Positions 1 through 41,965 of a stretch of DNA of 41,965 nt are shown here, piece by piece. The stretch is from positions 1-41,965 of the IMG/VR virus record IMGVR_UViG_3300023094_000018; one strand, given 5' to 3'. The notes below the pieces were generated by a model. The model did no database searches, was not told the origin of the DNA, and worked only from the letters and a program-made list of their open reading frames with translations. A program made the position numbers and the translations under genes. Every line of letters begins with the position of its first letter. Within the stretch, counting starts at the first letter, position 1. This stretch comes from a virus.

Positions 1-132
1 CTCATTATTACCGCCGAGCGTATTGCTATGGAGCGGCAATTAGGTATTATCATTATGCAAAGGGAAGTTACGGAGGCTTATAGAAAGCCGTGCTGCGGTC
101 AATATAACTATTGCGGGTACGCTTTGCAAAAT
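1..132. repeat. left copy of the terminal overlap
   Basis: Positions 7-132 are identical to 41840-41965. The first few bases differ by one missing A (CTCATTATTACC here, CTCATTAATTACC at the right end). The right copy keeps the connector gene in frame; the left copy does not. The simplest reading is a circular or circularly permuted genome cut open by the assembler, with a base error at the contig edge. Confidence 0.9.
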
Positions 133-414
133 GTACCTGTTGGTGGCGATGTCGTGATAAAAGATTTGTCAGGTAATACGGTGGAGTTTGACAATATTGG
201 AACGGATGAATATCCTGTGTTTAAATTTACCTATAGCACTAACCTAACGTTTACAGCGGGTTACGATGAAGTGCCAGAGGATTTAAAATTAGCCTTAAAG
301 CTACGTGTAGCTACTGCATACATGCAAAGGGAAAACTTTAGCACAGAGAGTATTAACAAAGTGCCTAATAACTCAAACGAATTAATGAAAACCTATAACC
401 GCAATCCGTTCTAA
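1..414 (+). CDS. head-tail connector (gp6-like), 3' part of a gene that starts at 41750
   Basis: This is the C-terminal part of a phage head-tail connector. The gene starts at 41750 and continues here across the contig junction, giving 165 residues when joined. The N-terminus in the right copy (VTLAEVKKYIREDEDYDYND) is typical of the gp6-like connector family, which forms the adaptor ring below the portal. An internal ATG at 28 is only the first ATG left after the cut and should not be taken as the true start. One base is missing near position 7, so the first two codons are out of frame with the intact copy. The next gene starts directly at the stop codon, as expected in a head-completion operon. 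Confidence 0.85.
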   Translation, partial: LIITAERIAMERQLGIIIMQREVTEAYRKPCCGQYNYCGYALQNVPVGGDVVIKDLSGNTVEFDNIGTDEYPVFKFTYSTNLTFTAGYDEVPEDLKLALKLRVATAYMQRENFSTESINKVPNNSNELMKTYNRNPF

Positions 415-740
415 TGTTAAGATCCGGCGCGTTAAATAGCAGAATAAAGTTTGTCACTTACGCACAAGTAAGTGACGGGGCTGGGGGGTCTATACCATCC
501 GCTCCAGTTGTTCTATTGGAAACAAACGCTAATGTAACGCCGCTCAAGCAGGATAGAACAGTTGAAGGCAATCAGCAAATACTGAAAGGTGGCTATTCCA
601 TATTGACCAGATACAGGCGAGATTTCACGCCTCTAAAAACGATGGATATAAAGTACAAGGATGTGTTGATTACTATATCATCTATTCAACAATCGATGGA
701 GGATAGGCAGATGTGGTTAATAATTGGATTGGTGAAATAA
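414..740 (+). CDS. head closure protein (SPP1 gp16 / Phage_H_T_join-like)
   Basis: A 108-residue protein that begins with the pattern usual for small head-tail joining proteins: a basic start (LRSGALNSRIKF), then an SDGAGG-type turn followed by 'vvllet nanvtpl'-like strands. It would sit under the connector ring and close the DNA exit after packaging. The start overlaps the previous stop by one base (taATG). It lies between the connector and the gp10-like neck gene, the canonical order in HK97-like siphoviruses. The assignment uses both sequence pattern and gene order. Confidence 0.75.
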   Translation: MLRSGALNSRIKFVTYAQVSDGAGGSIPSAPVVLLETNANVTPLKQDRTVEGNQQILKGGYSILTRYRRDFTPLKTMDIKYKDVLITISSIQQSMEDRQMWLIIGLVK

Positions 741-1162
741 TGGATGGCGCGGCAGAACTTATACGACGGTTGCGAGGTTTAGGCAATTTAGGTAAAGATA
801 TTGTTGAAGAGATTGAATCCACTGCCACTGATATTGAAGTCGGGGCATATAGAGATGCGCCAGTCGAAATTGGGCAAAAAATACAAAAGGTAGCGTCTAT
901 TGGCGGCTTACAAATGCAAATACAAGTAAACGCTGGAAATATGGGTGCTTATGTTGAGTTTGGAACAGGTCAAAGTGCTGCAGCATTAGTACCAACTTTG
1001 CCAAAAGAGTTTCAGGATATTGCTCGAACGTTTTATATTAATGGGCAAGGTAGGTTAATTGCTAAGCCTTACTTTTACCCTAATTGGGCGAGATACACAA
1101 ACGGATTTGAGGGCAGGTTATTAAAAATAGTACAGGATGCAGCAAACGGGAGAAGAACGTAA
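740..1162 (+). CDS. HK97 gp10-like neck / tail completion protein
   Basis: A 140-residue protein from the ATG at 740. I prefer this start to the one at 713 because it overlaps the previous stop by one base and gives the family's usual N-terminus (an amphipathic helix, ELIRRLRGLGNLGKDIVEEI). The segment around AYVEFGTGQSAAA is the hallmark of HK97 gp10-like proteins ('vEfGT'), as is the following region ending in KPYFYPNWARY. It links head completion to the tail terminator. The next gene starts immediately after the stop. Confidence 0.8.
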   Translation: MDGAAELIRRLRGLGNLGKDIVEEIESTATDIEVGAYRDAPVEIGQKIQKVASIGGLQMQIQVNAGNMGAYVEFGTGQSAAALVPTLPKEFQDIARTFYINGQGRLIAKPYFYPNWARYTNGFEGRLLKIVQDAANGRRT

Positions 1163-1615
1163 ATGAGAGACGCACAAACCGAGTTAAGAATAAAATACAT
1201 AGCCTTGCTAACTGGCATACAGATAGACAGCGTTAATGTGCCTATTTATTCAGATGAGGTTAACGATACTGTTGCGCCTTACACCCGCCAAAGCCCACCG
1301 CCTGTTTACATTATCTTATCCAACCAAACAAGCACAGACGAAAGCGTTAAATGTCACTTTGCAGGTCGCTATTCGATGCAGGTCGATAGCTACACAACTT
1401 ACCCGGCTTACAATGGGTCTTTTCTTAAATCGGAAATATTGAATAACATCGTTAAGCAAAGAATACTTACCACAACATCCGGTAATTTCCCACTTACTAC
1501 ATTTGTTTGCACTCGGTCCCGAATAGATCTGACACGTAATTTATCAGAAAAAACAAAAGAGCAAAATATATACAGAACAATTACTATATTTAACCATTCA
1601 ATACAAGAAATTTAA
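1163..1615 (+). CDS. tail terminator-like protein (DUF3168 position)
   Basis: A 150-residue protein with an alpha/beta pattern and the sequence PPPVYIILSNQTSTDES in the first half, resembling small tail-terminator or tail-completion proteins. It follows the gp10-like gene and precedes the tube gene, exactly where the tail terminator lies in siphoviruses. The family call depends mainly on gene order, because these proteins diverge strongly. Confidence 0.65.
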   Translation: MRDAQTELRIKYIALLTGIQIDSVNVPIYSDEVNDTVAPYTRQSPPPVYIILSNQTSTDESVKCHFAGRYSMQVDSYTTYPAYNGSFLKSEILNNIVKQRILTTTSGNFPLTTFVCTRSRIDLTRNLSEKTKEQNIYRTITIFNHSIQEI

Positions 1616-1620
1616 AAATC

Positions 1621-2058
1621 ATGGCAAATACACCAATTAACGGTACGCTTTACCTTGTTAGGACTGCTACAGGCACAGCAAACGCCTTCGAAACATTAGT
1701 GTGTCTAACCTCAAACGGTTGGCAAGCATCTGGTGATGACATAGACACATCTTCTAAATGTGATGGTTTGTGGACTACTACGCAGCCAGGGCGAAAAGGG
1801 TGGACAATAACAGGCGAAGGTAATTCAATAGCAGGTACACCTGATGCTGGTACAGCCTCTTTTAATAAGATGTTTTCTTTATGGAAAGCTGGAACCGTAT
1901 TTGCGGCAGAGTTCTATAATACAGAAGATGAAGATGATATAATTCGCGGAAACGTTAGGATTACATCATTGGAGAAAACCGCGCCTGATAATGCAGCTAC
2001 AACTTTCTCAATTACATTCACAGGTCAGGGCGAACCATTTAATACGCCAGTTGCTTAA
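1621..2058 (+). CDS. major tail tube protein (TP901-1-like)
   Basis: A 145-residue beta-rich protein. The region around residues 35-65 (DDIDTSSKCDG, then GRKGWTITGEG) matches the conserved pattern of TP901-1-type tube proteins, in which a 'dtT.k..g...pg...w..sgeg' motif precedes the core beta-sandwich. It ends with a strand rich in T and S (TTFSITFTGQGEP). It would polymerise around the tape measure to make the tail tube. The stop overlaps the chaperone ATG. A second protein of similar pattern is encoded at 7523-8113. Confidence 0.85.
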   Translation: MANTPINGTLYLVRTATGTANAFETLVCLTSNGWQASGDDIDTSSKCDGLWTTTQPGRKGWTITGEGNSIAGTPDAGTASFNKMFSLWKAGTVFAAEFYNTEDEDDIIRGNVRITSLEKTAPDNAATTFSITFTGQGEPFNTPVA

Positions 2059-2474
2059 TGAATAACTACGCAGAAATAACGATTAATGGCAAAAAGGTTG
2101 GGTTAACTTTTGGCATGATTGCGTCTGAAGAGTTTTTAAGGCTGCAATTAAGCCGCAAGGCTGACGATGTATCAAAGGGCAATAACTTACTTATGATATG
2201 CGATGCGATGTATGCAGGGGCTTATAATGAAGCCATGTTAAGTCGTGTGCCATCGCCTGAATATCGCGATATTGTCATAGGGGTTGAAGATTTGTTTTCG
2301 AGCGAAGATGTAAAAGACATAGCCGAGTTAAACAAAGCTTGTGAAATATGGAAAGAAAGCCGGTTTGGTAAAAGCCTCGATAAAATTAGCGATGGTTTAA
2401 AAAAAAAGGAACAAGAAGAAAGCAACCCGCAGCCGACTGGGGCAAAGTTAGAGAGTTCGCATATGGGAAGTTAG
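2058..2474 (+). CDS. tail assembly chaperone, unshifted product (gpG-like)
   Basis: A 138-residue protein directly between tail tube and tape measure, the fixed position of tail assembly chaperones. It is helical and acidic and ends shortly after a run of nine A at 2399-2407. That run gives the slippery heptamer A AAA AAG in frame, so some ribosomes should move to the -1 frame and make a longer product (2058-2764). The ratio of short to long product sets chaperone stoichiometry on the tape measure in lambda-like phages. Confidence 0.85.
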   Translation: MNNYAEITINGKKVGLTFGMIASEEFLRLQLSRKADDVSKGNNLLMICDAMYAGAYNEAMLSRVPSPEYRDIVIGVEDLFSSEDVKDIAELNKACEIWKESRFGKSLDKISDGLKKKEQEESNPQPTGAKLESSHMGS

Positions 2475-2764
2475 GGTTAAAACCCTTAGAGTACGCTTAT
2501 ATATCGCCTTATGACTTTGAATTAATGTGTGCCGGTTATTTGTCTAAAGCAGCTGAAGATGATAAAAAACAAACCTTACACACCAGGCAAATATGTTGGA
2601 TAATATACCAGGCTAATGCAGATCCTAAAAAGGCGGTAAAAAGCATTGATGATTTTTGGCAAATTGGAGATAAGCCAAAGCCTAAAGTTAAACGCCAAAC
2701 AAAAGCAGAAAAAGAAAAAATACAGCGGACGTTAGATCGCATAAACCAAATAAATAATGGCTGA
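2058..2764 (+). CDS. tail assembly chaperone, -1 frameshift product (gpGT-like)
   Basis: The -1 frame is open without a stop from the slip site at 2402-2408 to 2764. It encodes a C-terminal extension that includes ADWGKVREFAYGKLGL and LEYAYISPYDFELMCAGY, typical of the T domain of siphovirus chaperones ('sp.ef..m..gy'). The fused product would have 235 residues. The first ATG in the extension frame is at 2525, but the coding signal starts well before it, so an independent start is unlikely. The extension overlaps the tape measure start at 2757 by eight bases. Confidence 0.85.
2402..2408 (+). promoter_or_regulatory. -1 ribosomal frameshift site A AAA AAG
   Basis: In the chaperone frame the codons read TTA AAA AAA AAG GAA (2397-2411). 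The last seven bases of the A run plus G fit the X XXY YYZ rule for -1 slippage. The downstream -1 frame is open for 119 codons. I did not find an obvious strong stem-loop close behind. Confidence 0.85.
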
Positions 2765-4664
2765 CGTAACCTTAACCGCAGTCCTAAGGGGCAACATTGA
2801 TAATCTAAACTCTTCTATGAGTTCTGCCGTCCGTACCGTAACGGATGCTTCAAGACAGATTGACACACAAGCTACAAACGCAACACGAGCCATACAAGGC
2901 ATTAACCCCGCTTCAAGGGGCGCGGCATTCGCGCTTACTAATTTTGGACGTGTTGCGCAGGATGCAGCATATGGCCCACAAGCTATTGCGAATAACTTAA
3001 ACCCACTTATTGAGGGCTTCCAAGTTGCACAGCGTGAAGCAAGAGAAACCGGAACAAGCTTAACAAGGAATTTATTAGGTGTACTTACGGGAGCGGGTGG
3101 TATTGGGGTAGCCATATCACTTGTAACGGCTGCAATTGGCTTTGCATCTGTAGGCTTAACCTTCTGGAAGGGTCGGCACAAAGAAAGTAAAGAGGCTATT
3201 GATGAGCATAGCAAAGCGTTAGCAACCTTCATAAATACCGCGTCAAAAGAAACGGCTACACTAAGCACGTTATACACAGCAACCCAAAATCAAACGCTAT
3301 CTATTAAGGATCGTAAACAGGCGGTTGACGAATTACAATCACAATACCCTGCTTATTTTAAAAACCTTAGCGATGAGGCTATATTGGCGGGTAAAGCGTC
3401 ATCTGCATACGAGAGTTTAACACAGGCTATATTAGGAAAGGCAGCTGTTTCGGCAGCGCAAGAGCAATTACAAACAGTTTTAAAGCCTTTGGTTGAACGG
3501 GCTATAAAACAAGCTGCTTTTGTTGCTGCTAACCCGGGTGCTGATGCAAGTGGAAGGGATGTTAGAAAAATAATAAAGAACATTCAAAAAGAAGCCGAAA
3601 AGCCTGGTAACGGATTAATATTACCCATTGAGAGTTTTTTGGTTAAAGGAAACTTAGCAAGACAAGATAACACAGCACCCATAAAAGCGGAGGCTGCAAA
3701 ACAGTACGATGTAACCGAGCAAATAAGAACAGATCAAGAAAAGCAAGTAAAGAAATGGCAAGATACCATACAACAACTGTTAAAACAGTTTGGTACGGGG
3801 ATAATAACAAGTGCTGGCGGGGCATTAGCTAAACCAATAGAGGGATTCGCAATATTAGAGGCTGAAATATCTAAACTAACGAAGTCTTTAGAAAATGCCA
3901 TATTAAAAGGTGATATGACCGCTGCCCATCAATTGGCTATACAATTAACAACGGTACAACAACGGTTAAAAGAAGTTCAGCAACAATTTCTAAACCTGTT
4001 AACAATGGGTCAAAGGATGCCTGACTTAACACGTGTTGGCGGTGGTGTATCTTCAGGCGGCGCATTGGGTACGGATCCAGCCACGTTACAGGGCATGCAA
4101 AATGCTATTGATGTATTGGAGAAGTACAGGCAAAAGCAGGTTGAGGTAAGATTAGGACAGGATGAAAAAGCAAAGGCTGATGAGCGTGAAAAGAATAACT
4201 TGCAAGCGATTACTGGACTTATAGGGGGCGGTTTAACACAAGCGTTTGAAAGCGCATTAACAGGGACACAAAGTTTCGTTTCGGCAATGGGACAATTTTT
4301 AACACAATTAATTAGTCGATTGGTTGCTGCTGCTCTCGCTGCTGCTGCTTTGTCTGCTTTGCTATCATTTACAGGATTGGGGGGATTACTGGGTATATCT
4401 TCAGCAAAAAGCGGCTTCGGTAATATATTCAAAGGCTTATCTGGCTTAAACTTTATGGCGCAGGGCGGTGTGGTTACAGGGCCTACTTTAGCAATGATTG
4501 GAGAGGGTAGAGATAGTGAGGCGGTTATACCTTTACCTAAACTTGATGGGATGTTAAGCAGCGCAAGGAGCGAAGGAGGCGGTAAATTAGAAGCGAGGTT
4601 AGAGGGGTCTACTTTGGTGCTTTGGAACAACAGATCTAACAAACAAAACGGGAGAACATCGTAA
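2757..4664 (+). CDS. tape measure protein
   Basis: A 635-residue protein with a helical N-terminus (NIDNLNSSMSSAVRTVTDAS), a hydrophobic segment around residues 110-145 (GVLTGAGGIGVAISLVTAAI), long coiled-coil stretches, a second hydrophobic Ala/Leu-rich region around 510-550 (RLVAAALAAAALSALLSF), and the C-terminal motif MAQGGVVTGPTLAMIGEGRD common to phage tape measures. It sets tail length; at about 1.5 angstrom per residue this implies a tail near 95 nm, on the short side for a siphovirus. The start overlaps the chaperone extension. Confidence 0.93.
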   Translation: MADVTLTAVLRGNIDNLNSSMSSAVRTVTDASRQIDTQATNATRAIQGINPASRGAAFALTNFGRVAQDAAYGPQAIANNLNPLIEGFQVAQREARETGTSLTRNLLGVLTGAGGIGVAISLVTAAIGFASVGLTFWKGRHKESKEAIDEHSKALATFINTASKETATLSTLYTATQNQTLSIKDRKQAVDELQSQYPAYFKNLSDEAILAGKASSAYESLTQAILGKAAVSAAQEQLQTVLKPLVERAIKQAAFVAANPGADASGRDVRKIIKNIQKEAEKPGNGLILPIESFLVKGNLARQDNTAPIKAEAAKQYDVTEQIRTDQEKQVKKWQDTIQQLLKQFGTGIITSAGGALAKPIEGFAILEAEISKLTKSLENAILKGDMTAAHQLAIQLTTVQQRLKEVQQQFLNLLTMGQRMPDLTRVGGGVSSGGALGTDPATLQGMQNAIDVLEKYRQKQVEVRLGQDEKAKADEREKNNLQAITGLIGGGLTQAFESALTGTQSFVSAMGQFLTQLISRLVAAALAAAALSALLSFTGLGGLLGISSAKSGFGNIFKGLSGLNFMAQGGVVTGPTLAMIGEGRDSEAVIPLPKLDGMLSSARSEGGGKLEARLEGSTLVLWNNRSNKQNGRTS

Positions 4665-7285
4665 TGGCACTTAGCACCCTATACAGCTTTTTCCAATTCG
4701 GGCAGATAAACACCGTTTCATACGACACAACAAACCCAACCTACATAACAAGTAATAGTTATCCTGCAATATCCGGCCCCGCTAAACCATCGGACGGCGT
4801 TCAAGTTGGCGCTCCTTATTGCGGCGGTACAACAAAGTATATTTATCGAGTACAAACAGCATACCCGTATGCTTATTACGAGGCTTTTCCAAACTCTACA
4901 TATTGCGGTTACGTTGCGCCAACATGTGATATAACAGAGATAAATTTTGAGGTAACGGATCAAACTGCTGACGGTGCAAATGATGGAACGGTTAACCTGT
5001 TTGTTACAAGCAGTTTTGCGCCAATAATTTACTATCTGTTCAATAATGATTTATCTATCAACCTAAGTAACTCAACGGGATACTTCGACAATTTACCACC
5101 AGATGATTACATTATCCGGGCGCAGGATGCAAACGGGTGTGACGTAACGAAAACTGCTACTGTATCCGCGTTTGACGATGCAACATTAACCCATTGGAAA
5201 TATAAATTAGACTTTGAAACGATAGATAAGCCCGGATTGGTTAAGCTGTCATGGCAGGTACGTTTATATGATATGCGTAACAACTATGACAATACGCAAT
5301 ACCCTAAAGACGTAAAAGGAACGGATAAGCCGCTAATGCTAAAACAGCAGGATAGCGCAGAGGATAAAACCACGACAATTATTAGCAGGTCTGTTGATAT
5401 AGCGTTGTTATACGATGGTGTATCATTCACTACTGATGAGTTCACTAAAGCACCCGAAAAGCAATGGAAGGTTGAAATATGGGCAAACGGCTCGGTTGAT
5501 TTTATCGGATGGATGCTTCCAGATGAAACACAAGATTACTATCAAGATCCAAATTATCCATTTACCTTAACCGCAACCGACGGATTACCTTCATTAAAAG
5601 GTAATCTTTGGGGCGATGGATCGGGCGGTAATGGTTATACATCGGATCAAGTGCCTCAATACGCCTTATTGCAATGGTGCGAATTACTTAAGCAATGCTT
5701 AGATCAATTAGGCTATGATTACGGGCGTATAACGATACTTTCTTCTTTGCGATATAACAACTCATACAATAGCGATTTATGGTCTAAGATAGCCACATGG
5801 AGCGATTTAATGTATGGTACTGATGGTGTGCCTAATTCAACTTATGAGTGCCTGGAATTATTGGTCAAGGGCATGGGATTGTCTATTATTCAGCACAAAG
5901 GTAAATTCGTGTTTCTTAACTGGAACGACCTGTATTACTATGGAAAGTCACTAAACGCATTAGAGTTTGAGCGCGCGTTTTACACAGTAGATCTGCAAAC
6001 AGGTACAACTACCGGCAGTGGATCAACTGTTGACCATCCCGTTTATCAATCAATTGGTTTCGATCAGCCATTTCTACCAATGGGTACACAGCCTTTAAAT
6101 TATGATAAGGCATATAACATTAAAGGTAATGTAGATTTTAATATATTGGCCTTGTTATATCCTAACCCATCGTTTGAGATTAACTCGGTTGAGGGAGTGT
6201 TGCCTGAAGGATGGGAACAGTTTACCCCAAATTCAGCGTTTTTGCATAATGACATTACCGCGTATGACGGGGATTGGGAATTAAGGGTGCAAGGTTACTC
6301 AACTTTTGAGGATGCTTTTTACAATCAAATACAAAACGGCACTATACAAACAGGTGTAAATACCAATAATGTAAGCAGCCCTCAATATGTTCAATTTGAA
6401 GATGGATGGCAAATTGACCAACCTAATAAATTACTTAAACTATCATTTGTTTGGAGACCTTTAAAGTATTCTGATGATTTTAACGCAGCCCCGGTGGTTG
6501 GTTTATTATTCATTGGGCAAAGCGGAACAAGGTGGGCTTTTCATATAGAAGAGCAGAAGTGGCTTGCGGGTAATCAATCGCTTGCATATTCTTTCCCTAT
6601 AGGTAGCACCAGGATTACAGACTATAACGCGTGGAATAGTTTTAGTGTGTCTACAAACGCTTTCCCAGAAGATTTCGGGCGGGTTTATGTTCAGTTTTAT
6701 GGACCTGTTCCCGTTGGAGAGGATGGTTATGAAGATCAAAATAGTACCATTAAAACAATTGATTTTGATAATTTTGAAGTATCTCTTGCTGATGGGAACG
6801 AAGCCTACTCTAAACAGACAGGTGAAAGCCACATAACAACAATTGTTACTAACCCACAAGCCAATCAAAAAGAAGTGCCGTTAAGGCTATTTACATATCC
6901 ACAAAATAAGCGGATAGCAGGCAACTTGTTTACACAAACCCCTTATGAAGATGGAGTGGTGGCTAACCTTTGGAACTATTCGCTTAAGTCATTAGACCCA
7001 TTAGATAGGCTACCTGCAACCATTACAAGGGCTATAGCGCGTAATTATGCACGTCCTATGCAAATATTCGAGGGAGATATAATATGCGCTTACGTGGCTT
7101 ATTATGGGGTATTTGCTTTGCGGTTTTATCCTAATGACATATTCAGGGCTTTTAATATATCATTGGATGCCCGCAATGCAATAGCATCGGTTACCATTGT
7201 TGAGATAGATGATAGTGACGCGCAATTTACCTACAAATACGTAGCTAAATTTGAAAAGAGTTCGAGAAAGAATATAAATAGTTAG
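4664..7285 (+). CDS. large distal tail / baseplate protein with a SprB-like domain
   Basis: An 873-residue protein directly after the tape measure, where distal tail and hub proteins are encoded. Residues about 88-168 look like one SprB-type repeat: a short strand, GTVNLFVTSS, then FDNLPPDDYIIRAQDANGCD, close to the 'nLpaGtYtv.vtDanGC' pattern of Bacteroidota SprB repeats. After that come segments with hub-like features (VDFIGWMLPDETQDYY; LEFERAFYTVDLQTG) and a carbohydrate-binding-like beta region around 500-700 (PNPSFEINSVEGVLPEGWEQ). It probably links tube to fibres and may contact the cell surface. A precise family cannot be given. Confidence 0.7.
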   Translation: MALSTLYSFFQFGQINTVSYDTTNPTYITSNSYPAISGPAKPSDGVQVGAPYCGGTTKYIYRVQTAYPYAYYEAFPNSTYCGYVAPTCDITEINFEVTDQTADGANDGTVNLFVTSSFAPIIYYLFNNDLSINLSNSTGYFDNLPPDDYIIRAQDANGCDVTKTATVSAFDDATLTHWKYKLDFETIDKPGLVKLSWQVRLYDMRNNYDNTQYPKDVKGTDKPLMLKQQDSAEDKTTTIISRSVDIALLYDGVSFTTDEFTKAPEKQWKVEIWANGSVDFIGWMLPDETQDYYQDPNYPFTLTATDGLPSLKGNLWGDGSGGNGYTSDQVPQYALLQWCELLKQCLDQLGYDYGRITILSSLRYNNSYNSDLWSKIATWSDLMYGTDGVPNSTYECLELLVKGMGLSIIQHKGKFVFLNWNDLYYYGKSLNALEFERAFYTVDLQTGTTTGSGSTVDHPVYQSIGFDQPFLPMGTQPLNYDKAYNIKGNVDFNILALLYPNPSFEINSVEGVLPEGWEQFTPNSAFLHNDITAYDGDWELRVQGYSTFEDAFYNQIQNGTIQTGVNTNNVSSPQYVQFEDGWQIDQPNKLLKLSFVWRPLKYSDDFNAAPVVGLLFIGQSGTRWAFHIEEQKWLAGNQSLAYSFPIGSTRITDYNAWNSFSVSTNAFPEDFGRVYVQFYGPVPVGEDGYEDQNSTIKTIDFDNFEVSLADGNEAYSKQTGESHITTIVTNPQANQKEVPLRLFTYPQNKRIAGNLFTQTPYEDGVVANLWNYSLKSLDPLDRLPATITRAIARNYARPMQIFEGDIICAYVAYYGVFALRFYPNDIFRAFNISLDARNAIASVTIVEIDDSDAQFTYKYVAKFEKSSRKNINS

Positions 7286-7301
7286 TATATTGCGAACGTA
7301 C

Positions 7302-7373
7302 TCCAAAGTAACTCAGTTGGTAGAGTGTCAGATTGAAGATCTGATGGTCAATGGTTCGAATCCATTCTTTGGA
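7302..7373 (+). tRNA. tRNA-Phe (anticodon GAA)
   Basis: The full cloverleaf is present: acceptor TCCAAAG/CTTTGGA (7 of 7 pairs), D stem ACTC/GAGT with loop AGTTGGTA, anticodon stem TCAGA/TCTGA with loop TTGAAGA (anticodon GAA), variable loop TGGTC, T arm AATGG-TTCGAAT-CCATT. Total 72 nt, no encoded CCA. It lies 16 bases after the distal tail gene and is followed by a tRNA-like fragment and a terminator. Confidence 0.95.
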
Positions 7374-7378
7374 ACTGG

Positions 7379-7457
7379 GTAGGTTCGAGTCCTACAATAG
7401 CCGTGAGCGGTGGTAGTCCACGTTGTCGAAATAACCAAAGGTCAATAGTACCGGCTA
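7379..7457 (+). ncRNA. orphan T-arm plus structured RNA downstream of tRNA-Phe
   Basis: Bases 7379-7395 form a perfect T arm (GTAGG-TTCGAGT-CCTAC) followed by what would be the 3' strand of an acceptor stem (AATAGCC). No matching 5' half is found upstream. The next 60 bases are structured: GTGG/CCAC at 7110 plus 300, that is 7410-7421, makes a small hairpin, and TAGCCG (7398-7403) can pair with CGGCTA (7452-7457). It may be a tRNA remnant or a small tRNA-derived RNA co-transcribed with tRNA-Phe. Function is unknown. Confidence 0.45.
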
Positions 7458-7493
7458 AGCGCAATATTCATTAATTGGGTGTTGCGCTTTTTT
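7457..7493 (+). terminator. rho-independent terminator after the tRNA region
   Basis: Stem AAGCGCAA (7457-7464) pairs perfectly with TTGCGCTT (7482-7489) and runs into six T (7488-7493). It would end transcripts from the tail operon and tRNA before the next tail gene at 7523. Confidence 0.8.
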
Positions 7494-7522
7494 ATGTTAT
7501 TTTATTTATATTTACCCTCATA

Positions 7523-8113
7523 ATGGCAAAAAGGATTATAACAGGTAATGAATTAATATTTTATATACAGCTATCTGTTGGTTACCGTTCTATTTGCCAC
7601 TCAAAAGATACCAAACTAAGCACATCGGCCGACCTACTGGAGACTACTACAAAGGATAACGGGAAAGGTAAGCGGTATGAATACGGAGGTAAAACATCCA
7701 CTACGTTAACTGTAAATGCGTTAACAAATACGATAGACGATGCTAACTTTTCGGAGGTGCAGGATATTATATTGCAAACGAGGAAGCTGCCGTTTCTGTT
7801 TACCGATAACAATAATATACAATGGTCTGGAACTGTATTGCTTACCACTTTCGATTTAGATAGCCCTGATAACGCAGTAAGCTCATTTAACGGAACGTTT
7901 GTTGTTGACGGTGATTTAGTAAAGGCCTTTGACCCCGACGCTCCATTACCTCCAGCGGGTAGTACCGTGCAAATTCTTGACCAATTCGGCAACATACTGG
8001 CAGTCATAAATGCACTAGGTACATATTCAGTAGTTCAATTTGATACATTAGACCAGCGTGGATGGGAAAACCCTGACATGATAATTACCTCACAAGATGC
8101 CTTTAGTAGCTAA
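7523..8113 (+). CDS. second tail-tube-like protein
   Basis: A 196-residue protein from the ATG at 7523 (MAKRIITGNELIFYIQ). A TTG at 7475 in the same frame lies in the terminator hairpin and is rejected as start. The middle part (STSADLLETTTKDNGKGKRY, then TLTVNAL) has the same pattern as TP901-1-type tube proteins, where a 'teT.kd.g.w.ey..g...w.i...' motif precedes the core sandwich. The last 45 residues (PLPPAGSTVQILDQFGN) look like an added linker or small beta domain. It overlaps the next gene by 17 bases. It could be a tube-fold baseplate component or a decorated tube subunit. Confidence 0.6.
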   Translation: MAKRIITGNELIFYIQLSVGYRSICHSKDTKLSTSADLLETTTKDNGKGKRYEYGGKTSTTLTVNALTNTIDDANFSEVQDIILQTRKLPFLFTDNNNIQWSGTVLLTTFDLDSPDNAVSSFNGTFVVDGDLVKAFDPDAPLPPAGSTVQILDQFGNILAVINALGTYSVVQFDTLDQRGWENPDMIITSQDAFSS

Positions 8114-8558
8114 CGTAACAATATTAGAGAATGTTCACACAACGGCAGAGTGGATTGCAATACCTACTTTATTGCCGGATAGGGTTATGGGGCATGAAAC
8201 AGATGGCTCGGGTAACTTTATAGGCACCAAAATAGGCAACGGGGTTGATGTATGGATTGACTTACCTTATTTGTATGGAGGCATACCTCTTGAAAAAGAG
8301 GTGATTGATTTACCAGCAGGGTCAAGCATCCCGTTTATTTACGATATGTCAACATCTGCCCTAAATAAGGGGTTTATAGCCGTGTCTGAAATGATAGATC
8401 CTGTTGACGATGCTAATGCAACCATTATAAACGATATTATAATCACTAAAAACTATACCAATTCATCCCGTACAGTTATAACAAGCTTATCTATACAAGG
8501 GCATCCCGGCGATACAGGCACCTTGGATGATGTTGTTATTACTCTTTATCCAGTTTAG
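8097..8558 (+). CDS. tail fibre-like protein with an Mtd_N-type motif
   Basis: A 153-residue protein. Residues about 23-60 carry the motif LLPDRVMGHETDGSGNF followed by KIGNGVDVWIDLPYLYGG, close to the 'g.l.vgDG.t.w.dLpyl' repeat found at the N-terminus of Mtd-like and other phage fibre proteins. The rest is beta-rich. It starts inside the end of the second tube-like gene, which points to translational coupling and a shared structure. It is the last rightward gene before the leftward small-gene block. Confidence 0.6.
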   Translation: MPLVANVTILENVHTTAEWIAIPTLLPDRVMGHETDGSGNFIGTKIGNGVDVWIDLPYLYGGIPLEKEVIDLPAGSSIPFIYDMSTSALNKGFIAVSEMIDPVDDANATIINDIIITKNYTNSSRTVITSLSIQGHPGDTGTLDDVVITLYPV

Positions 8559-8592
8559 TTAGACGCTGCCAGGGTTACGCTTTATTCATAAG

Positions 8593-8751
8593 CTAATCTG
8601 TAGTCATAAACCATAAAAACAAACTAACCATTCCTATTGTACCAGGCAATTCTATGTCATGTCCTGTGACTTTTTTATAAATAGAAATTAGCAGTATAAA
8701 AGCTATTGCCATAAATATTAACTTACTGAAGTTGTGTATTACTTTTTTCAT
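8593..8751 (-). CDS. small membrane peptide, 52 aa
   Basis: Begins MKKVIHNFSKLIFMAIAFIL and has two hydrophobic stretches (residues about 11-25 and 38-49) with a short charged loop between. Its ATG overlaps the stop of the gene at 8748-8903 (ATGA). It is the last gene of the leftward block and ends 35 bases from the convergent tail fibre gene. No function recognised. Confidence 0.6.
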   Translation of the reverse strand: MKKVIHNFSKLIFMAIAFILLISIYKKVTGHDIELPGTIGMVSLFLWFMTTD

Positions 8752-8903
8752 ATCAATTGTAATCTATTAATCTTACCTGTTCGTTTATAAAGCCCATCGC
8801 CGGTTCTTGTGTCCCATAACGATGCAAGAAAAGCCGCCTTTCTTATTCGAAAAGCCCCTATACCCTCCCTCTCCTTCATGTATTTCTCGTGTTTAGTGGG
8901 CAT
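8748..8903 (-). CDS. hypothetical protein, 51 aa
   Basis: A basic, soluble peptide starting MPTKHEKYMKEREGIGAFRI. The phrase DTRTGDGLYKRTGKI resembles short phage proteins of unknown function that link an activity to a 'gdGlykr.gk' motif. It overlaps the upstream gene by 11 bases and the downstream gene by 4, so it is embedded in a tightly packed leftward operon. Confidence 0.55.
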   Translation of the reverse strand: MPTKHEKYMKEREGIGAFRIRKAAFLASLWDTRTGDGLYKRTGKINRLQLI

Positions 8904-9111
8904 AGCAATATATTAATACCCACAAAATAAGCGATGCTGCTAATGCAAACCAAATTAAAGGAAGTATTCCAGATTGATCTTTTATAGACCTAAAAAATGG
9001 ATGTTTGCAATTAACGCAACTGCAATAATCATCTTTTCTGGATAATGTTAATTTCTGTTTGCAATCTTCGCACAATACAGGTCGGCCAATGCCATCTACT
9101 ACTCTTACCAT
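8893..9111 (-). CDS. zinc-ribbon membrane protein, 72 aa
   Basis: The N-terminal half has a four-cysteine zinc ribbon (C-x2-C in CEDC, then C-x-C-x2-C in CSCVNC), and the C-terminal 22 residues form one membrane helix (ILPLIWFALAASLILWVLIY). I prefer the ATG at 9111 over the one at 9144, which would add an 11-residue N-terminus; the choice is uncertain. It would be anchored with the zinc ribbon on one membrane face. Confidence 0.65.
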   Translation of the reverse strand: MVRVVDGIGRPVLCEDCKQKLTLSRKDDYCSCVNCKHPFFRSIKDQSGILPLIWFALAASLILWVLIYCYAH

Positions 9112-9185
9112 GTTATTTAATTTTTCAATACACCAAACACACAACCACCCATGCGATTAGGATGGCGATGTAGAGAGGGCGGGGG

Positions 9186-9338
9186 TTAAAGTATCTCGGT
9201 TTTAGTTCTAACATCTTGCAGCAAGCCAGTAAACCTACCTGTTAAATAATCGGTGTACATTTTTCTGGTAATGTCAAACCATCCTTTACGACCATCTGAT
9301 GTGTCATACAGCCCTTGATAAGTTATTACAGTTTCCAT
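9186..9338 (-). CDS. hypothetical protein, 50 aa
   Basis: Begins METVITYQGLYDTSDGRKGW and is soluble with a helical second half (KMYTDYLTGRFTGLLQDVRT). The stop is followed by CCCCC (TTTAACCCCC), a motif also seen after several rightward genes. No function recognised. Confidence 0.55.
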   Translation of the reverse strand: METVITYQGLYDTSDGRKGWFDITRKMYTDYLTGRFTGLLQDVRTKTEIL

Positions 9339-9344
9339 ATCTTT

Positions 9345-9527
9345 CTATTTCTCCTTTAGTGGTGGGTGGTTAAATTCTACCAAGTGACCTAAAATAGCAA
9401 TAGTACCAACTATTATATTTATTACCATAGCTGTATCTGCTTCAATCTTATGCCTATTGTACAAAAGAACCAATATTGCGCATACTATTACCTGAATGGC
9501 TATGATAACCGCGTTATACTTTTTCAT
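9345..9527 (-). CDS. two-helix membrane protein, 60 aa
   Basis: Two predicted membrane helices, residues about 6-24 (AVIIAIQVIVCAILVLLYNR) and 33-50 (MVINIIVGTIAILGHLVEF), separated by a short charged loop. The size and topology are those of small phage holin-like or superinfection proteins, but the gene lies among accessory genes. Function unknown. Confidence 0.6.
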   Translation of the reverse strand: MKKYNAVIIAIQVIVCAILVLLYNRHKIEADTAMVINIIVGTIAILGHLVEFNHPPLKEK

Positions 9528-9545
9528 CTTACTTATTATTTAGTG

Positions 9546-9842
9546 TTATAAAACCTGTTTATAATCAAATATCAACCTTTCGGCAACGCTCATATGCCAC
9601 CTGTAAAGGATAGTTGTTATTGATTCGTAACGTAACAGGTTGCGCGTGTCCTTAGCATGGTAAGCAGCTTTAAACATCAATTCAGATTTGTTTAGCAATC
9701 TGTTTATCCTTGCAAATCGGATCTGTAGTTTGATAATATCCAAAGTTATAGATTTTTCTTTCTCCCATCCGGCGGCAGAATGATATGGGGGGAAACCTTG
9801 TTGTGTTGTTCCCCAGTAATCGGGTTGTAGGTTAGTTTTCAT
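9546..9842 (-). CDS. hypothetical helical protein, 98 aa
   Basis: An aromatic-rich N-terminus (MKTNLQPDYWGTTQQGFPPY) is followed by an amphipathic helical region with many Arg and Leu. Its first 11 bases overlap the end of the upstream gene. No motif recognised. Confidence 0.6.
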   Translation of the reverse strand: MKTNLQPDYWGTTQQGFPPYHSAAGWEKEKSITLDIIKLQIRFARINRLLNKSELMFKAAYHAKDTRNLLRYESITTILYRWHMSVAERLIFDYKQVL

Positions 9843-10032
9843 TTGGCGTAATTATAAAAGTATTATATGAAGTTACCTTAGCCGACAATGGCAATTGTAG
9901 CTCGTTAATTCTACGCCTTGCATCATCGCAAGCATCGTGTGGTTTCTTTGTGTTATAGCGGATAAATCCATCCTCTAAACTCATGGTGGCAAAACTGTTA
10001 AAGCCTTTGTAGAATGTGGTTAAGTGGTGCAT
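9832..10032 (-). CDS. hypothetical protein, 66 aa
   Basis: A small soluble protein starting MHHLTTFYKGFNSFATMSLE. The middle (DACDDARRRINELQLPLSAK) is an amphipathic helix. It overlaps both neighbouring genes by about 11-13 bases, consistent with coupled translation. No function recognised. Confidence 0.55.
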   Translation of the reverse strand: MHHLTTFYKGFNSFATMSLEDGFIRYNTKKPHDACDDARRRINELQLPLSAKVTSYNTFIITPNEN

Positions 10033-10205
10033 GGTGTTATCCTTTCTATGTTTAAAGAAATGTTATTAAGTAAGTTTTCTAATTCCATAACTCTGGAATT
10101 AAGGTGATGCAAATAGTTTGAAACCTTTTCTTTATCTGCCGGATCAAGTCTGTTTAATAAAGTATGTATTTCTAATAATTGCTCAAACGTTAATGTGGTT
10201 TTCAT
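10020..10205 (-). CDS. helical hypothetical protein, 61 aa
   Basis: Almost entirely helical, with heptad-like Leu spacing (LLEIHTLLNRLDPADKEKVS, then NYLHHLNSRVMELENLLNNI), so a small coiled-coil dimer is likely. The ATG overlaps the stop of the lipoprotein gene by 4 bases. Confidence 0.6.
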   Translation of the reverse strand: MKTTLTFEQLLEIHTLLNRLDPADKEKVSNYLHHLNSRVMELENLLNNISLNIERITPCTT

Positions 10206-10426
10206 TTCTCAACCCTCCTTACTGCCACCTGCGCCAATCTCGGATAGTAAGCACCATCAGCACGGTAAGCGGTGTAGAATACTTGCCTGCCTGTTTGTGG
10301 CACTACGCCGGTTATCTGGTAACTTGTGTTATGGATCCGAACGGTATCGCCTGAAGAAAACTTAGGATGATCTATAGCGCAAGAGGTTAGGAATAGGAGG
10401 GATATGGGGATTAGTAGCTTTTTCAT
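10202..10426 (-). CDS. small lipoprotein, 74 aa
   Basis: A type II signal peptide is clear: MKKLLIPISLLFLTSC, lipobox LTSC with Cys16 as the lipidated residue. The mature part is about 58 residues and SH3-like in pattern (SSGDTVRIHNTSYQITGVV). It should be exported and anchored in the envelope, where it could alter the surface, for example to exclude other phages. A second lipoprotein gene is at 20604-20807. Confidence 0.75.
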   Translation of the reverse strand: MKKLLIPISLLFLTSCAIDHPKFSSGDTVRIHNTSYQITGVVPQTGRQVFYTAYRADGAYYPRLAQVAVRRVEK

Positions 10427-10428
10427 GG

Positions 10429-10722
10429 TTAGTTAAGTTTAGTTATTGAGCTGTTTCCGTAAATAACAGTTTCATCTTGACGCTTAGCCTCTGTTAGATC
10501 TTTCTTCAATTGAGTGCCTATAAATTTAGCGCAAGGGTCACTTAACGACAGATAGTAGGCTATTTTATCGATTCTAATTATGGTATGGGTATCTGTTATA
10601 ATATCGCCTACTTTGTATGGGTTATTAGCGTCAACATGCTGTTTGATAACTAAAACCTTAGCTGCCTCTGCATTTTGGTTTATCTCCCGCAATGCCGCAT
10701 TATACTCATCTCTTGTTTTCAT
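10429..10722 (-). CDS. hypothetical protein, 97 aa
   Basis: An N-terminal helix (RDEYNAALREINQNAEAAKV) leads into a beta-rich section containing NPYKVGDIITDTHTIIRIDK, an SH3-like 'vGDiI' turn common in small phage proteins. It is the first gene behind the internal promoter at 10768-10798. Confidence 0.65.
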   Translation of the reverse strand: MKTRDEYNAALREINQNAEAAKVLVIKQHVDANNPYKVGDIITDTHTIIRIDKIAYYLSLSDPCAKFIGTQLKKDLTEAKRQDETVIYGNSSITKLN

Positions 10723-10767
10723 TTTATATAGTTGGTTAAAAGTTCGGTGATTACTTGTTGTTGGATG

Positions 10768-10798
10768 TAAAGGTACATGTATATTTTAATATACCAAA
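10768..10798 (-). promoter_or_regulatory. internal leftward promoter with inverted-repeat operator
   Basis: Read on the minus strand: TTTG (10798-10795), 19 bases, TACCTTTA (10775-10768), a good fit to the Bacteroidota -33/-7 consensus. The spacer contains a perfect inverted repeat, GTATATTTTAATATAC (10779-10794, 7-base arms). The ATG of the next leftward gene is 46 bases downstream. A related palindrome lies in the promoter of the ParB-like gene. Confidence 0.7.
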
Positions 10799-10810
10799 TG
10801 TTTTTTATAA

Positions 10811-10990
10811 TTATTTTAAAATAGTTTCAATCTGTTTAATTTCAGTATCTGTAAATCGCCTGTTTTGGTTGTTATACAGCTTATTGTGAAACTTACTAAT
10901 AGCCACTCGCTCTGTCATTTTAGGGTACAATTGTTTTGCTACCCATGCCTGGACGTACTTGCCGTCTTTGATCTGTTGTATTTTATCCAT
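10811..10990 (-). CDS. hypothetical DNA-binding-like protein, 59 aa
   Basis: Begins MDKIQQIKDGKYVQAWVAKQ and continues with a helical region containing FHNKLYNNQNRRFTDTEIKQ. This resembles short helix-turn-helix-like proteins of Bacteroidota phages in which 'kf.nKl.n.q.rkft..Ei..i..i' is conserved. It sits just before an operator-bearing promoter. A regulatory role is an inference. Confidence 0.6.
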   Translation of the reverse strand: MDKIQQIKDGKYVQAWVAKQLYPKMTERVAISKFHNKLYNNQNRRFTDTEIKQIETILK

Positions 10991-11208
10991 TATCTTCTCC
11001 CTCCCGGTATCATTGATGAACCCTCGGTGCTTATAGGTTGTTTATCTATTTCGTCTTGCACCAACTCATTAAACGATCTTTTATTCAATTTACTTTTAAT
11101 TAATTCAGTTTCCATTTGTTTTATTTTCTGATATTGCGCGCCGTGAATAACACCTATCACCCATCCACAACAGAATGCAATTATCCCTACTAATATAAAT
11201 TCAATCAT
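10990..11208 (-). CDS. membrane-anchored small protein, 72 aa
   Basis: An N-terminal membrane helix (IEFILVGIIAFCCGWVIGVI) is followed by a charged helical cytoplasmic part (YQKIKQMETELIKSKLNKRS). The stop shares one base with the start of the next leftward gene. No function recognised. Confidence 0.6.
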   Translation of the reverse strand: MIEFILVGIIAFCCGWVIGVIHGAQYQKIKQMETELIKSKLNKRSFNELVQDEIDKQPISTEGSSMIPGGRR

Positions 11209-11351
11209 AATCCGGGGTATTTTAGGTATTTAAGGGTTGCGAGATATGCTACAGTTGACCACGCGCCTATTAAATAAGGCCATATACCGATTGACGCTAA
11301 AATTACAGTTGTAACTAACTGTACCGAGAATGCTATTAAAATCTTCCTCAT
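11205..11351 (-). CDS. membrane peptide, 48 aa
   Basis: MRKILIAFSVQLVTTVILAS opens a first membrane helix; a second hydrophobic stretch follows (YLIGAWSTVAYLATLKYL). Both ends overlap neighbours by ATGA, so translation is coupled on both sides. It is too short for many gene callers but fits the operon exactly. Confidence 0.6.
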   Translation of the reverse strand: MRKILIAFSVQLVTTVILASIGIWPYLIGAWSTVAYLATLKYLKYPGL

Positions 11352-11545
11352 ATGTTTGTTATGTTTCTTACGTTAAGTAAATATTTGTTTTGAAAATCAT
11401 AATCATCCAACTGAACGAGATATGTATTCATGTCAAGATGGATGTAACCATGATAATATAATTTATTATCTTCTAAAAATTCTTGAATATCAGGCTCTAT
11501 ACCATCTGCATAAAGCCACTCGGTGTTTAAAATATAAAATGCCAT
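11348..11545 (-). CDS. hypothetical acidic protein, 65 aa
   Basis: MAFYILNTEWLYADGIEPDI begins a soluble, acidic, aromatic-rich protein with alternating strand and helix segments. Its neighbour at 11550-11765 has a comparable composition and size (acidic, Tyr-rich, ends in short strands), so the two may be distant duplicates. Confidence 0.6.
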   Translation of the reverse strand: MAFYILNTEWLYADGIEPDIQEFLEDNKLYYHGYIHLDMNTYLVQLDDYDFQNKYLLNVRNITNI

Positions 11546-11549
11546 ATTT

Positions 11550-11765
11550 TTATTTATTTAATACTGTGAAAAATCTTCCTGTAAATTCGCCTCTCTCAAC
11601 ATAATACTCGCACATTAGGTTATAATTGGTATATACAAAATATACACCTTGTCCAATTGATTCAATAGCATAATTAAATACACCACGTTCTTTAAGCCAG
11701 TTATCCAAGTCTGTTGTATTATCCTTTTCAAACATTGTTTGCTCGTAAATCCTGTAAATGTTCAT
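11550..11765 (-). CDS. hypothetical acidic protein, 71 aa
   Basis: Starts MNIYRIYEQTMFEKDNTTDL; a helix with DNLKER-like charge pattern follows (LDNWLKERGVFNYAIESIGQ) and the end is beta-rich (GVYFVYTNYNLMCEYYVERG). Possible distant relative of the next gene downstream. No known family recognised. Confidence 0.6.
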   Translation of the reverse strand: MNIYRIYEQTMFEKDNTTDLDNWLKERGVFNYAIESIGQGVYFVYTNYNLMCEYYVERGEFTGRFFTVLNK

Positions 11766-11766
11766 G

Positions 11767-11919
11767 TTATTTTATTTTAAGTGTTGTTAATTTATTAATA
11801 AGTTCGCATAAATTATTCAATAACAGGAAAAACACTATTATATATAGGGACAGTTTGTACGACTTTTTTTTATTTTCAATATGGGCCCATATACCAACAA
11901 TTATTATTAATACATCCAT
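11767..11919 (-). CDS. membrane peptide, 50 aa
   Basis: Two hydrophobic stretches, MDVLIIIVGIWAHI and LYIIVFFLLLNNLCELI, flank a lysine-rich loop (ENKKKSYK). It fills the gap between the 71-aa and 124-aa genes with only one to two bases on either side, which supports it as a real gene. Confidence 0.55.
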   Translation of the reverse strand: MDVLIIIVGIWAHIENKKKSYKLSLYIIVFFLLLNNLCELINKLTTLKIK

Positions 11920-11920
11920 G

Positions 11921-12295
11921 TCAAAAAAGTTCATTAATCAATTTATCCCTAACCGACATATTTTTTAGGTGGGCTTCTCTTATCTCCTCTAAAAAACATG
12001 CTATAATATAGTGTACCCTATTTTCTATGTTCCACTTTTCAACTGTCATGCCCCTAAGTTGCTTAGAGTCATCTATTTCATTACTAATGATAATTGTTTT
12101 AGAATGAAGCAACTCCCATTTTCGTTCACTGAAAAATAAGCTTTTAATATTTTTAGCTTTCCAGAATTGCATATAGAAACAAGTTTTGTTAATATCAATT
12201 AATAACTTTTCATTATCATTAAACCATAAATAAATTATGTCTCCATGTATTGACTTTTTTAAAACTGCTGGCATTGTAGGTGTTATTCTTTTCAT
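11921..12295 (-). CDS. hypothetical protein, 124 aa
   Basis: A soluble mixed alpha/beta protein starting MKRITPTMPAVLKKSIHGDI. Its ATG overlaps the stop of the ParB-like gene by 4 bases, so it is co-translated with it and could be a partner. The C-terminal third is helical (HYIIACFLEEIREAHLKNMS). No family recognised. Confidence 0.65.
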   Translation of the reverse strand: MKRITPTMPAVLKKSIHGDIIYLWFNDNEKLLIDINKTCFYMQFWKAKNIKSLFFSERKWELLHSKTIIISNEIDDSKQLRGMTVEKWNIENRVHYIIACFLEEIREAHLKNMSVRDKLINELF

Positions 12296-13077
12296 GGCTT
12301 GATTACTACTGTATGACTAATAAAACTATTTGATTTAAGAAAATCCCTATACTTTTCAAAAAACCCCGTAATCGATGTTTTGTCAACATGCTCCATCAAT
12401 ATGGTATGCTTCTGTTTGTTTATATAACGAAGCATTACATCATGTTCATAAGACGAACCTAACGATATCAAAACGCTTACATACTGTGATATAAATGTCC
12501 TCAATACTGTTCTGTTTATTTTAGGAAGTTGTTTAACTACATCGGATGTGTAAGATATATGCTTTTCTGCATTATTATTTGTTATGCAAAAATTCCCTTG
12601 TTTTATTAATTGATTGCTTCTCCCACTAAAGAGAGACTCGTTATTAGACAGGATACCCGCTGCAATATTTACCTCTACACCATACTTATTGTAAAGAACC
12701 ATGAGTTTTTTATAGTCTGGATTTACGCTGCCCCATGCTAAAATATAATCTTCCATCTTCCACGACTTAGAACTTGAATTTAATAGAGCTATTGTTTCAA
12801 CCAAAGCTTTATAATCATATATGCCCTTTATTATTACGTAGGGAATATCTATGCCCAAAGCCATGCAGGCCTCATACTTGTGCTGCCCTTCTATTATATA
12901 CAATTCTTTTTTGCCTGTAATAAAGGAAAGTTCAGCTACAATTATTGCCTGCAACATACCTATTTGTTCAATAGACAATTTTAGTTTTTGAACGTGCGCG
13001 GGTGAGGTATCTCTATTTATACCTACAAGTTTCTTAAATGACTTTTTTGAATCGTTTTTTAAATACTGGATGTTCAT
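12292..13077 (-). CDS. ParB/Srx-fold protein
   Basis: A 261-residue protein. The first 85 residues match the ParB/sulfiredoxin N-terminal domain: a 'dtSpahvqkLk.SI.q.Gml' segment (residues 23-43), then IIEGQHKYEACMALGIDIPY with the nucleotide-binding box GQHK at residues 64-67. In chromosome-partition ParB the box is usually G-R-R; GQH(K/R) is typical of stand-alone phage and plasmid ParB-like proteins, some with nuclease or NTPase activity. The remaining 170 residues lack a recognisable HTH and show no known domain. It leads the leftward small-gene block from the promoter at 13100-13129, and could act as regulator or modify DNA. No parA gene or clear parS set is visible. Confidence 0.75.
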   Translation of the reverse strand: MNIQYLKNDSKKSFKKLVGINRDTSPAHVQKLKLSIEQIGMLQAIIVAELSFITGKKELYIIEGQHKYEACMALGIDIPYVIIKGIYDYKALVETIALLNSSSKSWKMEDYILAWGSVNPDYKKLMVLYNKYGVEVNIAAGILSNNESLFSGRSNQLIKQGNFCITNNNAEKHISYTSDVVKQLPKINRTVLRTFISQYVSVLISLGSSYEHDVMLRYINKQKHTILMEHVDKTSITGFFEKYRDFLKSNSFISHTVVIKP

Positions 13078-13089
13078 ATCATATCTGTT

Positions 13090-13120
13090 TTTGTATACCC
13101 AAATATACTAACTATATTTA
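13090..13120 (+). promoter_or_regulatory. rightward promoter for the fibre/lysis block
   Basis: TTTG (13090-13093), 19 bases, TATATTTA (13113-13120). The -7 element is one half of the palindrome TATATTTAAATATA. The predicted start near 13125 leaves a leader of about 50 bases to the mini-ORF at 13177 and about 78 to the fibre gene. Confidence 0.6.
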
Positions 13121-13129
13121 AATATACAA
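13100..13129 (-). promoter_or_regulatory. leftward promoter for the ParB-like operon
   Basis: Minus strand: TTG (13129-13127), 19 bases, TATATTTG (13107-13100), an ideal -7 element. The start codon at 13077 is 22 bases further. The spacer carries the 14-base palindrome TATATTTAAATATA (13113-13126). The site overlaps a rightward promoter at 13090-13120, so the two are likely to exclude each other. Confidence 0.75.
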
Positions 13130-13176
13130 TGAATATTTTATTTTATTTTTCGCTACCTAATAATTAACTTAGGGGC

Positions 13177-13206
13177 ATGGATAACACAAGCCAAACAGGT
13201 ACATGA
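13177..13206 (+). CDS. possible 9-codon leader peptide (MDNTSQTGT)
   Basis: ATG GAT AAC ACA AGC CAA ACA GGT ACA TGA, with GGGG just before the start. Its stop overlaps the start of the fibre gene by ATGA. It may serve translational coupling or simply be chance, since it is very short. Confidence 0.35.
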   Translation: MDNTSQTGT

Positions 13207-15782
13207 ATAAAATCAAATTAGCGTTATTGGTGGTATTGCTGCCGTTATTTGCTATAGGGCAAACGACACCCGCGCAGGATACCACATTAATCACCCCCTC
13301 AACAGCCGTTACACCACAATATCGCTACTCATATATAGGTGGTAACATGGTGCTGCAATCTTATATTAATGGCAAGTATTACTACTTCCCAACTAATAAG
13401 ATGATTAGGAATTTATTTGTGGATAAGTCAACTAATCAAACTATAGCAGGCGAAAAGACATTTACAAACTATCTACAAATAAATGGAGGCAGCCAATTTA
13501 ATTCTCAAGCAAACTTTTTAGGAAATGTAACAATAGGAGCATCTGGTCAACCGGGCATGTTCATATATGCGGATGGATCTCAAACAATTAGATTTGACGC
13601 GGTATCACCAAAAGACCTTAAATTTGATCCTACTATTGGGCGTTTGAAATTCGGACCCGCTAATTCGGCTAATGAAACGTTAGCTTATGTAAGCGAGATA
13701 ACGGGGGCGGGGGGCTTAACCTACTCAAAGGCTCAAATAGACAGTATAGCTAATTTGAGGGCTACAAATTTCGCCTCTTTCAAAGAAGTATGGGTAGATA
13801 CATTAGGCAACAATGCAACCGCTTTAATTGGCAGGAAAGATAAACCTTTCGCTACTTTGGCGGGCGCAATTACGGCTACTACAGGGCGTACTATTATTCA
13901 TATTGGTGTTGGCCGTTTTGTAACGCCTGGTGTTTTACCACGTTCAAATATATCTCTGTTAGGCTCTGGGAAACCTGTACCAAACTGGACGCTATCTTAT
14001 ACCGCTTTATCTTTATCATCGCCTGTAATTACTTACACCGCACCGACTAAACTAATTGGCGGTACTGTTATTGTAGGTGAGTTGATTGACACGCTACACA
14101 ACAATATCAAGATAAAGGATTTAGGTGTCGATTGTGGTAAAGAATGGAAAGATGCGGGCGGCTCGCCAACGGTAGGTTCTTTAGCTATTTACGCAGGGCA
14201 AGCACAGGCGGCTCAATCTGCGAACCCTCAAAAGTATGGGATAGAAGTTGAGAACGTTGCAGCTTTATCTTATACCGCAAATAACGGTCAACACGCCTTT
14301 TTATTTGAGAATATGTACGGGTTTAAAGGGCGCAATCTTAGTTCATACTTTGGGGCACATGGTTTAGCTTACAAAGGCTCTTATGGTACGATAGATGGTT
14401 TTGATGGACACGGGCATACAAGTGATGCATTTATTACTAAAGGGGATGTTTACGCTTATAACTATAACAATACTTTCAGTAACATTGCCATTACCTCAAT
14501 AGCAAGCGGGGACGGTGCAGGTATAAACGTAGGATCTGTAAACTCTGTTATTTATAACAACTCATTTAATAATGTAAATTTTGACGGTACAACATTTGGT
14601 TTCAATATTGGCGGTACATCCGGTGGGTATGTAAACGGGCTTCAAATATCAAACGTAGCAGCCCGTAACGTGTCTGGTTATGCGTTGGTATTGGCTGATA
14701 CACTTACGCGCAATCTTAATGTTAACGGTTTATTAGGTGTAAAAACAGCAGGTGTATTTGCAAGGTTTGGTAATTTAAGCGGAGCGAATAATCTTAATGC
14801 TATTAATCTTATCAACACGGTAGGCACGGCTTACGACATTCAAACCCCCTCTTCTATATCGCCCTCAAACGTAACGCTAACTAATTCCAGCGCATCAGGT
14901 AGTACTACAAAGGATTACGGTTTTTCAGGTAGCGTTTCAGGTAATGGAAATTGGTTTCAAACGCCATCTGTTACGAATACAGGGGTGTATTACACCAACA
15001 ACACAAAGGCTCCTATTAACGCTTTATCTGATCTAAGCAGGTTCGGTGTAAGTACGGAAAAGGTTTGGCTTGGATCTAATGCTTTTTCTTTTAACCGCAA
15101 TTTAGGTACAGGCGTACAGGATGTAACAACTACATCCTCTTTACAATGGCAGCATAGCGCAAACACTACACCGGGTACTGACAACTTTGCTTATCAGATC
15201 AGGAACACAACAATTGGCTTGCTTAACCGCGCATATTGGAATGGTAACGGCAACTTCGGCTTTGAGGCCAACCAAAACGATAGCAAGTTTAAATTAGGGG
15301 TTGGTACAACTACATACAGTTCATTAAACATACCCGCAGGTGTAGCTAAAACAACTCCTGTAGATGGTGATATTTATAAGGGGGCAACCAGGTTATTTAT
15401 ACAAGACGGGGGCGTGTCTAATACCATTGCTTATTTGAGTGATATTGTCGGCAGAGGCCGCGTAGTTATGTCAGCAAATATCACAGGCATATTGAACTAT
15501 GACTACCTAAATAACACCGCTAACACTTATAACTTCACAGTACCCGCAACTACAGGTTTTTCAACTGATGGTAGTAGTATCATTACTGGCCTTGTAATAG
15601 GTACAGGTAAGATCAGGATATTTGCACCATCTGGATATACCATACAAACACCATCGGGTTTTATAACGCCGGTTACGGGCTATGCAGAGGTTATACAAAA
15701 TCAAAAATACCAATTGATACCAGTTGGAACAAACGCTTATTATTTACAACCTTTAAACGGGTCTATTACCATCGTACCATAA
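13203..15782 (+). CDS. tail fibre / tailspike-like protein with signal peptide
   Basis: An 859-residue, Gly/Asn/Thr-rich protein. Residues 1-20 (MNKIKLALLVVLLPLFAIGQ) look like a classical Sec signal peptide, cleaved before or after Gln20. Then come phage-fibre phrases (NQTIAGEKTFTNYLQINGG), a long parallel beta-helix-like middle (about 195-560, with repeated short strands and turns rich in N and G, for example NNTFSNIAITSIASGDGAG), and a C-terminal region with DGDIYKGATRLFIQDGG, seen in Bacteroidota phage fibres. It likely binds or degrades surface glycans. The presence of an export signal on a virion-type protein is unexpected. Its stop overlaps the next ATG. Confidence 0.75.
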   Translation: MNKIKLALLVVLLPLFAIGQTTPAQDTTLITPSTAVTPQYRYSYIGGNMVLQSYINGKYYYFPTNKMIRNLFVDKSTNQTIAGEKTFTNYLQINGGSQFNSQANFLGNVTIGASGQPGMFIYADGSQTIRFDAVSPKDLKFDPTIGRLKFGPANSANETLAYVSEITGAGGLTYSKAQIDSIANLRATNFASFKEVWVDTLGNNATALIGRKDKPFATLAGAITATTGRTIIHIGVGRFVTPGVLPRSNISLLGSGKPVPNWTLSYTALSLSSPVITYTAPTKLIGGTVIVGELIDTLHNNIKIKDLGVDCGKEWKDAGGSPTVGSLAIYAGQAQAAQSANPQKYGIEVENVAALSYTANNGQHAFLFENMYGFKGRNLSSYFGAHGLAYKGSYGTIDGFDGHGHTSDAFITKGDVYAYNYNNTFSNIAITSIASGDGAGINVGSVNSVIYNNSFNNVNFDGTTFGFNIGGTSGGYVNGLQISNVAARNVSGYALVLADTLTRNLNVNGLLGVKTAGVFARFGNLSGANNLNAINLINTVGTAYDIQTPSSISPSNVTLTNSSASGSTTKDYGFSGSVSGNGNWFQTPSVTNTGVYYTNNTKAPINALSDLSRFGVSTEKVWLGSNAFSFNRNLGTGVQDVTTTSSLQWQHSANTTPGTDNFAYQIRNTTIGLLNRAYWNGNGNFGFEANQNDSKFKLGVGTTTYSSLNIPAGVAKTTPVDGDIYKGATRLFIQDGGVSNTIAYLSDIVGRGRVVMSANITGILNYDYLNNTANTYNFTVPATTGFSTDGSSIITGLVIGTGKIRIFAPSGYTIQTPSGFITPVTGYAEVIQNQKYQLIPVGTNAYYLQPLNGSITIVP

Positions 15783-16357
15783 TGAAAAAATTGCTTCTGC
15801 TCTTGTTGTTGCCTTTATGCACCAACGCACAATACATTAAATCGTTTAACTCTACAGGGCAAAAGATTGTCAGATACCCTGAATTGACCGTTACAAATAC
15901 ATTAGGGAATTCAGGGGTTGAAAAATCACTATTACCTAATCCTGATACTATCTTTGCATCATCGGTAAACATTGGTAGCCGGTATTCGTTTAGCTTGCAA
16001 TTGAACGTTACGAGTCCTTTACTATCAGTTGGTACGTTAACGTTAAAGGTTAAGTTAGGAGGATCAACATTAACGCTTGCTAATGGGGTATCCGTTGCAG
16101 GATTGGGCGCAACAACCCCTATTTACATAGAGGGTGAAGTAGAGATAAAGGGCATGCAAAGCCAAATAGTTAACGCCAGGATCTTACAAATGAACGGTGT
16201 GGCTATCCCTGTAGGCAGTTCATCCATCACACCGCAAGCTGACTGGACAAACGATATGACACAGGTGCAATACTTCGATATCACCGCAACATTTACCGGA
16301 GTTACACTCGGTACAACTTCATATAAATCACGTATCTTTAGACGAATATTAGAATAA
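15782..16357 (+). CDS. secreted beta-rich protein, fibre partner
   Basis: A 191-residue protein with a signal peptide MKKLLLLLLLPLCTNAQ (cleavage after Ala or Gln near 16-17) and a beta-rich mature part (GTLTLKVKLGGSTLTLANGV, then YIEGEVEIKGMQSQIVNARI). It reads like the C-terminal beta-sandwich seen in phage fibre tips, and its start overlaps the stop of the fibre gene, so they should be made together. It could be a fibre chaperone, tip protein or exported decoy. No certain family. Confidence 0.65.
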   Translation: MKKLLLLLLLPLCTNAQYIKSFNSTGQKIVRYPELTVTNTLGNSGVEKSLLPNPDTIFASSVNIGSRYSFSLQLNVTSPLLSVGTLTLKVKLGGSTLTLANGVSVAGLGATTPIYIEGEVEIKGMQSQIVNARILQMNGVAIPVGSSSITPQADWTNDMTQVQYFDITATFTGVTLGTTSYKSRIFRRILE

Positions 16358-16363
16358 TACATT

Positions 16364-16606
16364 ATGAACGCACAAGAAACAAAGGCATTAAAGGTTAGCA
16401 TCTTCAGCGGGATATTTAAAGTGCTTTTAAAGCCGCTTATTAACGCAGTTAAAAAAGAATTCAAAGAACATGCTTTGGAGTACCTTATTGAGATTGTGAA
16501 AGATATTTTTGACAAGGATGATGAAGTAACTACAGAAGGCGAGCCAACATGTCCACAAGGTTACGTTTGGAACGGGGTTAGATGTGTGCCGGATGTGGGC
16601 GCGTAG
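16364..16606 (+). CDS. small amphipathic protein with CPQGYVWNGVRC motif, 80 aa
   Basis: Residues 1-50 form an amphipathic, partly hydrophobic helix (IFSGIFKVLLKPLINAVKKE); the C-terminus has a two-cysteine loop CPQGYVWNGVRCVPD, a pattern frequent in secreted or virion-associated small proteins. It follows the fibre pair after six bases. Possibly a peripheral membrane or fibre-associated protein. Confidence 0.6.
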   Translation: MNAQETKALKVSIFSGIFKVLLKPLINAVKKEFKEHALEYLIEIVKDIFDKDDEVTTEGEPTCPQGYVWNGVRCVPDVGA

Positions 16607-16964
16607 TTCGTTAATAGGATTGGGCGGGTTGATTATTCAATCCGCATGTTTTAATTTATACCTATACGAATTGTTTTTAGGGGAATGGCATAGCACACAA
16701 GCTAAAGCTTTCTTTTATATCACATCAGCGTTTATACTATTGGCAAGGATAATTGAAGACTGTATAGGTTATAAAAGCAATTACCAATTTCAGTTTAACA
16801 TTATATCTAAGGTTTGCTTCGTTGCCAATTTCATTTTATTTTTCTTAGCTTTAGATACTGATTTTAACAACCCAATTATTTACATATCTACATTTAACGG
16901 CTCTGTTTTTGCTATTTCAGCTATAGTATTCACAAGCGGATTAAAACATGGATTATTCGATTAA
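16593..16964 (+). CDS. four-helix membrane protein, holin candidate
   Basis: About 123 residues from the ATG at 16593 (an ATG at 16584 would add three). Four hydrophobic segments are visible, about residues 5-25 (LIGLGGLIIQSACFNLYLYE), 38-55, 70-88 (VCFVANFILFFLAL) and 95-116. It overlaps both neighbours. The size and context (next to small membrane-anchored coiled-coil proteins) suit a holin or other lysis function, but no holin family motif is evident. Confidence 0.6.
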   Translation: MWARSSLIGLGGLIIQSACFNLYLYELFLGEWHSTQAKAFFYITSAFILLARIIEDCIGYKSNYQFQFNIISKVCFVANFILFFLALDTDFNNPIIYISTFNGSVFAISAIVFTSGLKHGLFD

Positions 16965-17205
16965 CAAAATGCCTGTACCACAACACAACGTAGGATGGTT
17001 TGATATATTAAACTTTGCACAGGCCGTTACCCCATGGTTTGTATTAGGTGGTATATTTTGGCGTTTAATTGATAGGGTTGTTAAATACTTTGCTGAAGGC
17101 CGTGAAGCTGAAATGAACAAGCTAATAGACGCTAAAACAGCCCCCCTGACGGATGCAATTGATAAGTTAACACATGCGGTTAATGAATTAAAATTTAAGC
17201 TGTGA
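16948..17205 (+). CDS. membrane-anchored coiled-coil protein, holin/spanin candidate
   Basis: 85 residues: one membrane segment around residues 24-42 (AQAVTPWFVLGGIFWRLIDR) then a charged helix to the end (EGREAEMNKLIDAKTAPLTD), consistent with a small phage holin or i-spanin topology. The final TGA overlaps the GTG start of the receiver-domain gene (GTGA), so the two are translationally coupled. Confidence 0.6.
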   Translation: MDYSINKMPVPQHNVGWFDILNFAQAVTPWFVLGGIFWRLIDRVVKYFAEGREAEMNKLIDAKTAPLTDAIDKLTHAVNELKFKL

Positions 17206-17609
17206 CCCCGATTAAAATCCTTATTAACGTATTAGATGATGAGCGTATCTGGCAAGATTTAATCATCAGCCAACTATCTGGCAATTACGATATTTTAGCC
17301 TATACCACATTTTCCGATTTTATTGCCCACTTTACACCATCTGTTGATCTGGTTATTATGGATGTTCGATTAAAGGATGGAACAGACGTTGCAGATAGGA
17401 TTAAAAGCATTTATGATATATCCCCCAACTGTTATATAATAATCGTTTCAGCGTTTTTAGATGTGCCTTTGCTGCAAGAATTAATCAGGTTACGTGTTAA
17501 CGATACAGTACAAAAAGGCTCTAACTGGATTAGCGAATTAGGAGATGCCGTTAATGCCCTATCTGATAAGCTGCAAGCAAGATCTGAAATGAAAGGCTCA
17601 TTCAAGTGA
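17202..17609 (+). CDS. stand-alone response-regulator receiver (REC) domain protein
   Basis: A 135-residue CheY-like protein with GTG start. All receiver landmarks are present: acidic pair Asp12-Asp13 (INVLDDERIW), phospho-acceptor Asp54 at the end of strand 3 (DLVIMDVRLKDG), Ser83 (YIIIVSAF) and Lys105 (VNDTVQKGSNW). The order and spacing (12/13, 54, 83, 105) match CheY almost exactly. There is no output domain beyond about residue 125. Both ends are coupled by GTGA overlaps to small membrane proteins, so it is made as part of the lysis-like cassette. It could be phosphorylated by a host histidine kinase, compete with a host regulator, or time lysis. Such genes are rare in phages. Confidence 0.85.
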   Translation: MTPIKILINVLDDERIWQDLIISQLSGNYDILAYTTFSDFIAHFTPSVDLVIMDVRLKDGTDVADRIKSIYDISPNCYIIIVSAFLDVPLLQELIRLRVNDTVQKGSNWISELGDAVNALSDKLQARSEMKGSFK

Positions 17610-17839
17610 GCATAAATGAAATAATAGGATCTGCAATAACACTTATAACGACGCTGGGTGGGTTCTTTGCGTGGATTGAAACGCGGTCAGAAAAAAGATC
17701 TGCTAAACTAATGTCTGATATTGCCGCCATGATGGATAGTAAAATAGGTGAATATGCTAATCGTGTGCAATCTGAAAAAATGATACAACTGGAGCGCGAA
17801 TTAGATAGGATGAGAGAATACGCAAGGGATAAGAAGTAG
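17606..17839 (+). CDS. membrane-anchored coiled-coil protein, spanin-like
   Basis: 77 residues with GTG start. One N-terminal membrane segment (INEIIGSAITLITTLGGFFA) then a long charged coiled coil (KLMSDIAAMMDSKIGEYANR, MIQLERELDRMREYARDKK). This is the layout of inner-membrane spanins or small phage holin accessory proteins. It overlaps the receiver-domain gene by 4 bases and ends next to a convergent leftward gene. Confidence 0.6.
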   Translation: MSINEIIGSAITLITTLGGFFAWIETRSEKRSAKLMSDIAAMMDSKIGEYANRVQSEKMIQLERELDRMREYARDKK

Positions 17840-18205
17840 TTACAGGGCAATCGTTAGTTCTTCGCCAGTTAAGGCAAAATATAGATTTTGAAGTTGGTGA
17901 ACGTATTTGATGGTACAATCAGCAACATTAAATACCTGATACCATACAGCGCCTGTATTTTCCGATTTACGGCATACCAAATATGGGAGCCATCCCTCAA
18001 TTTCGATACCTCTTGGGGTTTCCTTAAAACCGCACTTATCCAGTATTTTAGGCGATAAGGGCATTCCTTCAATATAATCTAAAGGCACTGTCACCCCGTA
18101 TGAAATGCAAACCTTATCCGCTACACTATAAATGTCTATCACTTGGTATCGCATATCTTCGCACTCTACCCAATTACCTATTCTCAACTCATTACTTTTT
18201 ATCAT
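17840..18205 (-). CDS. conserved hypothetical protein, 121 aa
   Basis: MIKSNELRIGNWVECEDMRY opens with the 'elRiGNwv' phrase, and the C-terminus has IKYVHQLQNLYFALTGEELT. Both phrases recur in a family of unknown-function proteins common in Bacteroidota phages and prophages, usually with a central 'pipLtp.iLekcGF' segment, here MPLSPKILDKCGFKETP. The gene is convergent with the spanin-like gene and its stop abuts it. Confidence 0.75.
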   Translation of the reverse strand: MIKSNELRIGNWVECEDMRYQVIDIYSVADKVCISYGVTVPLDYIEGMPLSPKILDKCGFKETPRGIEIEGWLPYLVCRKSENTGAVWYQVFNVADCTIKYVHQLQNLYFALTGEELTIAL

Positions 18206-18211
18206 ATCCTT

Positions 18212-18313
18212 ATGTCTATTAAAAATTTCAATTATAACCAGGGTGCAGGGTGCTATTATTCCCTACTCGGATTGATTATATTATTCTACTTATCCTGTTG
18301 GTTGTGGTGGTAA
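18212..18313 (+). CDS. possible membrane peptide, 33 aa
   Basis: Starts MSIKNFNYNQGAGCYYSLLG and ends in one membrane helix (LLGLIILFYLSCWLWW). No clear promoter or ribosome site; it is divergent from the gene at 17840-18205 and is followed directly by a strong hairpin. May be chance. Confidence 0.3.
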   Translation: MSIKNFNYNQGAGCYYSLLGLIILFYLSCWLWW

Positions 18314-18316
18314 ATA

Positions 18317-18346
18317 AGCCGCCTCGCTATGAGAGCAAAGGCGGCT
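18317..18346. terminator. hairpin between convergent genes
   Basis: AGCCGCC (18317-18323) pairs with GGCGGCT (18340-18346) with a 16-base loop that can itself pair (GCT/AGC). On the minus strand it is followed by TTATTTACC and could end the RNA ligase transcript; the T tract is weak on both sides. Confidence 0.55.
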
Positions 18347-18370
18347 GTTAACTTGTTAGAGGAAACTCTA

Positions 18371-19255
18371 CTAACCTTGTCCAAATATCTGCGGCAATAA
18401 ATCCTTTACCCGTTTGTAAGTAAGGTATTGCAAGGCGCTAAAATCTATAGTGGGATTTTTGTATTTTTTTATGAAGTTCCAGCAATCTTCATTTACTAAA
18501 TCGTAATACACTGTATTCAACAATTGCGGGATCTGCTTAGAATGAAAGCCATCGTTAGTGACCCGTATTTTATCAAATACCTTATCAACTAATGCCTGCG
18601 TAACAAACTCATTTACTATTTCTTCAGCGATCGGCGGTTTCATTTCTTTTGCATGTTTAGCCCTAAATTCAGCCGTCACGATTTTAGCCCAAACATTACG
18701 CCCGTATTTGTTTTGAAAGGAATAGTTTTTTACTACTATTCCTTCACCACATCCTTTACCATCTTCAATTAGGTAATTGTTGCCTTCTAAGTGAGTGATA
18801 AACCTTTCATAATCGCCGTTTTTGCAAATAGATAAAGGCGGGATATATTCAATGTCGAATTCATCTAACATTGGTTTATAAGTTGCGTATGGAAAATATT
18901 CATCAGAGTGATGTACCATTACGTCAAATACATAAAAGTTACGCCACGCGTCTTTACGGTATGTTTTAAGGCTATGCGGAACAAGCCACTCGCCGTATAA
19001 AACAACATCGGGGTATTTTAGGAAAAAATTAATGAACTTAAATTGATCGGCAGCCCAGTTATAGAAACCAGCATTATCATTATCTAACGACAAATGGCGG
19101 TTGCGGCTACCAGCCTGCAATCCATTATCCCACCAAAGCGATGCGTTTGTTCCGTCTATTTTCGGGAAAATGTAGGTTTCGCCTAAGTGAATGTTCATGG
19201 CATCGTCTGTGCCAAAGCGTACCAAGTGCTGGTACTTTTTGAATTCTTTTTGCAT
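18371..19255 (-). CDS. RNA ligase (Rnl2-like, PF09414-type)
   Basis: A 294-residue nucleotidyltransferase. Motif I is PKIDGTNASL with Lys32 as the adenylated residue (K-x-D-G). An YGEW box lies at residues 87-90, motif III at FYVFDVMV (107-114), motif IV at EGIVVKNY (171-178) and motif V at VWAKIV (188-193, Lys191). Such enzymes seal nicks in RNA and, in some phages, repair tRNAs cut by host anticodon nucleases. The only other RNA-related gene here is tRNA-Phe; no end-healing kinase/phosphatase is visible. It is transcribed leftward from the promoter at 19278-19307, divergent from the endolysin operon. Confidence 0.85.
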   Translation of the reverse strand: MQKEFKKYQHLVRFGTDDAMNIHLGETYIFPKIDGTNASLWWDNGLQAGSRNRHLSLDNDNAGFYNWAADQFKFINFFLKYPDVVLYGEWLVPHSLKTYRKDAWRNFYVFDVMVHHSDEYFPYATYKPMLDEFDIEYIPPLSICKNGDYERFITHLEGNNYLIEDGKGCGEGIVVKNYSFQNKYGRNVWAKIVTAEFRAKHAKEMKPPIAEEIVNEFVTQALVDKVFDKIRVTNDGFHSKQIPQLLNTVYYDLVNEDCWNFIKKYKNPTIDFSALQYLTYKRVKDLLPQIFGQG

Positions 19256-19277
19256 TATGTAGAGTTTTAATGAACTT

Positions 19278-19307
19278 CTAATTTACACATTCCTTTTGAA
19301 AAACAAA
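19278..19307 (-). promoter_or_regulatory. leftward promoter for RNA ligase
   Basis: Minus strand: TTTG (19307-19304), 18 bases, TAAATTAG (19285-19278). The ATG at 19255 lies 22 bases further. It overlaps the divergent rightward promoter by 13 bases. Confidence 0.6.
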
Positions 19308-19324
19308 ATAAAGTTGTAAGTTTA
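19295..19324 (+). promoter_or_regulatory. rightward promoter for the endolysin operon
   Basis: TTTG (19295-19298), 18 bases, TAAGTTTA (19317-19324). Only five bases separate the -7 element from the ATG at 19330, so the first peptide of this operon is probably read from a leaderless or almost leaderless message. Confidence 0.6.
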
Positions 19325-19329
19325 CAAAT

Positions 19330-19428
19330 ATGCTTAAACGCCCCCTATACAATTACCCAGTAACAACAATGTGCGTGTTGATGTATTTGCCGTGGGTGTT
19401 TATGATTATAATTTGGAGGTTTATATGA
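19330..19428 (+). CDS. membrane peptide, 32 aa, first gene of the endolysin operon
   Basis: MLKRPLYNYPVTTMCVLMYL and then [12 protein letters not shown]: one membrane helix. Its TGA overlaps the ATG of the next mini-gene (ATGA). It sits between a promoter and the endolysin, in the place expected for a small holin-type peptide or a leader. Confidence 0.5.
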   Translation: MLKRPLYNYPVTTMCVLMYLPWVFMIIIWRFI

Positions 19429-19505
19429 AAGTAAATATCAAACGAATTAGCAAAGAGCGAATTGCCGAAATGCGTATATCCGCTTATAAATTATTAATAC
19501 CATGA
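19425..19505 (+). CDS. basic peptide, 26 aa, coupled to endolysin
   Basis: [20 protein letters not shown] then YKLLIP. A strong GGAGG ribosome site lies seven bases before its ATG. Its TGA overlaps the endolysin ATG. The purine-rich site seems to serve this peptide rather than the endolysin, so endolysin synthesis may depend on termination of this frame. Confidence 0.5.
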
Positions 19506-19972
19506 TAAGCACAACCGATCTAATTGCAAAATACGGTACGCCTAACCCAACGGGTAAAGGCTACCTAACTACAATTACGCTACCTTATAAAATGCGTGTT
19601 GCATGGGCTCGTAAAGAGTATATAACAAAAATGCAATGCCATAAGTTGGTTGCTGCAAACTTCATTTCTGTTTTTAACGACTTATTAGCGCATTATGGCT
19701 ACGATGAATTAGTTAGATTAGGGATAGACCTTTATGGTGGATGCTTTAACTACAGGCTTATGAGAGGTTCTACAAAGACGCTATCCAGGCACTCATGGGG
19801 GACTGCTATTGATTTAGATCCCGATAGGAATTTGTTACACGAAACATCTGCAACAGCTCGCTTTGCACGACCTGAATACAAACCAATGATTGATATATTT
19901 TATAAGCATGGTTTTGTCGGATTAGGCAAAGAGAAAAATTACGACTGGATGCACTTTGAGATAGCTAAATAA
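19502..19972 (+). CDS. endolysin, M15 L-Ala-D-Glu or D-Ala-D-Ala peptidase (VanY-like)
   Basis: A 156-residue zinc peptidase. The metal-binding set is clear: [13 protein letters not shown] (His97, Asp104) and [10 protein letters not shown] (Asp148, His151), as in peptidase family M15. It lacks a signal peptide, so it needs a holin to reach the wall. It cuts peptide bonds in peptidoglycan cross-links and so should be the main lysis enzyme. It is the third frame of a coupled chain that starts at 19330 and is followed after two bases by a membrane protein. Confidence 0.9.
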
Positions 19973-19974
19973 TT

Positions 19975-20250
19975 ATGACAGAAACTAAAATATTAATCGA
20001 CAACAAAGCTGTACCTGTTTCAGAAACAAAAGTACAGTTCGGAGCATTAAGCGCGCCAACTCCTTTATGGGCTACATGGGTATTTAGGATTACATTTATT
20101 GTAACCACCGCCATGACCTTTTGGATAGGATCTACAGGGTTATTGAGTAATCCCGCAAAAATAGAGATTATAACGGCTCTAAAATCGCTTGATATGGTTG
20201 TATTAGGCTTGTCCAAATTGTTAGGTATAGTTCCTAATTCGGAGAGTTAA
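19975..20250 (+). CDS. small membrane protein next to endolysin, holin candidate
   Basis: 91 residues. A soluble N-terminus of about 30 residues precedes one clear membrane segment (LWATWVFRITFIVTTAMTFW) and a second hydrophobic stretch (ALKSLDMVVLGLSKLLGIV). Immediate linkage to the endolysin makes it the best holin candidate of the genome. The end overlaps the convergent gene at 20234-20416 by 17 bases. Confidence 0.6.
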   Translation: MTETKILIDNKAVPVSETKVQFGALSAPTPLWATWVFRITFIVTTAMTFWIGSTGLLSNPAKIEIITALKSLDMVVLGLSKLLGIVPNSES

Positions 20251-20416
20251 ATACCCTATCCCTTGCCCTCTCATACATCAGCACATACACCATATAATGA
20301 TCGTACATTAAATACGCTTCATCTAAATTAGGGTATGTTTCCCAAACGGTATTTGCCAAATCGGTGTAATGGTTTATCATCCATTGGATAGGCTGGAGTT
20401 GTTCGGAAGTGGTCAT
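20234..20416 (-). CDS. hypothetical protein, 60 aa
   Basis: A helical, Tyr/Met-rich small protein (QWMINHYTDLANTVWETYPN). Last gene of the second leftward block; its 3' end overlaps the endolysin-linked membrane gene. It starts 4 bases inside the upstream gene. No function recognised. Confidence 0.6.
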   Translation of the reverse strand: MTTSEQLQPIQWMINHYTDLANTVWETYPNLDEAYLMYDHYMVYVLMYERARDRVFNSPN

Positions 20417-20607
20417 TTCTTCGTCTTATCAATAACCATCAAATTACCAAACCGCTTTTTGCAGATCTCGACAAATATTGGCACATCTTTTTGAACGATA
20501 CGCACAGGACACCAAAGGAATAGCCAATAGTTAACCGATAATATGGCTTCTTTTTTCCAGGGTCGGTGTTTGTTGGGACGGATTAGGATTTTGTAATATT
20601 TGTTCAT
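20413..20607 (-). CDS. hypothetical basic protein, 64 aa
   Basis: MNKYYKILIRPNKHRPWKKE starts a basic protein with a hydrophobic centre (LSVNYWLFLWCPVRIVQKDV). It overlaps both neighbours by 4 bases. No family recognised. Confidence 0.6.
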   Translation of the reverse strand: MNKYYKILIRPNKHRPWKKEAILSVNYWLFLWCPVRIVQKDVPIFVEICKKRFGNLMVIDKTKK

Positions 20608-20807
20608 CTTTTATGTATTGGGTTATTGCAATTAGCCTTGTGAATTAATGGCACGTCACTACGGTATGCAGCTTTAATATATTCACATTCTTGTATTTTT
20701 ATAATTATGTACCTTGTGTCTTCGGTTGGGGTATAATTATTATTTGGATCGCCTTTACATCCCGCAAGCAATACGATTGCAAGAATAGATACTGTTAATT
20801 TTTTCAT
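20604..20807 (-). CDS. small lipoprotein, 67 aa
   Basis: Lipobox LLAGC (MKKLTVSILAIVLLAGCKGD, Cys17). The mature part has two more cysteines and the phrase RYIIIKIQECEYIKAAYRSD. It resembles small exported Bacteroidota phage lipoproteins that carry a C...C pair. An envelope function such as exclusion of related phages is an inference. Confidence 0.7.
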   Translation of the reverse strand: MKKLTVSILAIVLLAGCKGDPNNNYTPTEDTRYIIIKIQECEYIKAAYRSDVPLIHKANCNNPIHKR

Positions 20808-20860
20808 ATTTATTAGTCTTCTCTTTTTATCATCTTCGTAGCATCACTAAAATGATGGGG

Positions 20861-21088
20861 TTATAACGTTTCTAATAATGCTTGCTTGTGTGAAAATATT
20901 TCGCTTTCATTAAAGCCAGTTGTGGTGTATTTAGTACCTGCTGGATTGTTATCAATTTCGTATGTTATATACGGGTAAGCGTCGTTACCTACCATTACCT
21001 TAATACCGATTATTTTCGCCTCACAAACCTTGTTATTCATCATAAAGAACGCTTGCTGATTGACGCTAAGCTTTGTTTCAATTTTCAT
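20861..21088 (-). CDS. hypothetical protein, 75 aa
   Basis: A beta-rich protein: MKIETKLSVNQQAFFMMNNK then CEAKIIGIKV and GTKYTTTGFNESEIFSHKQA. The pattern ('vf.m..nkv.e..I.gi.i') recurs in small phage proteins of unknown function with an SH3-like fold. It follows the lipoprotein gene upstream in the operon by about 50 bases. Confidence 0.65.
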   Translation of the reverse strand: MKIETKLSVNQQAFFMMNNKVCEAKIIGIKVMVGNDAYPYITYEIDNNPAGTKYTTTGFNESEIFSHKQALLETL

Positions 21089-21099
21089 ACTCTTCTATG

Positions 21100-21498
21100 T
21101 TAATGTTTATTTGGTGGTGATGGTAGGGGTTGCCAATATTTAAAGAAGCAAAAAGTGTATATTATAGGTCTAACAATGTTTTTTTCATCCACTATCAATA
21201 CTTCTTGTAAATAATCCGGCAAGTGGTCAATTGATTGCACCCACTCATCTTTATCCTTGCCTTTTACACCCATTATTTGATAGCTGCCTTCAGTTGTATC
21301 TCTTGGGGCTGGTAAATCCTCTTTCTCCTTGCAATGGGCGGATAGTTGGAGGGCGGCATTGTAACCTTCACGATAGCTAAGTGATGCGGATAAAATAATC
21401 CTCTGTTTAGCAGCTGGTGTTAGTACACTTTTTGCCATATCAATACCGTGACTGATTGACATGCTCATTATGGTTTCCTTATTGGTTGTGTTGCTCAT
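21100..21498 (-). CDS. hypothetical protein, 132 aa
   Basis: N-terminal helix-rich part (SISHGIDMAKSVLTPAAKQR), then a segment DEWVQSIDHLPDYLQEVLIV and a C-terminal KYWQPLPSPPNKH. The combination 'WisV.d.LP....vlv......w.PLP.pP' is the mark of the DUF551-type family, common in phages with unknown function. Internal ATGs allow a slightly shorter product. Confidence 0.7.
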   Translation of the reverse strand: MSNTTNKETIMSMSISHGIDMAKSVLTPAAKQRIILSASLSYREGYNAALQLSAHCKEKEDLPAPRDTTEGSYQIMGVKGKDKDEWVQSIDHLPDYLQEVLIVDEKNIVRPIIYTFCFFKYWQPLPSPPNKH

Positions 21499-21499
21499 G

Positions 21500-21730
21500 T
21501 TAGTTGGGGGTTATAAATACTGATCCGTTTATGAATTTTGCTTTTACTGTAACATATAGGTATGGAATAAACTGCTTCACCATATTTTCAGGCATCGAAA
21601 TATTAACTAATTTTCGGGGTTCACGCCCTTTAGATATTAGAATATCAACTGAATTATTAGATGCATTTAAAGTTTCAACCTCACCTGTTATCTCATAATT
21701 AGAACTACCTGGTTTTTTATATTCTTTCAT
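21500..21730 (-). CDS. hypothetical beta-rich protein, 76 aa
   Basis: Contains SNYEITGEVETLNASNNSVD and ends in AKFINGSVFITPN. The alternation of short strands suggests a small OB- or SH3-like fold, possibly nucleic acid binding, but no key residues support that. It starts two bases after the neighbour's stop region. Confidence 0.6.
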   Translation of the reverse strand: MKEYKKPGSSNYEITGEVETLNASNNSVDILISKGREPRKLVNISMPENMVKQFIPYLYVTVKAKFINGSVFITPN

Positions 21731-21761
21731 CTTCTTTTATTTTGTCCTGTTGTTGGATGGG

Positions 21762-22241
21762 TTAGTTAATCTTTGCCCAGCCTAATTCAATTATTTCGTC
21801 AGGCTGTAACATTACCGGCTTGTTGTTTTCGTCAAGGTATGTTAAGGGTAAAAGGATGCCGATACGTAAAAGGTATTGATAAAAATCAACTGGCATATCC
21901 AATTCTTTTTGAAATTCACTAATTTGATATTTACCGTTGCAAATATTTTGATCATCATACAACTCATCTTCGTTAGATGGGTCGCTCATAATAGAAACAA
22001 AAAGAAATTCCTCATCCGTTAATTGACTAACTGATCTAAGATTAAGTTGCCATTCATTTATATCGAAAAAATCGCCATATCCTTTATCCGATAGGTAAAG
22101 TGTTAATTCTAAGTTGTCGTTAAGTAAAACTCCGCGCAACTCTTTATCGTCCAACTGGAACGATTTTGCGATGCAGCTCATTTTTAAACCTATTCCTGCA
22201 TATTGGTTTATAAATAGCGCCCTTGCTTGTTGTAAATTCAT
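21762..22241 (-). CDS. hypothetical protein, 159 aa
   Basis: A soluble, acidic, mainly helical protein starting MNLQQARALFINQYAGIGLK. Acidic middle (SDPSNEDELYDDQNICNGKY) and a C-terminal EIIELGWAKIN. No recognised family. Confidence 0.65.
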   Translation of the reverse strand: MNLQQARALFINQYAGIGLKMSCIAKSFQLDDKELRGVLLNDNLELTLYLSDKGYGDFFDINEWQLNLRSVSQLTDEEFLFVSIMSDPSNEDELYDDQNICNGKYQISEFQKELDMPVDFYQYLLRIGILLPLTYLDENNKPVMLQPDEIIELGWAKIN

Positions 22242-22253
22242 CTTGTTAAATAA

Positions 22254-22700
22254 TTATAGGTTAAGGGATTTGATTTGCCTAATAAGTTCATGCGTTGAAG
22301 AAAGTCTGATAGCACCGTAGTTGTAAATTATCTTCACCACCTCTTCAATCGGCACATGGTCGCGCTTGATGAAGTTGGCATATTCCTGCATAGCCATAAT
22401 TATTCTATTTCTTGAGTGCAGATATTGAATATCTGTGCCCGTATGCTTAGCCAGTATTTTATAAGCCGCTTCCTCAACACTCTCTACAGGCTGGGGTGAG
22501 GGCTTTCTAAAATGTCCGAATGTCTTTAAGTACCAATCTTCAAAGTTGGGTGCATCTTCATCCTTAACATCAATACAGTAACTGCATTCCCCACAATGAC
22601 ACTCGTTGTTAAAGTTTTCACCCGCTTCAAAAGCGGACTTTAAATCATCCATGTATTGCCAACTTATTATAGCTTCCGCTTCTTTATTTGAGTTTTCCAT
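22254..22700 (-). CDS. cysteine-containing hypothetical protein, 148 aa
   Basis: A CHCGECSYC cluster (residues about 34-42) could bind one metal ion; after it comes FEDWYLKTFGHFRKPSPQPV and a helical part with MQEYANFIKRDHVPIEEVVK. The second half resembles other short phage proteins with an 'a...i...h....m.eya' pattern. No function assigned. Confidence 0.65.
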   Translation of the reverse strand: MENSNKEAEAIISWQYMDDLKSAFEAGENFNNECHCGECSYCIDVKDEDAPNFEDWYLKTFGHFRKPSPQPVESVEEAAYKILAKHTGTDIQYLHSRNRIIMAMQEYANFIKRDHVPIEEVVKIIYNYGAIRLSSTHELIRQIKSLNL

Positions 22701-22702
22701 TT

Positions 22703-23155
22703 CTATCCTTCGTATTCAGGTAAATTATTAAACTCTGTTTCTGTCATAAATACAGGGGTGATTGTATATTGGACCTTATGCCTGTCTAAAGGCTCAACGT
22801 CGCATAAATCCATTTCGACGTGTTCAGAAACTTCTCGCATACTGGCTAAGTACAATCCGTTTAAATCTCCGTTATCGCTTAAGCAGTAATACATTTCATT
22901 TTCTTCCTCTACCGCCTTAACTGGCTGTGCATCGGGGGCGGGGATGGTGGCGATGTAAGCGCGGCGTTTATAGCAATCGGGTATATTGTTCATCTTTTCT
23001 TCTGATTGTTGGTTAGTTAACCACTCATCGCCATGTTTGTACTGCCAAACCTCACTTACCTCACCACTCCACCCCATAGGCAAATCTGCACCATCGGGGT
23101 AAAGGGCATTATTACCATCTTCGGCAATACCTGGTTGTGTTATTTTAATTTTCAT
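22703..23155 (-). CDS. hypothetical protein, 150 aa
   Basis: Begins MKIKITQPGIAEDGNNALYP and includes PMGWSGEVSEVWQYKHGDEW and a C-terminal HKVQYTITPVFMTETEFNNL. The 'p.f.te.E...l.ef.g' ending occurs in several phage proteins of unknown role. It starts five bases from its upstream neighbour's stop. Confidence 0.65.
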   Translation of the reverse strand: MKIKITQPGIAEDGNNALYPDGADLPMGWSGEVSEVWQYKHGDEWLTNQQSEEKMNNIPDCYKRRAYIATIPAPDAQPVKAVEEENEMYYCLSDNGDLNGLYLASMREVSEHVEMDLCDVEPLDRHKVQYTITPVFMTETEFNNLPEYEG

Positions 23156-23160
23156 AATTG

Positions 23161-23355
23161 TTAAACTTTAAAATGCACCATTAATGACGTTACTATACAA
23201 TCTTCACAATGGATATAATCAGATTCATATCCGCTTTCAGTCATACCACCGTACTCCATCACTTTGCCATAATTTCCGCATCCATCACAATGATGCTTGC
23301 CTTTTACAACCTTGTAGCCGATTGACTTAGCTTTTTGTTCTATCTGTGGGTTCAT
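23161..23355 (-). CDS. zinc-finger-like small protein, 64 aa
   Basis: Chosen start is the ATG at 23355 because a purine-rich ribosome site (GGGGAGAGAGG) lies just before it; an in-frame ATG at 23391 would put that site inside the gene. Two CxxC pairs (CDGC and CEDC), about 29 residues apart, form a probable zinc ribbon. Likely a small nucleic acid or protein adaptor. Confidence 0.65.
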   Translation of the reverse strand: MNPQIEQKAKSIGYKVVKGKHHCDGCGNYGKVMEYGGMTESGYESDYIHCEDCIVTSLMVHFKV

Positions 23356-23403
23356 ACGTTTTCCTCTCTCCCCTTTCCGGGTGTGTTGCAAATTATTTTC
23401 ATG

Positions 23404-23667
23404 TTAAATAAATACCTTTTGATTGTAAGACGCTATGTTTTTAGTTTTCTTTTTATAGTCATTTTCTAAAACTAATAGATACCATTTTACTCCTGACCAA
23501 TCAATTGTTTCACCACTCGTCCAATTACACGGAGCCATCCAATTATTACCCTCTCTATCAAAGCCAACAGATGCCAATGAACTCCCACCTGTTTCCCATC
23601 CAATTTCGTAAAAGCCATGTTTTAAGCCCTTCATTGTTTTTATTTCGTGCAATGTTTCCTTTTTCAT
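23404..23667 (-). CDS. hypothetical protein, 87 aa
   Basis: A Trp/Gly-rich beta protein: LKHGFYEIGWETGGSSLASV, then NNWMAPCNWTSGETIDWSGV. Similar short proteins with repeated W residues ('rgnnW.aPcNW..g') are found in phages and may have a beta-barrel fold. No function assigned. Confidence 0.65.
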   Translation of the reverse strand: MKKETLHEIKTMKGLKHGFYEIGWETGGSSLASVGFDREGNNWMAPCNWTSGETIDWSGVKWYLLVLENDYKKKTKNIASYNQKVFI

Positions 23668-23693
23668 TTTATCAATATTTTTAGGACGCTGTG

Positions 23694-23861
23694 TTAGCGC
23701 ATTTCTACATTAATGTAATTTTCAACTTTAATATCCCGGATCCCATCGCCAAAACAGTAAATGCAGTCAAATTTCAGCTTGGTCAAACTATCCAATACCT
23801 GCTGCTCTGTATACATCTTTTCTGTTTTGCACTTGGTGCATTTTAGTGGCTGGTCTGTCAT
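23694..23861 (-). CDS. zinc-ribbon small protein, 55 aa
   Basis: Two CxxC knuckles (CTKCKTEKMY and CIYCFGDG) about 21 residues apart. The start overlaps the stop of the ribbon-helix-helix gene (ATGA), so the two are co-translated. A regulator partner is possible. Confidence 0.65.
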   Translation of the reverse strand: MTDQPLKCTKCKTEKMYTEQQVLDSLTKLKFDCIYCFGDGIRDIKVENYINVEMR

Positions 23862-24049
23862 GATGCTATTGTATTAATAGGATAACCTGGTATCGCTTTC
23901 TTTGCAGCACGCTCTTTTTTTTCTAAATCATCCTTAATAAGGATTTCAACATACTCACTGAACTTGCCTCTAAGCTTTAAATTTTTTGCTTCCTCTTGAC
24001 CCGCCTTCTTAATACGGTCGTCAATATTTATTGTTGCTGTTGTTATCAT
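23858..24049 (-). CDS. ribbon-helix-helix (Arc/MetJ-type) regulator, 63 aa
   Basis: From the ATG at 24049: MITTATINIDDRIKKAGQEE, then LKLRGKFSEYVEILIKDDLE. The first strand (TTATINI), helix A (DDRIKKAGQEEAKN) and helix B (FSEYVEILIKDDL) are the ribbon-helix-helix plan; DNA contact would be by the strand residues Thr4, Thr6 and Asn8. It is the first gene of the second leftward operon and lies next to two back-to-back promoters, so it may repress its own promoter or the rightward DNA-metabolism promoter. An in-frame ATG at 24085 lies in the promoter and is rejected. Confidence 0.75.
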   Translation of the reverse strand: MITTATINIDDRIKKAGQEEAKNLKLRGKFSEYVEILIKDDLEKKERAAKKAIPGYPINTIAS

Positions 24050-24054
24050 ATCGG

Positions 24055-24086
24055 TAAAGGTAAATACTTTATATTTAATATGCAAA
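24055..24086 (-). promoter_or_regulatory. leftward promoter for the ribbon-helix-helix operon
   Basis: Minus strand: TTTG (24086-24083), 20 bases, TACCTTTA (24062-24055). Only five bases separate the -7 element from the ATG at 24049, so the message is almost leaderless. The spacer holds an inverted repeat ATATT-T-AATAT (24071-24081). Confidence 0.7.
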
Positions 24087-24106
24087 TAAAAAAACTTTAT
24101 TATTTA

Positions 24107-24138
24107 TTTGTTTTATAAATATATGTTCTTTACATTTG
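24107..24138 (+). promoter_or_regulatory. rightward promoter for the DNA-metabolism block
   Basis: TTTG (24107-24110), 20 bases, TACATTTG (24131-24138): a full match to the Bacteroidota consensus. The methyltransferase start at 24163 lies 25 bases downstream. It is back to back with the leftward promoter, 20 bases away. Confidence 0.75.
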
Positions 24139-24162
24139 TCAGTATCAAAAACAAAATATATT

Positions 24163-24642
24163 ATGAAAGACAAAAACTTACCCGTTGATAATAACTGGAT
24201 AACACCTAAAAATGTGTATGATAAGCTAGATTCAATATTTCATTTTGACTTCGATCCTTGCCCTTATAATTCTGGTGTAATTTCAGATGAAGAGAATGGT
24301 TTATTGATGCAAAGATGGGGTAAATCAAACTATGTAAATCCTCCATATACTTTAAAAGAAAAAGAAGCATTTCTTAAAAAAGCAATAGAAGAACGATTAA
24401 AGGGTAATACATCTGTATTTTTATTACCTGTAAGTACATCTACTAAGGTGTTTCATGAAATAATTGTTCCCTACGCTACTGAAGTAGGATTTGTACAAGG
24501 AAGAATTAAATTCCAGAAACAGGACGAACAAGGCAATCTGTACACGCCTAAAAATGGCGGGATGCATGACAGTATGGTTGTTGTGTTTGATGCCAATAAA
24601 CCTTTACAGTTTGAACCTAATTACTATACAATAAAATTTTAA
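24163..24642 (+). CDS. phage DNA N6-adenine methyltransferase (Dam-like, PF05869-type)
   Basis: A 159-residue protein. Landmarks: WITPKNVYDKLDSIFHFDFD, which leads into DPCPYN (cofactor site in this family), then SNYVNPPYTLKEKEAFLKKA with the catalytic NPPY, and LLPVSTSTKVFHEIIV. The family methylates adenine in phage DNA, usually to escape host restriction. The ATG at 24163 is preferred; a TTG at 24136 falls in the -7 element. It is the first gene of the rightward DNA block. Confidence 0.85.
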   Translation: MKDKNLPVDNNWITPKNVYDKLDSIFHFDFDPCPYNSGVISDEENGLLMQRWGKSNYVNPPYTLKEKEAFLKKAIEERLKGNTSVFLLPVSTSTKVFHEIIVPYATEVGFVQGRIKFQKQDEQGNLYTPKNGGMHDSMVVVFDANKPLQFEPNYYTIKF

Positions 24643-24657
24643 AAATTACTATATATT

Positions 24658-24756
24658 ATGAAAACAACCCACCCACCCAAACGCCCAAGTAGTCTAAATT
24701 GCTGGTACCGATACATTGCCTTTGTAAACTACCTGAATAAATTGAAGAAATATTAA
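24658..24756 (+). CDS. possible short peptide, 32 aa
   Basis: MKTTHPPKRPSSLNCWYRYI then AFVNYLNKLKKY: basic, aromatic. No ribosome site of note. The stop codon overlaps the first base pairs of the tRNA-like element. Could be a real small gene or chance. Confidence 0.35.
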   Translation: MKTTHPPKRPSSLNCWYRYIAFVNYLNKLKKY

Positions 24757-24799
24757 ACATAGATAGTGGTATTAGCAGGTTCGATCCCTGCCTATGTTT
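24755..24799 (+). ncRNA. minimal tRNA-like hairpin (acceptor stem plus T arm)
   Basis: AAACATAG (24755-24762) pairs perfectly with CTATGTTT (24792-24799), and directly inside its 3' strand lies a perfect T arm, GCAGG-TTCGATC-CCTGC (24775-24791). The 12-base link ATAGTGGTATTA contains AGTGGTA, a D-loop motif with the GG needed to contact the T loop. There is no anticodon arm. It could be a degraded tRNA or an RNA that mimics the tRNA elbow. Nothing shows that it is charged. Confidence 0.5.
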
Positions 24800-24836
24800 C
24801 AATTAATCGAAATCGAAAACAAATAAATTAAAAACA

Positions 24837-25700
24837 ATGCAATTAAAAAAAGCAGAGCGGAAAAAAGTAAAGATTAGAATGTCTTTAGCCGCGCCAACAG
24901 GATTTGGTAAAACCATGTCAGCGCTATTAATAGCGTATGGCATGACAAAGGATTGGGATAAAATCGCCGTTATTGATACGGAAAATGAAAGCGCATCTTT
25001 TTACTCAAATCACAAAGTCCCAAATACAAATTTAGTAATTGGCGAATTTCAAACACTATCTTTAACGCCTCCTTTTACTCCTGAAAGGTATTCAGATGCA
25101 ATTAAAGTTTGCGAAGATGCGGGTATTGAGGTTATAATAATCGACAGTGTTACACACGTTTGGAAAGGGCAGGGCGGTTTATTGGAAAGCAACAACCAAT
25201 TAGGTGGGCGTTACCAGGATTGGGCTAAAACAACACCGCGTTACCAAAAATGGTTAGATACTATACTTCAATCAAAATGCCATATAATAACTACCGCCCG
25301 TAAGAAACAGGCTTATTCAATGATACAGGACGGAAACCGCACAAAGGTTGAAAAGCAGGGTATGGAGGATGAAATACGTGACGGTTACGATTACGAAATG
25401 ACAATCGCATTTGAACTGGTTAACGATAAACACTTAGCAAATGCCGCTAAAGACCGTACAAGTCTATTCATGGGCACACCCGAGTTTTTAATCACGCCTG
25501 AAACTGGATCTAAAATATTAGATTGGTGTAATGCGTCACCAATTGAGCAACAGCGCGACATAGCTGCGGAATTACGTTTATCCCCCGACTTATTACACTT
25601 AAAAGCCGCTTACAATAATCTTACTAAAGAACAAAAAGAAGAGTTCAAAGATGTTAAGGATTATGTTAAGGGGCAACTTGAAGCAAAGGAGGCCGCCTAA
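24837..25700 (+). CDS. RecA-fold ATPase, Sak4-like recombinase
   Basis: A 287-residue P-loop protein with Walker A APTGFGKT (residues 19-26), Walker B EVIIIDSVTHVW (98-109) and a RecA-like core ending near residue 230. The AAA_24/Sak4 family promotes single-strand annealing in phages and usually sits next to an SSB-like gene, as here (26220-26525). A second domain of about 45 residues follows. It is translated with the next gene (TAATG overlap). Confidence 0.85.
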   Translation: MQLKKAERKKVKIRMSLAAPTGFGKTMSALLIAYGMTKDWDKIAVIDTENESASFYSNHKVPNTNLVIGEFQTLSLTPPFTPERYSDAIKVCEDAGIEVIIIDSVTHVWKGQGGLLESNNQLGGRYQDWAKTTPRYQKWLDTILQSKCHIITTARKKQAYSMIQDGNRTKVEKQGMEDEIRDGYDYEMTIAFELVNDKHLANAAKDRTSLFMGTPEFLITPETGSKILDWCNASPIEQQRDIAAELRLSPDLLHLKAAYNNLTKEQKEEFKDVKDYVKGQLEAKEAA

Positions 25701-26218
25701 TGGGTAAATCGTCAGAATTGTTTTTGCAGGTTCGCGAGGAAGCGAGCCTGCAATCAGGTGTAAGTTTTGAACACCTATTAGACGCAAAGAAATCAAACCT
25801 AAGCAACGCTGTGTTATTAATCAAGGGCGAAGTAGAGGCGGGCAATTACGATAGCTTACGTGGGCTTATTTTAGCTATTAAAGGCAAAACGCTATTTACC
25901 GAACTTGAAAAGGAATTGCGCCCACTTGCTGAAAACAATTACCTTAATAAATTAGAAAAAGGTTATTCAGCACACGATACCTCAATTGAACAAGCTGCCA
26001 CTAAAACAGACTATGATTATAGCGTTTGCAACGATCCTGAATGGAATAACTTAGAAGCGCTTAACGAGGCTAATGGTAAGCTACAAAAGTTGCGCGAAAC
26101 GTTCTTAAAATCACTAACTAAAAAAATGGAAGTTGTTGATACCGATAGCGGCGAAACGTACACCATTTATCCACCTAATAAATTACAGAAACAAGGTTTA
26201 AAAATTCAACTAAAATAA
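25700..26218 (+). CDS. conserved phage protein of the recombination cluster, 172 aa
   Basis: A mostly helical protein (SFEHLLDAKKSNLSNAVLLI, then ELEKELRPLAENNYLNKLEK) ending LQKQGLKIQLK. It lies between the Sak4-like ATPase and the OB-fold protein, overlapping the first and two bases from the second. Proteins in this slot are often of unknown function but linked to recombination. No catalytic motif seen. Confidence 0.65.
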   Translation: MGKSSELFLQVREEASLQSGVSFEHLLDAKKSNLSNAVLLIKGEVEAGNYDSLRGLILAIKGKTLFTELEKELRPLAENNYLNKLEKGYSAHDTSIEQAATKTDYDYSVCNDPEWNNLEALNEANGKLQKLRETFLKSLTKKMEVVDTDSGETYTIYPPNKLQKQGLKIQLK

Positions 26219-26219
26219 C

Positions 26220-26525
26220 ATGGAGATCACAGGCAAAATACACGAAATTGGCAATACTGAACAAGTAACAGAAAGCCTTAAAAAAAGAGAATTGATATTG
26301 GAGTATGCAGAGAACCCACAATATCCAGAGTATTTACGTTTTGAAGCTATACAGGATAAATGTAACCTTCTTGACAATATTTATGCAGGTCAAGATATAA
26401 AAGTTTATTTTAACCTTAAAGGCCGCCCATGGACAGATAAGACGGGTAAGAAGTCTTACTTTAATTCATTGCAGATATGGAAAATTGAAGGTGGAAGTGG
26501 TCAAGGAGATGGATTACAATTCTAA
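26220..26525 (+). CDS. OB-fold ssDNA-binding protein (DUF3127-like)
   Basis: 101 residues. MEITGKIHEIGNTEQVTESL starts the first strand and hairpin; LRFEAIQDKCNLLDNIYAGQ, then IKVYFNLKGRPWTDKTGKKS and FNSLQIWKIE complete an OB-fold pattern, with the 'v.f.l.gr.w.....gk..fn.l..wkie' ending shared with DUF3127 and SSB-like proteins of Bacteroidota. It should coat single-stranded DNA for the Sak4-like ATPase. A GGSGQGDGLQF tail replaces the usual acidic SSB tip. Confidence 0.75.
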   Translation: MEITGKIHEIGNTEQVTESLKKRELILEYAENPQYPEYLRFEAIQDKCNLLDNIYAGQDIKVYFNLKGRPWTDKTGKKSYFNSLQIWKIEGGSGQGDGLQF

Positions 26526-26562
26526 ATTAACCCCCTAAATACGCAGATAAATAAAAAAGAGT

Positions 26563-26757
26563 ATGCCGAGGAAAGAGATAAATAAGTTCAACAGATTTAA
26601 TATCAATAACCGTTGGAAACAAAGTAAAATACAAAGGTCTGATAATTGGCTAATATTTGGAGTTCAAACGTGGTGGGCATCCCCTTATGACTATTGTTAT
26701 AAGATTGGATTATTTGGTATTGATTTACAAATTTGGTTTAAAAGGAGTTTTTTATAA
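26563..26757 (+). CDS. hypothetical protein, 64 aa
   Basis: An aromatic, basic protein (KFNRFNINNRWKQSKIQRSD, then PYDYCYKIGLFGIDLQIWFK). The C-terminal phrase 'g.w...p..ycy.ig.fGid..iwfk' recurs in small Bacteroidota phage proteins. It starts after a stretch with the TTAACCCCC spacer motif and its stop overlaps the next start. Confidence 0.55.
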   Translation: MPRKEINKFNRFNINNRWKQSKIQRSDNWLIFGVQTWWASPYDYCYKIGLFGIDLQIWFKRSFL

Positions 26758-26957
26758 TGTACCTAATCAACAAAACGCGATTAACACCAGCAGGAGCAGA
26801 GGTAACGCTCATCAGAGAAGCGGACATTACAGGCGTTTGTATTATTCATAATGGCAAAGAAATGCACAGTTGCAGGGTGGAGAACTTGTCGGAAACTCCA
26901 CCCCTTGCTGAAGAGGAAGTGAAAGAAATGAAAATAGATTTATTTAATCAGATATGA
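26757..26957 (+). CDS. hypothetical protein, 66 aa
   Basis: MYLINKTRLTPAGAEVTLIR begins an SH3-like beta protein; the end is acidic and helical (AEEEVKEMKIDLFNQI). A purine-rich AAAAGGAG precedes the start. Coupled by overlap to the next gene. Confidence 0.6.
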   Translation: MYLINKTRLTPAGAEVTLIREADITGVCIIHNGKEMHSCRVENLSETPPLAEEEVKEMKIDLFNQI

Positions 26958-27115
26958 AGCACGAAGTAGGAGACACGGTAGAGATTAACTCAATCGACAC
27001 CGATTGCAAAACAGGAGTGATCACAATTATCGATGAAGATGACAATTATTTAAAGTATTGTATTGCTTTACCTGATGGTCATGATGCATGGTTTACAGAA
27101 ATGGAGATATTATGA
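26954..27115 (+). CDS. small SH3-like protein, 53 aa
   Basis: MKHEVGDTVEINSIDTDCKT then GVITIIDEDDNYLKYCIALP. 'vGDtVein' followed by short strands and an acidic turn suggests a KOW/SH3-like barrel. It overlaps both neighbours by 4 bases (ATGA), which supports it as a gene. Confidence 0.6.
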   Translation: MKHEVGDTVEINSIDTDCKTGVITIIDEDDNYLKYCIALPDGHDAWFTEMEIL

Positions 27116-27663
27116 AAAACTGGCAGTATTTTGATAACATAACTAAAAAGTGGTACGATGAAAGCCCATGTGTTATCTCACGGTACAATACATTTAGTGA
27201 CTATAACGAAGCAGGAATAAGGGCAGGAATTAAATCAAGAATAATCAAAAATAACATGAAAATAGAAAGTTTATCTACCCCAGTTGCATTCTTAAATGGT
27301 ACAATTGGACTTTGTGGGCCAGAGGAAGAATTGTTTGATATGTTTAAATCTATTGGGATTAATCCAATATTAGTTGAGGATTTGTATAAGCACCCTCAAA
27401 ACCTCTTAGATTTAAAAAAGCACAGTATAAAAACCTTGTGCATACAAACTACAGGTAACAATTTTGAGGATGTTAATAAAGCTATAGCTTTTTTTGAAAC
27501 AATGAATTTCGTACCTGAAAACATAGTTTTGATTTTTACTGAACCTTTATGGTGCATAGCAAAGGATTTCAAACAAGAACACCCTGAAACGATGATATAT
27601 GAATACCGCTCTTTTAGGTTTGGTAGTGACGATTTATTAGAAGAATTTACTTTTGGATCATGA
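27112..27663 (+). CDS. hypothetical protein, 183 aa
   Basis: From the ATG at 27112. Begins MKNWQYFDNITKKWYDESPC; the middle has a Rossmann-like alternation (IKTLCIQTTGNNFEDVNKAI, then VPENIVLIFTEPLWCIAKDF). No catalytic motif is clear. It overlaps the C5 methyltransferase start (ATGA) and may be functionally tied to it. Confidence 0.65.
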   Translation: MKNWQYFDNITKKWYDESPCVISRYNTFSDYNEAGIRAGIKSRIIKNNMKIESLSTPVAFLNGTIGLCGPEEELFDMFKSIGINPILVEDLYKHPQNLLDLKKHSIKTLCIQTTGNNFEDVNKAIAFFETMNFVPENIVLIFTEPLWCIAKDFKQEHPETMIYEYRSFRFGSDDLLEEFTFGS

Positions 27664-28379
27664 AATATCTTAATCTACACGCGTGTATAGGCGGCAATAG
27701 AAAGCTGCTTCCTAAGTGGGTAAAAGTAACAGCAGTCGAATACGACCCAAAAGTTGCCGAATTGTACAAAAAACTTTACCCAGATGATGATGTGATTGTG
27801 GGGGATGCTTACGAATACCTTTTAAATAATCATCAACATTTCGATTTCGTTTGGGCATCGCCACCATGCCAAACACACAGCAAAATGAATAAGTTTACCA
27901 GGCACAATACAATTAGATATGTGGATGGAAAACTGTTCGAAATAATTATCTTTTTAAAGCACTGGTTCGCCATCAATAAAACAAAAGGGTATATAGTTGA
28001 AAATGTTGTTCCTTATTACGACCTAGCATTTAACCCTGTAAAAATGGGCAGGCACTTGTTTTGGAGTAATTTTGATTTTTCCCCTATCGAAGTCAAATCG
28101 CCACCTGATTTCACAAGGGCTAAAAAACAAACCATGATGGATTGGTTGGATATACATTTTGAAGAAAACATTTATTATGGCAAAAACCATTGCAATGTTC
28201 AGATACTAAGAAATGCTGTTCACCCTAAAATTGGGGAAAGTATTTTTAATGATTATTGCAAATGGTTAAAAAAGGACTATGATTTTTTTGATTTGGATTT
28301 AGAACGAGAAAAAGCCATTTATTATCACGCCGTGCCTAATTTGTTTTTTGATAGCGATGGCAATAAAAGAGAATATTAG
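27660..28379 (+). CDS. DNA C5-cytosine methyltransferase
   Basis: A 239-residue short-form C5 methyltransferase. Motif I-like start LNLHACIGGN (residues 4-13), motif II acidic AVEYDP, motif IV WASPPCQTH with catalytic Cys70, motif VI YIVENVV (Glu114), and the C-terminal RNAVHPKIGESIF corresponding to motif X. The QxRxR motif VIII and target-recognition region are much reduced compared with typical 300-400-residue enzymes. It could protect phage DNA from restriction. The preceding gene is coupled to it. Confidence 0.8.
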   Translation: MKYLNLHACIGGNRKLLPKWVKVTAVEYDPKVAELYKKLYPDDDVIVGDAYEYLLNNHQHFDFVWASPPCQTHSKMNKFTRHNTIRYVDGKLFEIIIFLKHWFAINKTKGYIVENVVPYYDLAFNPVKMGRHLFWSNFDFSPIEVKSPPDFTRAKKQTMMDWLDIHFEENIYYGKNHCNVQILRNAVHPKIGESIFNDYCKWLKKDYDFFDLDLEREKAIYYHAVPNLFFDSDGNKREY

Positions 28380-28380
28380 C

Positions 28381-28587
28381 ATGAAGGTAGAAATAAGAGA
28401 CGTGGGTATTTTTGAAGTAAAGCAAAATTATTTACATCGAGGGGTCAACCATCGTATAGTTACAACACAAAGTGGTCTATACGAGATACTACAGTTCAAT
28501 TGTTATAGAGAAGACATACTTGACAAGTACTTTCAAGATGGAATTGACGGAAATTTAAATAAAATTCAAATGAGATTAATTTTATGA
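28381..28587 (+). CDS. hypothetical protein, 68 aa
   Basis: From the ATG at 28381 rather than 28348, which lies inside the methyltransferase gene. MKVEIRDVGIFEVKQNYLHR begins a short beta-rich protein ending in an amphipathic helix (YREDILDKYFQDGIDGNLNK). Its stop overlaps the next ATG. Confidence 0.55.
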   Translation: MKVEIRDVGIFEVKQNYLHRGVNHRIVTTQSGLYEILQFNCYREDILDKYFQDGIDGNLNKIQMRLIL

Positions 28588-28889
28588 CCCTACACCAAGA
28601 ACAACCAACATGCGATAAGCCACATTGCTATTTCTGCCAAAAGATGAATGAAAAGCCGAGGCCAAAAACTATCATGCTACCAACCTGTGCTGAAGAAAAG
28701 TTATGGACACATTGGGACAGTAGCGAAGTGCAAGTTTTAGTAGATAACATAACCCTACCGATTAGCCGGTTAATGTCACTTATACCAACGCGTTCCAAGT
28801 CTGCTATTAATACTAAGCGATGCCTGTTAATCTGGAAATTAGGGGTAAAGTACGACCGTTCTAAAAATCAGTATATCAATGCCTCCTAA
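28584..28889 (+). CDS. small protein with Cys/His cluster and Myb-like HTH, 101 aa
   Basis: N-terminal CDKPHCYFCQ can bind one metal ion. Residues about 38-85 (EEKLWTHWDSSEVQVLVDNI, then IPTRSKSAINTKRCLLIW) follow the SANT/Myb-like plan 'W...Ev..Li.n..lpi..l..lip.RS..aI..Kr..L'. Such proteins often regulate phage genes. It overlaps both neighbours. Confidence 0.65.
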   Translation: MTLHQEQPTCDKPHCYFCQKMNEKPRPKTIMLPTCAEEKLWTHWDSSEVQVLVDNITLPISRLMSLIPTRSKSAINTKRCLLIWKLGVKYDRSKNQYINAS

Positions 28890-29085
28890 AAAGATTCAGG
28901 TTAGGATAGTGAATGGCACTATTGAAGAAAAGGGAGAGGCGAAACGTGGTAAGAGTAAGCCGAAAGAATATAACCATCCGCAATGGCTGGTTGATTATTG
29001 GCTACATCGCGACCGAATAATTTATAGTAATATTTTTACATCAGAAGAGAGCAAACAGGACATTTTAAAACGATATGGTAAATGA
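28879..29085 (+). CDS. hypothetical basic protein, 68 aa
   Basis: A basic N-terminus (PPKKIQVRIVNGTIEEKGEA, KRGKSKPKEYNHPQW) and a helical C-terminus (YWLHRDRIIYSNIFTSEESK). It overlaps the Myb-like gene by 11 bases and the VRR-NUC gene by 4. Possibly DNA binding. Confidence 0.55.
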   Translation: MPPKKIQVRIVNGTIEEKGEAKRGKSKPKEYNHPQWLVDYWLHRDRIIYSNIFTSEESKQDILKRYGK

Positions 29086-29558
29086 ATAAAGAAGAAGAAA
29101 AGTTACAGACTAAGGTTTGCAGAGAACTTAAAAAGTTATATCCTGGACTTATATTTTTTAGCGACTTTGCGGCTGGTTTATTTTTACCAGTATGGATAGC
29201 TTCAATTAGATCCCAACAATCTATGGAGGGCAAGTTTTTAGACTTGACTATTTTAGAGCCCCGAGATAATTATCATGGGCTGTCTTTAGAAATTAAGGTG
29301 TCAACAGATGATTTGTTTCTAAAGGATGGTAAAACCTTAAAGAGCGAACACGTACAGGAGCAGTACAATACAATCAAACGGTTAAGGGCTAAAGGGTACT
29401 GTTCTGACTTTGCCTGCGGTTATGATGATATTATGTGGGCTATAAGGATGTATATTATTAACGGAAACTTTAACTATAAAACTATCATTGAACGTAAGGT
29501 TAAGATAGATGTACAAGAAACTATTGCTAATGACTTTTTTGGTGGTAGGGGGTTGTAA
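29082..29558 (+). CDS. VRR-NUC-type nuclease
   Basis: A 158-residue PD-(D/E)xK nuclease. Asp54 (KFLDLTI) and Glu70-x-Lys72 (SLEIKV) form the catalytic triad; before them is the typical FSDFAAG segment. VRR-NUC proteins act as structure-specific nucleases, often Holliday-junction resolvases in phages. Stand-alone position among DNA metabolism genes fits this. Confidence 0.85.
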   Translation: MNKEEEKLQTKVCRELKKLYPGLIFFSDFAAGLFLPVWIASIRSQQSMEGKFLDLTILEPRDNYHGLSLEIKVSTDDLFLKDGKTLKSEHVQEQYNTIKRLRAKGYCSDFACGYDDIMWAIRMYIINGNFNYKTIIERKVKIDVQETIANDFFGGRGL

Positions 29559-29576
29559 AATAAATATTAAGATAAC

Positions 29577-29607
29577 TTGCAATTATTAAGAATAATTAAT
29601 ATATTTG
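29577..29607 (+). promoter_or_regulatory. rightward promoter for the small HTH gene
   Basis: TTG (29577-29579), 20 bases, TATATTTG (29600-29607). The ATG at 29611 follows after only three bases, so the transcript should be leaderless. Confidence 0.7.
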
Positions 29608-29610
29608 AAT

Positions 29611-29778
29611 ATGACATTAAAGGAACGAATTAACGAAGCAGGTATTAAGCAAAAGAAAGTTGCTGAAAAGATAGGGCTAAGCCCCGAACATCTTAATTTG
29701 CTATTAAATGGTAAATTAGATATGCCTGAAGATATCAGAAATAAGATTAATGACCTTTTATCAAAGGTTGCGTTTTAA
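29611..29778 (+). CDS. XRE-like helix-turn-helix protein, 55 aa
   Basis: MTLKERINEAGIKQKKVAEK then IGLSPEHLNLLLNGKLDMPE. The first four helices of an XRE-type HTH are visible ('gik...vaekiGlsp..ln.lLnGk...pe'), ending soon after. Below the usual size of repressors, so it may be an autoregulated Cro-like protein. It has its own promoter with almost no leader and precedes a small GIY-YIG gene. Confidence 0.75.
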   Translation: MTLKERINEAGIKQKKVAEKIGLSPEHLNLLLNGKLDMPEDIRNKINDLLSKVAF

Positions 29779-29810
29779 ATTATTGCTTTACACTTTTAAC
29801 TTTTCTTAAT

Positions 29811-30101
29811 ATGAATAAGGAATACTGCGTTTATGCCTTGTATAAAGACAGAAATATTATCTATATCGGCATAACTAAGTCAATAAAAACAAGGCTAAGG
29901 CAACATAAATTAACTAAGGATTTTGATTATATAAAAACCATCGTTAAAGACCTTACAAGCCGAGAAGCTATAATTATAGAATCTGCTATGATAACATTTT
30001 TATCAGAATACTTAAAAAATCCATTATCAAACAAGGCAGGTAATAGGGAATACTTAATTGACCTGGTTAGTCAAAAAAGAGAGGATGGGGTCAATGTCTA
30101 A
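29811..30101 (+). CDS. small GIY-YIG nuclease
   Basis: A 96-residue minimal GIY-YIG domain: YALYKDRNIIYIGITKS with YAL at 8-10 and YIG at 18-20, an Arg-rich helix (IKTRLRQHK), and Glu57 (IIIESAM). No DNA-binding domain follows, which differs from homing endonucleases and fits UvrC-like or small phage structural nucleases. It overlaps the next gene. Confidence 0.75.
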   Translation: MNKEYCVYALYKDRNIIYIGITKSIKTRLRQHKLTKDFDYIKTIVKDLTSREAIIIESAMITFLSEYLKNPLSNKAGNREYLIDLVSQKREDGVNV

Positions 30102-30606
30102 TAAAGAAACATTCTATTTTTCGCACGATTATGAGCCAATTGGGGATCACAAAATAGGTGCTATGTTATGCGATTATGGTGCTGCTGGTTATGGTTATTT
30201 TTGGCGTATAACGGAGATGCTGCATAGCGAACCATCACATAAGTTACAGCTTAAATCTATAGTATATAAAGCAATTGCTAAGCAAATGCAAGCAAATGCT
30301 GAACAATTGCTAAAATTTGTTAAAGATTGCATTGAAGAATACGAATTATTCGCTACCGATGGAACGCATTTTTGGTCTGAAAGAGTTAACAGAAACATGG
30401 ATAAGCGCGAAGAAATTAGCCAAAAGAGGTCTGAAGCTGGCAAAAGAGGTGCATTTATTAAGCAAAATCAAGCAAATGCTAAGCAAACGTTAGCAATTGT
30501 TAAGCAAAACGCAGCAAAGGAAAGGAAAGGAAATATAAAAGAGATTGAAATACCAAACGGGGCTACGCCTAACGGCAGCCCCCACCCTAATCAGACTAGC
30601 AACTAA
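30094..30606 (+). CDS. DUF4373 (Lin1244/Lin1753-like) replication protein
   Basis: A 170-residue protein from the ATG at 30094. Residues about 5-90 (FYFSHDYEPIGDHKIGAMLC, then GYFWRITEMLHSEPSHKLQL) match the DUF4373 domain, a winged-helix N-terminus of phage and plasmid replication-initiation proteins. The C-terminus is charged and Gln/Ala-rich (IKQNQANAKQTLAIVKQ). It overlaps the helicase start. The gene contains the AGCAA repeat clusters described separately. Confidence 0.8.
   Translation: MSNKETFYFSHDYEPIGDHKIGAMLCDYGAAGYGYFWRITEMLHSEPSHKLQLKSIVYKAIAKQMQANAEQLLKFVKDCIEEYELFATDGTHFWSERVNRNMDKREEISQKRSEAGKRGAFIKQNQANAKQTLAIVKQNAAKERKGNIKEIEIPNGATPNGSPHPNQTSN
30270..30311. repeat. phased AGCAA repeats, cluster 1
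   Basis: AGCAA or AACAA at 30270, 30281, 30291 and 30302 (steps 11, 10, 11). Full units AGCAATTGCT, AGCAAATGCA, AGCAAATGCT and AACAATTGCT; the first is a perfect palindrome. The steps are not multiples of three. Confidence 0.75.
30461..30517. repeat. phased AGCAA repeats, cluster 2
   Basis: AGCAA at 30461, 30471, 30482, 30492, 30503 and 30513 (steps 10, 11, 10, 11, 10), mean 10.4 bases, one helical turn. An A/G-rich run follows (30517-30545). Iteron-like arrangement within the replication gene. Confidence 0.75.
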
Positions 30607-31592
30607 TGAGCGAGTACAAAAACATAATGGAATACCTGCCGCAAATTGAAAAGCTGCGTAATGAGGGTTTAACAAGAGGCACAAAGACTGGATTTGATTG
30701 CTTAGATAAATTATACTCAATAAAATTAGGAAGCTATACTACATTATTAGCAGAGCCTGGACATGGTAAATCTGAATTTATTATTGAAATGGCTATGAAC
30801 CAAGCAATAAAATTTGGGTATGTATCTTTAATCTGCTCACCCGAAACAGGTACACTTGAGCAGATAGTAGCAGAACTTATCCATAAATACACGGGTATGT
30901 CAATGTTAAAATCAGATTATAACCCTATACCTGATAATAAGTTTTACTTAGCACTTGAGTGGATTAATCAATATTTCGTTATCCCTGAAGATGTAAATAG
31001 CTATTCTATTCAACAGCTTTTTGAATTTGCTTATGGATGGGAAAAAGAAAATAACCGTAAAATACAAATTATAGTAGGCGAGCCATATAATGAATTAACG
31101 CACGATATGTCATCGTTTGGATCTCGTCAAGATTTGTATATTGAATGGCTTTATAGTTACTTCAGGAGAGAGTGCAGGAAAAGCAACAAACATTTCTTTT
31201 TGAGCATCCACCCATCGAGCCAAATGCCGGTAATGGAAAAGGGATTTACGTATTACCCTAAACCACTACCAAGACAAGCGGCTGGGGGCCAGGCAGCTTT
31301 CCGTAAAGCAATGACATGGATAACTCTTTGGAGGCCACCAGTAGGAATGTGTGATAGTAGTGGATGGGCTTACAAAGATAATGAGGTTCATGTTTATATT
31401 GATAAAGCAAAGCCAAAAGGCGTATCTTTCAAAGGTATGTGCAAACTATTCTTTGACTGGAAAAAGAACCGTTATTATGAGGATATAAATGGTAATGATA
31501 ATTACGCATTTGATCATGAAGAAAACAGTAAAGAAACAAATTTAATAATGCCACTTAGCACACAATTCGATGATGAAGAACCACCATTTTAG
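30606..31592 (+). CDS. DnaB-like replicative helicase
   Basis: A 328-residue RecA-fold helicase with Walker A EPGHGKSEF (residues 50-58), a following 'SLICSPETGTLEQIVAELIH' that corresponds to the DnaB region after the P-loop, and QAAGGQAAFRKAMTWITLWR near residue 220-240 matching the DnaB C-terminal sensor region. The N-terminal domain is short, so loading may rely on the DUF4373 protein encoded just before. It unwinds DNA at the fork. Confidence 0.85.
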   Translation: MSEYKNIMEYLPQIEKLRNEGLTRGTKTGFDCLDKLYSIKLGSYTTLLAEPGHGKSEFIIEMAMNQAIKFGYVSLICSPETGTLEQIVAELIHKYTGMSMLKSDYNPIPDNKFYLALEWINQYFVIPEDVNSYSIQQLFEFAYGWEKENNRKIQIIVGEPYNELTHDMSSFGSRQDLYIEWLYSYFRRECRKSNKHFFLSIHPSSQMPVMEKGFTYYPKPLPRQAAGGQAAFRKAMTWITLWRPPVGMCDSSGWAYKDNEVHVYIDKAKPKGVSFKGMCKLFFDWKKNRYYEDINGNDNYAFDHEENSKETNLIMPLSTQFDDEEPPF

Positions 31593-31965
31593 CGATCAGA
31601 TAAAGTCTTTGCAATATGAGGTAAACGGTAAAGATTTAGAAAAATTAGCACTTGAAAATGAATTAAAAGATGTTTTAACACCCTCTGTTTCACAGTCTGA
31701 ATTAACACTACTAATAATTGAAATGCTATTGGAGCAAAATCAATTCGTTAAGAAGAACGGCAATACTGATCGTGCTAAAAAGAGCAAAGAAAGATTATTG
31801 AAAATATTAGATTTAAATCAATCAGTCGATAAAATATCAATTGATAATAACTCTCTTAAAAACATTAACAGGCAATTACACATGTACTATCAAAAATTAA
31901 GGATTGAGAACATGGAACTTAAACTGAAATTGGATGGTATGGAAAAAGCATTTGCAGGAATTTAA
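31570..31965 (+). CDS. coiled-coil hypothetical protein, 131 aa
   Basis: Mostly helical with heptad-like runs (SLQYEVNGKDLEKLALENEL, LHMYYQKLRIENMELKLKLD). The start overlaps the helicase end by 23 bases; a second Met follows at once. It may help helicase loading, but no evidence beyond location. The stop is followed by CCCCC. Confidence 0.6.
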   Translation: MMKNHHFSDQIKSLQYEVNGKDLEKLALENELKDVLTPSVSQSELTLLIIEMLLEQNQFVKKNGNTDRAKKSKERLLKILDLNQSVDKISIDNNSLKNINRQLHMYYQKLRIENMELKLKLDGMEKAFAGI

Positions 31966-31992
31966 CCCCCTTAAAAACACGTAAAAATAGAT

Positions 31993-32283
31993 ATGAAAAA
32001 GTTAACGAAAGAACCAAGCGAAAAATGGATTTGCCATGCACCAGGCATAGAGCAATTTGACTACCAAATGAATAGTTTAGGGGCGGGTACAGATAGAGCC
32101 TTATACTACTCTAAGACAATTGGTAAGGATAGGGTATATAGAAGCGATTACCCTACTCCGCCCCCTATACCTGTAAACGACTTTGAATTGTTTATATTTG
32201 ACAATAAGCGATCTGCTAATATTATGTGCAGTAAAATTAACAAAGCTTACAATGATAGGTTTAAGCCTTTATTTAAACTTTAA
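31993..32283 (+). CDS. hypothetical protein, 96 aa
   Basis: Begins MKKLTKEPSEKWICHAPGIE and includes NSLGAGTDRALYYSKTIGKD and YPTPPPIPVNDFELFIFDNK. First of three tiny genes that share the TTTAACCCC(C) stop context. No family recognised. Confidence 0.6.
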   Translation: MKKLTKEPSEKWICHAPGIEQFDYQMNSLGAGTDRALYYSKTIGKDRVYRSDYPTPPPIPVNDFELFIFDNKRSANIMCSKINKAYNDRFKPLFKL

Positions 32284-32295
32284 CCCCGTGACGAA

Positions 32296-32484
32296 ATGAA
32301 AAAGGAAGAAATGATTGAAGCCACAGTAGAAACTGAATGTGCAGAATTTAGGATGCTACTTGCAAGATTAAGTACCCAAATTAACAACGGTACAATTGAA
32401 CTTAGTGATGATAGCAGGGATAAATTAAATGATCTTATTAATACGGTAAGGCCGTTTTTTAATCCATTGGTAAGGAAACTTTAA
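32296..32484 (+). CDS. hypothetical helical protein, 62 aa
   Basis: MKKEEMIEATVETECAEFRM then LLARLSTQINNGTIELSDDS; entirely helical, acidic. TTTAACCCCC follows at the stop. No function recognised. Confidence 0.6.
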   Translation: MKKEEMIEATVETECAEFRMLLARLSTQINNGTIELSDDSRDKLNDLINTVRPFFNPLVRKL

Positions 32485-32512
32485 CCCCCAAATTTATTAA
32501 CTTAAATAGATT

Positions 32513-32734
32513 ATGAAAAAAGAAGAAATAAGATTTGCATGGGTAAATTTAGTAGGGCACGATAATTTTGATAAGCTTAAACTTGATGAAAACGGTTATT
32601 CTAATTGGCAATGCAGGCAGCTAATGCCAAAGTATTTTTGGGAATGTCTTGATAGTAAGATTAGACCTTATAAAACAAAAGAACCAAGCGGGTGCGATTT
32701 GCTGTATAAACCTAAATCATTAAGAGATATTTAA
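32513..32734 (+). CDS. hypothetical protein, 73 aa
   Basis: MKKEEIRFAWVNLVGHDNFD then KLKLDENGYSNWQCRQLMPK. The N-terminal MKKEE is shared with the preceding gene. TTTAACCCCC follows at the stop. No function recognised. Confidence 0.6.
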   Translation: MKKEEIRFAWVNLVGHDNFDKLKLDENGYSNWQCRQLMPKYFWECLDSKIRPYKTKEPSGCDLLYKPKSLRDI

Positions 32735-32755
32735 CCCCCTCACACACTAAATAAA

Positions 32756-33808
32756 ATGACAGAACTACACAACACCATCCACCTAAGCGACAACATTGCT
32801 TTCCTGAAAACCTTAGCCGATAATAGCGTAGATTGCTTTATAACCGATAGCCCTTACGGATTTGGAAAAAAGCAGAATATGGTTAAGGTATTGCAAGCCT
32901 GGATCACTACCGGCTATTTGGAAATTACAGGCACCGGATTCATGGGTAAAAAGTGGGATGCTTTTGTACCACAACCTATCCTATGGAAAGAAGTTTACCG
33001 GGTGCTTAAGCCGGGAGGTTACTGCCTGTCATTCTTTGGTACACGTACCTATCACTTGGGCACGTTGGCTATGGAAATAGCAGGCTTTGAGGTAAGGGAT
33101 CAGATAGACTGGCTTTATGGCAGCGGTTTCCCTAAAAGTAAAGCAACGCTAAAGCCAGCGCACGAGCCTATCGCCGTTTGCAGGAAACCAGGGCCTTTGC
33201 AGTTGTTGAATATTGATGAGTGTAGGATAGAAATGCACGAAGGCGATACTAAGGGCGAATTTGGTAGCAGGATAAATACTATCGCTCCAAAGAGTAAAAA
33301 CGCTTATGGAAGTTTTTCGGATAATACGAGGGACGCAGATAATAGCGTTGGTAGATGGCCAACTAATATTATGATTGATGAAGATTTCGCAATTGTTTTA
33401 GATGAACAAAGCGGTGTATCAGGGGGTGATAAACGAAAATCAAAGCTACAGACAGGAAGTAATGGCAACTTTACAACGCAAAAGGCAGGGCAGTTAACTC
33501 CCTGCTACAACGACATTGGCGGTGCATCCCGTTTCTTCTACATAGCCAAAGCATCACCTTCAGAACGTGCAGGCATGAAGCACCCAACAATTAAGCCAGT
33601 TAAATTAATGACACACCTTGTAAAGCTATTTTGCCCTGTAGGTGGTGTAGTGGTAGATCCTCACTTTGGCAGCGGCCCAACAGGCGTAGCTTGCTTAGAA
33701 ACCGGGCGGCATTACATCGGTATCGATAACGACCCTGTATCTGTAGAAGAGGCTAAGGGTAGGATTGCAAGGTGGAAAGAGAAGCAAGGATTGTTTACAA
33801 CACACTAA
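32756..33808 (+). CDS. DNA N4/N6 methyltransferase
   Basis: A 350-residue beta-class enzyme. The catalytic motif IV reads FITDSPYGFG (normally D-P-P-Y), the cofactor motif I is at the C-terminal side, VVVDPHFGSGPTGVACLETG (normally DPF.GSGTTG), followed by YIGIDNDPVSV. Between them GWYCLS-like VLKPGGYCLSFFG and the target-recognition region. Two classic motif positions carry substitutions (DSPY; GPTG), so activity should be tested. It lies just before the packaging genes. Confidence 0.85.
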   Translation: MTELHNTIHLSDNIAFLKTLADNSVDCFITDSPYGFGKKQNMVKVLQAWITTGYLEITGTGFMGKKWDAFVPQPILWKEVYRVLKPGGYCLSFFGTRTYHLGTLAMEIAGFEVRDQIDWLYGSGFPKSKATLKPAHEPIAVCRKPGPLQLLNIDECRIEMHEGDTKGEFGSRINTIAPKSKNAYGSFSDNTRDADNSVGRWPTNIMIDEDFAIVLDEQSGVSGGDKRKSKLQTGSNGNFTTQKAGQLTPCYNDIGGASRFFYIAKASPSERAGMKHPTIKPVKLMTHLVKLFCPVGGVVVDPHFGSGPTGVACLETGRHYIGIDNDPVSVEEAKGRIARWKEKQGLFTTH

Positions 33809-33824
33809 ATAAAAAGGAGAAGAT

Positions 33825-33950
33825 ATGAAAACTTTATATAAAAAAGATTTTGAAAATTTGGACGATCTAATTATTTATGCCAACAAATACACGCAACAAG
33901 TAATAACCATTGTTCAAAAATTAAATGTCTGGATATTATTTTACCATTAA
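33825..33950 (+). CDS. small hypothetical protein, 41 aa
   Basis: MKTLYKKDFENLDDLIIYAN then KYTQQVITIVQKLNVWILFY. AAAAAGGAGA seven bases upstream is one of the best ribosome sites in this genome, which supports a real gene. Amphipathic helix; no function recognised. Confidence 0.5.
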   Translation: MKTLYKKDFENLDDLIIYANKYTQQVITIVQKLNVWILFYH

Positions 33951-33955
33951 AAAAA

Positions 33956-34081
33956 ATGAAAAAGATAAAAAAAATTAAAGTTGCTAAAATAACTAAAGTT
34001 AAAAATTTTAGCGATGACTTCATTAAGTCAATTTTTTCAATAGAAGAAAAAATGAAAAATAATAAATCATGGAATAACTAA
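33956..34081 (+). CDS. lysine-rich peptide, 41 aa
   Basis: MKKIKKIKVAKITKVKNFSD then DFIKSIFSIEEKMKNNKSWN. Strongly basic N-terminus suggests nucleic acid binding. It begins five bases after the previous stop, within an A-rich stretch. Could be chance. Confidence 0.45.
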   Translation: MKKIKKIKVAKITKVKNFSDDFIKSIFSIEEKMKNNKSWNN

Positions 34082-34102
34082 TCTTTTTTCACAAAAAACT
34101 AA

Positions 34103-34135
34103 TTGGTATTGAAAAAATTATAATTACTATATTTG
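34103..34135 (+). promoter_or_regulatory. rightward promoter for the packaging/structural block
   Basis: TATATTTG (34128-34135) is a perfect -7 element. A TTG at 34103-34105 (spacer 22) or 34109-34111 (spacer 16) could serve as -33. The terminase ATG at 34139 is three bases after the -7 element. Confidence 0.65.
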
Positions 34136-34138
34136 AAC

Positions 34139-34534
34139 ATGGCAGAAGTAGGAAGACCACAAGCGAAGTTTGATCTACCAGATGGATGGCAGGATTTATT
34201 GCTTGAATTATATATTGAAGGCGCCTCTGATGTAGAGGTAAAAGCCGAAGTTTACAATATGAGAGGTTCATTTTCTAATGACCTTTGGGATAGATGGATT
34301 AATGATGAAGCACAATTTTCGGAAACCATAAAAACAGGAAAGCTATTATCTGAAGCATGGTGGCATAAATCTGGTCGTAAGAACCTGTCTAACAAGGAGT
34401 TCAATTTTACAGGTTGGTATATGAATATGAAAAACCGTTTCGGATGGAAGGATAATTCATCTATTGATCACACTACCAAAGGCGATAAGGTAGAAAGTAC
34501 AGCTATCTTATTCACAAGAGGCCAGAATGAATAA
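34139..34534 (+). CDS. terminase small subunit
   Basis: A 131-residue DNA-recognition subunit. MAEVGRPQAKFDLPDGWQDL starts the usual 'GRP..f' segment, followed by helices with AEVYNMRGSFSNDLWDRWIN. The TTG at 34133 lies in the -7 element and is rejected. It binds the packaging site and overlaps the large subunit by 8 bases. Confidence 0.85.
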   Translation: MAEVGRPQAKFDLPDGWQDLLLELYIEGASDVEVKAEVYNMRGSFSNDLWDRWINDEAQFSETIKTGKLLSEAWWHKSGRKNLSNKEFNFTGWYMNMKNRFGWKDNSSIDHTTKGDKVESTAILFTRGQNE

Positions 34535-35828
34535 TGTAAAACTATCTGTCAAGTATGAGCCACTTTTTGAGTGGCTTTCTTGTTTGCCGGGCAGTGAATT
34601 ACATGCGGTTGACACCGTTGTGGTAACAGGAGGCAGGTATAGCCAGAAATCATTCGCTGTAGGGCTATTTTCATGCGTTGCAACAAAAGATTTTAACCAT
34701 AGGGTATTATACACCAGATACACACTAACGAGCGCAGAGGACAGCATAATACCTGAATTTAACGAGAAGATAGATATACTTAATTGTCATGACAGCTTTG
34801 CTGTTACAAAGGATCGCATTGAGGGTACTAAAAACCAAAGTAAAATAGTATTCAAGGGGATAAAGACAAGCGCAGGAAACCAAACAGCTAACCTTAAATC
34901 ACTAAAAAACTTCTCAATGTTTATTGTTGAGGAGGCTGAAGAAATGCCAAACTTTAGCGATTGGGATAAAATACGTAAATCTATCCGAGCCCTTGATGTT
35001 AGGAACTTGAACGTTTTGTTGTTAAATCCGGCTACTAAAGAGCATTGGATATACAAAGAATTGTATGAAGATAGAGGCGTTGCAGAGGGTTTTAACGGAG
35101 TTGTTGGTAATATACTTTACATTCACACTGAATATCTTGATATTGAAAGGGAATTTATACCTGACAATATATTTATTGATTTTGAGGAAAAGCGAGAGGC
35201 TTACGAGGTAGAAAAAGCAACCCCTAAAGAAGATAAGTTAAAATTACCCGCAAAAATAGTAAAAGCTGCATCTTACTTTAAACACATTGTAAAAGGGGGG
35301 TGGCTAAATGTTGCTGAAGGGGTTGTTTATACAGACTGGAGGCAAGGCGAGTTTAAAGAAGTATCTACCCCTGTATATGGTCAGGATTTTGGTTTTAGCA
35401 TAGATCCAACTACCCTTATTAAAACCAGTATTGACAAAAAAAACAAAATAATATACGCCAAAGAAGAGCTATACAAACCAAAACTAACTACAAGTGATAT
35501 TTATGATTATGATGAAACAATTTGTGGCGATTCACTTATTTACGCTGACAGCGCAGAGCCTCGTTTAATCGAAGAGTTAAAGAAATTGGGTCTTACGATA
35601 AGAGAAACTAAAAAAGGGCAAGGCAGTGTTACTGCTGGGATAGCAGCCATACAAGATTACACGCTTATTGTGGAAGGTGTAAATTTGGTTAAGGAATTAA
35701 ATAATTATGTTTGGCATGATAAGAAAAGCAAAACACCAATAGATGCTTTTAACCATTTACTTGATGCTTTAAGATATGCGGTTTACCCACAAATTAGTAA
35801 GAAGGATAACGATTTCTACGCAGGTTAA
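34527..35828 (+). CDS. terminase large subunit (PBSX/Terminase_3-like)
   Basis: A 433-residue packaging motor. Walker A is unusual: VVVTGGRYSQKSF (residues 31-43; Lys41 kept, but GRGSGKS-type glycine replaced by Gln40). Walker B SMFIVEEAEEM (131-140; Glu135). The nuclease half starts at GQDFGFSIDPT and continues with SLIYADSAEPRLIEE. It cuts and drives DNA into the prohead together with the small subunit and portal. Confidence 0.9.
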   Translation: MNNVKLSVKYEPLFEWLSCLPGSELHAVDTVVVTGGRYSQKSFAVGLFSCVATKDFNHRVLYTRYTLTSAEDSIIPEFNEKIDILNCHDSFAVTKDRIEGTKNQSKIVFKGIKTSAGNQTANLKSLKNFSMFIVEEAEEMPNFSDWDKIRKSIRALDVRNLNVLLLNPATKEHWIYKELYEDRGVAEGFNGVVGNILYIHTEYLDIEREFIPDNIFIDFEEKREAYEVEKATPKEDKLKLPAKIVKAASYFKHIVKGGWLNVAEGVVYTDWRQGEFKEVSTPVYGQDFGFSIDPTTLIKTSIDKKNKIIYAKEELYKPKLTTSDIYDYDETICGDSLIYADSAEPRLIEELKKLGLTIRETKKGQGSVTAGIAAIQDYTLIVEGVNLVKELNNYVWHDKKSKTPIDAFNHLLDALRYAVYPQISKKDNDFYAG

Positions 35829-35860
35829 CAAAAACTTTTTATATTTACGTCAAAAAAGGC

Positions 35861-37270
35861 ATGAGCAATAAATCAGGGGGCTTTGTAAGTCGCGTTAAGG
35901 ATGCGTTTAATTACATATGGAACGCGGCAGAAATGGAGTACACGCCAATGTTTGCAACAGGGCCAGGGATGTTTTACGGCGGGATGGGTATCAACTGGTC
36001 TGTAAACTATTGGCGGGACGGGTACTACGACAATGAAATTGTTTACATGGCATTGCGGGTTTACCTAAAAAAGATTAAGGTTGCGCCAATCATACTAAGC
36101 AAAGTTGTAGACGAAAAAGCTTTAAACAAATACGAGCAGTTTGTATCATCTGCCAAAAATCAAGAGCATAGGTTGCTCACGCTTAAGCATCGCAACAAAG
36201 CACTTAATGAAATTGACAGCCACTCGCTATTAGATTTATTTAACCGTCCCAATGAATACCAAACAAGATCTGAATTATTTGAGGCATGGTTTGGTAATTG
36301 GAAGTTAGCCGGTGACGGTTATTTATGGGGGTATGGGGATCCCGAAATAGGTATAAATAAGGGTAAATTTACTGAATTACATGTTATCCCATCATACATG
36401 TGCCTGCCTGTTTATTCTGGCAACTTCCGAGATCCAATCGCTTATTATGAATTAACATTAGACGGCGAAACTGTTAGAGTTGATAAATCAAAAATATGCC
36501 ATTTGAAGGATTGGAACCCCGCCAGTAACTATCGAGGGCTTTCCCCAACCGAACCTGGTAAGAAAGTGCTAAAGACAGACGGGTACAATAAGACAGCACA
36601 GGCGCGGGCATTTGAGAATGGTGGAAAAGGCTACATGATCAGTTCAGATAGCGAAAAAGAAGACTATGAGTACACCCGTGAGCAAGCGGAGTTGGTTGAC
36701 CAGAAGATCAGGCAAAAACTACAAGGTGCAAACAATTACGGCAACATATTCAGCATAACACGAAAAGTAAAAGTGCAGGCTATTGGTGATAGTGCAGCAG
36801 ATATGAAACTATTGGAAAGCACTAAATACAACCGTGGTGTTATTAGCCAGCTATTCGGTGTTGATGGAATATTGATAGGTGATAAAGAGGGCAGCACGTA
36901 CGCAAACGCTGATGCTGCATATAAAGGGTTGGTGACAAACACCATTATGCCAGATCTGATAGAAGCGCGGGAGCATTTAGCACAATGGTTGCTGCCAATT
37001 TATAAAGGCCAAAACCTGTACCTTGATTTCGACACAACTGTTTATCCCGAATTACAACCTGATCTTAAGTTATTAATGGAGGTTTTTGGCAAACCGTCAC
37101 TATCAGAAGATGAGCGTAGGAATATGTTCAATTTTGATAATTTTGATAATAAGGAATTAGGAGAAGCTATATTAATCCCGTCAGGTTACGAAACATTACA
37201 GTCGGTAGTATCTGGTAGTATAGGGGATGAGATTGATGAAGAAATAAAGAAATATCAAGGTGGATATTAA
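35861..37270 (+). CDS. portal protein (HK97-like)
   Basis: A 469-residue portal with ALRVYLKKIKVAPIILSKV near residue 70, PNEYQTRSELFEAWFGNWKL, and the stem part DGILIGDKEGSTYANADAAY. It forms the dodecamer ring for DNA entry. A TATATTTA at 35840-35847 lies upstream, but no matching -33 element was found. It overlaps the next gene by about 11 bases. Confidence 0.9.
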   Translation: MSNKSGGFVSRVKDAFNYIWNAAEMEYTPMFATGPGMFYGGMGINWSVNYWRDGYYDNEIVYMALRVYLKKIKVAPIILSKVVDEKALNKYEQFVSSAKNQEHRLLTLKHRNKALNEIDSHSLLDLFNRPNEYQTRSELFEAWFGNWKLAGDGYLWGYGDPEIGINKGKFTELHVIPSYMCLPVYSGNFRDPIAYYELTLDGETVRVDKSKICHLKDWNPASNYRGLSPTEPGKKVLKTDGYNKTAQARAFENGGKGYMISSDSEKEDYEYTREQAELVDQKIRQKLQGANNYGNIFSITRKVKVQAIGDSAADMKLLESTKYNRGVISQLFGVDGILIGDKEGSTYANADAAYKGLVTNTIMPDLIEAREHLAQWLLPIYKGQNLYLDFDTTVYPELQPDLKLLMEVFGKPSLSEDERRNMFNFDNFDNKELGEAILIPSGYETLQSVVSGSIGDEIDEEIKKYQGGY

Positions 37271-38042
37271 TAAAGAAAAATATCTATTCGCAAGGCAACA
37301 TGCCAGATGGGAAAAGTTTGCAGCAAAAGTATTTTATAAAGCAATTAAAAAAAGTTCATTGCCTGCAATAAAAAGTTTAAATCCTGAAGATGTAGATAAG
37401 ACAGTTTGGATATATGCTTACAGAGAAGTTTATGCTACAATAGGTGTTTACTTTGCACAGTATGAGTATAAAAGACAAAAAAGCAGGAAGGATGACTTGT
37501 TAGATTTATATAACATATCTTGGCGAAATTCAATGTATTCAGAGGCAAGTAATGCGATGGTTTCATTTGGAGGCGATTTGTCTGACACCACAATTAATGA
37601 AATAAGATCTGCATTATCATATGCTATAAGTCAGGATTATACTAACGATGAAATACGTAGATATTTATTTACTGAATACCTTTTAAACAGAGGATCAAAA
37701 AGGGCTTTAGTGTTGGGTAGAACAGAAACAACCACAGCATCCAGCATTGGCAAGATGCAAGGTGCTCAATCTTATTTTTCAGAAATAGGAGAAGATGAAG
37801 GATATAAAATGTGGATTAGTAGAGCCGATGCAGCAGTTAGGCACAGTCACAGAAACGAAAACGAAACGATAATACCTTTTAATGACAAGTTTATAACAAC
37901 TTTAGGTAACGCAGGCAAATATCCAAGTGATATATCTTTACCACCTGCTGATAGGGCAAATTGTAGATGTACTTTTGTTTTATTATCTAAACGCGGTGCT
38001 GAACGACGCTTTAGAATGGGCACAGGGAAACCCCAAGAATAA
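37260..38042 (+). CDS. Mu F-like head morphogenesis / minor capsid protein
   Basis: A 260-residue protein with a probable GTG start overlapping the portal gene. The C-terminal half holds VLGRTETTTASSIGKMQGAQ, YKMWISRADAAVRHSHRNEN and ADRANCRCTFVL with the CxC pair, all typical of Phage_Mu_F/SPP1 gp7 domains. It likely enters the prohead and helps DNA ejection or portal placement. Confidence 0.85.
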   Translation: MDINKEKYLFARQHARWEKFAAKVFYKAIKKSSLPAIKSLNPEDVDKTVWIYAYREVYATIGVYFAQYEYKRQKSRKDDLLDLYNISWRNSMYSEASNAMVSFGGDLSDTTINEIRSALSYAISQDYTNDEIRRYLFTEYLLNRGSKRALVLGRTETTTASSIGKMQGAQSYFSEIGEDEGYKMWISRADAAVRHSHRNENETIIPFNDKFITTLGNAGKYPSDISLPPADRANCRCTFVLLSKRGAERRFRMGTGKPQE

Positions 38043-38132
38043 GTTTAAAAAAAGTCACGTAGCCTGGAAACGAAGTATTCATTCAAGTAAAGTAAAAAAA
38101 ATGCTGGTATGAAAAATAAGCAAAAACAATAT

Positions 38133-38228
38133 TTACCAGTAAAACCACCAATTAACCCCAAAAAAAACACAGGTTAATATTAAAATACCTAATACCCAAA
38201 GAATAAAAAAATAAAAAACTTTTTTCAT
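38133..38228 (-). CDS. membrane peptide, 31 aa
   Basis: MKKVFYFFILWVLGILILTC then VFFGVNWWFYW: one membrane helix with aromatic C-terminus. It is the last gene of a leftward insert in the head operon. No clear ribosome site; could be chance but the TM character is strong. Confidence 0.4.
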   Translation of the reverse strand: MKKVFYFFILWVLGILILTCVFFGVNWWFYW

Positions 38229-38278
38229 ATAAATGCACTTTTGTTAGCTTACCGAGCGAGGGTATAGGAAGAGGTTTC

Positions 38279-38491
38279 CTAATGGATAGATAAGCAACCC
38301 AAGCTTGCCAAAATAATTAACTTTCTTTTTAGCTTAATAGGGAAACCATCCGTATTGAATTTTATAGTCGGCAATTTATAAGACCTAACCTCATAGCCGA
38401 AATGATTAAGTATATTAAATTCATGGCTGCTTATAAAATTAAGCCGTAATTCTTGCTCATCATAATATTCAACACCTCTAAAAACTATCAT
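38279..38491 (-). CDS. hypothetical protein, 70 aa
   Basis: MIVFRGVEYYDEQELRLNFI starts a soluble alpha/beta protein; its C-terminus is basic and hydrophobic (KLKRKLIILASLGCLSIH). It overlaps the upstream gene by 4 bases. Function unknown. Confidence 0.55.
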   Translation of the reverse strand: MIVFRGVEYYDEQELRLNFISSHEFNILNHFGYEVRSYKLPTIKFNTDGFPIKLKRKLIILASLGCLSIH

Positions 38492-38718
38492 TTCTTATCA
38501 CTTATAGGGTCAAAAATTTTGTTAAGAACTGGTAATTTATCCCACGTTTCAAGTTGTTTAAAATATCCAAACAAAGCAAAGAAATCATTCACTTTATTAT
38601 CACTACATCTGCCTTCACGTATTCTTTTAACCGTTCGCGATGCTGTTGACTGATTAATTATACCAATATGATATTTCTTTTCGCTTGTTATTTTATTAAG
38701 TACTTCTAACCTTGTCAA
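38488..38718 (-). CDS. HTH-like hypothetical protein, 76 aa
   Basis: MTRLEVLNKITSEKKYHIGI then NQSTASRTVKRIREGRCSDN. The 'is.stas.tvkri..g......v..ff.lfGY' run looks like the second half of an HTH repressor. Start overlaps the 3' end of the endonuclease gene by 23 bases. It may regulate the insert. Confidence 0.55.
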   Translation of the reverse strand: MTRLEVLNKITSEKKYHIGIINQSTASRTVKRIREGRCSDNKVNDFFALFGYFKQLETWDKLPVLNKIFDPISDKK

Positions 38719-39415
38719 TGTATTTAAATTTAAAATTGTGAGTTGATTTATATATGCCTCTACAAACTCTTTGTATTGGTTTTTTAGGAATGCCTAATTC
38801 ATTAGATGCAAGATAAGAACTGTTGAACGTGGTAATATAATTATCTTTCATATCGTATTGCTCAACCATAAACCTCGATGATGTTTCGCTTTGCCGTATA
38901 ACTCGTTCTATAGGAATTGTTTTACCCTTGTTAGCGATAGATAGGTTAAGGCAATGCTGTTCTGATTTCTTTATCCCAGTTAACGAAGCTGATTTTTTTA
39001 AACGAGTTTCATCGCTATCTTTTTTCCCTAATTGAGATTTAGATATTGCTTCTTTATGTTTATCAGACAGACTTTTGCCCTTATGTATAAATGAAAATAT
39101 AGCTTTTGTTTCATCGGAGTGTTTCCAGCCACTTGTATTCCCCGCCACTTTACAGGAGTTAAAATACGGATTGAGCATATCGAAATACTTTTGTTCCGCT
39201 TTAATCAAATCATCAACATTACAGCATTCTAATATTTCAAAGATTAAATCACCCTCGCCATGTTTATTAAAGTGTCGTTGTAATATTTTAGCGTGATGGT
39301 TTCCTTTGCGCAAATAATGTAAGTGCAGCAATCTCCGCTTGTTGAAATTAACAGTACTGCCAATATATACCCTTCCGTTAATTAAACTTCTAAACTGATA
39401 TATGCCCGATTTCAT
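38696..39415 (-). CDS. GIY-YIG homing endonuclease with NUMOD3 repeats
   Basis: A 239-residue protein: GIY at 4-6, YIG at 17-19, Arg27-Arg28, and Glu74 (LIKAEQKYFDML), the standard catalytic set. Then three NUMOD3-like DNA-binding repeats (SDETKAIFSFIHKGKSLSDK, SDETRLKKSASLTGIKKSEQ and so on). Such enzymes spread by cutting phages lacking them. It sits on the opposite strand in the head operon between the head-morphogenesis and protease genes. Confidence 0.9.
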   Translation of the reverse strand: MKSGIYQFRSLINGRVYIGSTVNFNKRRLLHLHYLRKGNHHAKILQRHFNKHGEGDLIFEILECCNVDDLIKAEQKYFDMLNPYFNSCKVAGNTSGWKHSDETKAIFSFIHKGKSLSDKHKEAISKSQLGKKDSDETRLKKSASLTGIKKSEQHCLNLSIANKGKTIPIERVIRQSETSSRFMVEQYDMKDNYITTFNSSYLASNELGIPKKPIQRVCRGIYKSTHNFKFKYIDKVRST

Positions 39416-39420
39416 TATTA

Positions 39421-39451
39421 CTAATATAGCATAATTTATTCATAAGTCAAA
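39421..39451 (-). promoter_or_regulatory. leftward promoter for the homing endonuclease
   Basis: Minus strand: TTTG (39451-39448), 19 bases, TATATTAG (39428-39421). The ATG at 39415 is five bases away, giving an almost leaderless message. Confidence 0.65.
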
Positions 39452-39478
39452 TCATTATAATAATTATTTTTACAATCG

Positions 39479-40132
39479 ATGATAGGCATAGCATTTAAAA
39501 ACTTTGAAAGCCCAATTGAGGACTTAGACGAAAAGGGAGTAGTTACCGTTTATGGCAATGCCTTTTTAAATAAAGATAGTGACGGGGATATATCCGCTTA
39601 TGGTTCATTTGATAAAACAATCAAAGAAAACGCAAGCCGAATTAAACACTTTTTAAATCACGATAGCCGCCTATTAATTGGTGTGCCACTTGATTTTAAC
39701 CCTGATGATAAAGGGTTGTTAATGCGCTCTAAATTAAACCTTAATAAGCCTTTAGGCAAGGATGTTTATGAAGATTACAAGTTATATAAAGATAACGGTA
39801 AAACTTTAGAGCATTCAATTGGATATGGGGTTGAAAAAAGGGACGCTAAAAACAAGTCTATAATCACCGAATATAAATTGTGGGAAGTGTCTACGCTAAC
39901 AGCATGGGGAGCTAATCCTTTAACGCCACTTGTAGATATGAAGTCCGCCAATAAAGAAATTGAAATTATGCAATGGCTTGTAAAGATGTATGATTTACCA
40001 TACTCTGATAACCGCCTACAAAGCATTGAAACCATATTAAAATCACTGGAGAAAGAGCCGTTAGAATCTAACACTCCTACTAATCAGCCGATTGATCCAT
40101 ACAAATCACTCTTAAACTTATTAAAAAATTAA
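39479..40132 (+). CDS. prohead protease (HK97-type, peptidase U35)
   Basis: A 217-residue serine protease. The catalytic set is visible: His61 (KHFLNHDSR), Ser113 (TLEHSIGYGV) and Glu136 (YKLWEVSTL). It cleaves the N-terminal delta domain of the major capsid protein during maturation. It lies two bases upstream of the capsid gene, as usual. No strong promoter found before it. Confidence 0.9.
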   Translation: MIGIAFKNFESPIEDLDEKGVVTVYGNAFLNKDSDGDISAYGSFDKTIKENASRIKHFLNHDSRLLIGVPLDFNPDDKGLLMRSKLNLNKPLGKDVYEDYKLYKDNGKTLEHSIGYGVEKRDAKNKSIITEYKLWEVSTLTAWGANPLTPLVDMKSANKEIEIMQWLVKMYDLPYSDNRLQSIETILKSLEKEPLESNTPTNQPIDPYKSLLNLLKN

Positions 40133-40133
40133 A

Positions 40134-41396
40134 ATGGAAATCGAAACTAAAAAGGAAGTAGAAAACCTTATCGCAGAAAAAGCTAAAGGCGCTGCCGAGG
40201 CTTATATCAAAGACCACGGCGCTGATTATGTTAAATCTGCTGAAGCTCAAAAGTTCATCAAAAACATGCTTATTGAAAGCTTTGATGATTTTAAGGTTAA
40301 ACATGCTGATAACGACGTAACCCTTGCGGATTACGTTAATACCATGCAAAAACAATTCGATGAAATGGCTTTGCTGTTGAAAGATACTAAAGCCGCTGTC
40401 AAAGAAACGTTTGAGCAAAGTTTGCAGAAACAATTAACAGGCGTTAAAGCGCAATTGGTTGGCCTGAAAGATACTAAGAAATCTGACTGGATTAACTTGG
40501 AGATCAAAGCCGCTGCAACAATGCTTATTTCAAGCAACTATACAGGTACTTACGCTTTAACTGATTGGGACCCGGGGTTTGCCCGTATCCAACGCCGTCA
40601 ACCGTACTTGCGCCAACTGGTAACAGTACGCCCTACAAGTGGCATGTATGTTGCATGGGCAGAGCAAGCAAACCCAGACGGTACACCAGCCTGGACTGCG
40701 GAAGGCGCGTTGAAATCGCAAATTGATTTTGATATTGTTGAGCGCTCACAAAAAGTTGAGAAACTTACCGCGTTTATCAAGATCTCAAAAGAGATGTTAG
40801 CGGATATTCCTTTCATGAACGCCGAAATTCGTCAAGAGTTGATCGAGTTAATTAACCTGAAACTTGATGCTGATTTATTAAGCGGTTCCGGTACTTCTCC
40901 GGTTATCAAAGGTATCTTAAACTTTGCTATCCCTACATTTGCAGTACCATCAGGCGTTGCATTGTTAACTGCGCCTAACCGTTACGATGTTATTAAAGTA
41001 GCTGTTACGCAAATCATGGTTGCTAACTTCATGCCGGATTACATCATTGTGAATCCTGTTGATGCTGCAAACATGGAGTTGGTGAAGGACACACAAGGTC
41101 GTTACTTATTGCCGCCATTCTCAACTACTAACGGTACAGAGATTGCAGGCGTTAGGGTTGTTGCTAATAACGGTGTACCAGCGGGTACATTCTTAGTTGG
41201 TGACTTCAAACGCGATGTTTTGGCAATGCGTGAAGAGTTAAACATCTCTATCGGTTACGAAAATGATGACTTCACCAAAAACTTAGTTACTGTTTTGGCA
41301 GAACTTCGTGCCGTGAACTACATCAAAACAAACTACTTAAATGCGTTTGTTAAAGGTTCGTTCTCAACCGCGATAACCGCTCTCACCACTGTATAA
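40134..41396 (+). CDS. major capsid protein (HK97 fold)
   Basis: A 420-residue capsid protein. The first about 110 residues are a charged coiled-coil delta domain (AKGAAEAYIKDHGADYVKSA, MQKQFDEMALLLKDTKAAVK) that the protease removes; then the HK97 fold follows with WAEQANPDGTPAWTAEGALK, SQKVEKLTAFIKISKEMLAD and AGVRVVANNGVPAGTFLVGD. It is more GC-rich and evenly coded than the accessory genes, as expected for a highly expressed protein. A terminator follows. Confidence 0.93.
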   Translation: MEIETKKEVENLIAEKAKGAAEAYIKDHGADYVKSAEAQKFIKNMLIESFDDFKVKHADNDVTLADYVNTMQKQFDEMALLLKDTKAAVKETFEQSLQKQLTGVKAQLVGLKDTKKSDWINLEIKAAATMLISSNYTGTYALTDWDPGFARIQRRQPYLRQLVTVRPTSGMYVAWAEQANPDGTPAWTAEGALKSQIDFDIVERSQKVEKLTAFIKISKEMLADIPFMNAEIRQELIELINLKLDADLLSGSGTSPVIKGILNFAIPTFAVPSGVALLTAPNRYDVIKVAVTQIMVANFMPDYIIVNPVDAANMELVKDTQGRYLLPPFSTTNGTEIAGVRVVANNGVPAGTFLVGDFKRDVLAMREELNISIGYENDDFTKNLVTVLAELRAVNYIKTNYLNAFVKGSFSTAITALTTV

Positions 41397-41423
41397 GATC
41401 GGGGTTTAGTTTTCATATCTGGG

Positions 41424-41458
41424 TAGCCCGTTTATTAATTTATTCGGGCTATCTTTTT
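41424..41458 (+). terminator. terminator after the capsid gene
   Basis: TAGCCCG (41424-41430) pairs with CGGGCTA (41445-41451), followed by TCTTTTT. A partial terminator here would let some transcription pass into the head-tail genes and lower their expression relative to the capsid. Confidence 0.8.
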
Positions 41459-41498
41459 GAATATAAAAACTTGTATATTAGCATTAAAAAATAAGACA

Positions 41499-41750
41499 AT
41501 GAAAATTGAAATTATAAAAGAAGTTGCAGGTATGGCAGTCGGCACTAAAAAAGAAGTTGATGATAATACTGCAAAGGATTTAATCAACAACGGTTGGGCT
41601 AAAGATAGCGATGGAAAATACAAAGCTAAATCTGAAAACACCGATGATATATCCGCCTTTTTAAGCAACGCTGGATTAATAGGAGAACAAAACCTTAATA
41701 ACCTGCAAAAAGAAGAAAAGAAAACCCGTCAAACGAAGGAGCAGAAATAA
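41499..41750 (+). CDS. small capsid-adjacent protein, 83 aa
   Basis: From the ATG at 41499: MKIEIIKEVAGMAVGTKKEV then DDNTAKDLINNGWAKDSDGK. The 'vG..kevdd.tAk.Li..GwAk' pattern is that of short SH3-like proteins often encoded between capsid and connector genes. An upstream ATG at 41457 would overlap the terminator tail and is rejected. Its TAA overlaps the connector ATG. Confidence 0.7.
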   Translation: MKIEIIKEVAGMAVGTKKEVDDNTAKDLINNGWAKDSDGKYKAKSENTDDISAFLSNAGLIGEQNLNNLQKEEKKTRQTKEQK

Positions 41751-41965
41751 TGGCAGAGCCTGTAACCCTTGCTGAAGTAAAAAAGTACATCCGAGAGGAT
41801 GAAGATTACGATTATAATGATGATCTGTTATCCTCATTAATTACCGCCGAGCGTATTGCTATGGAGCGGCAATTAGGTATTATCATTATGCAAAGGGAAG
41901 TTACGGAGGCTTATAGAAAGCCGTGCTGCGGTCAATATAACTATTGCGGGTACGCTTTGCAAAAT
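41750..41965 (+). CDS. head-tail connector (gp6-like), 5' part
   Basis: First 72 codons of the connector, ending at the contig edge and continuing at position 133 after the overlap. AAGGAG (41736-41741 region) precedes the ATG. MAEPVTLAEVKKYIREDEDY then LLSSLITAERIAMERQLGII is the usual N-terminal four-helix start of gp6-like connectors. Confidence 0.9.
   Translation, partial: MAEPVTLAEVKKYIREDEDYDYNDDLLSSLITAERIAMERQLGIIIMQREVTEAYRKPCCGQYNYCGYALQN
41833..41965. repeat. right copy of the terminal overlap
   Basis: Matches 1-132 except for one extra A at the left edge. It keeps the connector frame, so this copy is the correct one. Confidence 0.9.

Follow-up and report, generated by a model that had tools for sequence, protein, structure and literature searches.

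Holin accumulation and the energy state of the membrane determine the time of phage lysis. In bacteria, the two-component system LytSR is linked to the holin-like membrane proteins LrgAB and CidAB and to cell lysis. LytSR differs from the locus described here in that it is chromosomal and exerts transcriptional control through a full response regulator with a DNA-binding domain.

In the Alteromonas phages V22 and A5, a CheY-like gene has been assigned to a host-recognition module and described as an auxiliary metabolic gene, and the available text of both publications does not mention a lysis context for it (PMC7289586, PMC10579305). The receiver of the phages R8W and H4/4 has been published as a 'putative DNA-binding response regulator' (PMC8228385). 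In the EpsW-EpsZ system of Myxococcus xanthus, a phosphorylated single-domain response regulator acts directly on a membrane protein and not on DNA (PMC12802240). Finally, the cREC domains of jumbo phages are receiver-like, have conserved aspartates and occur outside two-component systems (PMC7824862). No paper joining phage response regulators with lysis was found in the searched literature, whose coverage leaves out most subscription journals.

The locus analysed here is part of a 41,965-base virus record in IMG/VR, referred to in its entirety as the window. Like the window, V22 (gp30) and A5 (gp11) carry an orphan receiver directly after a gene for a small coiled-coil protein with a hydrophobic N-terminus, which in turn follows a tail fibre. 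However, their receivers share only about 16-25% identity with that of the window, they are other phage types with other hosts, and they have no second coil gene of the 77-aa kind described below. In R8W and H4/4, the receiver is located between a coil gene with one membrane segment and another membrane gene, with 4-nt overlaps on both sides as in the window, although these phages are T7-like podoviruses. The initial annotation of the window knew of no described phage system with this arrangement. This is not supported, as the genes were already published in V22, A5 and R8W. EpsW provides a precedent for a single-domain regulator working on a membrane protein, as proposed here, but the system is bacterial, involves a known kinase system (Dif) and targets a phosphoglycosyl transferase instead of a lysis protein. 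In contrast to the window receiver, cREC is a divergent domain linked to NAD/ADP-ribose enzymes and not to membrane or lysis genes.

Receiver gene and operon in the window

Judged by its sequence, the window is a Bacteroidota-type tailed phage, with a TerL that is 45% identical to those of Nonlabens phages and 63% identical to sequences inside Dyadobacter genomes. Two records are used for comparison: L002 (record G001, 42,896 bases), the sole other IMG/VR phage found with the receiver and the 77-aa unit, and G007, whose TerL is 67% identical to that of the window. The receiver operon and the nearby lysis genes comprise the following features.

13203 to 15782, + strand: tail-fibre/beta-helix-like protein of 859 aa, first gene of the operon, with a signal-peptide-like start; its N-terminal 72 aa are 52% identical in L002; identity to G007 is 34%
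15782 to 16357, + strand: protein of 191 aa with a signal-peptide-like start; L002 has a gene of equal size with a similar start
16364 to 16606, + strand: operon protein of 80 aa with a C-terminal Cys motif; L002 and G007 have different proteins in this place
16584 to 16964, + strand: membrane protein of 126 aa with four hydrophobic segments (Kyte-Doolittle), 28% identical to the L002 protein in that place
16948 to 17205, + strand: protein of 85 aa directly before the receiver, with an N-terminal hydrophobic stretch and a coiled coil; homologue in G007 (31%, E 5e-14)
17202 to 17609, + strand: orphan single-domain receiver of 135 aa with a GTG start and the residues D12, D13, D54, S83 and K105
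17606 to 17839, + strand: protein of 77 aa, candidate partner of the receiver, with an N-terminal hydrophobic helix followed by a charged coiled coil, predicted to be cytosolic
19502 to 19972, + strand: M15 peptidase endolysin (Pfam PF13539, 4.7e-10; PHROG 6584, 6.5e-75; PHROG 17001 endolysin, 7.6e-49)
19975 to 20250, + strand: holin-like protein of 91 aa with two hydrophobic segments, following the endolysin; no family match was found for it

The window receiver is a complete single-domain response regulator of the CheY/Spo0F/DivK kind by domain, residues and predicted fold. PF00072 was detected over residues 10-107 with 34.0 bits (cut-off 30.2, E 3.5e-8), and the Pfam scan found no second or output domain. 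The acid pair (Asp12, Asp13), the phospho-acceptor (Asp54), the Ser/Thr position (Ser83) and the Lys (Lys105) are all present, and the residue following Lys105 is Gly/Ser, where Pro is usual. The five residues named in the initial annotation are thus confirmed at their positions, and its description of a receiver without an output domain is borne out. AlphaFold2 with only the window and L002 sequences gave a poor model (pLDDT 65), which was superseded by a model from 18 aligned phage receivers (pLDDT 93.1, pTM 0.87). The latter shows five strands and helices in receiver order, the classical (beta-alpha)5 arrangement, plus an extra C-terminal helix. Its top PDB match is a LuxO-type receiver (3cfy) with a TM-score of 0.77-0.80, and other near solved structures are the ordinary receivers XynC, PorX, CpxR and DctD.

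These properties bear on two alternative explanations. The gene could be an ordinary auxiliary metabolic gene of the PhoB kind that affects host transcription, as published for R8W gp48 (L120, 4001-4462; PMC8228385). However, gp48 consists of a receiver domain alone with 153 aa, and a DNA-binding domain was found in none of the ten lysis-linked receivers scanned, all of which are 135-153 aa long, so that this explanation is disfavoured and highly improbable. For the window receiver, assignment as a PhoB/OmpR transcription regulator was rejected because the winged-helix DNA-binding domain is absent (Pfam). Alternatively, the receiver fold could serve without phosphorylation as a scaffold for membrane coiled coils or as a chaperone of a lysis protein, which would be compatible with its orphan status and the conservation of its candidate binding face. 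Such a structural or adaptor role is very unlikely, since the alignment of 18 diverged phage receivers shows no variation at D13, D54 and K105, and a scaffold could do without these residues.

The coupling to membrane coiled-coil genes on both sides that had been proposed for the receiver is supported, with a correction for one neighbour. The GTGA overlaps with the 85-aa gene (17202-17205) and the 77-aa gene (17606-17609) are present, but the hydrophobic stretch of the 85-aa protein is weak in the window (Kyte-Doolittle), whereas it is clear in the L002 counterpart. The 85-aa gene occupies the position that the gene before the receiver has in other phages. A role of the 77-aa protein as a histidine phosphotransfer protein was rejected, as the window protein contains no His and the single His of the L002 protein is not conserved. 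No histidine-kinase domain was found in the window record by the domain scan. The proposed location within a lysis cassette is likewise upheld by comparison with relatives but not by the window itself, where the endolysin and the holin-like gene lie 1.7 kb downstream of the receiver operon, beyond two reverse-strand genes. One of these encodes an RNA ligase (18371-19255).

Several other features of the window were observed. Tail-fibre-like proteins with an apparent Sec signal peptide start, such as MKKLLLLLLLPLCTNAQ, occur in three distantly related phages, and signal-peptide-like starts are found at 13203-15782 and 15782-16357 in the window, at 4614-7745 and 7747-8322 in L002 and at 13704-16034 in L172. 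A Sec-like start is unexpected in virion proteins, which are assembled in the cytosol. Phage_tail_2 occurs twice (1621-2058 and 7475-8113), a tRNA-Phe gene (7302-7375) lies in the tail module just ahead of the second tail-tube gene, and the 42-kb window contains three different DNA methylase genes of the Dam, C5 and N6/N4 types (24136-24642, 27660-28379 and 32756-33808).

Conservation of the receiver pair among related phages

The window and L002 are distant phages overall, with few matching proteins, 27% identity of the major capsid protein and no match of TerL. Nevertheless, the receivers are 66% identical (PF00072 with 45.2 bits in L002) and the 77-aa proteins 78%, whereas the 85-aa and 126-aa counterparts share 21-28% identity and the other common genes reach 21-63%, in most cases in partial alignments. 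The N-terminus of the tail-fibre-like protein is among the better conserved parts. Purifying selection acts on both the receiver (pN 0.22, pS 0.80) and the 77-aa gene (pN 0.14, pS 0.85), since synonymous sites are saturated and replacement sites are not. The conservation of the neighbours in related genomes, a check suggested in the initial annotation, was thus found in L002, which keeps the unit.

Within the receiver, the catalytic loops are fully conserved between the two phages, followed by the region from alpha4 to beta5 (13/17) and by alpha1 (7/11), while alpha5 (5/11) and beta2-alpha2 (2/12) are poorly conserved. This pattern is relevant for the main rival to lysis gating, a decoy that would take phosphate away from a host histidine kinase, or block this kinase, late in infection. 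Envelope-stress, T9SS/PorY-like or chemotaxis kinases would be candidates, and the coil protein would merely tether the receiver near membrane kinases. A receiver without an output domain in a phage without a kinase fits this explanation, as does the fair conservation of alpha1, the usual kinase contact, and late silencing of envelope-stress responses would presumably benefit the phage. However, conservation is at least as high for the alpha4-beta5 output face and for a specific membrane partner, a decoy would not need to be encoded next to lysis genes in so many kinds of phage, and the receivers are very diverged between lineages, unlike mimics of one host protein. A kinase decoy is therefore considered unlikely.

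The receiver is absent from all 30 TerL relatives and, among 31 records including L002, present solely in the latter, which indicates that it is an accessory gene. In G007, the operon is kept without the receiver and without the window-type 77-aa partner gene. The gene order there is a tail-fibre-like gene, a 77-aa gene, a gene for a 119-aa hydrophobic protein in the place of the 126-aa membrane protein, and a gene for the 89-aa homologue of the 85-aa protein. The latter ends 1 nt before an M15 endolysin (PHROG 894, 1e-22; Pfam Peptidase_M15_3), which is followed by an 89-aa holin-like gene. Since this homologue abuts the endolysin, the 85-aa protein belongs to the lysis cassette with or without the receiver. 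By comparison of the gene orders, the receiver and the 77-aa gene look like an insertion between the 85-aa gene and the endolysin side of the lysis cassette.

Searches for further relatives of the pair returned little. Scans of IMG/VR with the operon proteins of the window and L002 found L002 alone, and direct tblastn searches with the window receiver and the 77-aa protein found no convincing relative in INPHARED. The 77-aa protein was not found among 84,980 genomes. In 401 Sphingobacteriales genomes, receivers of the general kind scored at most 37 bits, and the 77-aa protein gave no convincing match.

Receivers beside lysis genes in other phages

The wider survey began from the literature on the Alteromonas phages V22 and A5 and was seeded with Alteromonas-phage receivers. 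In about ten further phage types, including myo-, sipho- and T7-like phages and schitoviruses, an orphan receiver was found behind a small membrane or coiled-coil gene and next to genes for an endolysin, holin or spanin. Together with the G007 cassette, this supports the link to lysis made in the initial annotation. In V22 and A5, the protein encoded upstream has a short hydrophobic stretch at its N-terminus and a charged coil. Downstream of the receiver are genes for an Rz-like spanin (PHROG 4297, 8.5e-6 and 2.9e-8) and a two-segment holin-like protein. An endolysin after the holin-like gene is annotated in A5 and also present in the V22-like L135; L133 and L137 are of the V22 type as well, and L139 is of the A5 type. 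The coil/receiver unit is next to a lysozyme gene in R9Y1-3 and comes after a class II holin in the T7-like phages R8W and H4/4. Other units are accompanied by an adjacent amidase endolysin (L129/L130), a weak spanin match (L131), a lysozyme and a weak Rz match (L154/L158/L160) or an endolysin on the other strand (L128). In XX1924 and L156/L157, the membrane segment is C-terminal and not N-terminal, but the coil is still predicted to face the inside and a holin is nearby. In L163, an endolysin adjoins the receiver, but no coiled-coil gene was seen.

In several coil proteins, such as V22 gp29 and A5 gp10, the short hydrophobic stretch does not reach the simple threshold applied. Membrane anchoring of these proteins is a prediction, and the positive-inside rule predicts that the coil faces the cytosol, that is, the side of the receiver. 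The spacing between coil gene and receiver ranges from -29 to +8 nt, and the 4-nt overlap of the window recurs exactly in 4 of 14 cases. Exactly one receiver was present in 18 of the 19 records scanned, with none in G007. HATPase_c did not exceed the cut-off in any of these 19 records in the domain scan; A5 has one sub-threshold match in an 854-aa frame.

Some phage receivers are located away from lysis genes (L159, L162, L168, L171). Those of L162 (4956-5360) and L171 (4998-5375) stand alone in apparent structural clusters and are possibly a second kind of phage receiver. Two possible further cases were left uncounted: a receiver close to an endolysin in L167 (3888-5384), and one in L169 (4998-6163) with a membrane protein gene and a gene for a lipoprotein-like product close by. 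L132, L134, L138, L164-L166 and L170 were set aside because their surroundings were not considered phage lysis contexts, and many INPHARED receiver matches (Listeria, Acinetobacter MD-2021a and others) were excluded as apparent host chromosome within phage records.

Another possibility is that proximity to the fibre matters and not proximity to lysis genes, with the receiver and the membrane proteins altering the host envelope or excluding other phages. For V22, A5 and P24, the publications place the gene within a transferred host-recognition module and classify it as a class II auxiliary metabolic gene (PMC10579305, PMC7289586), and the window operon also starts with a gene of the tail-fibre kind, the N-terminus of which is one of the parts better conserved with L002. 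However, the receiver is almost always on the lysis side of the fibre, overlapping or abutting lysozyme, spanin or amidase genes, and the unit is constant while the fibres differ. A role in host recognition or superinfection is thus quite unlikely.

Stand-alone receivers were near lysis genes in 11 of 16 separate phage types with long records, compared to a rough expectation of 1.9, counted with a crude 7-kb rule and leaving out fragments. This count is rough, given the Alteromonas-phage queries, the non-independence of the window and L002, and the clustering of late genes. The similarity matrices of coil proteins and receivers are correlated (Spearman 0.59, Mantel p 2e-4, n=14), as expected under co-inheritance, although shared phage ancestry can give the same result. 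In a tree of 43 receivers with weak support, the window and L002 form their own long branch apart from the main Alteromonas-phage group, a placement compatible with a single origin as well as with several. Comparison of the 85-aa and 77-aa proteins with Alteromonas-phage coiled-coil proteins using hhalign yielded probabilities of 13% and 8%, at which homology is not detectable; the likeness is one of architecture and position and not of sequence. Because of the weak tree support and the lack of detectable similarity between the coil sequences, the units are described here as a recurrent arrangement and not as one family.

Possible role in lysis control

The best explanation, with a probability of roughly 0.5, is that the receiver, as a single-domain response regulator in the lysis cassette, acts together with a coiled-coil protein anchored in the membrane and gates lysis. 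The receiver would be produced late, within the tail-fibre/lysis transcript. Asp54 would be phosphorylated by a host kinase or by acetyl phosphate, since the phage has no histidine kinase. One phospho-state would then use its alpha4-beta5 face to bind the 77-aa protein, and perhaps also the 85-aa protein, at the cytosolic coiled coil. This binding may either promote or restrain the lysis step served by these membrane proteins, and lysis would thereby depend on the energy or envelope state of the host.

Phosphorylation, partner binding, an effect on lysis and its direction are inferred. Several points favour gating: purifying selection on an intact receiver, the pair being kept better than the other shared genes, the G007 cassette, the recurrent arrangement, the single receiver per phage without a kinase domain over the cut-off, the correlated similarity matrices, the rough excess of receivers near lysis genes and the conserved alpha4-beta5 face. 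The distant endolysin in the window, the absence of coil homology and the location of some receivers far from lysis genes argue against it. The closeness to lysis genes could also reflect expression timing, as late genes cluster anyway.

More tentatively, and with somewhat less than even odds, the arrangement may represent a widespread, unrecognised way in which phages control lysis. Unrelated phages would have repeatedly acquired an orphan phospho-receiver together with a cytosolic coil tethered to the membrane and inserted both into their lysis cassettes, thereby coupling when or how the cell lyses to the phosphorelay or acetyl-phosphate state of the host. The arrangement is present in the cultured phages R9Y1-3, H4/4, R8W, V22, A5 and XX1924 and is therefore directly testable. 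Several published 'CheY/PhoB auxiliary metabolic genes' are better regarded as components of lysis cassettes, and a phosphorylation input would be a new kind of lysis control that ties the decision to host signalling.

Follow-up and report, generated by a model that had tools for sequence, protein, structure and literature searches.

Does a run of short, helically phased repeats inside a phage replication gene mark an origin of replication, or is it only the trace of a repetitive protein? The question is raised by a locus in IMG/VR record IMGVR_UViG_3300023094_000018, the whole of which (41,965 bases) forms the window analysed here. An earlier note on this DNA had described two clusters of AGCAA, of four and six copies, in a gene for an initiator-like protein, and had proposed a candidate origin. 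The alternating 10/11-base spacing is as it was described, and the six copies of cluster 2 are all exact; cluster 1, on the other hand, consists of three exact copies and an AACAA. The A-rich run said to follow cluster 2 is also present, in the form of a tract of A+G pentamers, and its register runs on from the last iteron (AGCAA AGGAA AGGAA AGGAA, 30513-30532). The features of the locus are collected in Table 1.

Table 1. Features of the candidate origin region, in window coordinates.
Feature	Position	Strand	Details
Initiator gene, 170 aa, Lin1244_N (PF14297, DUF4373) winged-helix	30094..30606	+	Pfam E 1.9e-9; phrog_2562 E 4e-15
Iteron cluster 1	30270..30306	+	AGCAA at 30270, 30281, 30291 and degenerate AACAA at 30302; steps 11, 10, 11
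Iteron cluster 2	30461..30517	+	AGCAA at 30461, 30471, 30482, 30492, 30503, 30513; steps 10, 11, 10, 11, 10
Purine pentamer tract, AGGAA AGGAA AGGAA ATATAAAAGAGA	30518..30544	+	in register with last AGCAA; proposed unwinding/single-strand element
Bulged hairpin, GGGGCT-ac-GCC-TAAC-GGC-AGCCCC	30559..30582	+	DNA fold -8.3 kcal/mol, z -2.1
DnaB-like RecA-fold ATPase, 328 aa, phrog_5482	30606..31592	+	DnaB_C E 9e-4; phrog_239 primase/helicase E 8.5e-14

The initiator gene and its neighbours

The assignment of the gene to DUF4373 is borne out. Its product scores 38.5 bits against the Lin1244_N profile, for which the curated cut-off is 25, and also matches phrog_2562, a 'replication initiation protein' family. 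PF14297 is the only Pfam family above its cut-off, and PF06970 (RepA_N) is not found at E<=0.01 for this protein. In the predicted structure (mean pLDDT 82; 95-98 over most of residues 21-120), a winged helix-turn-helix is followed by a long C-terminal helix. The model superposes on the N-terminal domains of pSK41 RepA_N and DnaD over 78-81 residues with Z of 6.6-7.0 (4pt7, 4pql, 5kbj and 4pta), tied with other winged helices. The fold search returns a generic winged helix with no decisive family, the match to known initiators being not above that to generic winged helices. Longer relatives have a C-terminal region that is absent from the window protein, and in some of them it weakly resembles DnaD C-terminal domains. 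Cluster 1 encodes residues 59-71, within the predicted helix-turn-helix (H55-64, H69-81), while cluster 2 codes for the last part of the long helix and for the linker.

The DnaB-like helicase that had been placed next to the initiator holds up only in part. The Pfam match to DnaB_C is weak and lies below the curated cut-off, whereas phrog_239 and phrog_19, both primase/helicase families, do match. The 328-aa DnaB-like ATPase is thus probably a helicase or a helicase-loading partner, and in several family members the next gene is a DnaB or a primase-helicase.

A few other genes of the window should be mentioned. A small GIY-YIG gene (29811-30101; Pfam E 8e-7) lies directly upstream of the initiator, and a minus-strand ORF at 38696-39415 looks, by eye, like a second GIY-YIG protein. 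A small HTH protein is encoded at 29605-29778, also upstream. About 4 kb upstream of the initiator, at 26220-26525, is a gene for a DUF3127 protein that matches phrog_4932, a family of phage single-strand DNA-binding proteins. The 41,965-base record has no direct terminal repeat 10-200 bases long.

The phased repeats appear to be conserved as DNA

When all 5-mers are considered, the six-copy AGCAA run is the sole chain of at least 4 copies at 10/11-bp steps in the 41,965 bases of the window, and in 60 equally long sequences from a first-order Markov model the longest such chains have 2 or 3 copies. The Markov sequences, together with the codon shuffles below, rule out chance as the origin of the six-copy chain.

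A repeat inside a gene may nevertheless belong to the protein. The earlier note had set this aside on the ground that the steps are not multiples of three, an argument that is insufficient by itself because 10+11 nt make 21 nt, or 7 codons, so that a heptad (KQxxAxx) is possible. The linker encoded at cluster 2 is indeed of low complexity and reads as KQxxAxx heptads, and the repeat could come from such a linker with its codons repeating by chance. For this reason, synonymous codons were permuted while the protein was kept. The window gene contains 7 in-phase AGCAA pairs, against shuffle means of 0.81 (codons of the gene) and 0.38 (phage codon usage), and 7 pairs were reached in none of 5000 shuffles under either null.

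The same analysis was extended to the family. A query of viral_contigs with the single protein returned no relative, and the relatives came from alignment queries; 235 Lin1244_N genes from viral_contigs, genome_contigs and phage records were reduced to 134 non-redundant ones with <40% of protein 4-mers in common. With the protein fixed, C-containing 5-mers recur at 10 bp 302 times versus 118 expected (z 14) and at 11 bp 846 times versus 243 expected (z 30), with z of 12, 21, 9, 14 and 8 at 21, 22, 32, 33 and 44 bp, respectively, although these pooled z values overstate independence because of shared ancestry. Controls and per-gene counts are free of that problem. In 110 control ORFs from the same loci, z is about 0 at 10, 11, 22 and 33 bp and 2.1 at 21 bp. 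Under the synonymous-codon null, 55 of the 134 genes are individually significant at p<0.01 and 81 at p<0.05, the other 53 missing p<0.05.

The signal is also localized. It is confined to nt 130-240 (z 17.3) and nt 330-480 (z 29.7) of the gene in the family-wide synonymous test, which matches the positions of the two clusters in the window, with none before nt 130 or between the two regions. The two clusters of one gene have 11.4 6-mers in common, compared with 7.5 when clusters of other genes are paired and 9.8 for the ten nearest relatives; the maximum in 2000 permutations was 8.9. The same word occurs in the folded, HTH-coding part and in the linker, which speaks against a repeat that belongs to the protein. 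The copies are furthermore split 94/84/84 over the codon frames, with all three frames in use in 37 of the 65 genes with a clear chain.

Some relatives carry the array outside any gene. The proteins of L051, L069, L077 and L217 have about 128 residues and no linker, and their genes have no array; instead, 5-7 TAACA copies at 10/11-bp steps lie in noncoding DNA just past the next gene. That next gene encodes a 586-588-aa protein in L217 and L069, and the one in L217 matches primase and DnaB_C domains. In L051 the noncoding TAACA array is followed by AAAGGAAAGGAAAGGAAATAA, so the pentamer tract is noncoding there as well. Over 725 kb of non-redundant loci, chains of at least 4 copies number 49 inside the initiator gene versus 5 outside it, and 4 of these 5 are the intergenic TAACA arrays. 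As these arrays are in noncoding DNA, they are not explicable by protein.

Codon shuffles, frame use and noncoding arrays together rule out the explanation by a protein repeat, and we give it practically no chance. The conclusion of the earlier note is therefore retained, on the strength of these tests and not of its frame argument. In more than 100 related phages and prophages, the short repeats appear to be conserved as DNA, not as protein.

The iteron word changes with the protein lineage

Loss of phasing in close relatives that keep the protein had been named in advance as evidence against an origin. This is not what is seen: the nearest proteins (L168, L171, L088 and L090), about 50% identical in alignment, are encoded by genes with phased repeats in both places, AGCAA being found at nt 174, 185, 195, 206, 216 and at nt 354, 365, 375, 385, with some copies absent in some of them. 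In the close relatives L169, L170 and L172, AACAA stands in the same places. Farther away, the word is TGCAA/ATGCA in Paenibacillus and other Bacillota and TACAA in a Porphyromonas phage, and TAACA and TGCGA are used elsewhere in the family. Within one gene the arrays are homogeneous for the word, which changes about 14 times on a tree of 53 proteins and is more clustered there than shuffled labels are. Given that the word has switched many times, co-evolution of iteron and initiator can be tested. Cluster 1 encodes part of the predicted helix-turn-helix, so that the word should not be regarded as independent of the DNA-binding residues.

Not every relative follows the pattern. Phage 1/32 (L002) has a Lin1244_N protein and no in-gene array. 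In L007, the closest phage by its helicase (76% identical), a different 235-aa protein with no Pfam match occupies the initiator position, and L007:4281-4988 contains GAAACGCA-type repeats at 12-bp steps and no 10/11-bp chains. Judging by these sequences, initiator and repeats have apparently been swapped together.

The Lin1244_N protein at L011:92-1276 has in its linker an in-frame insert that resembles, by eye, an HNH-type endonuclease (FFHDTCVKCLG...KNHIIPIYQGG...CARCNASKGP). The insert is flanked by the similar peptides ESLPNAYETS and DERLPNAYEMPS and lies at the place that cluster 2 takes in other members; it may be a mobile element inserted into the array.

A purine pentamer tract and a hairpin accompany the repeats

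The tract that continues the register of cluster 2 is a family feature. A AAAGGAAAGG pentamer tract (AAAGG AAAGT AAAGG) adjoins the last iteron in 119 of the 134 genes. Over the same genes, 602 recurrences of purine 6-mers at a lag of 5 nt are counted versus 63 expected (z 43), and at 10 nt there are 372 versus 36 expected; the excess is absent at 4, 7 and 8 nt. Thus an A-rich tract next to the repeats, one of the marks of an in-gene origin, is found here as purine pentamers adjoining the last iteron, and we propose that it opens easily. As a speculation, the pentamers might form a single-strand ladder comparable to the DnaA-trios. The single-strand motif TnnT of DnaD (PMC10201434) was also considered as an identity for the tract; the fit is partial and we do not claim it.

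The hairpin, which lies downstream of the tract in some members, is the least certain of the three elements and is not universal. Hairpins of the window's form, bulged by 2-3 nt in the 5' arm and with a TNAC loop but mostly unrelated stems, occur in L051, L056, L217, L221, L230, L069 and L077; they are in noncoding DNA, about 1.8-2.0 kb past the short gene. Plain hairpins with a TAAC loop and no bulge of 2-3 nt lie inside the gene, at nt 425-460, in L005, L061, L093, L137, L141 and L149. Altogether, C(TNAC)G hairpins number 16 in 1.33 Mb, nearly all of them at in-gene nt 425-460 or in noncoding DNA downstream of the short gene, and perfect hairpins at nt 380-560 number 29 versus 12 expected (maximum 17) with the protein fixed; these counts are descriptive only, since the motif was noticed first and counted afterwards. 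Rfam gave low-score matches at four loci, none near the gathering score and probably due to chance.

Bulged TNAC-loop hairpins with different stems were also seen at L221:2283-2310, L230:5230-5259 and L151:3281-3306, and such hairpins may form a structural family that can be recognised outside the initiator locus too.

At the level of sequence statistics, then, the iterons and the pentamer tract are shown to be under DNA-level selection, and the hairpin to be enriched in the family.

The region is very likely an origin of replication

The candidate origin on the lambda O plan, as first proposed in the earlier note, emerges as the best-supported reading. It rests on the DNA-level selection, on the matching noncoding arrays, and on Tuc2009 rep, a gene with a known origin in which the same signature occurs (see below). 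We consider it very likely that the region is an in-gene replication origin built like those of lambda O, Tuc2009 and pSK41, the 170-aa winged-helix protein being the one that binds it; the binding and the origin activity are predicted from the sequence and by analogy. A skew maximum had been suggested as a further check. Between about 24 kb and 38 kb the cumulative GC skew climbs steadily; it has no extremum at 30.3-30.5 kb and is confounded by gene orientation, so it is of no help at this locus.

Phased sites bound by winged helix-turn-helix proteins occur at operators too. The array might accordingly be a multi-site operator or another nucleoprotein site (for autoregulation, partition or packaging) used by the same protein, and cluster 1 lies about 180 nt from the start codon. 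Nevertheless, the arrays are not at the promoter but 170-420 nt into the gene or, in the members with a short protein, some 1.8 kb downstream; the abutting pentamer tract points to an origin, as does the Tuc2009 origin, which likewise combines repeats with such a tract; and in the window, where this was looked at, the terminase gene is 4 kb away. We hold this alternative to be unlikely. It is more improbable still that the region is an origin whose array is read by another protein, such as host DnaA, a nucleoid protein or the product of the small HTH gene upstream, with Lin1244_N acting later. The presence of that HTH gene speaks for it, as does the fact that binding of Lin1244_N to the array is a prediction. 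However, the array is in, or shortly downstream of, the Lin1244_N gene across several bacterial phyla, and the iteron word changes with the Lin1244_N protein lineage.

For an origin with Lin1244_N as the binder, the following sequence of events can be envisaged. By analogy with lambda O, Tuc2009 and pSK41 (PMC7466680, PMC8965321, PMC5703833), the 170-aa winged-helix protein would bind the AGCAA iterons. As these recur every 10-11 bp, the bound molecules would align on one face of the helix and could assemble on cluster 2 into a filament-like complex, cluster 1 forming another, weaker group. By the same analogy, the complex would strain and open the adjacent purine pentamer tract, whose register is continuous with the last iteron, and the DnaB-like ATPase of the next gene would then be loaded; the hairpin beyond the tract may mark a priming or single-strand signal.

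Comparison with known in-gene origins

Origins inside initiator genes are known already. In a literature search that most subscription papers lay outside, we found nothing on this origin, on Lin1244_N as an origin carrier, or on the arrangement of iterons, pentamers and hairpin; for DUF4373, the search returned iron-related papers only. We see about an even chance that a modular origin not described before is common to the Lin1244_N phages of Bacteroidota, Bacillota and other phyla. It would consist of lineage-specific iterons strictly phased at 10-11 bp, with one cluster in the codons of the DNA-binding helices; purine pentamers in register with the last iteron, maybe a DnaA-trio-like single-strand ladder; and, in some members, a TAAC-capped hairpin. 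All this would be written across the three frames, or placed between genes when the protein is short.

Such a module would supply a sequence rule (11-bp iterons, a 5-nt purine ladder and, in some cases, a hairpin) by which origins could be located in a widespread group. These phages and prophages, Bacteroidota phages among them, are ones for which we found no mapped origin in the literature. It would also mean that one stretch of DNA serves both as protein code and as a putative array of binding sites, part of it in the codons of predicted DNA-binding helices. It may also be asked whether phage initiators work with a 5-nt single-strand ladder similar to the bacterial DnaA-trios.

One close parallel is with Tuc2009 and TP901-1, whose Rep and ORF13, respectively, bind direct repeats within their own genes that serve as the origin (PMC8965321), as is proposed here; the GenBank record of Tuc2009 likewise places the origin in rep (orf16). 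When Tuc2009 rep was put through the same codon-shuffle test, CAACC was found at nt 342, 353, 364 and 375 (p 0.001 at 11 bp); after it comes the tract AGGAT AGGAT AGGAG AGGTT AGGTT AGGTA (p 0.002 at lag 5). Tuc2009 thus shares with the window an 11-bp-step repeat followed by a 5-nt repeat tract. For lambda O, as a positive control, the true 20/23/44-bp spacing was recovered (p 0.002-0.005), while TP901-1, with its experimentally known in-gene origin, gave no significant signal at 11 bp or elsewhere in this test. Hence the signature is present in a known origin with a protein other than Lin1244_N but is not universal among in-gene origins. Direct repeats beyond the needs of the protein, another mark of an in-gene origin, are found in the window and in the family, with Tuc2009 and lambda as positive controls. 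The proteins themselves differ: the Tuc2009 product matches Rep_Org_C and that of TP901-1 orf13 matches DnaB_2 and, weakly, HTH_36, neither matching Lin1244_N, and no cluster was noted in the HTH-coding part of Tuc2009.

It should also be noted that the pentamer tract of Tuc2009 rep (L237:3097-3876) runs to about 8 or more units after the 11-bp repeats, its 5-nt period exceeding the codon-shuffle null.

In staphylococcal pSK41, the winged-helix N-terminal domain of RepA_N proteins binds Rep boxes in the middle of the rep gene, and the ori, with four Rep boxes, encodes a dispensable linker (PMC5703833). The central position of the repeats in a gene for a winged-helix protein, here a predicted one, is common to both systems. 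Unlike the window, pSK41 is a plasmid and, in the parts of the source consulted, is described with no pentamer tract (PMC5703833), and the window protein is without PF06970.

The lambda ori in gene O (PMC7466680) likewise has iterons beside an A-rich tract midway along the initiator gene, and replication genes adjoin it. Its iterons are 18-19-bp imperfect inverted repeats spaced by about 20-24 bp, a pattern that the window does not show, and its next gene is a P-type loader; the window has instead a 5-bp core every 10-11 bp in two clusters, a pentamer tract and, by appearance, a DnaB-like ATPase in the next gene.
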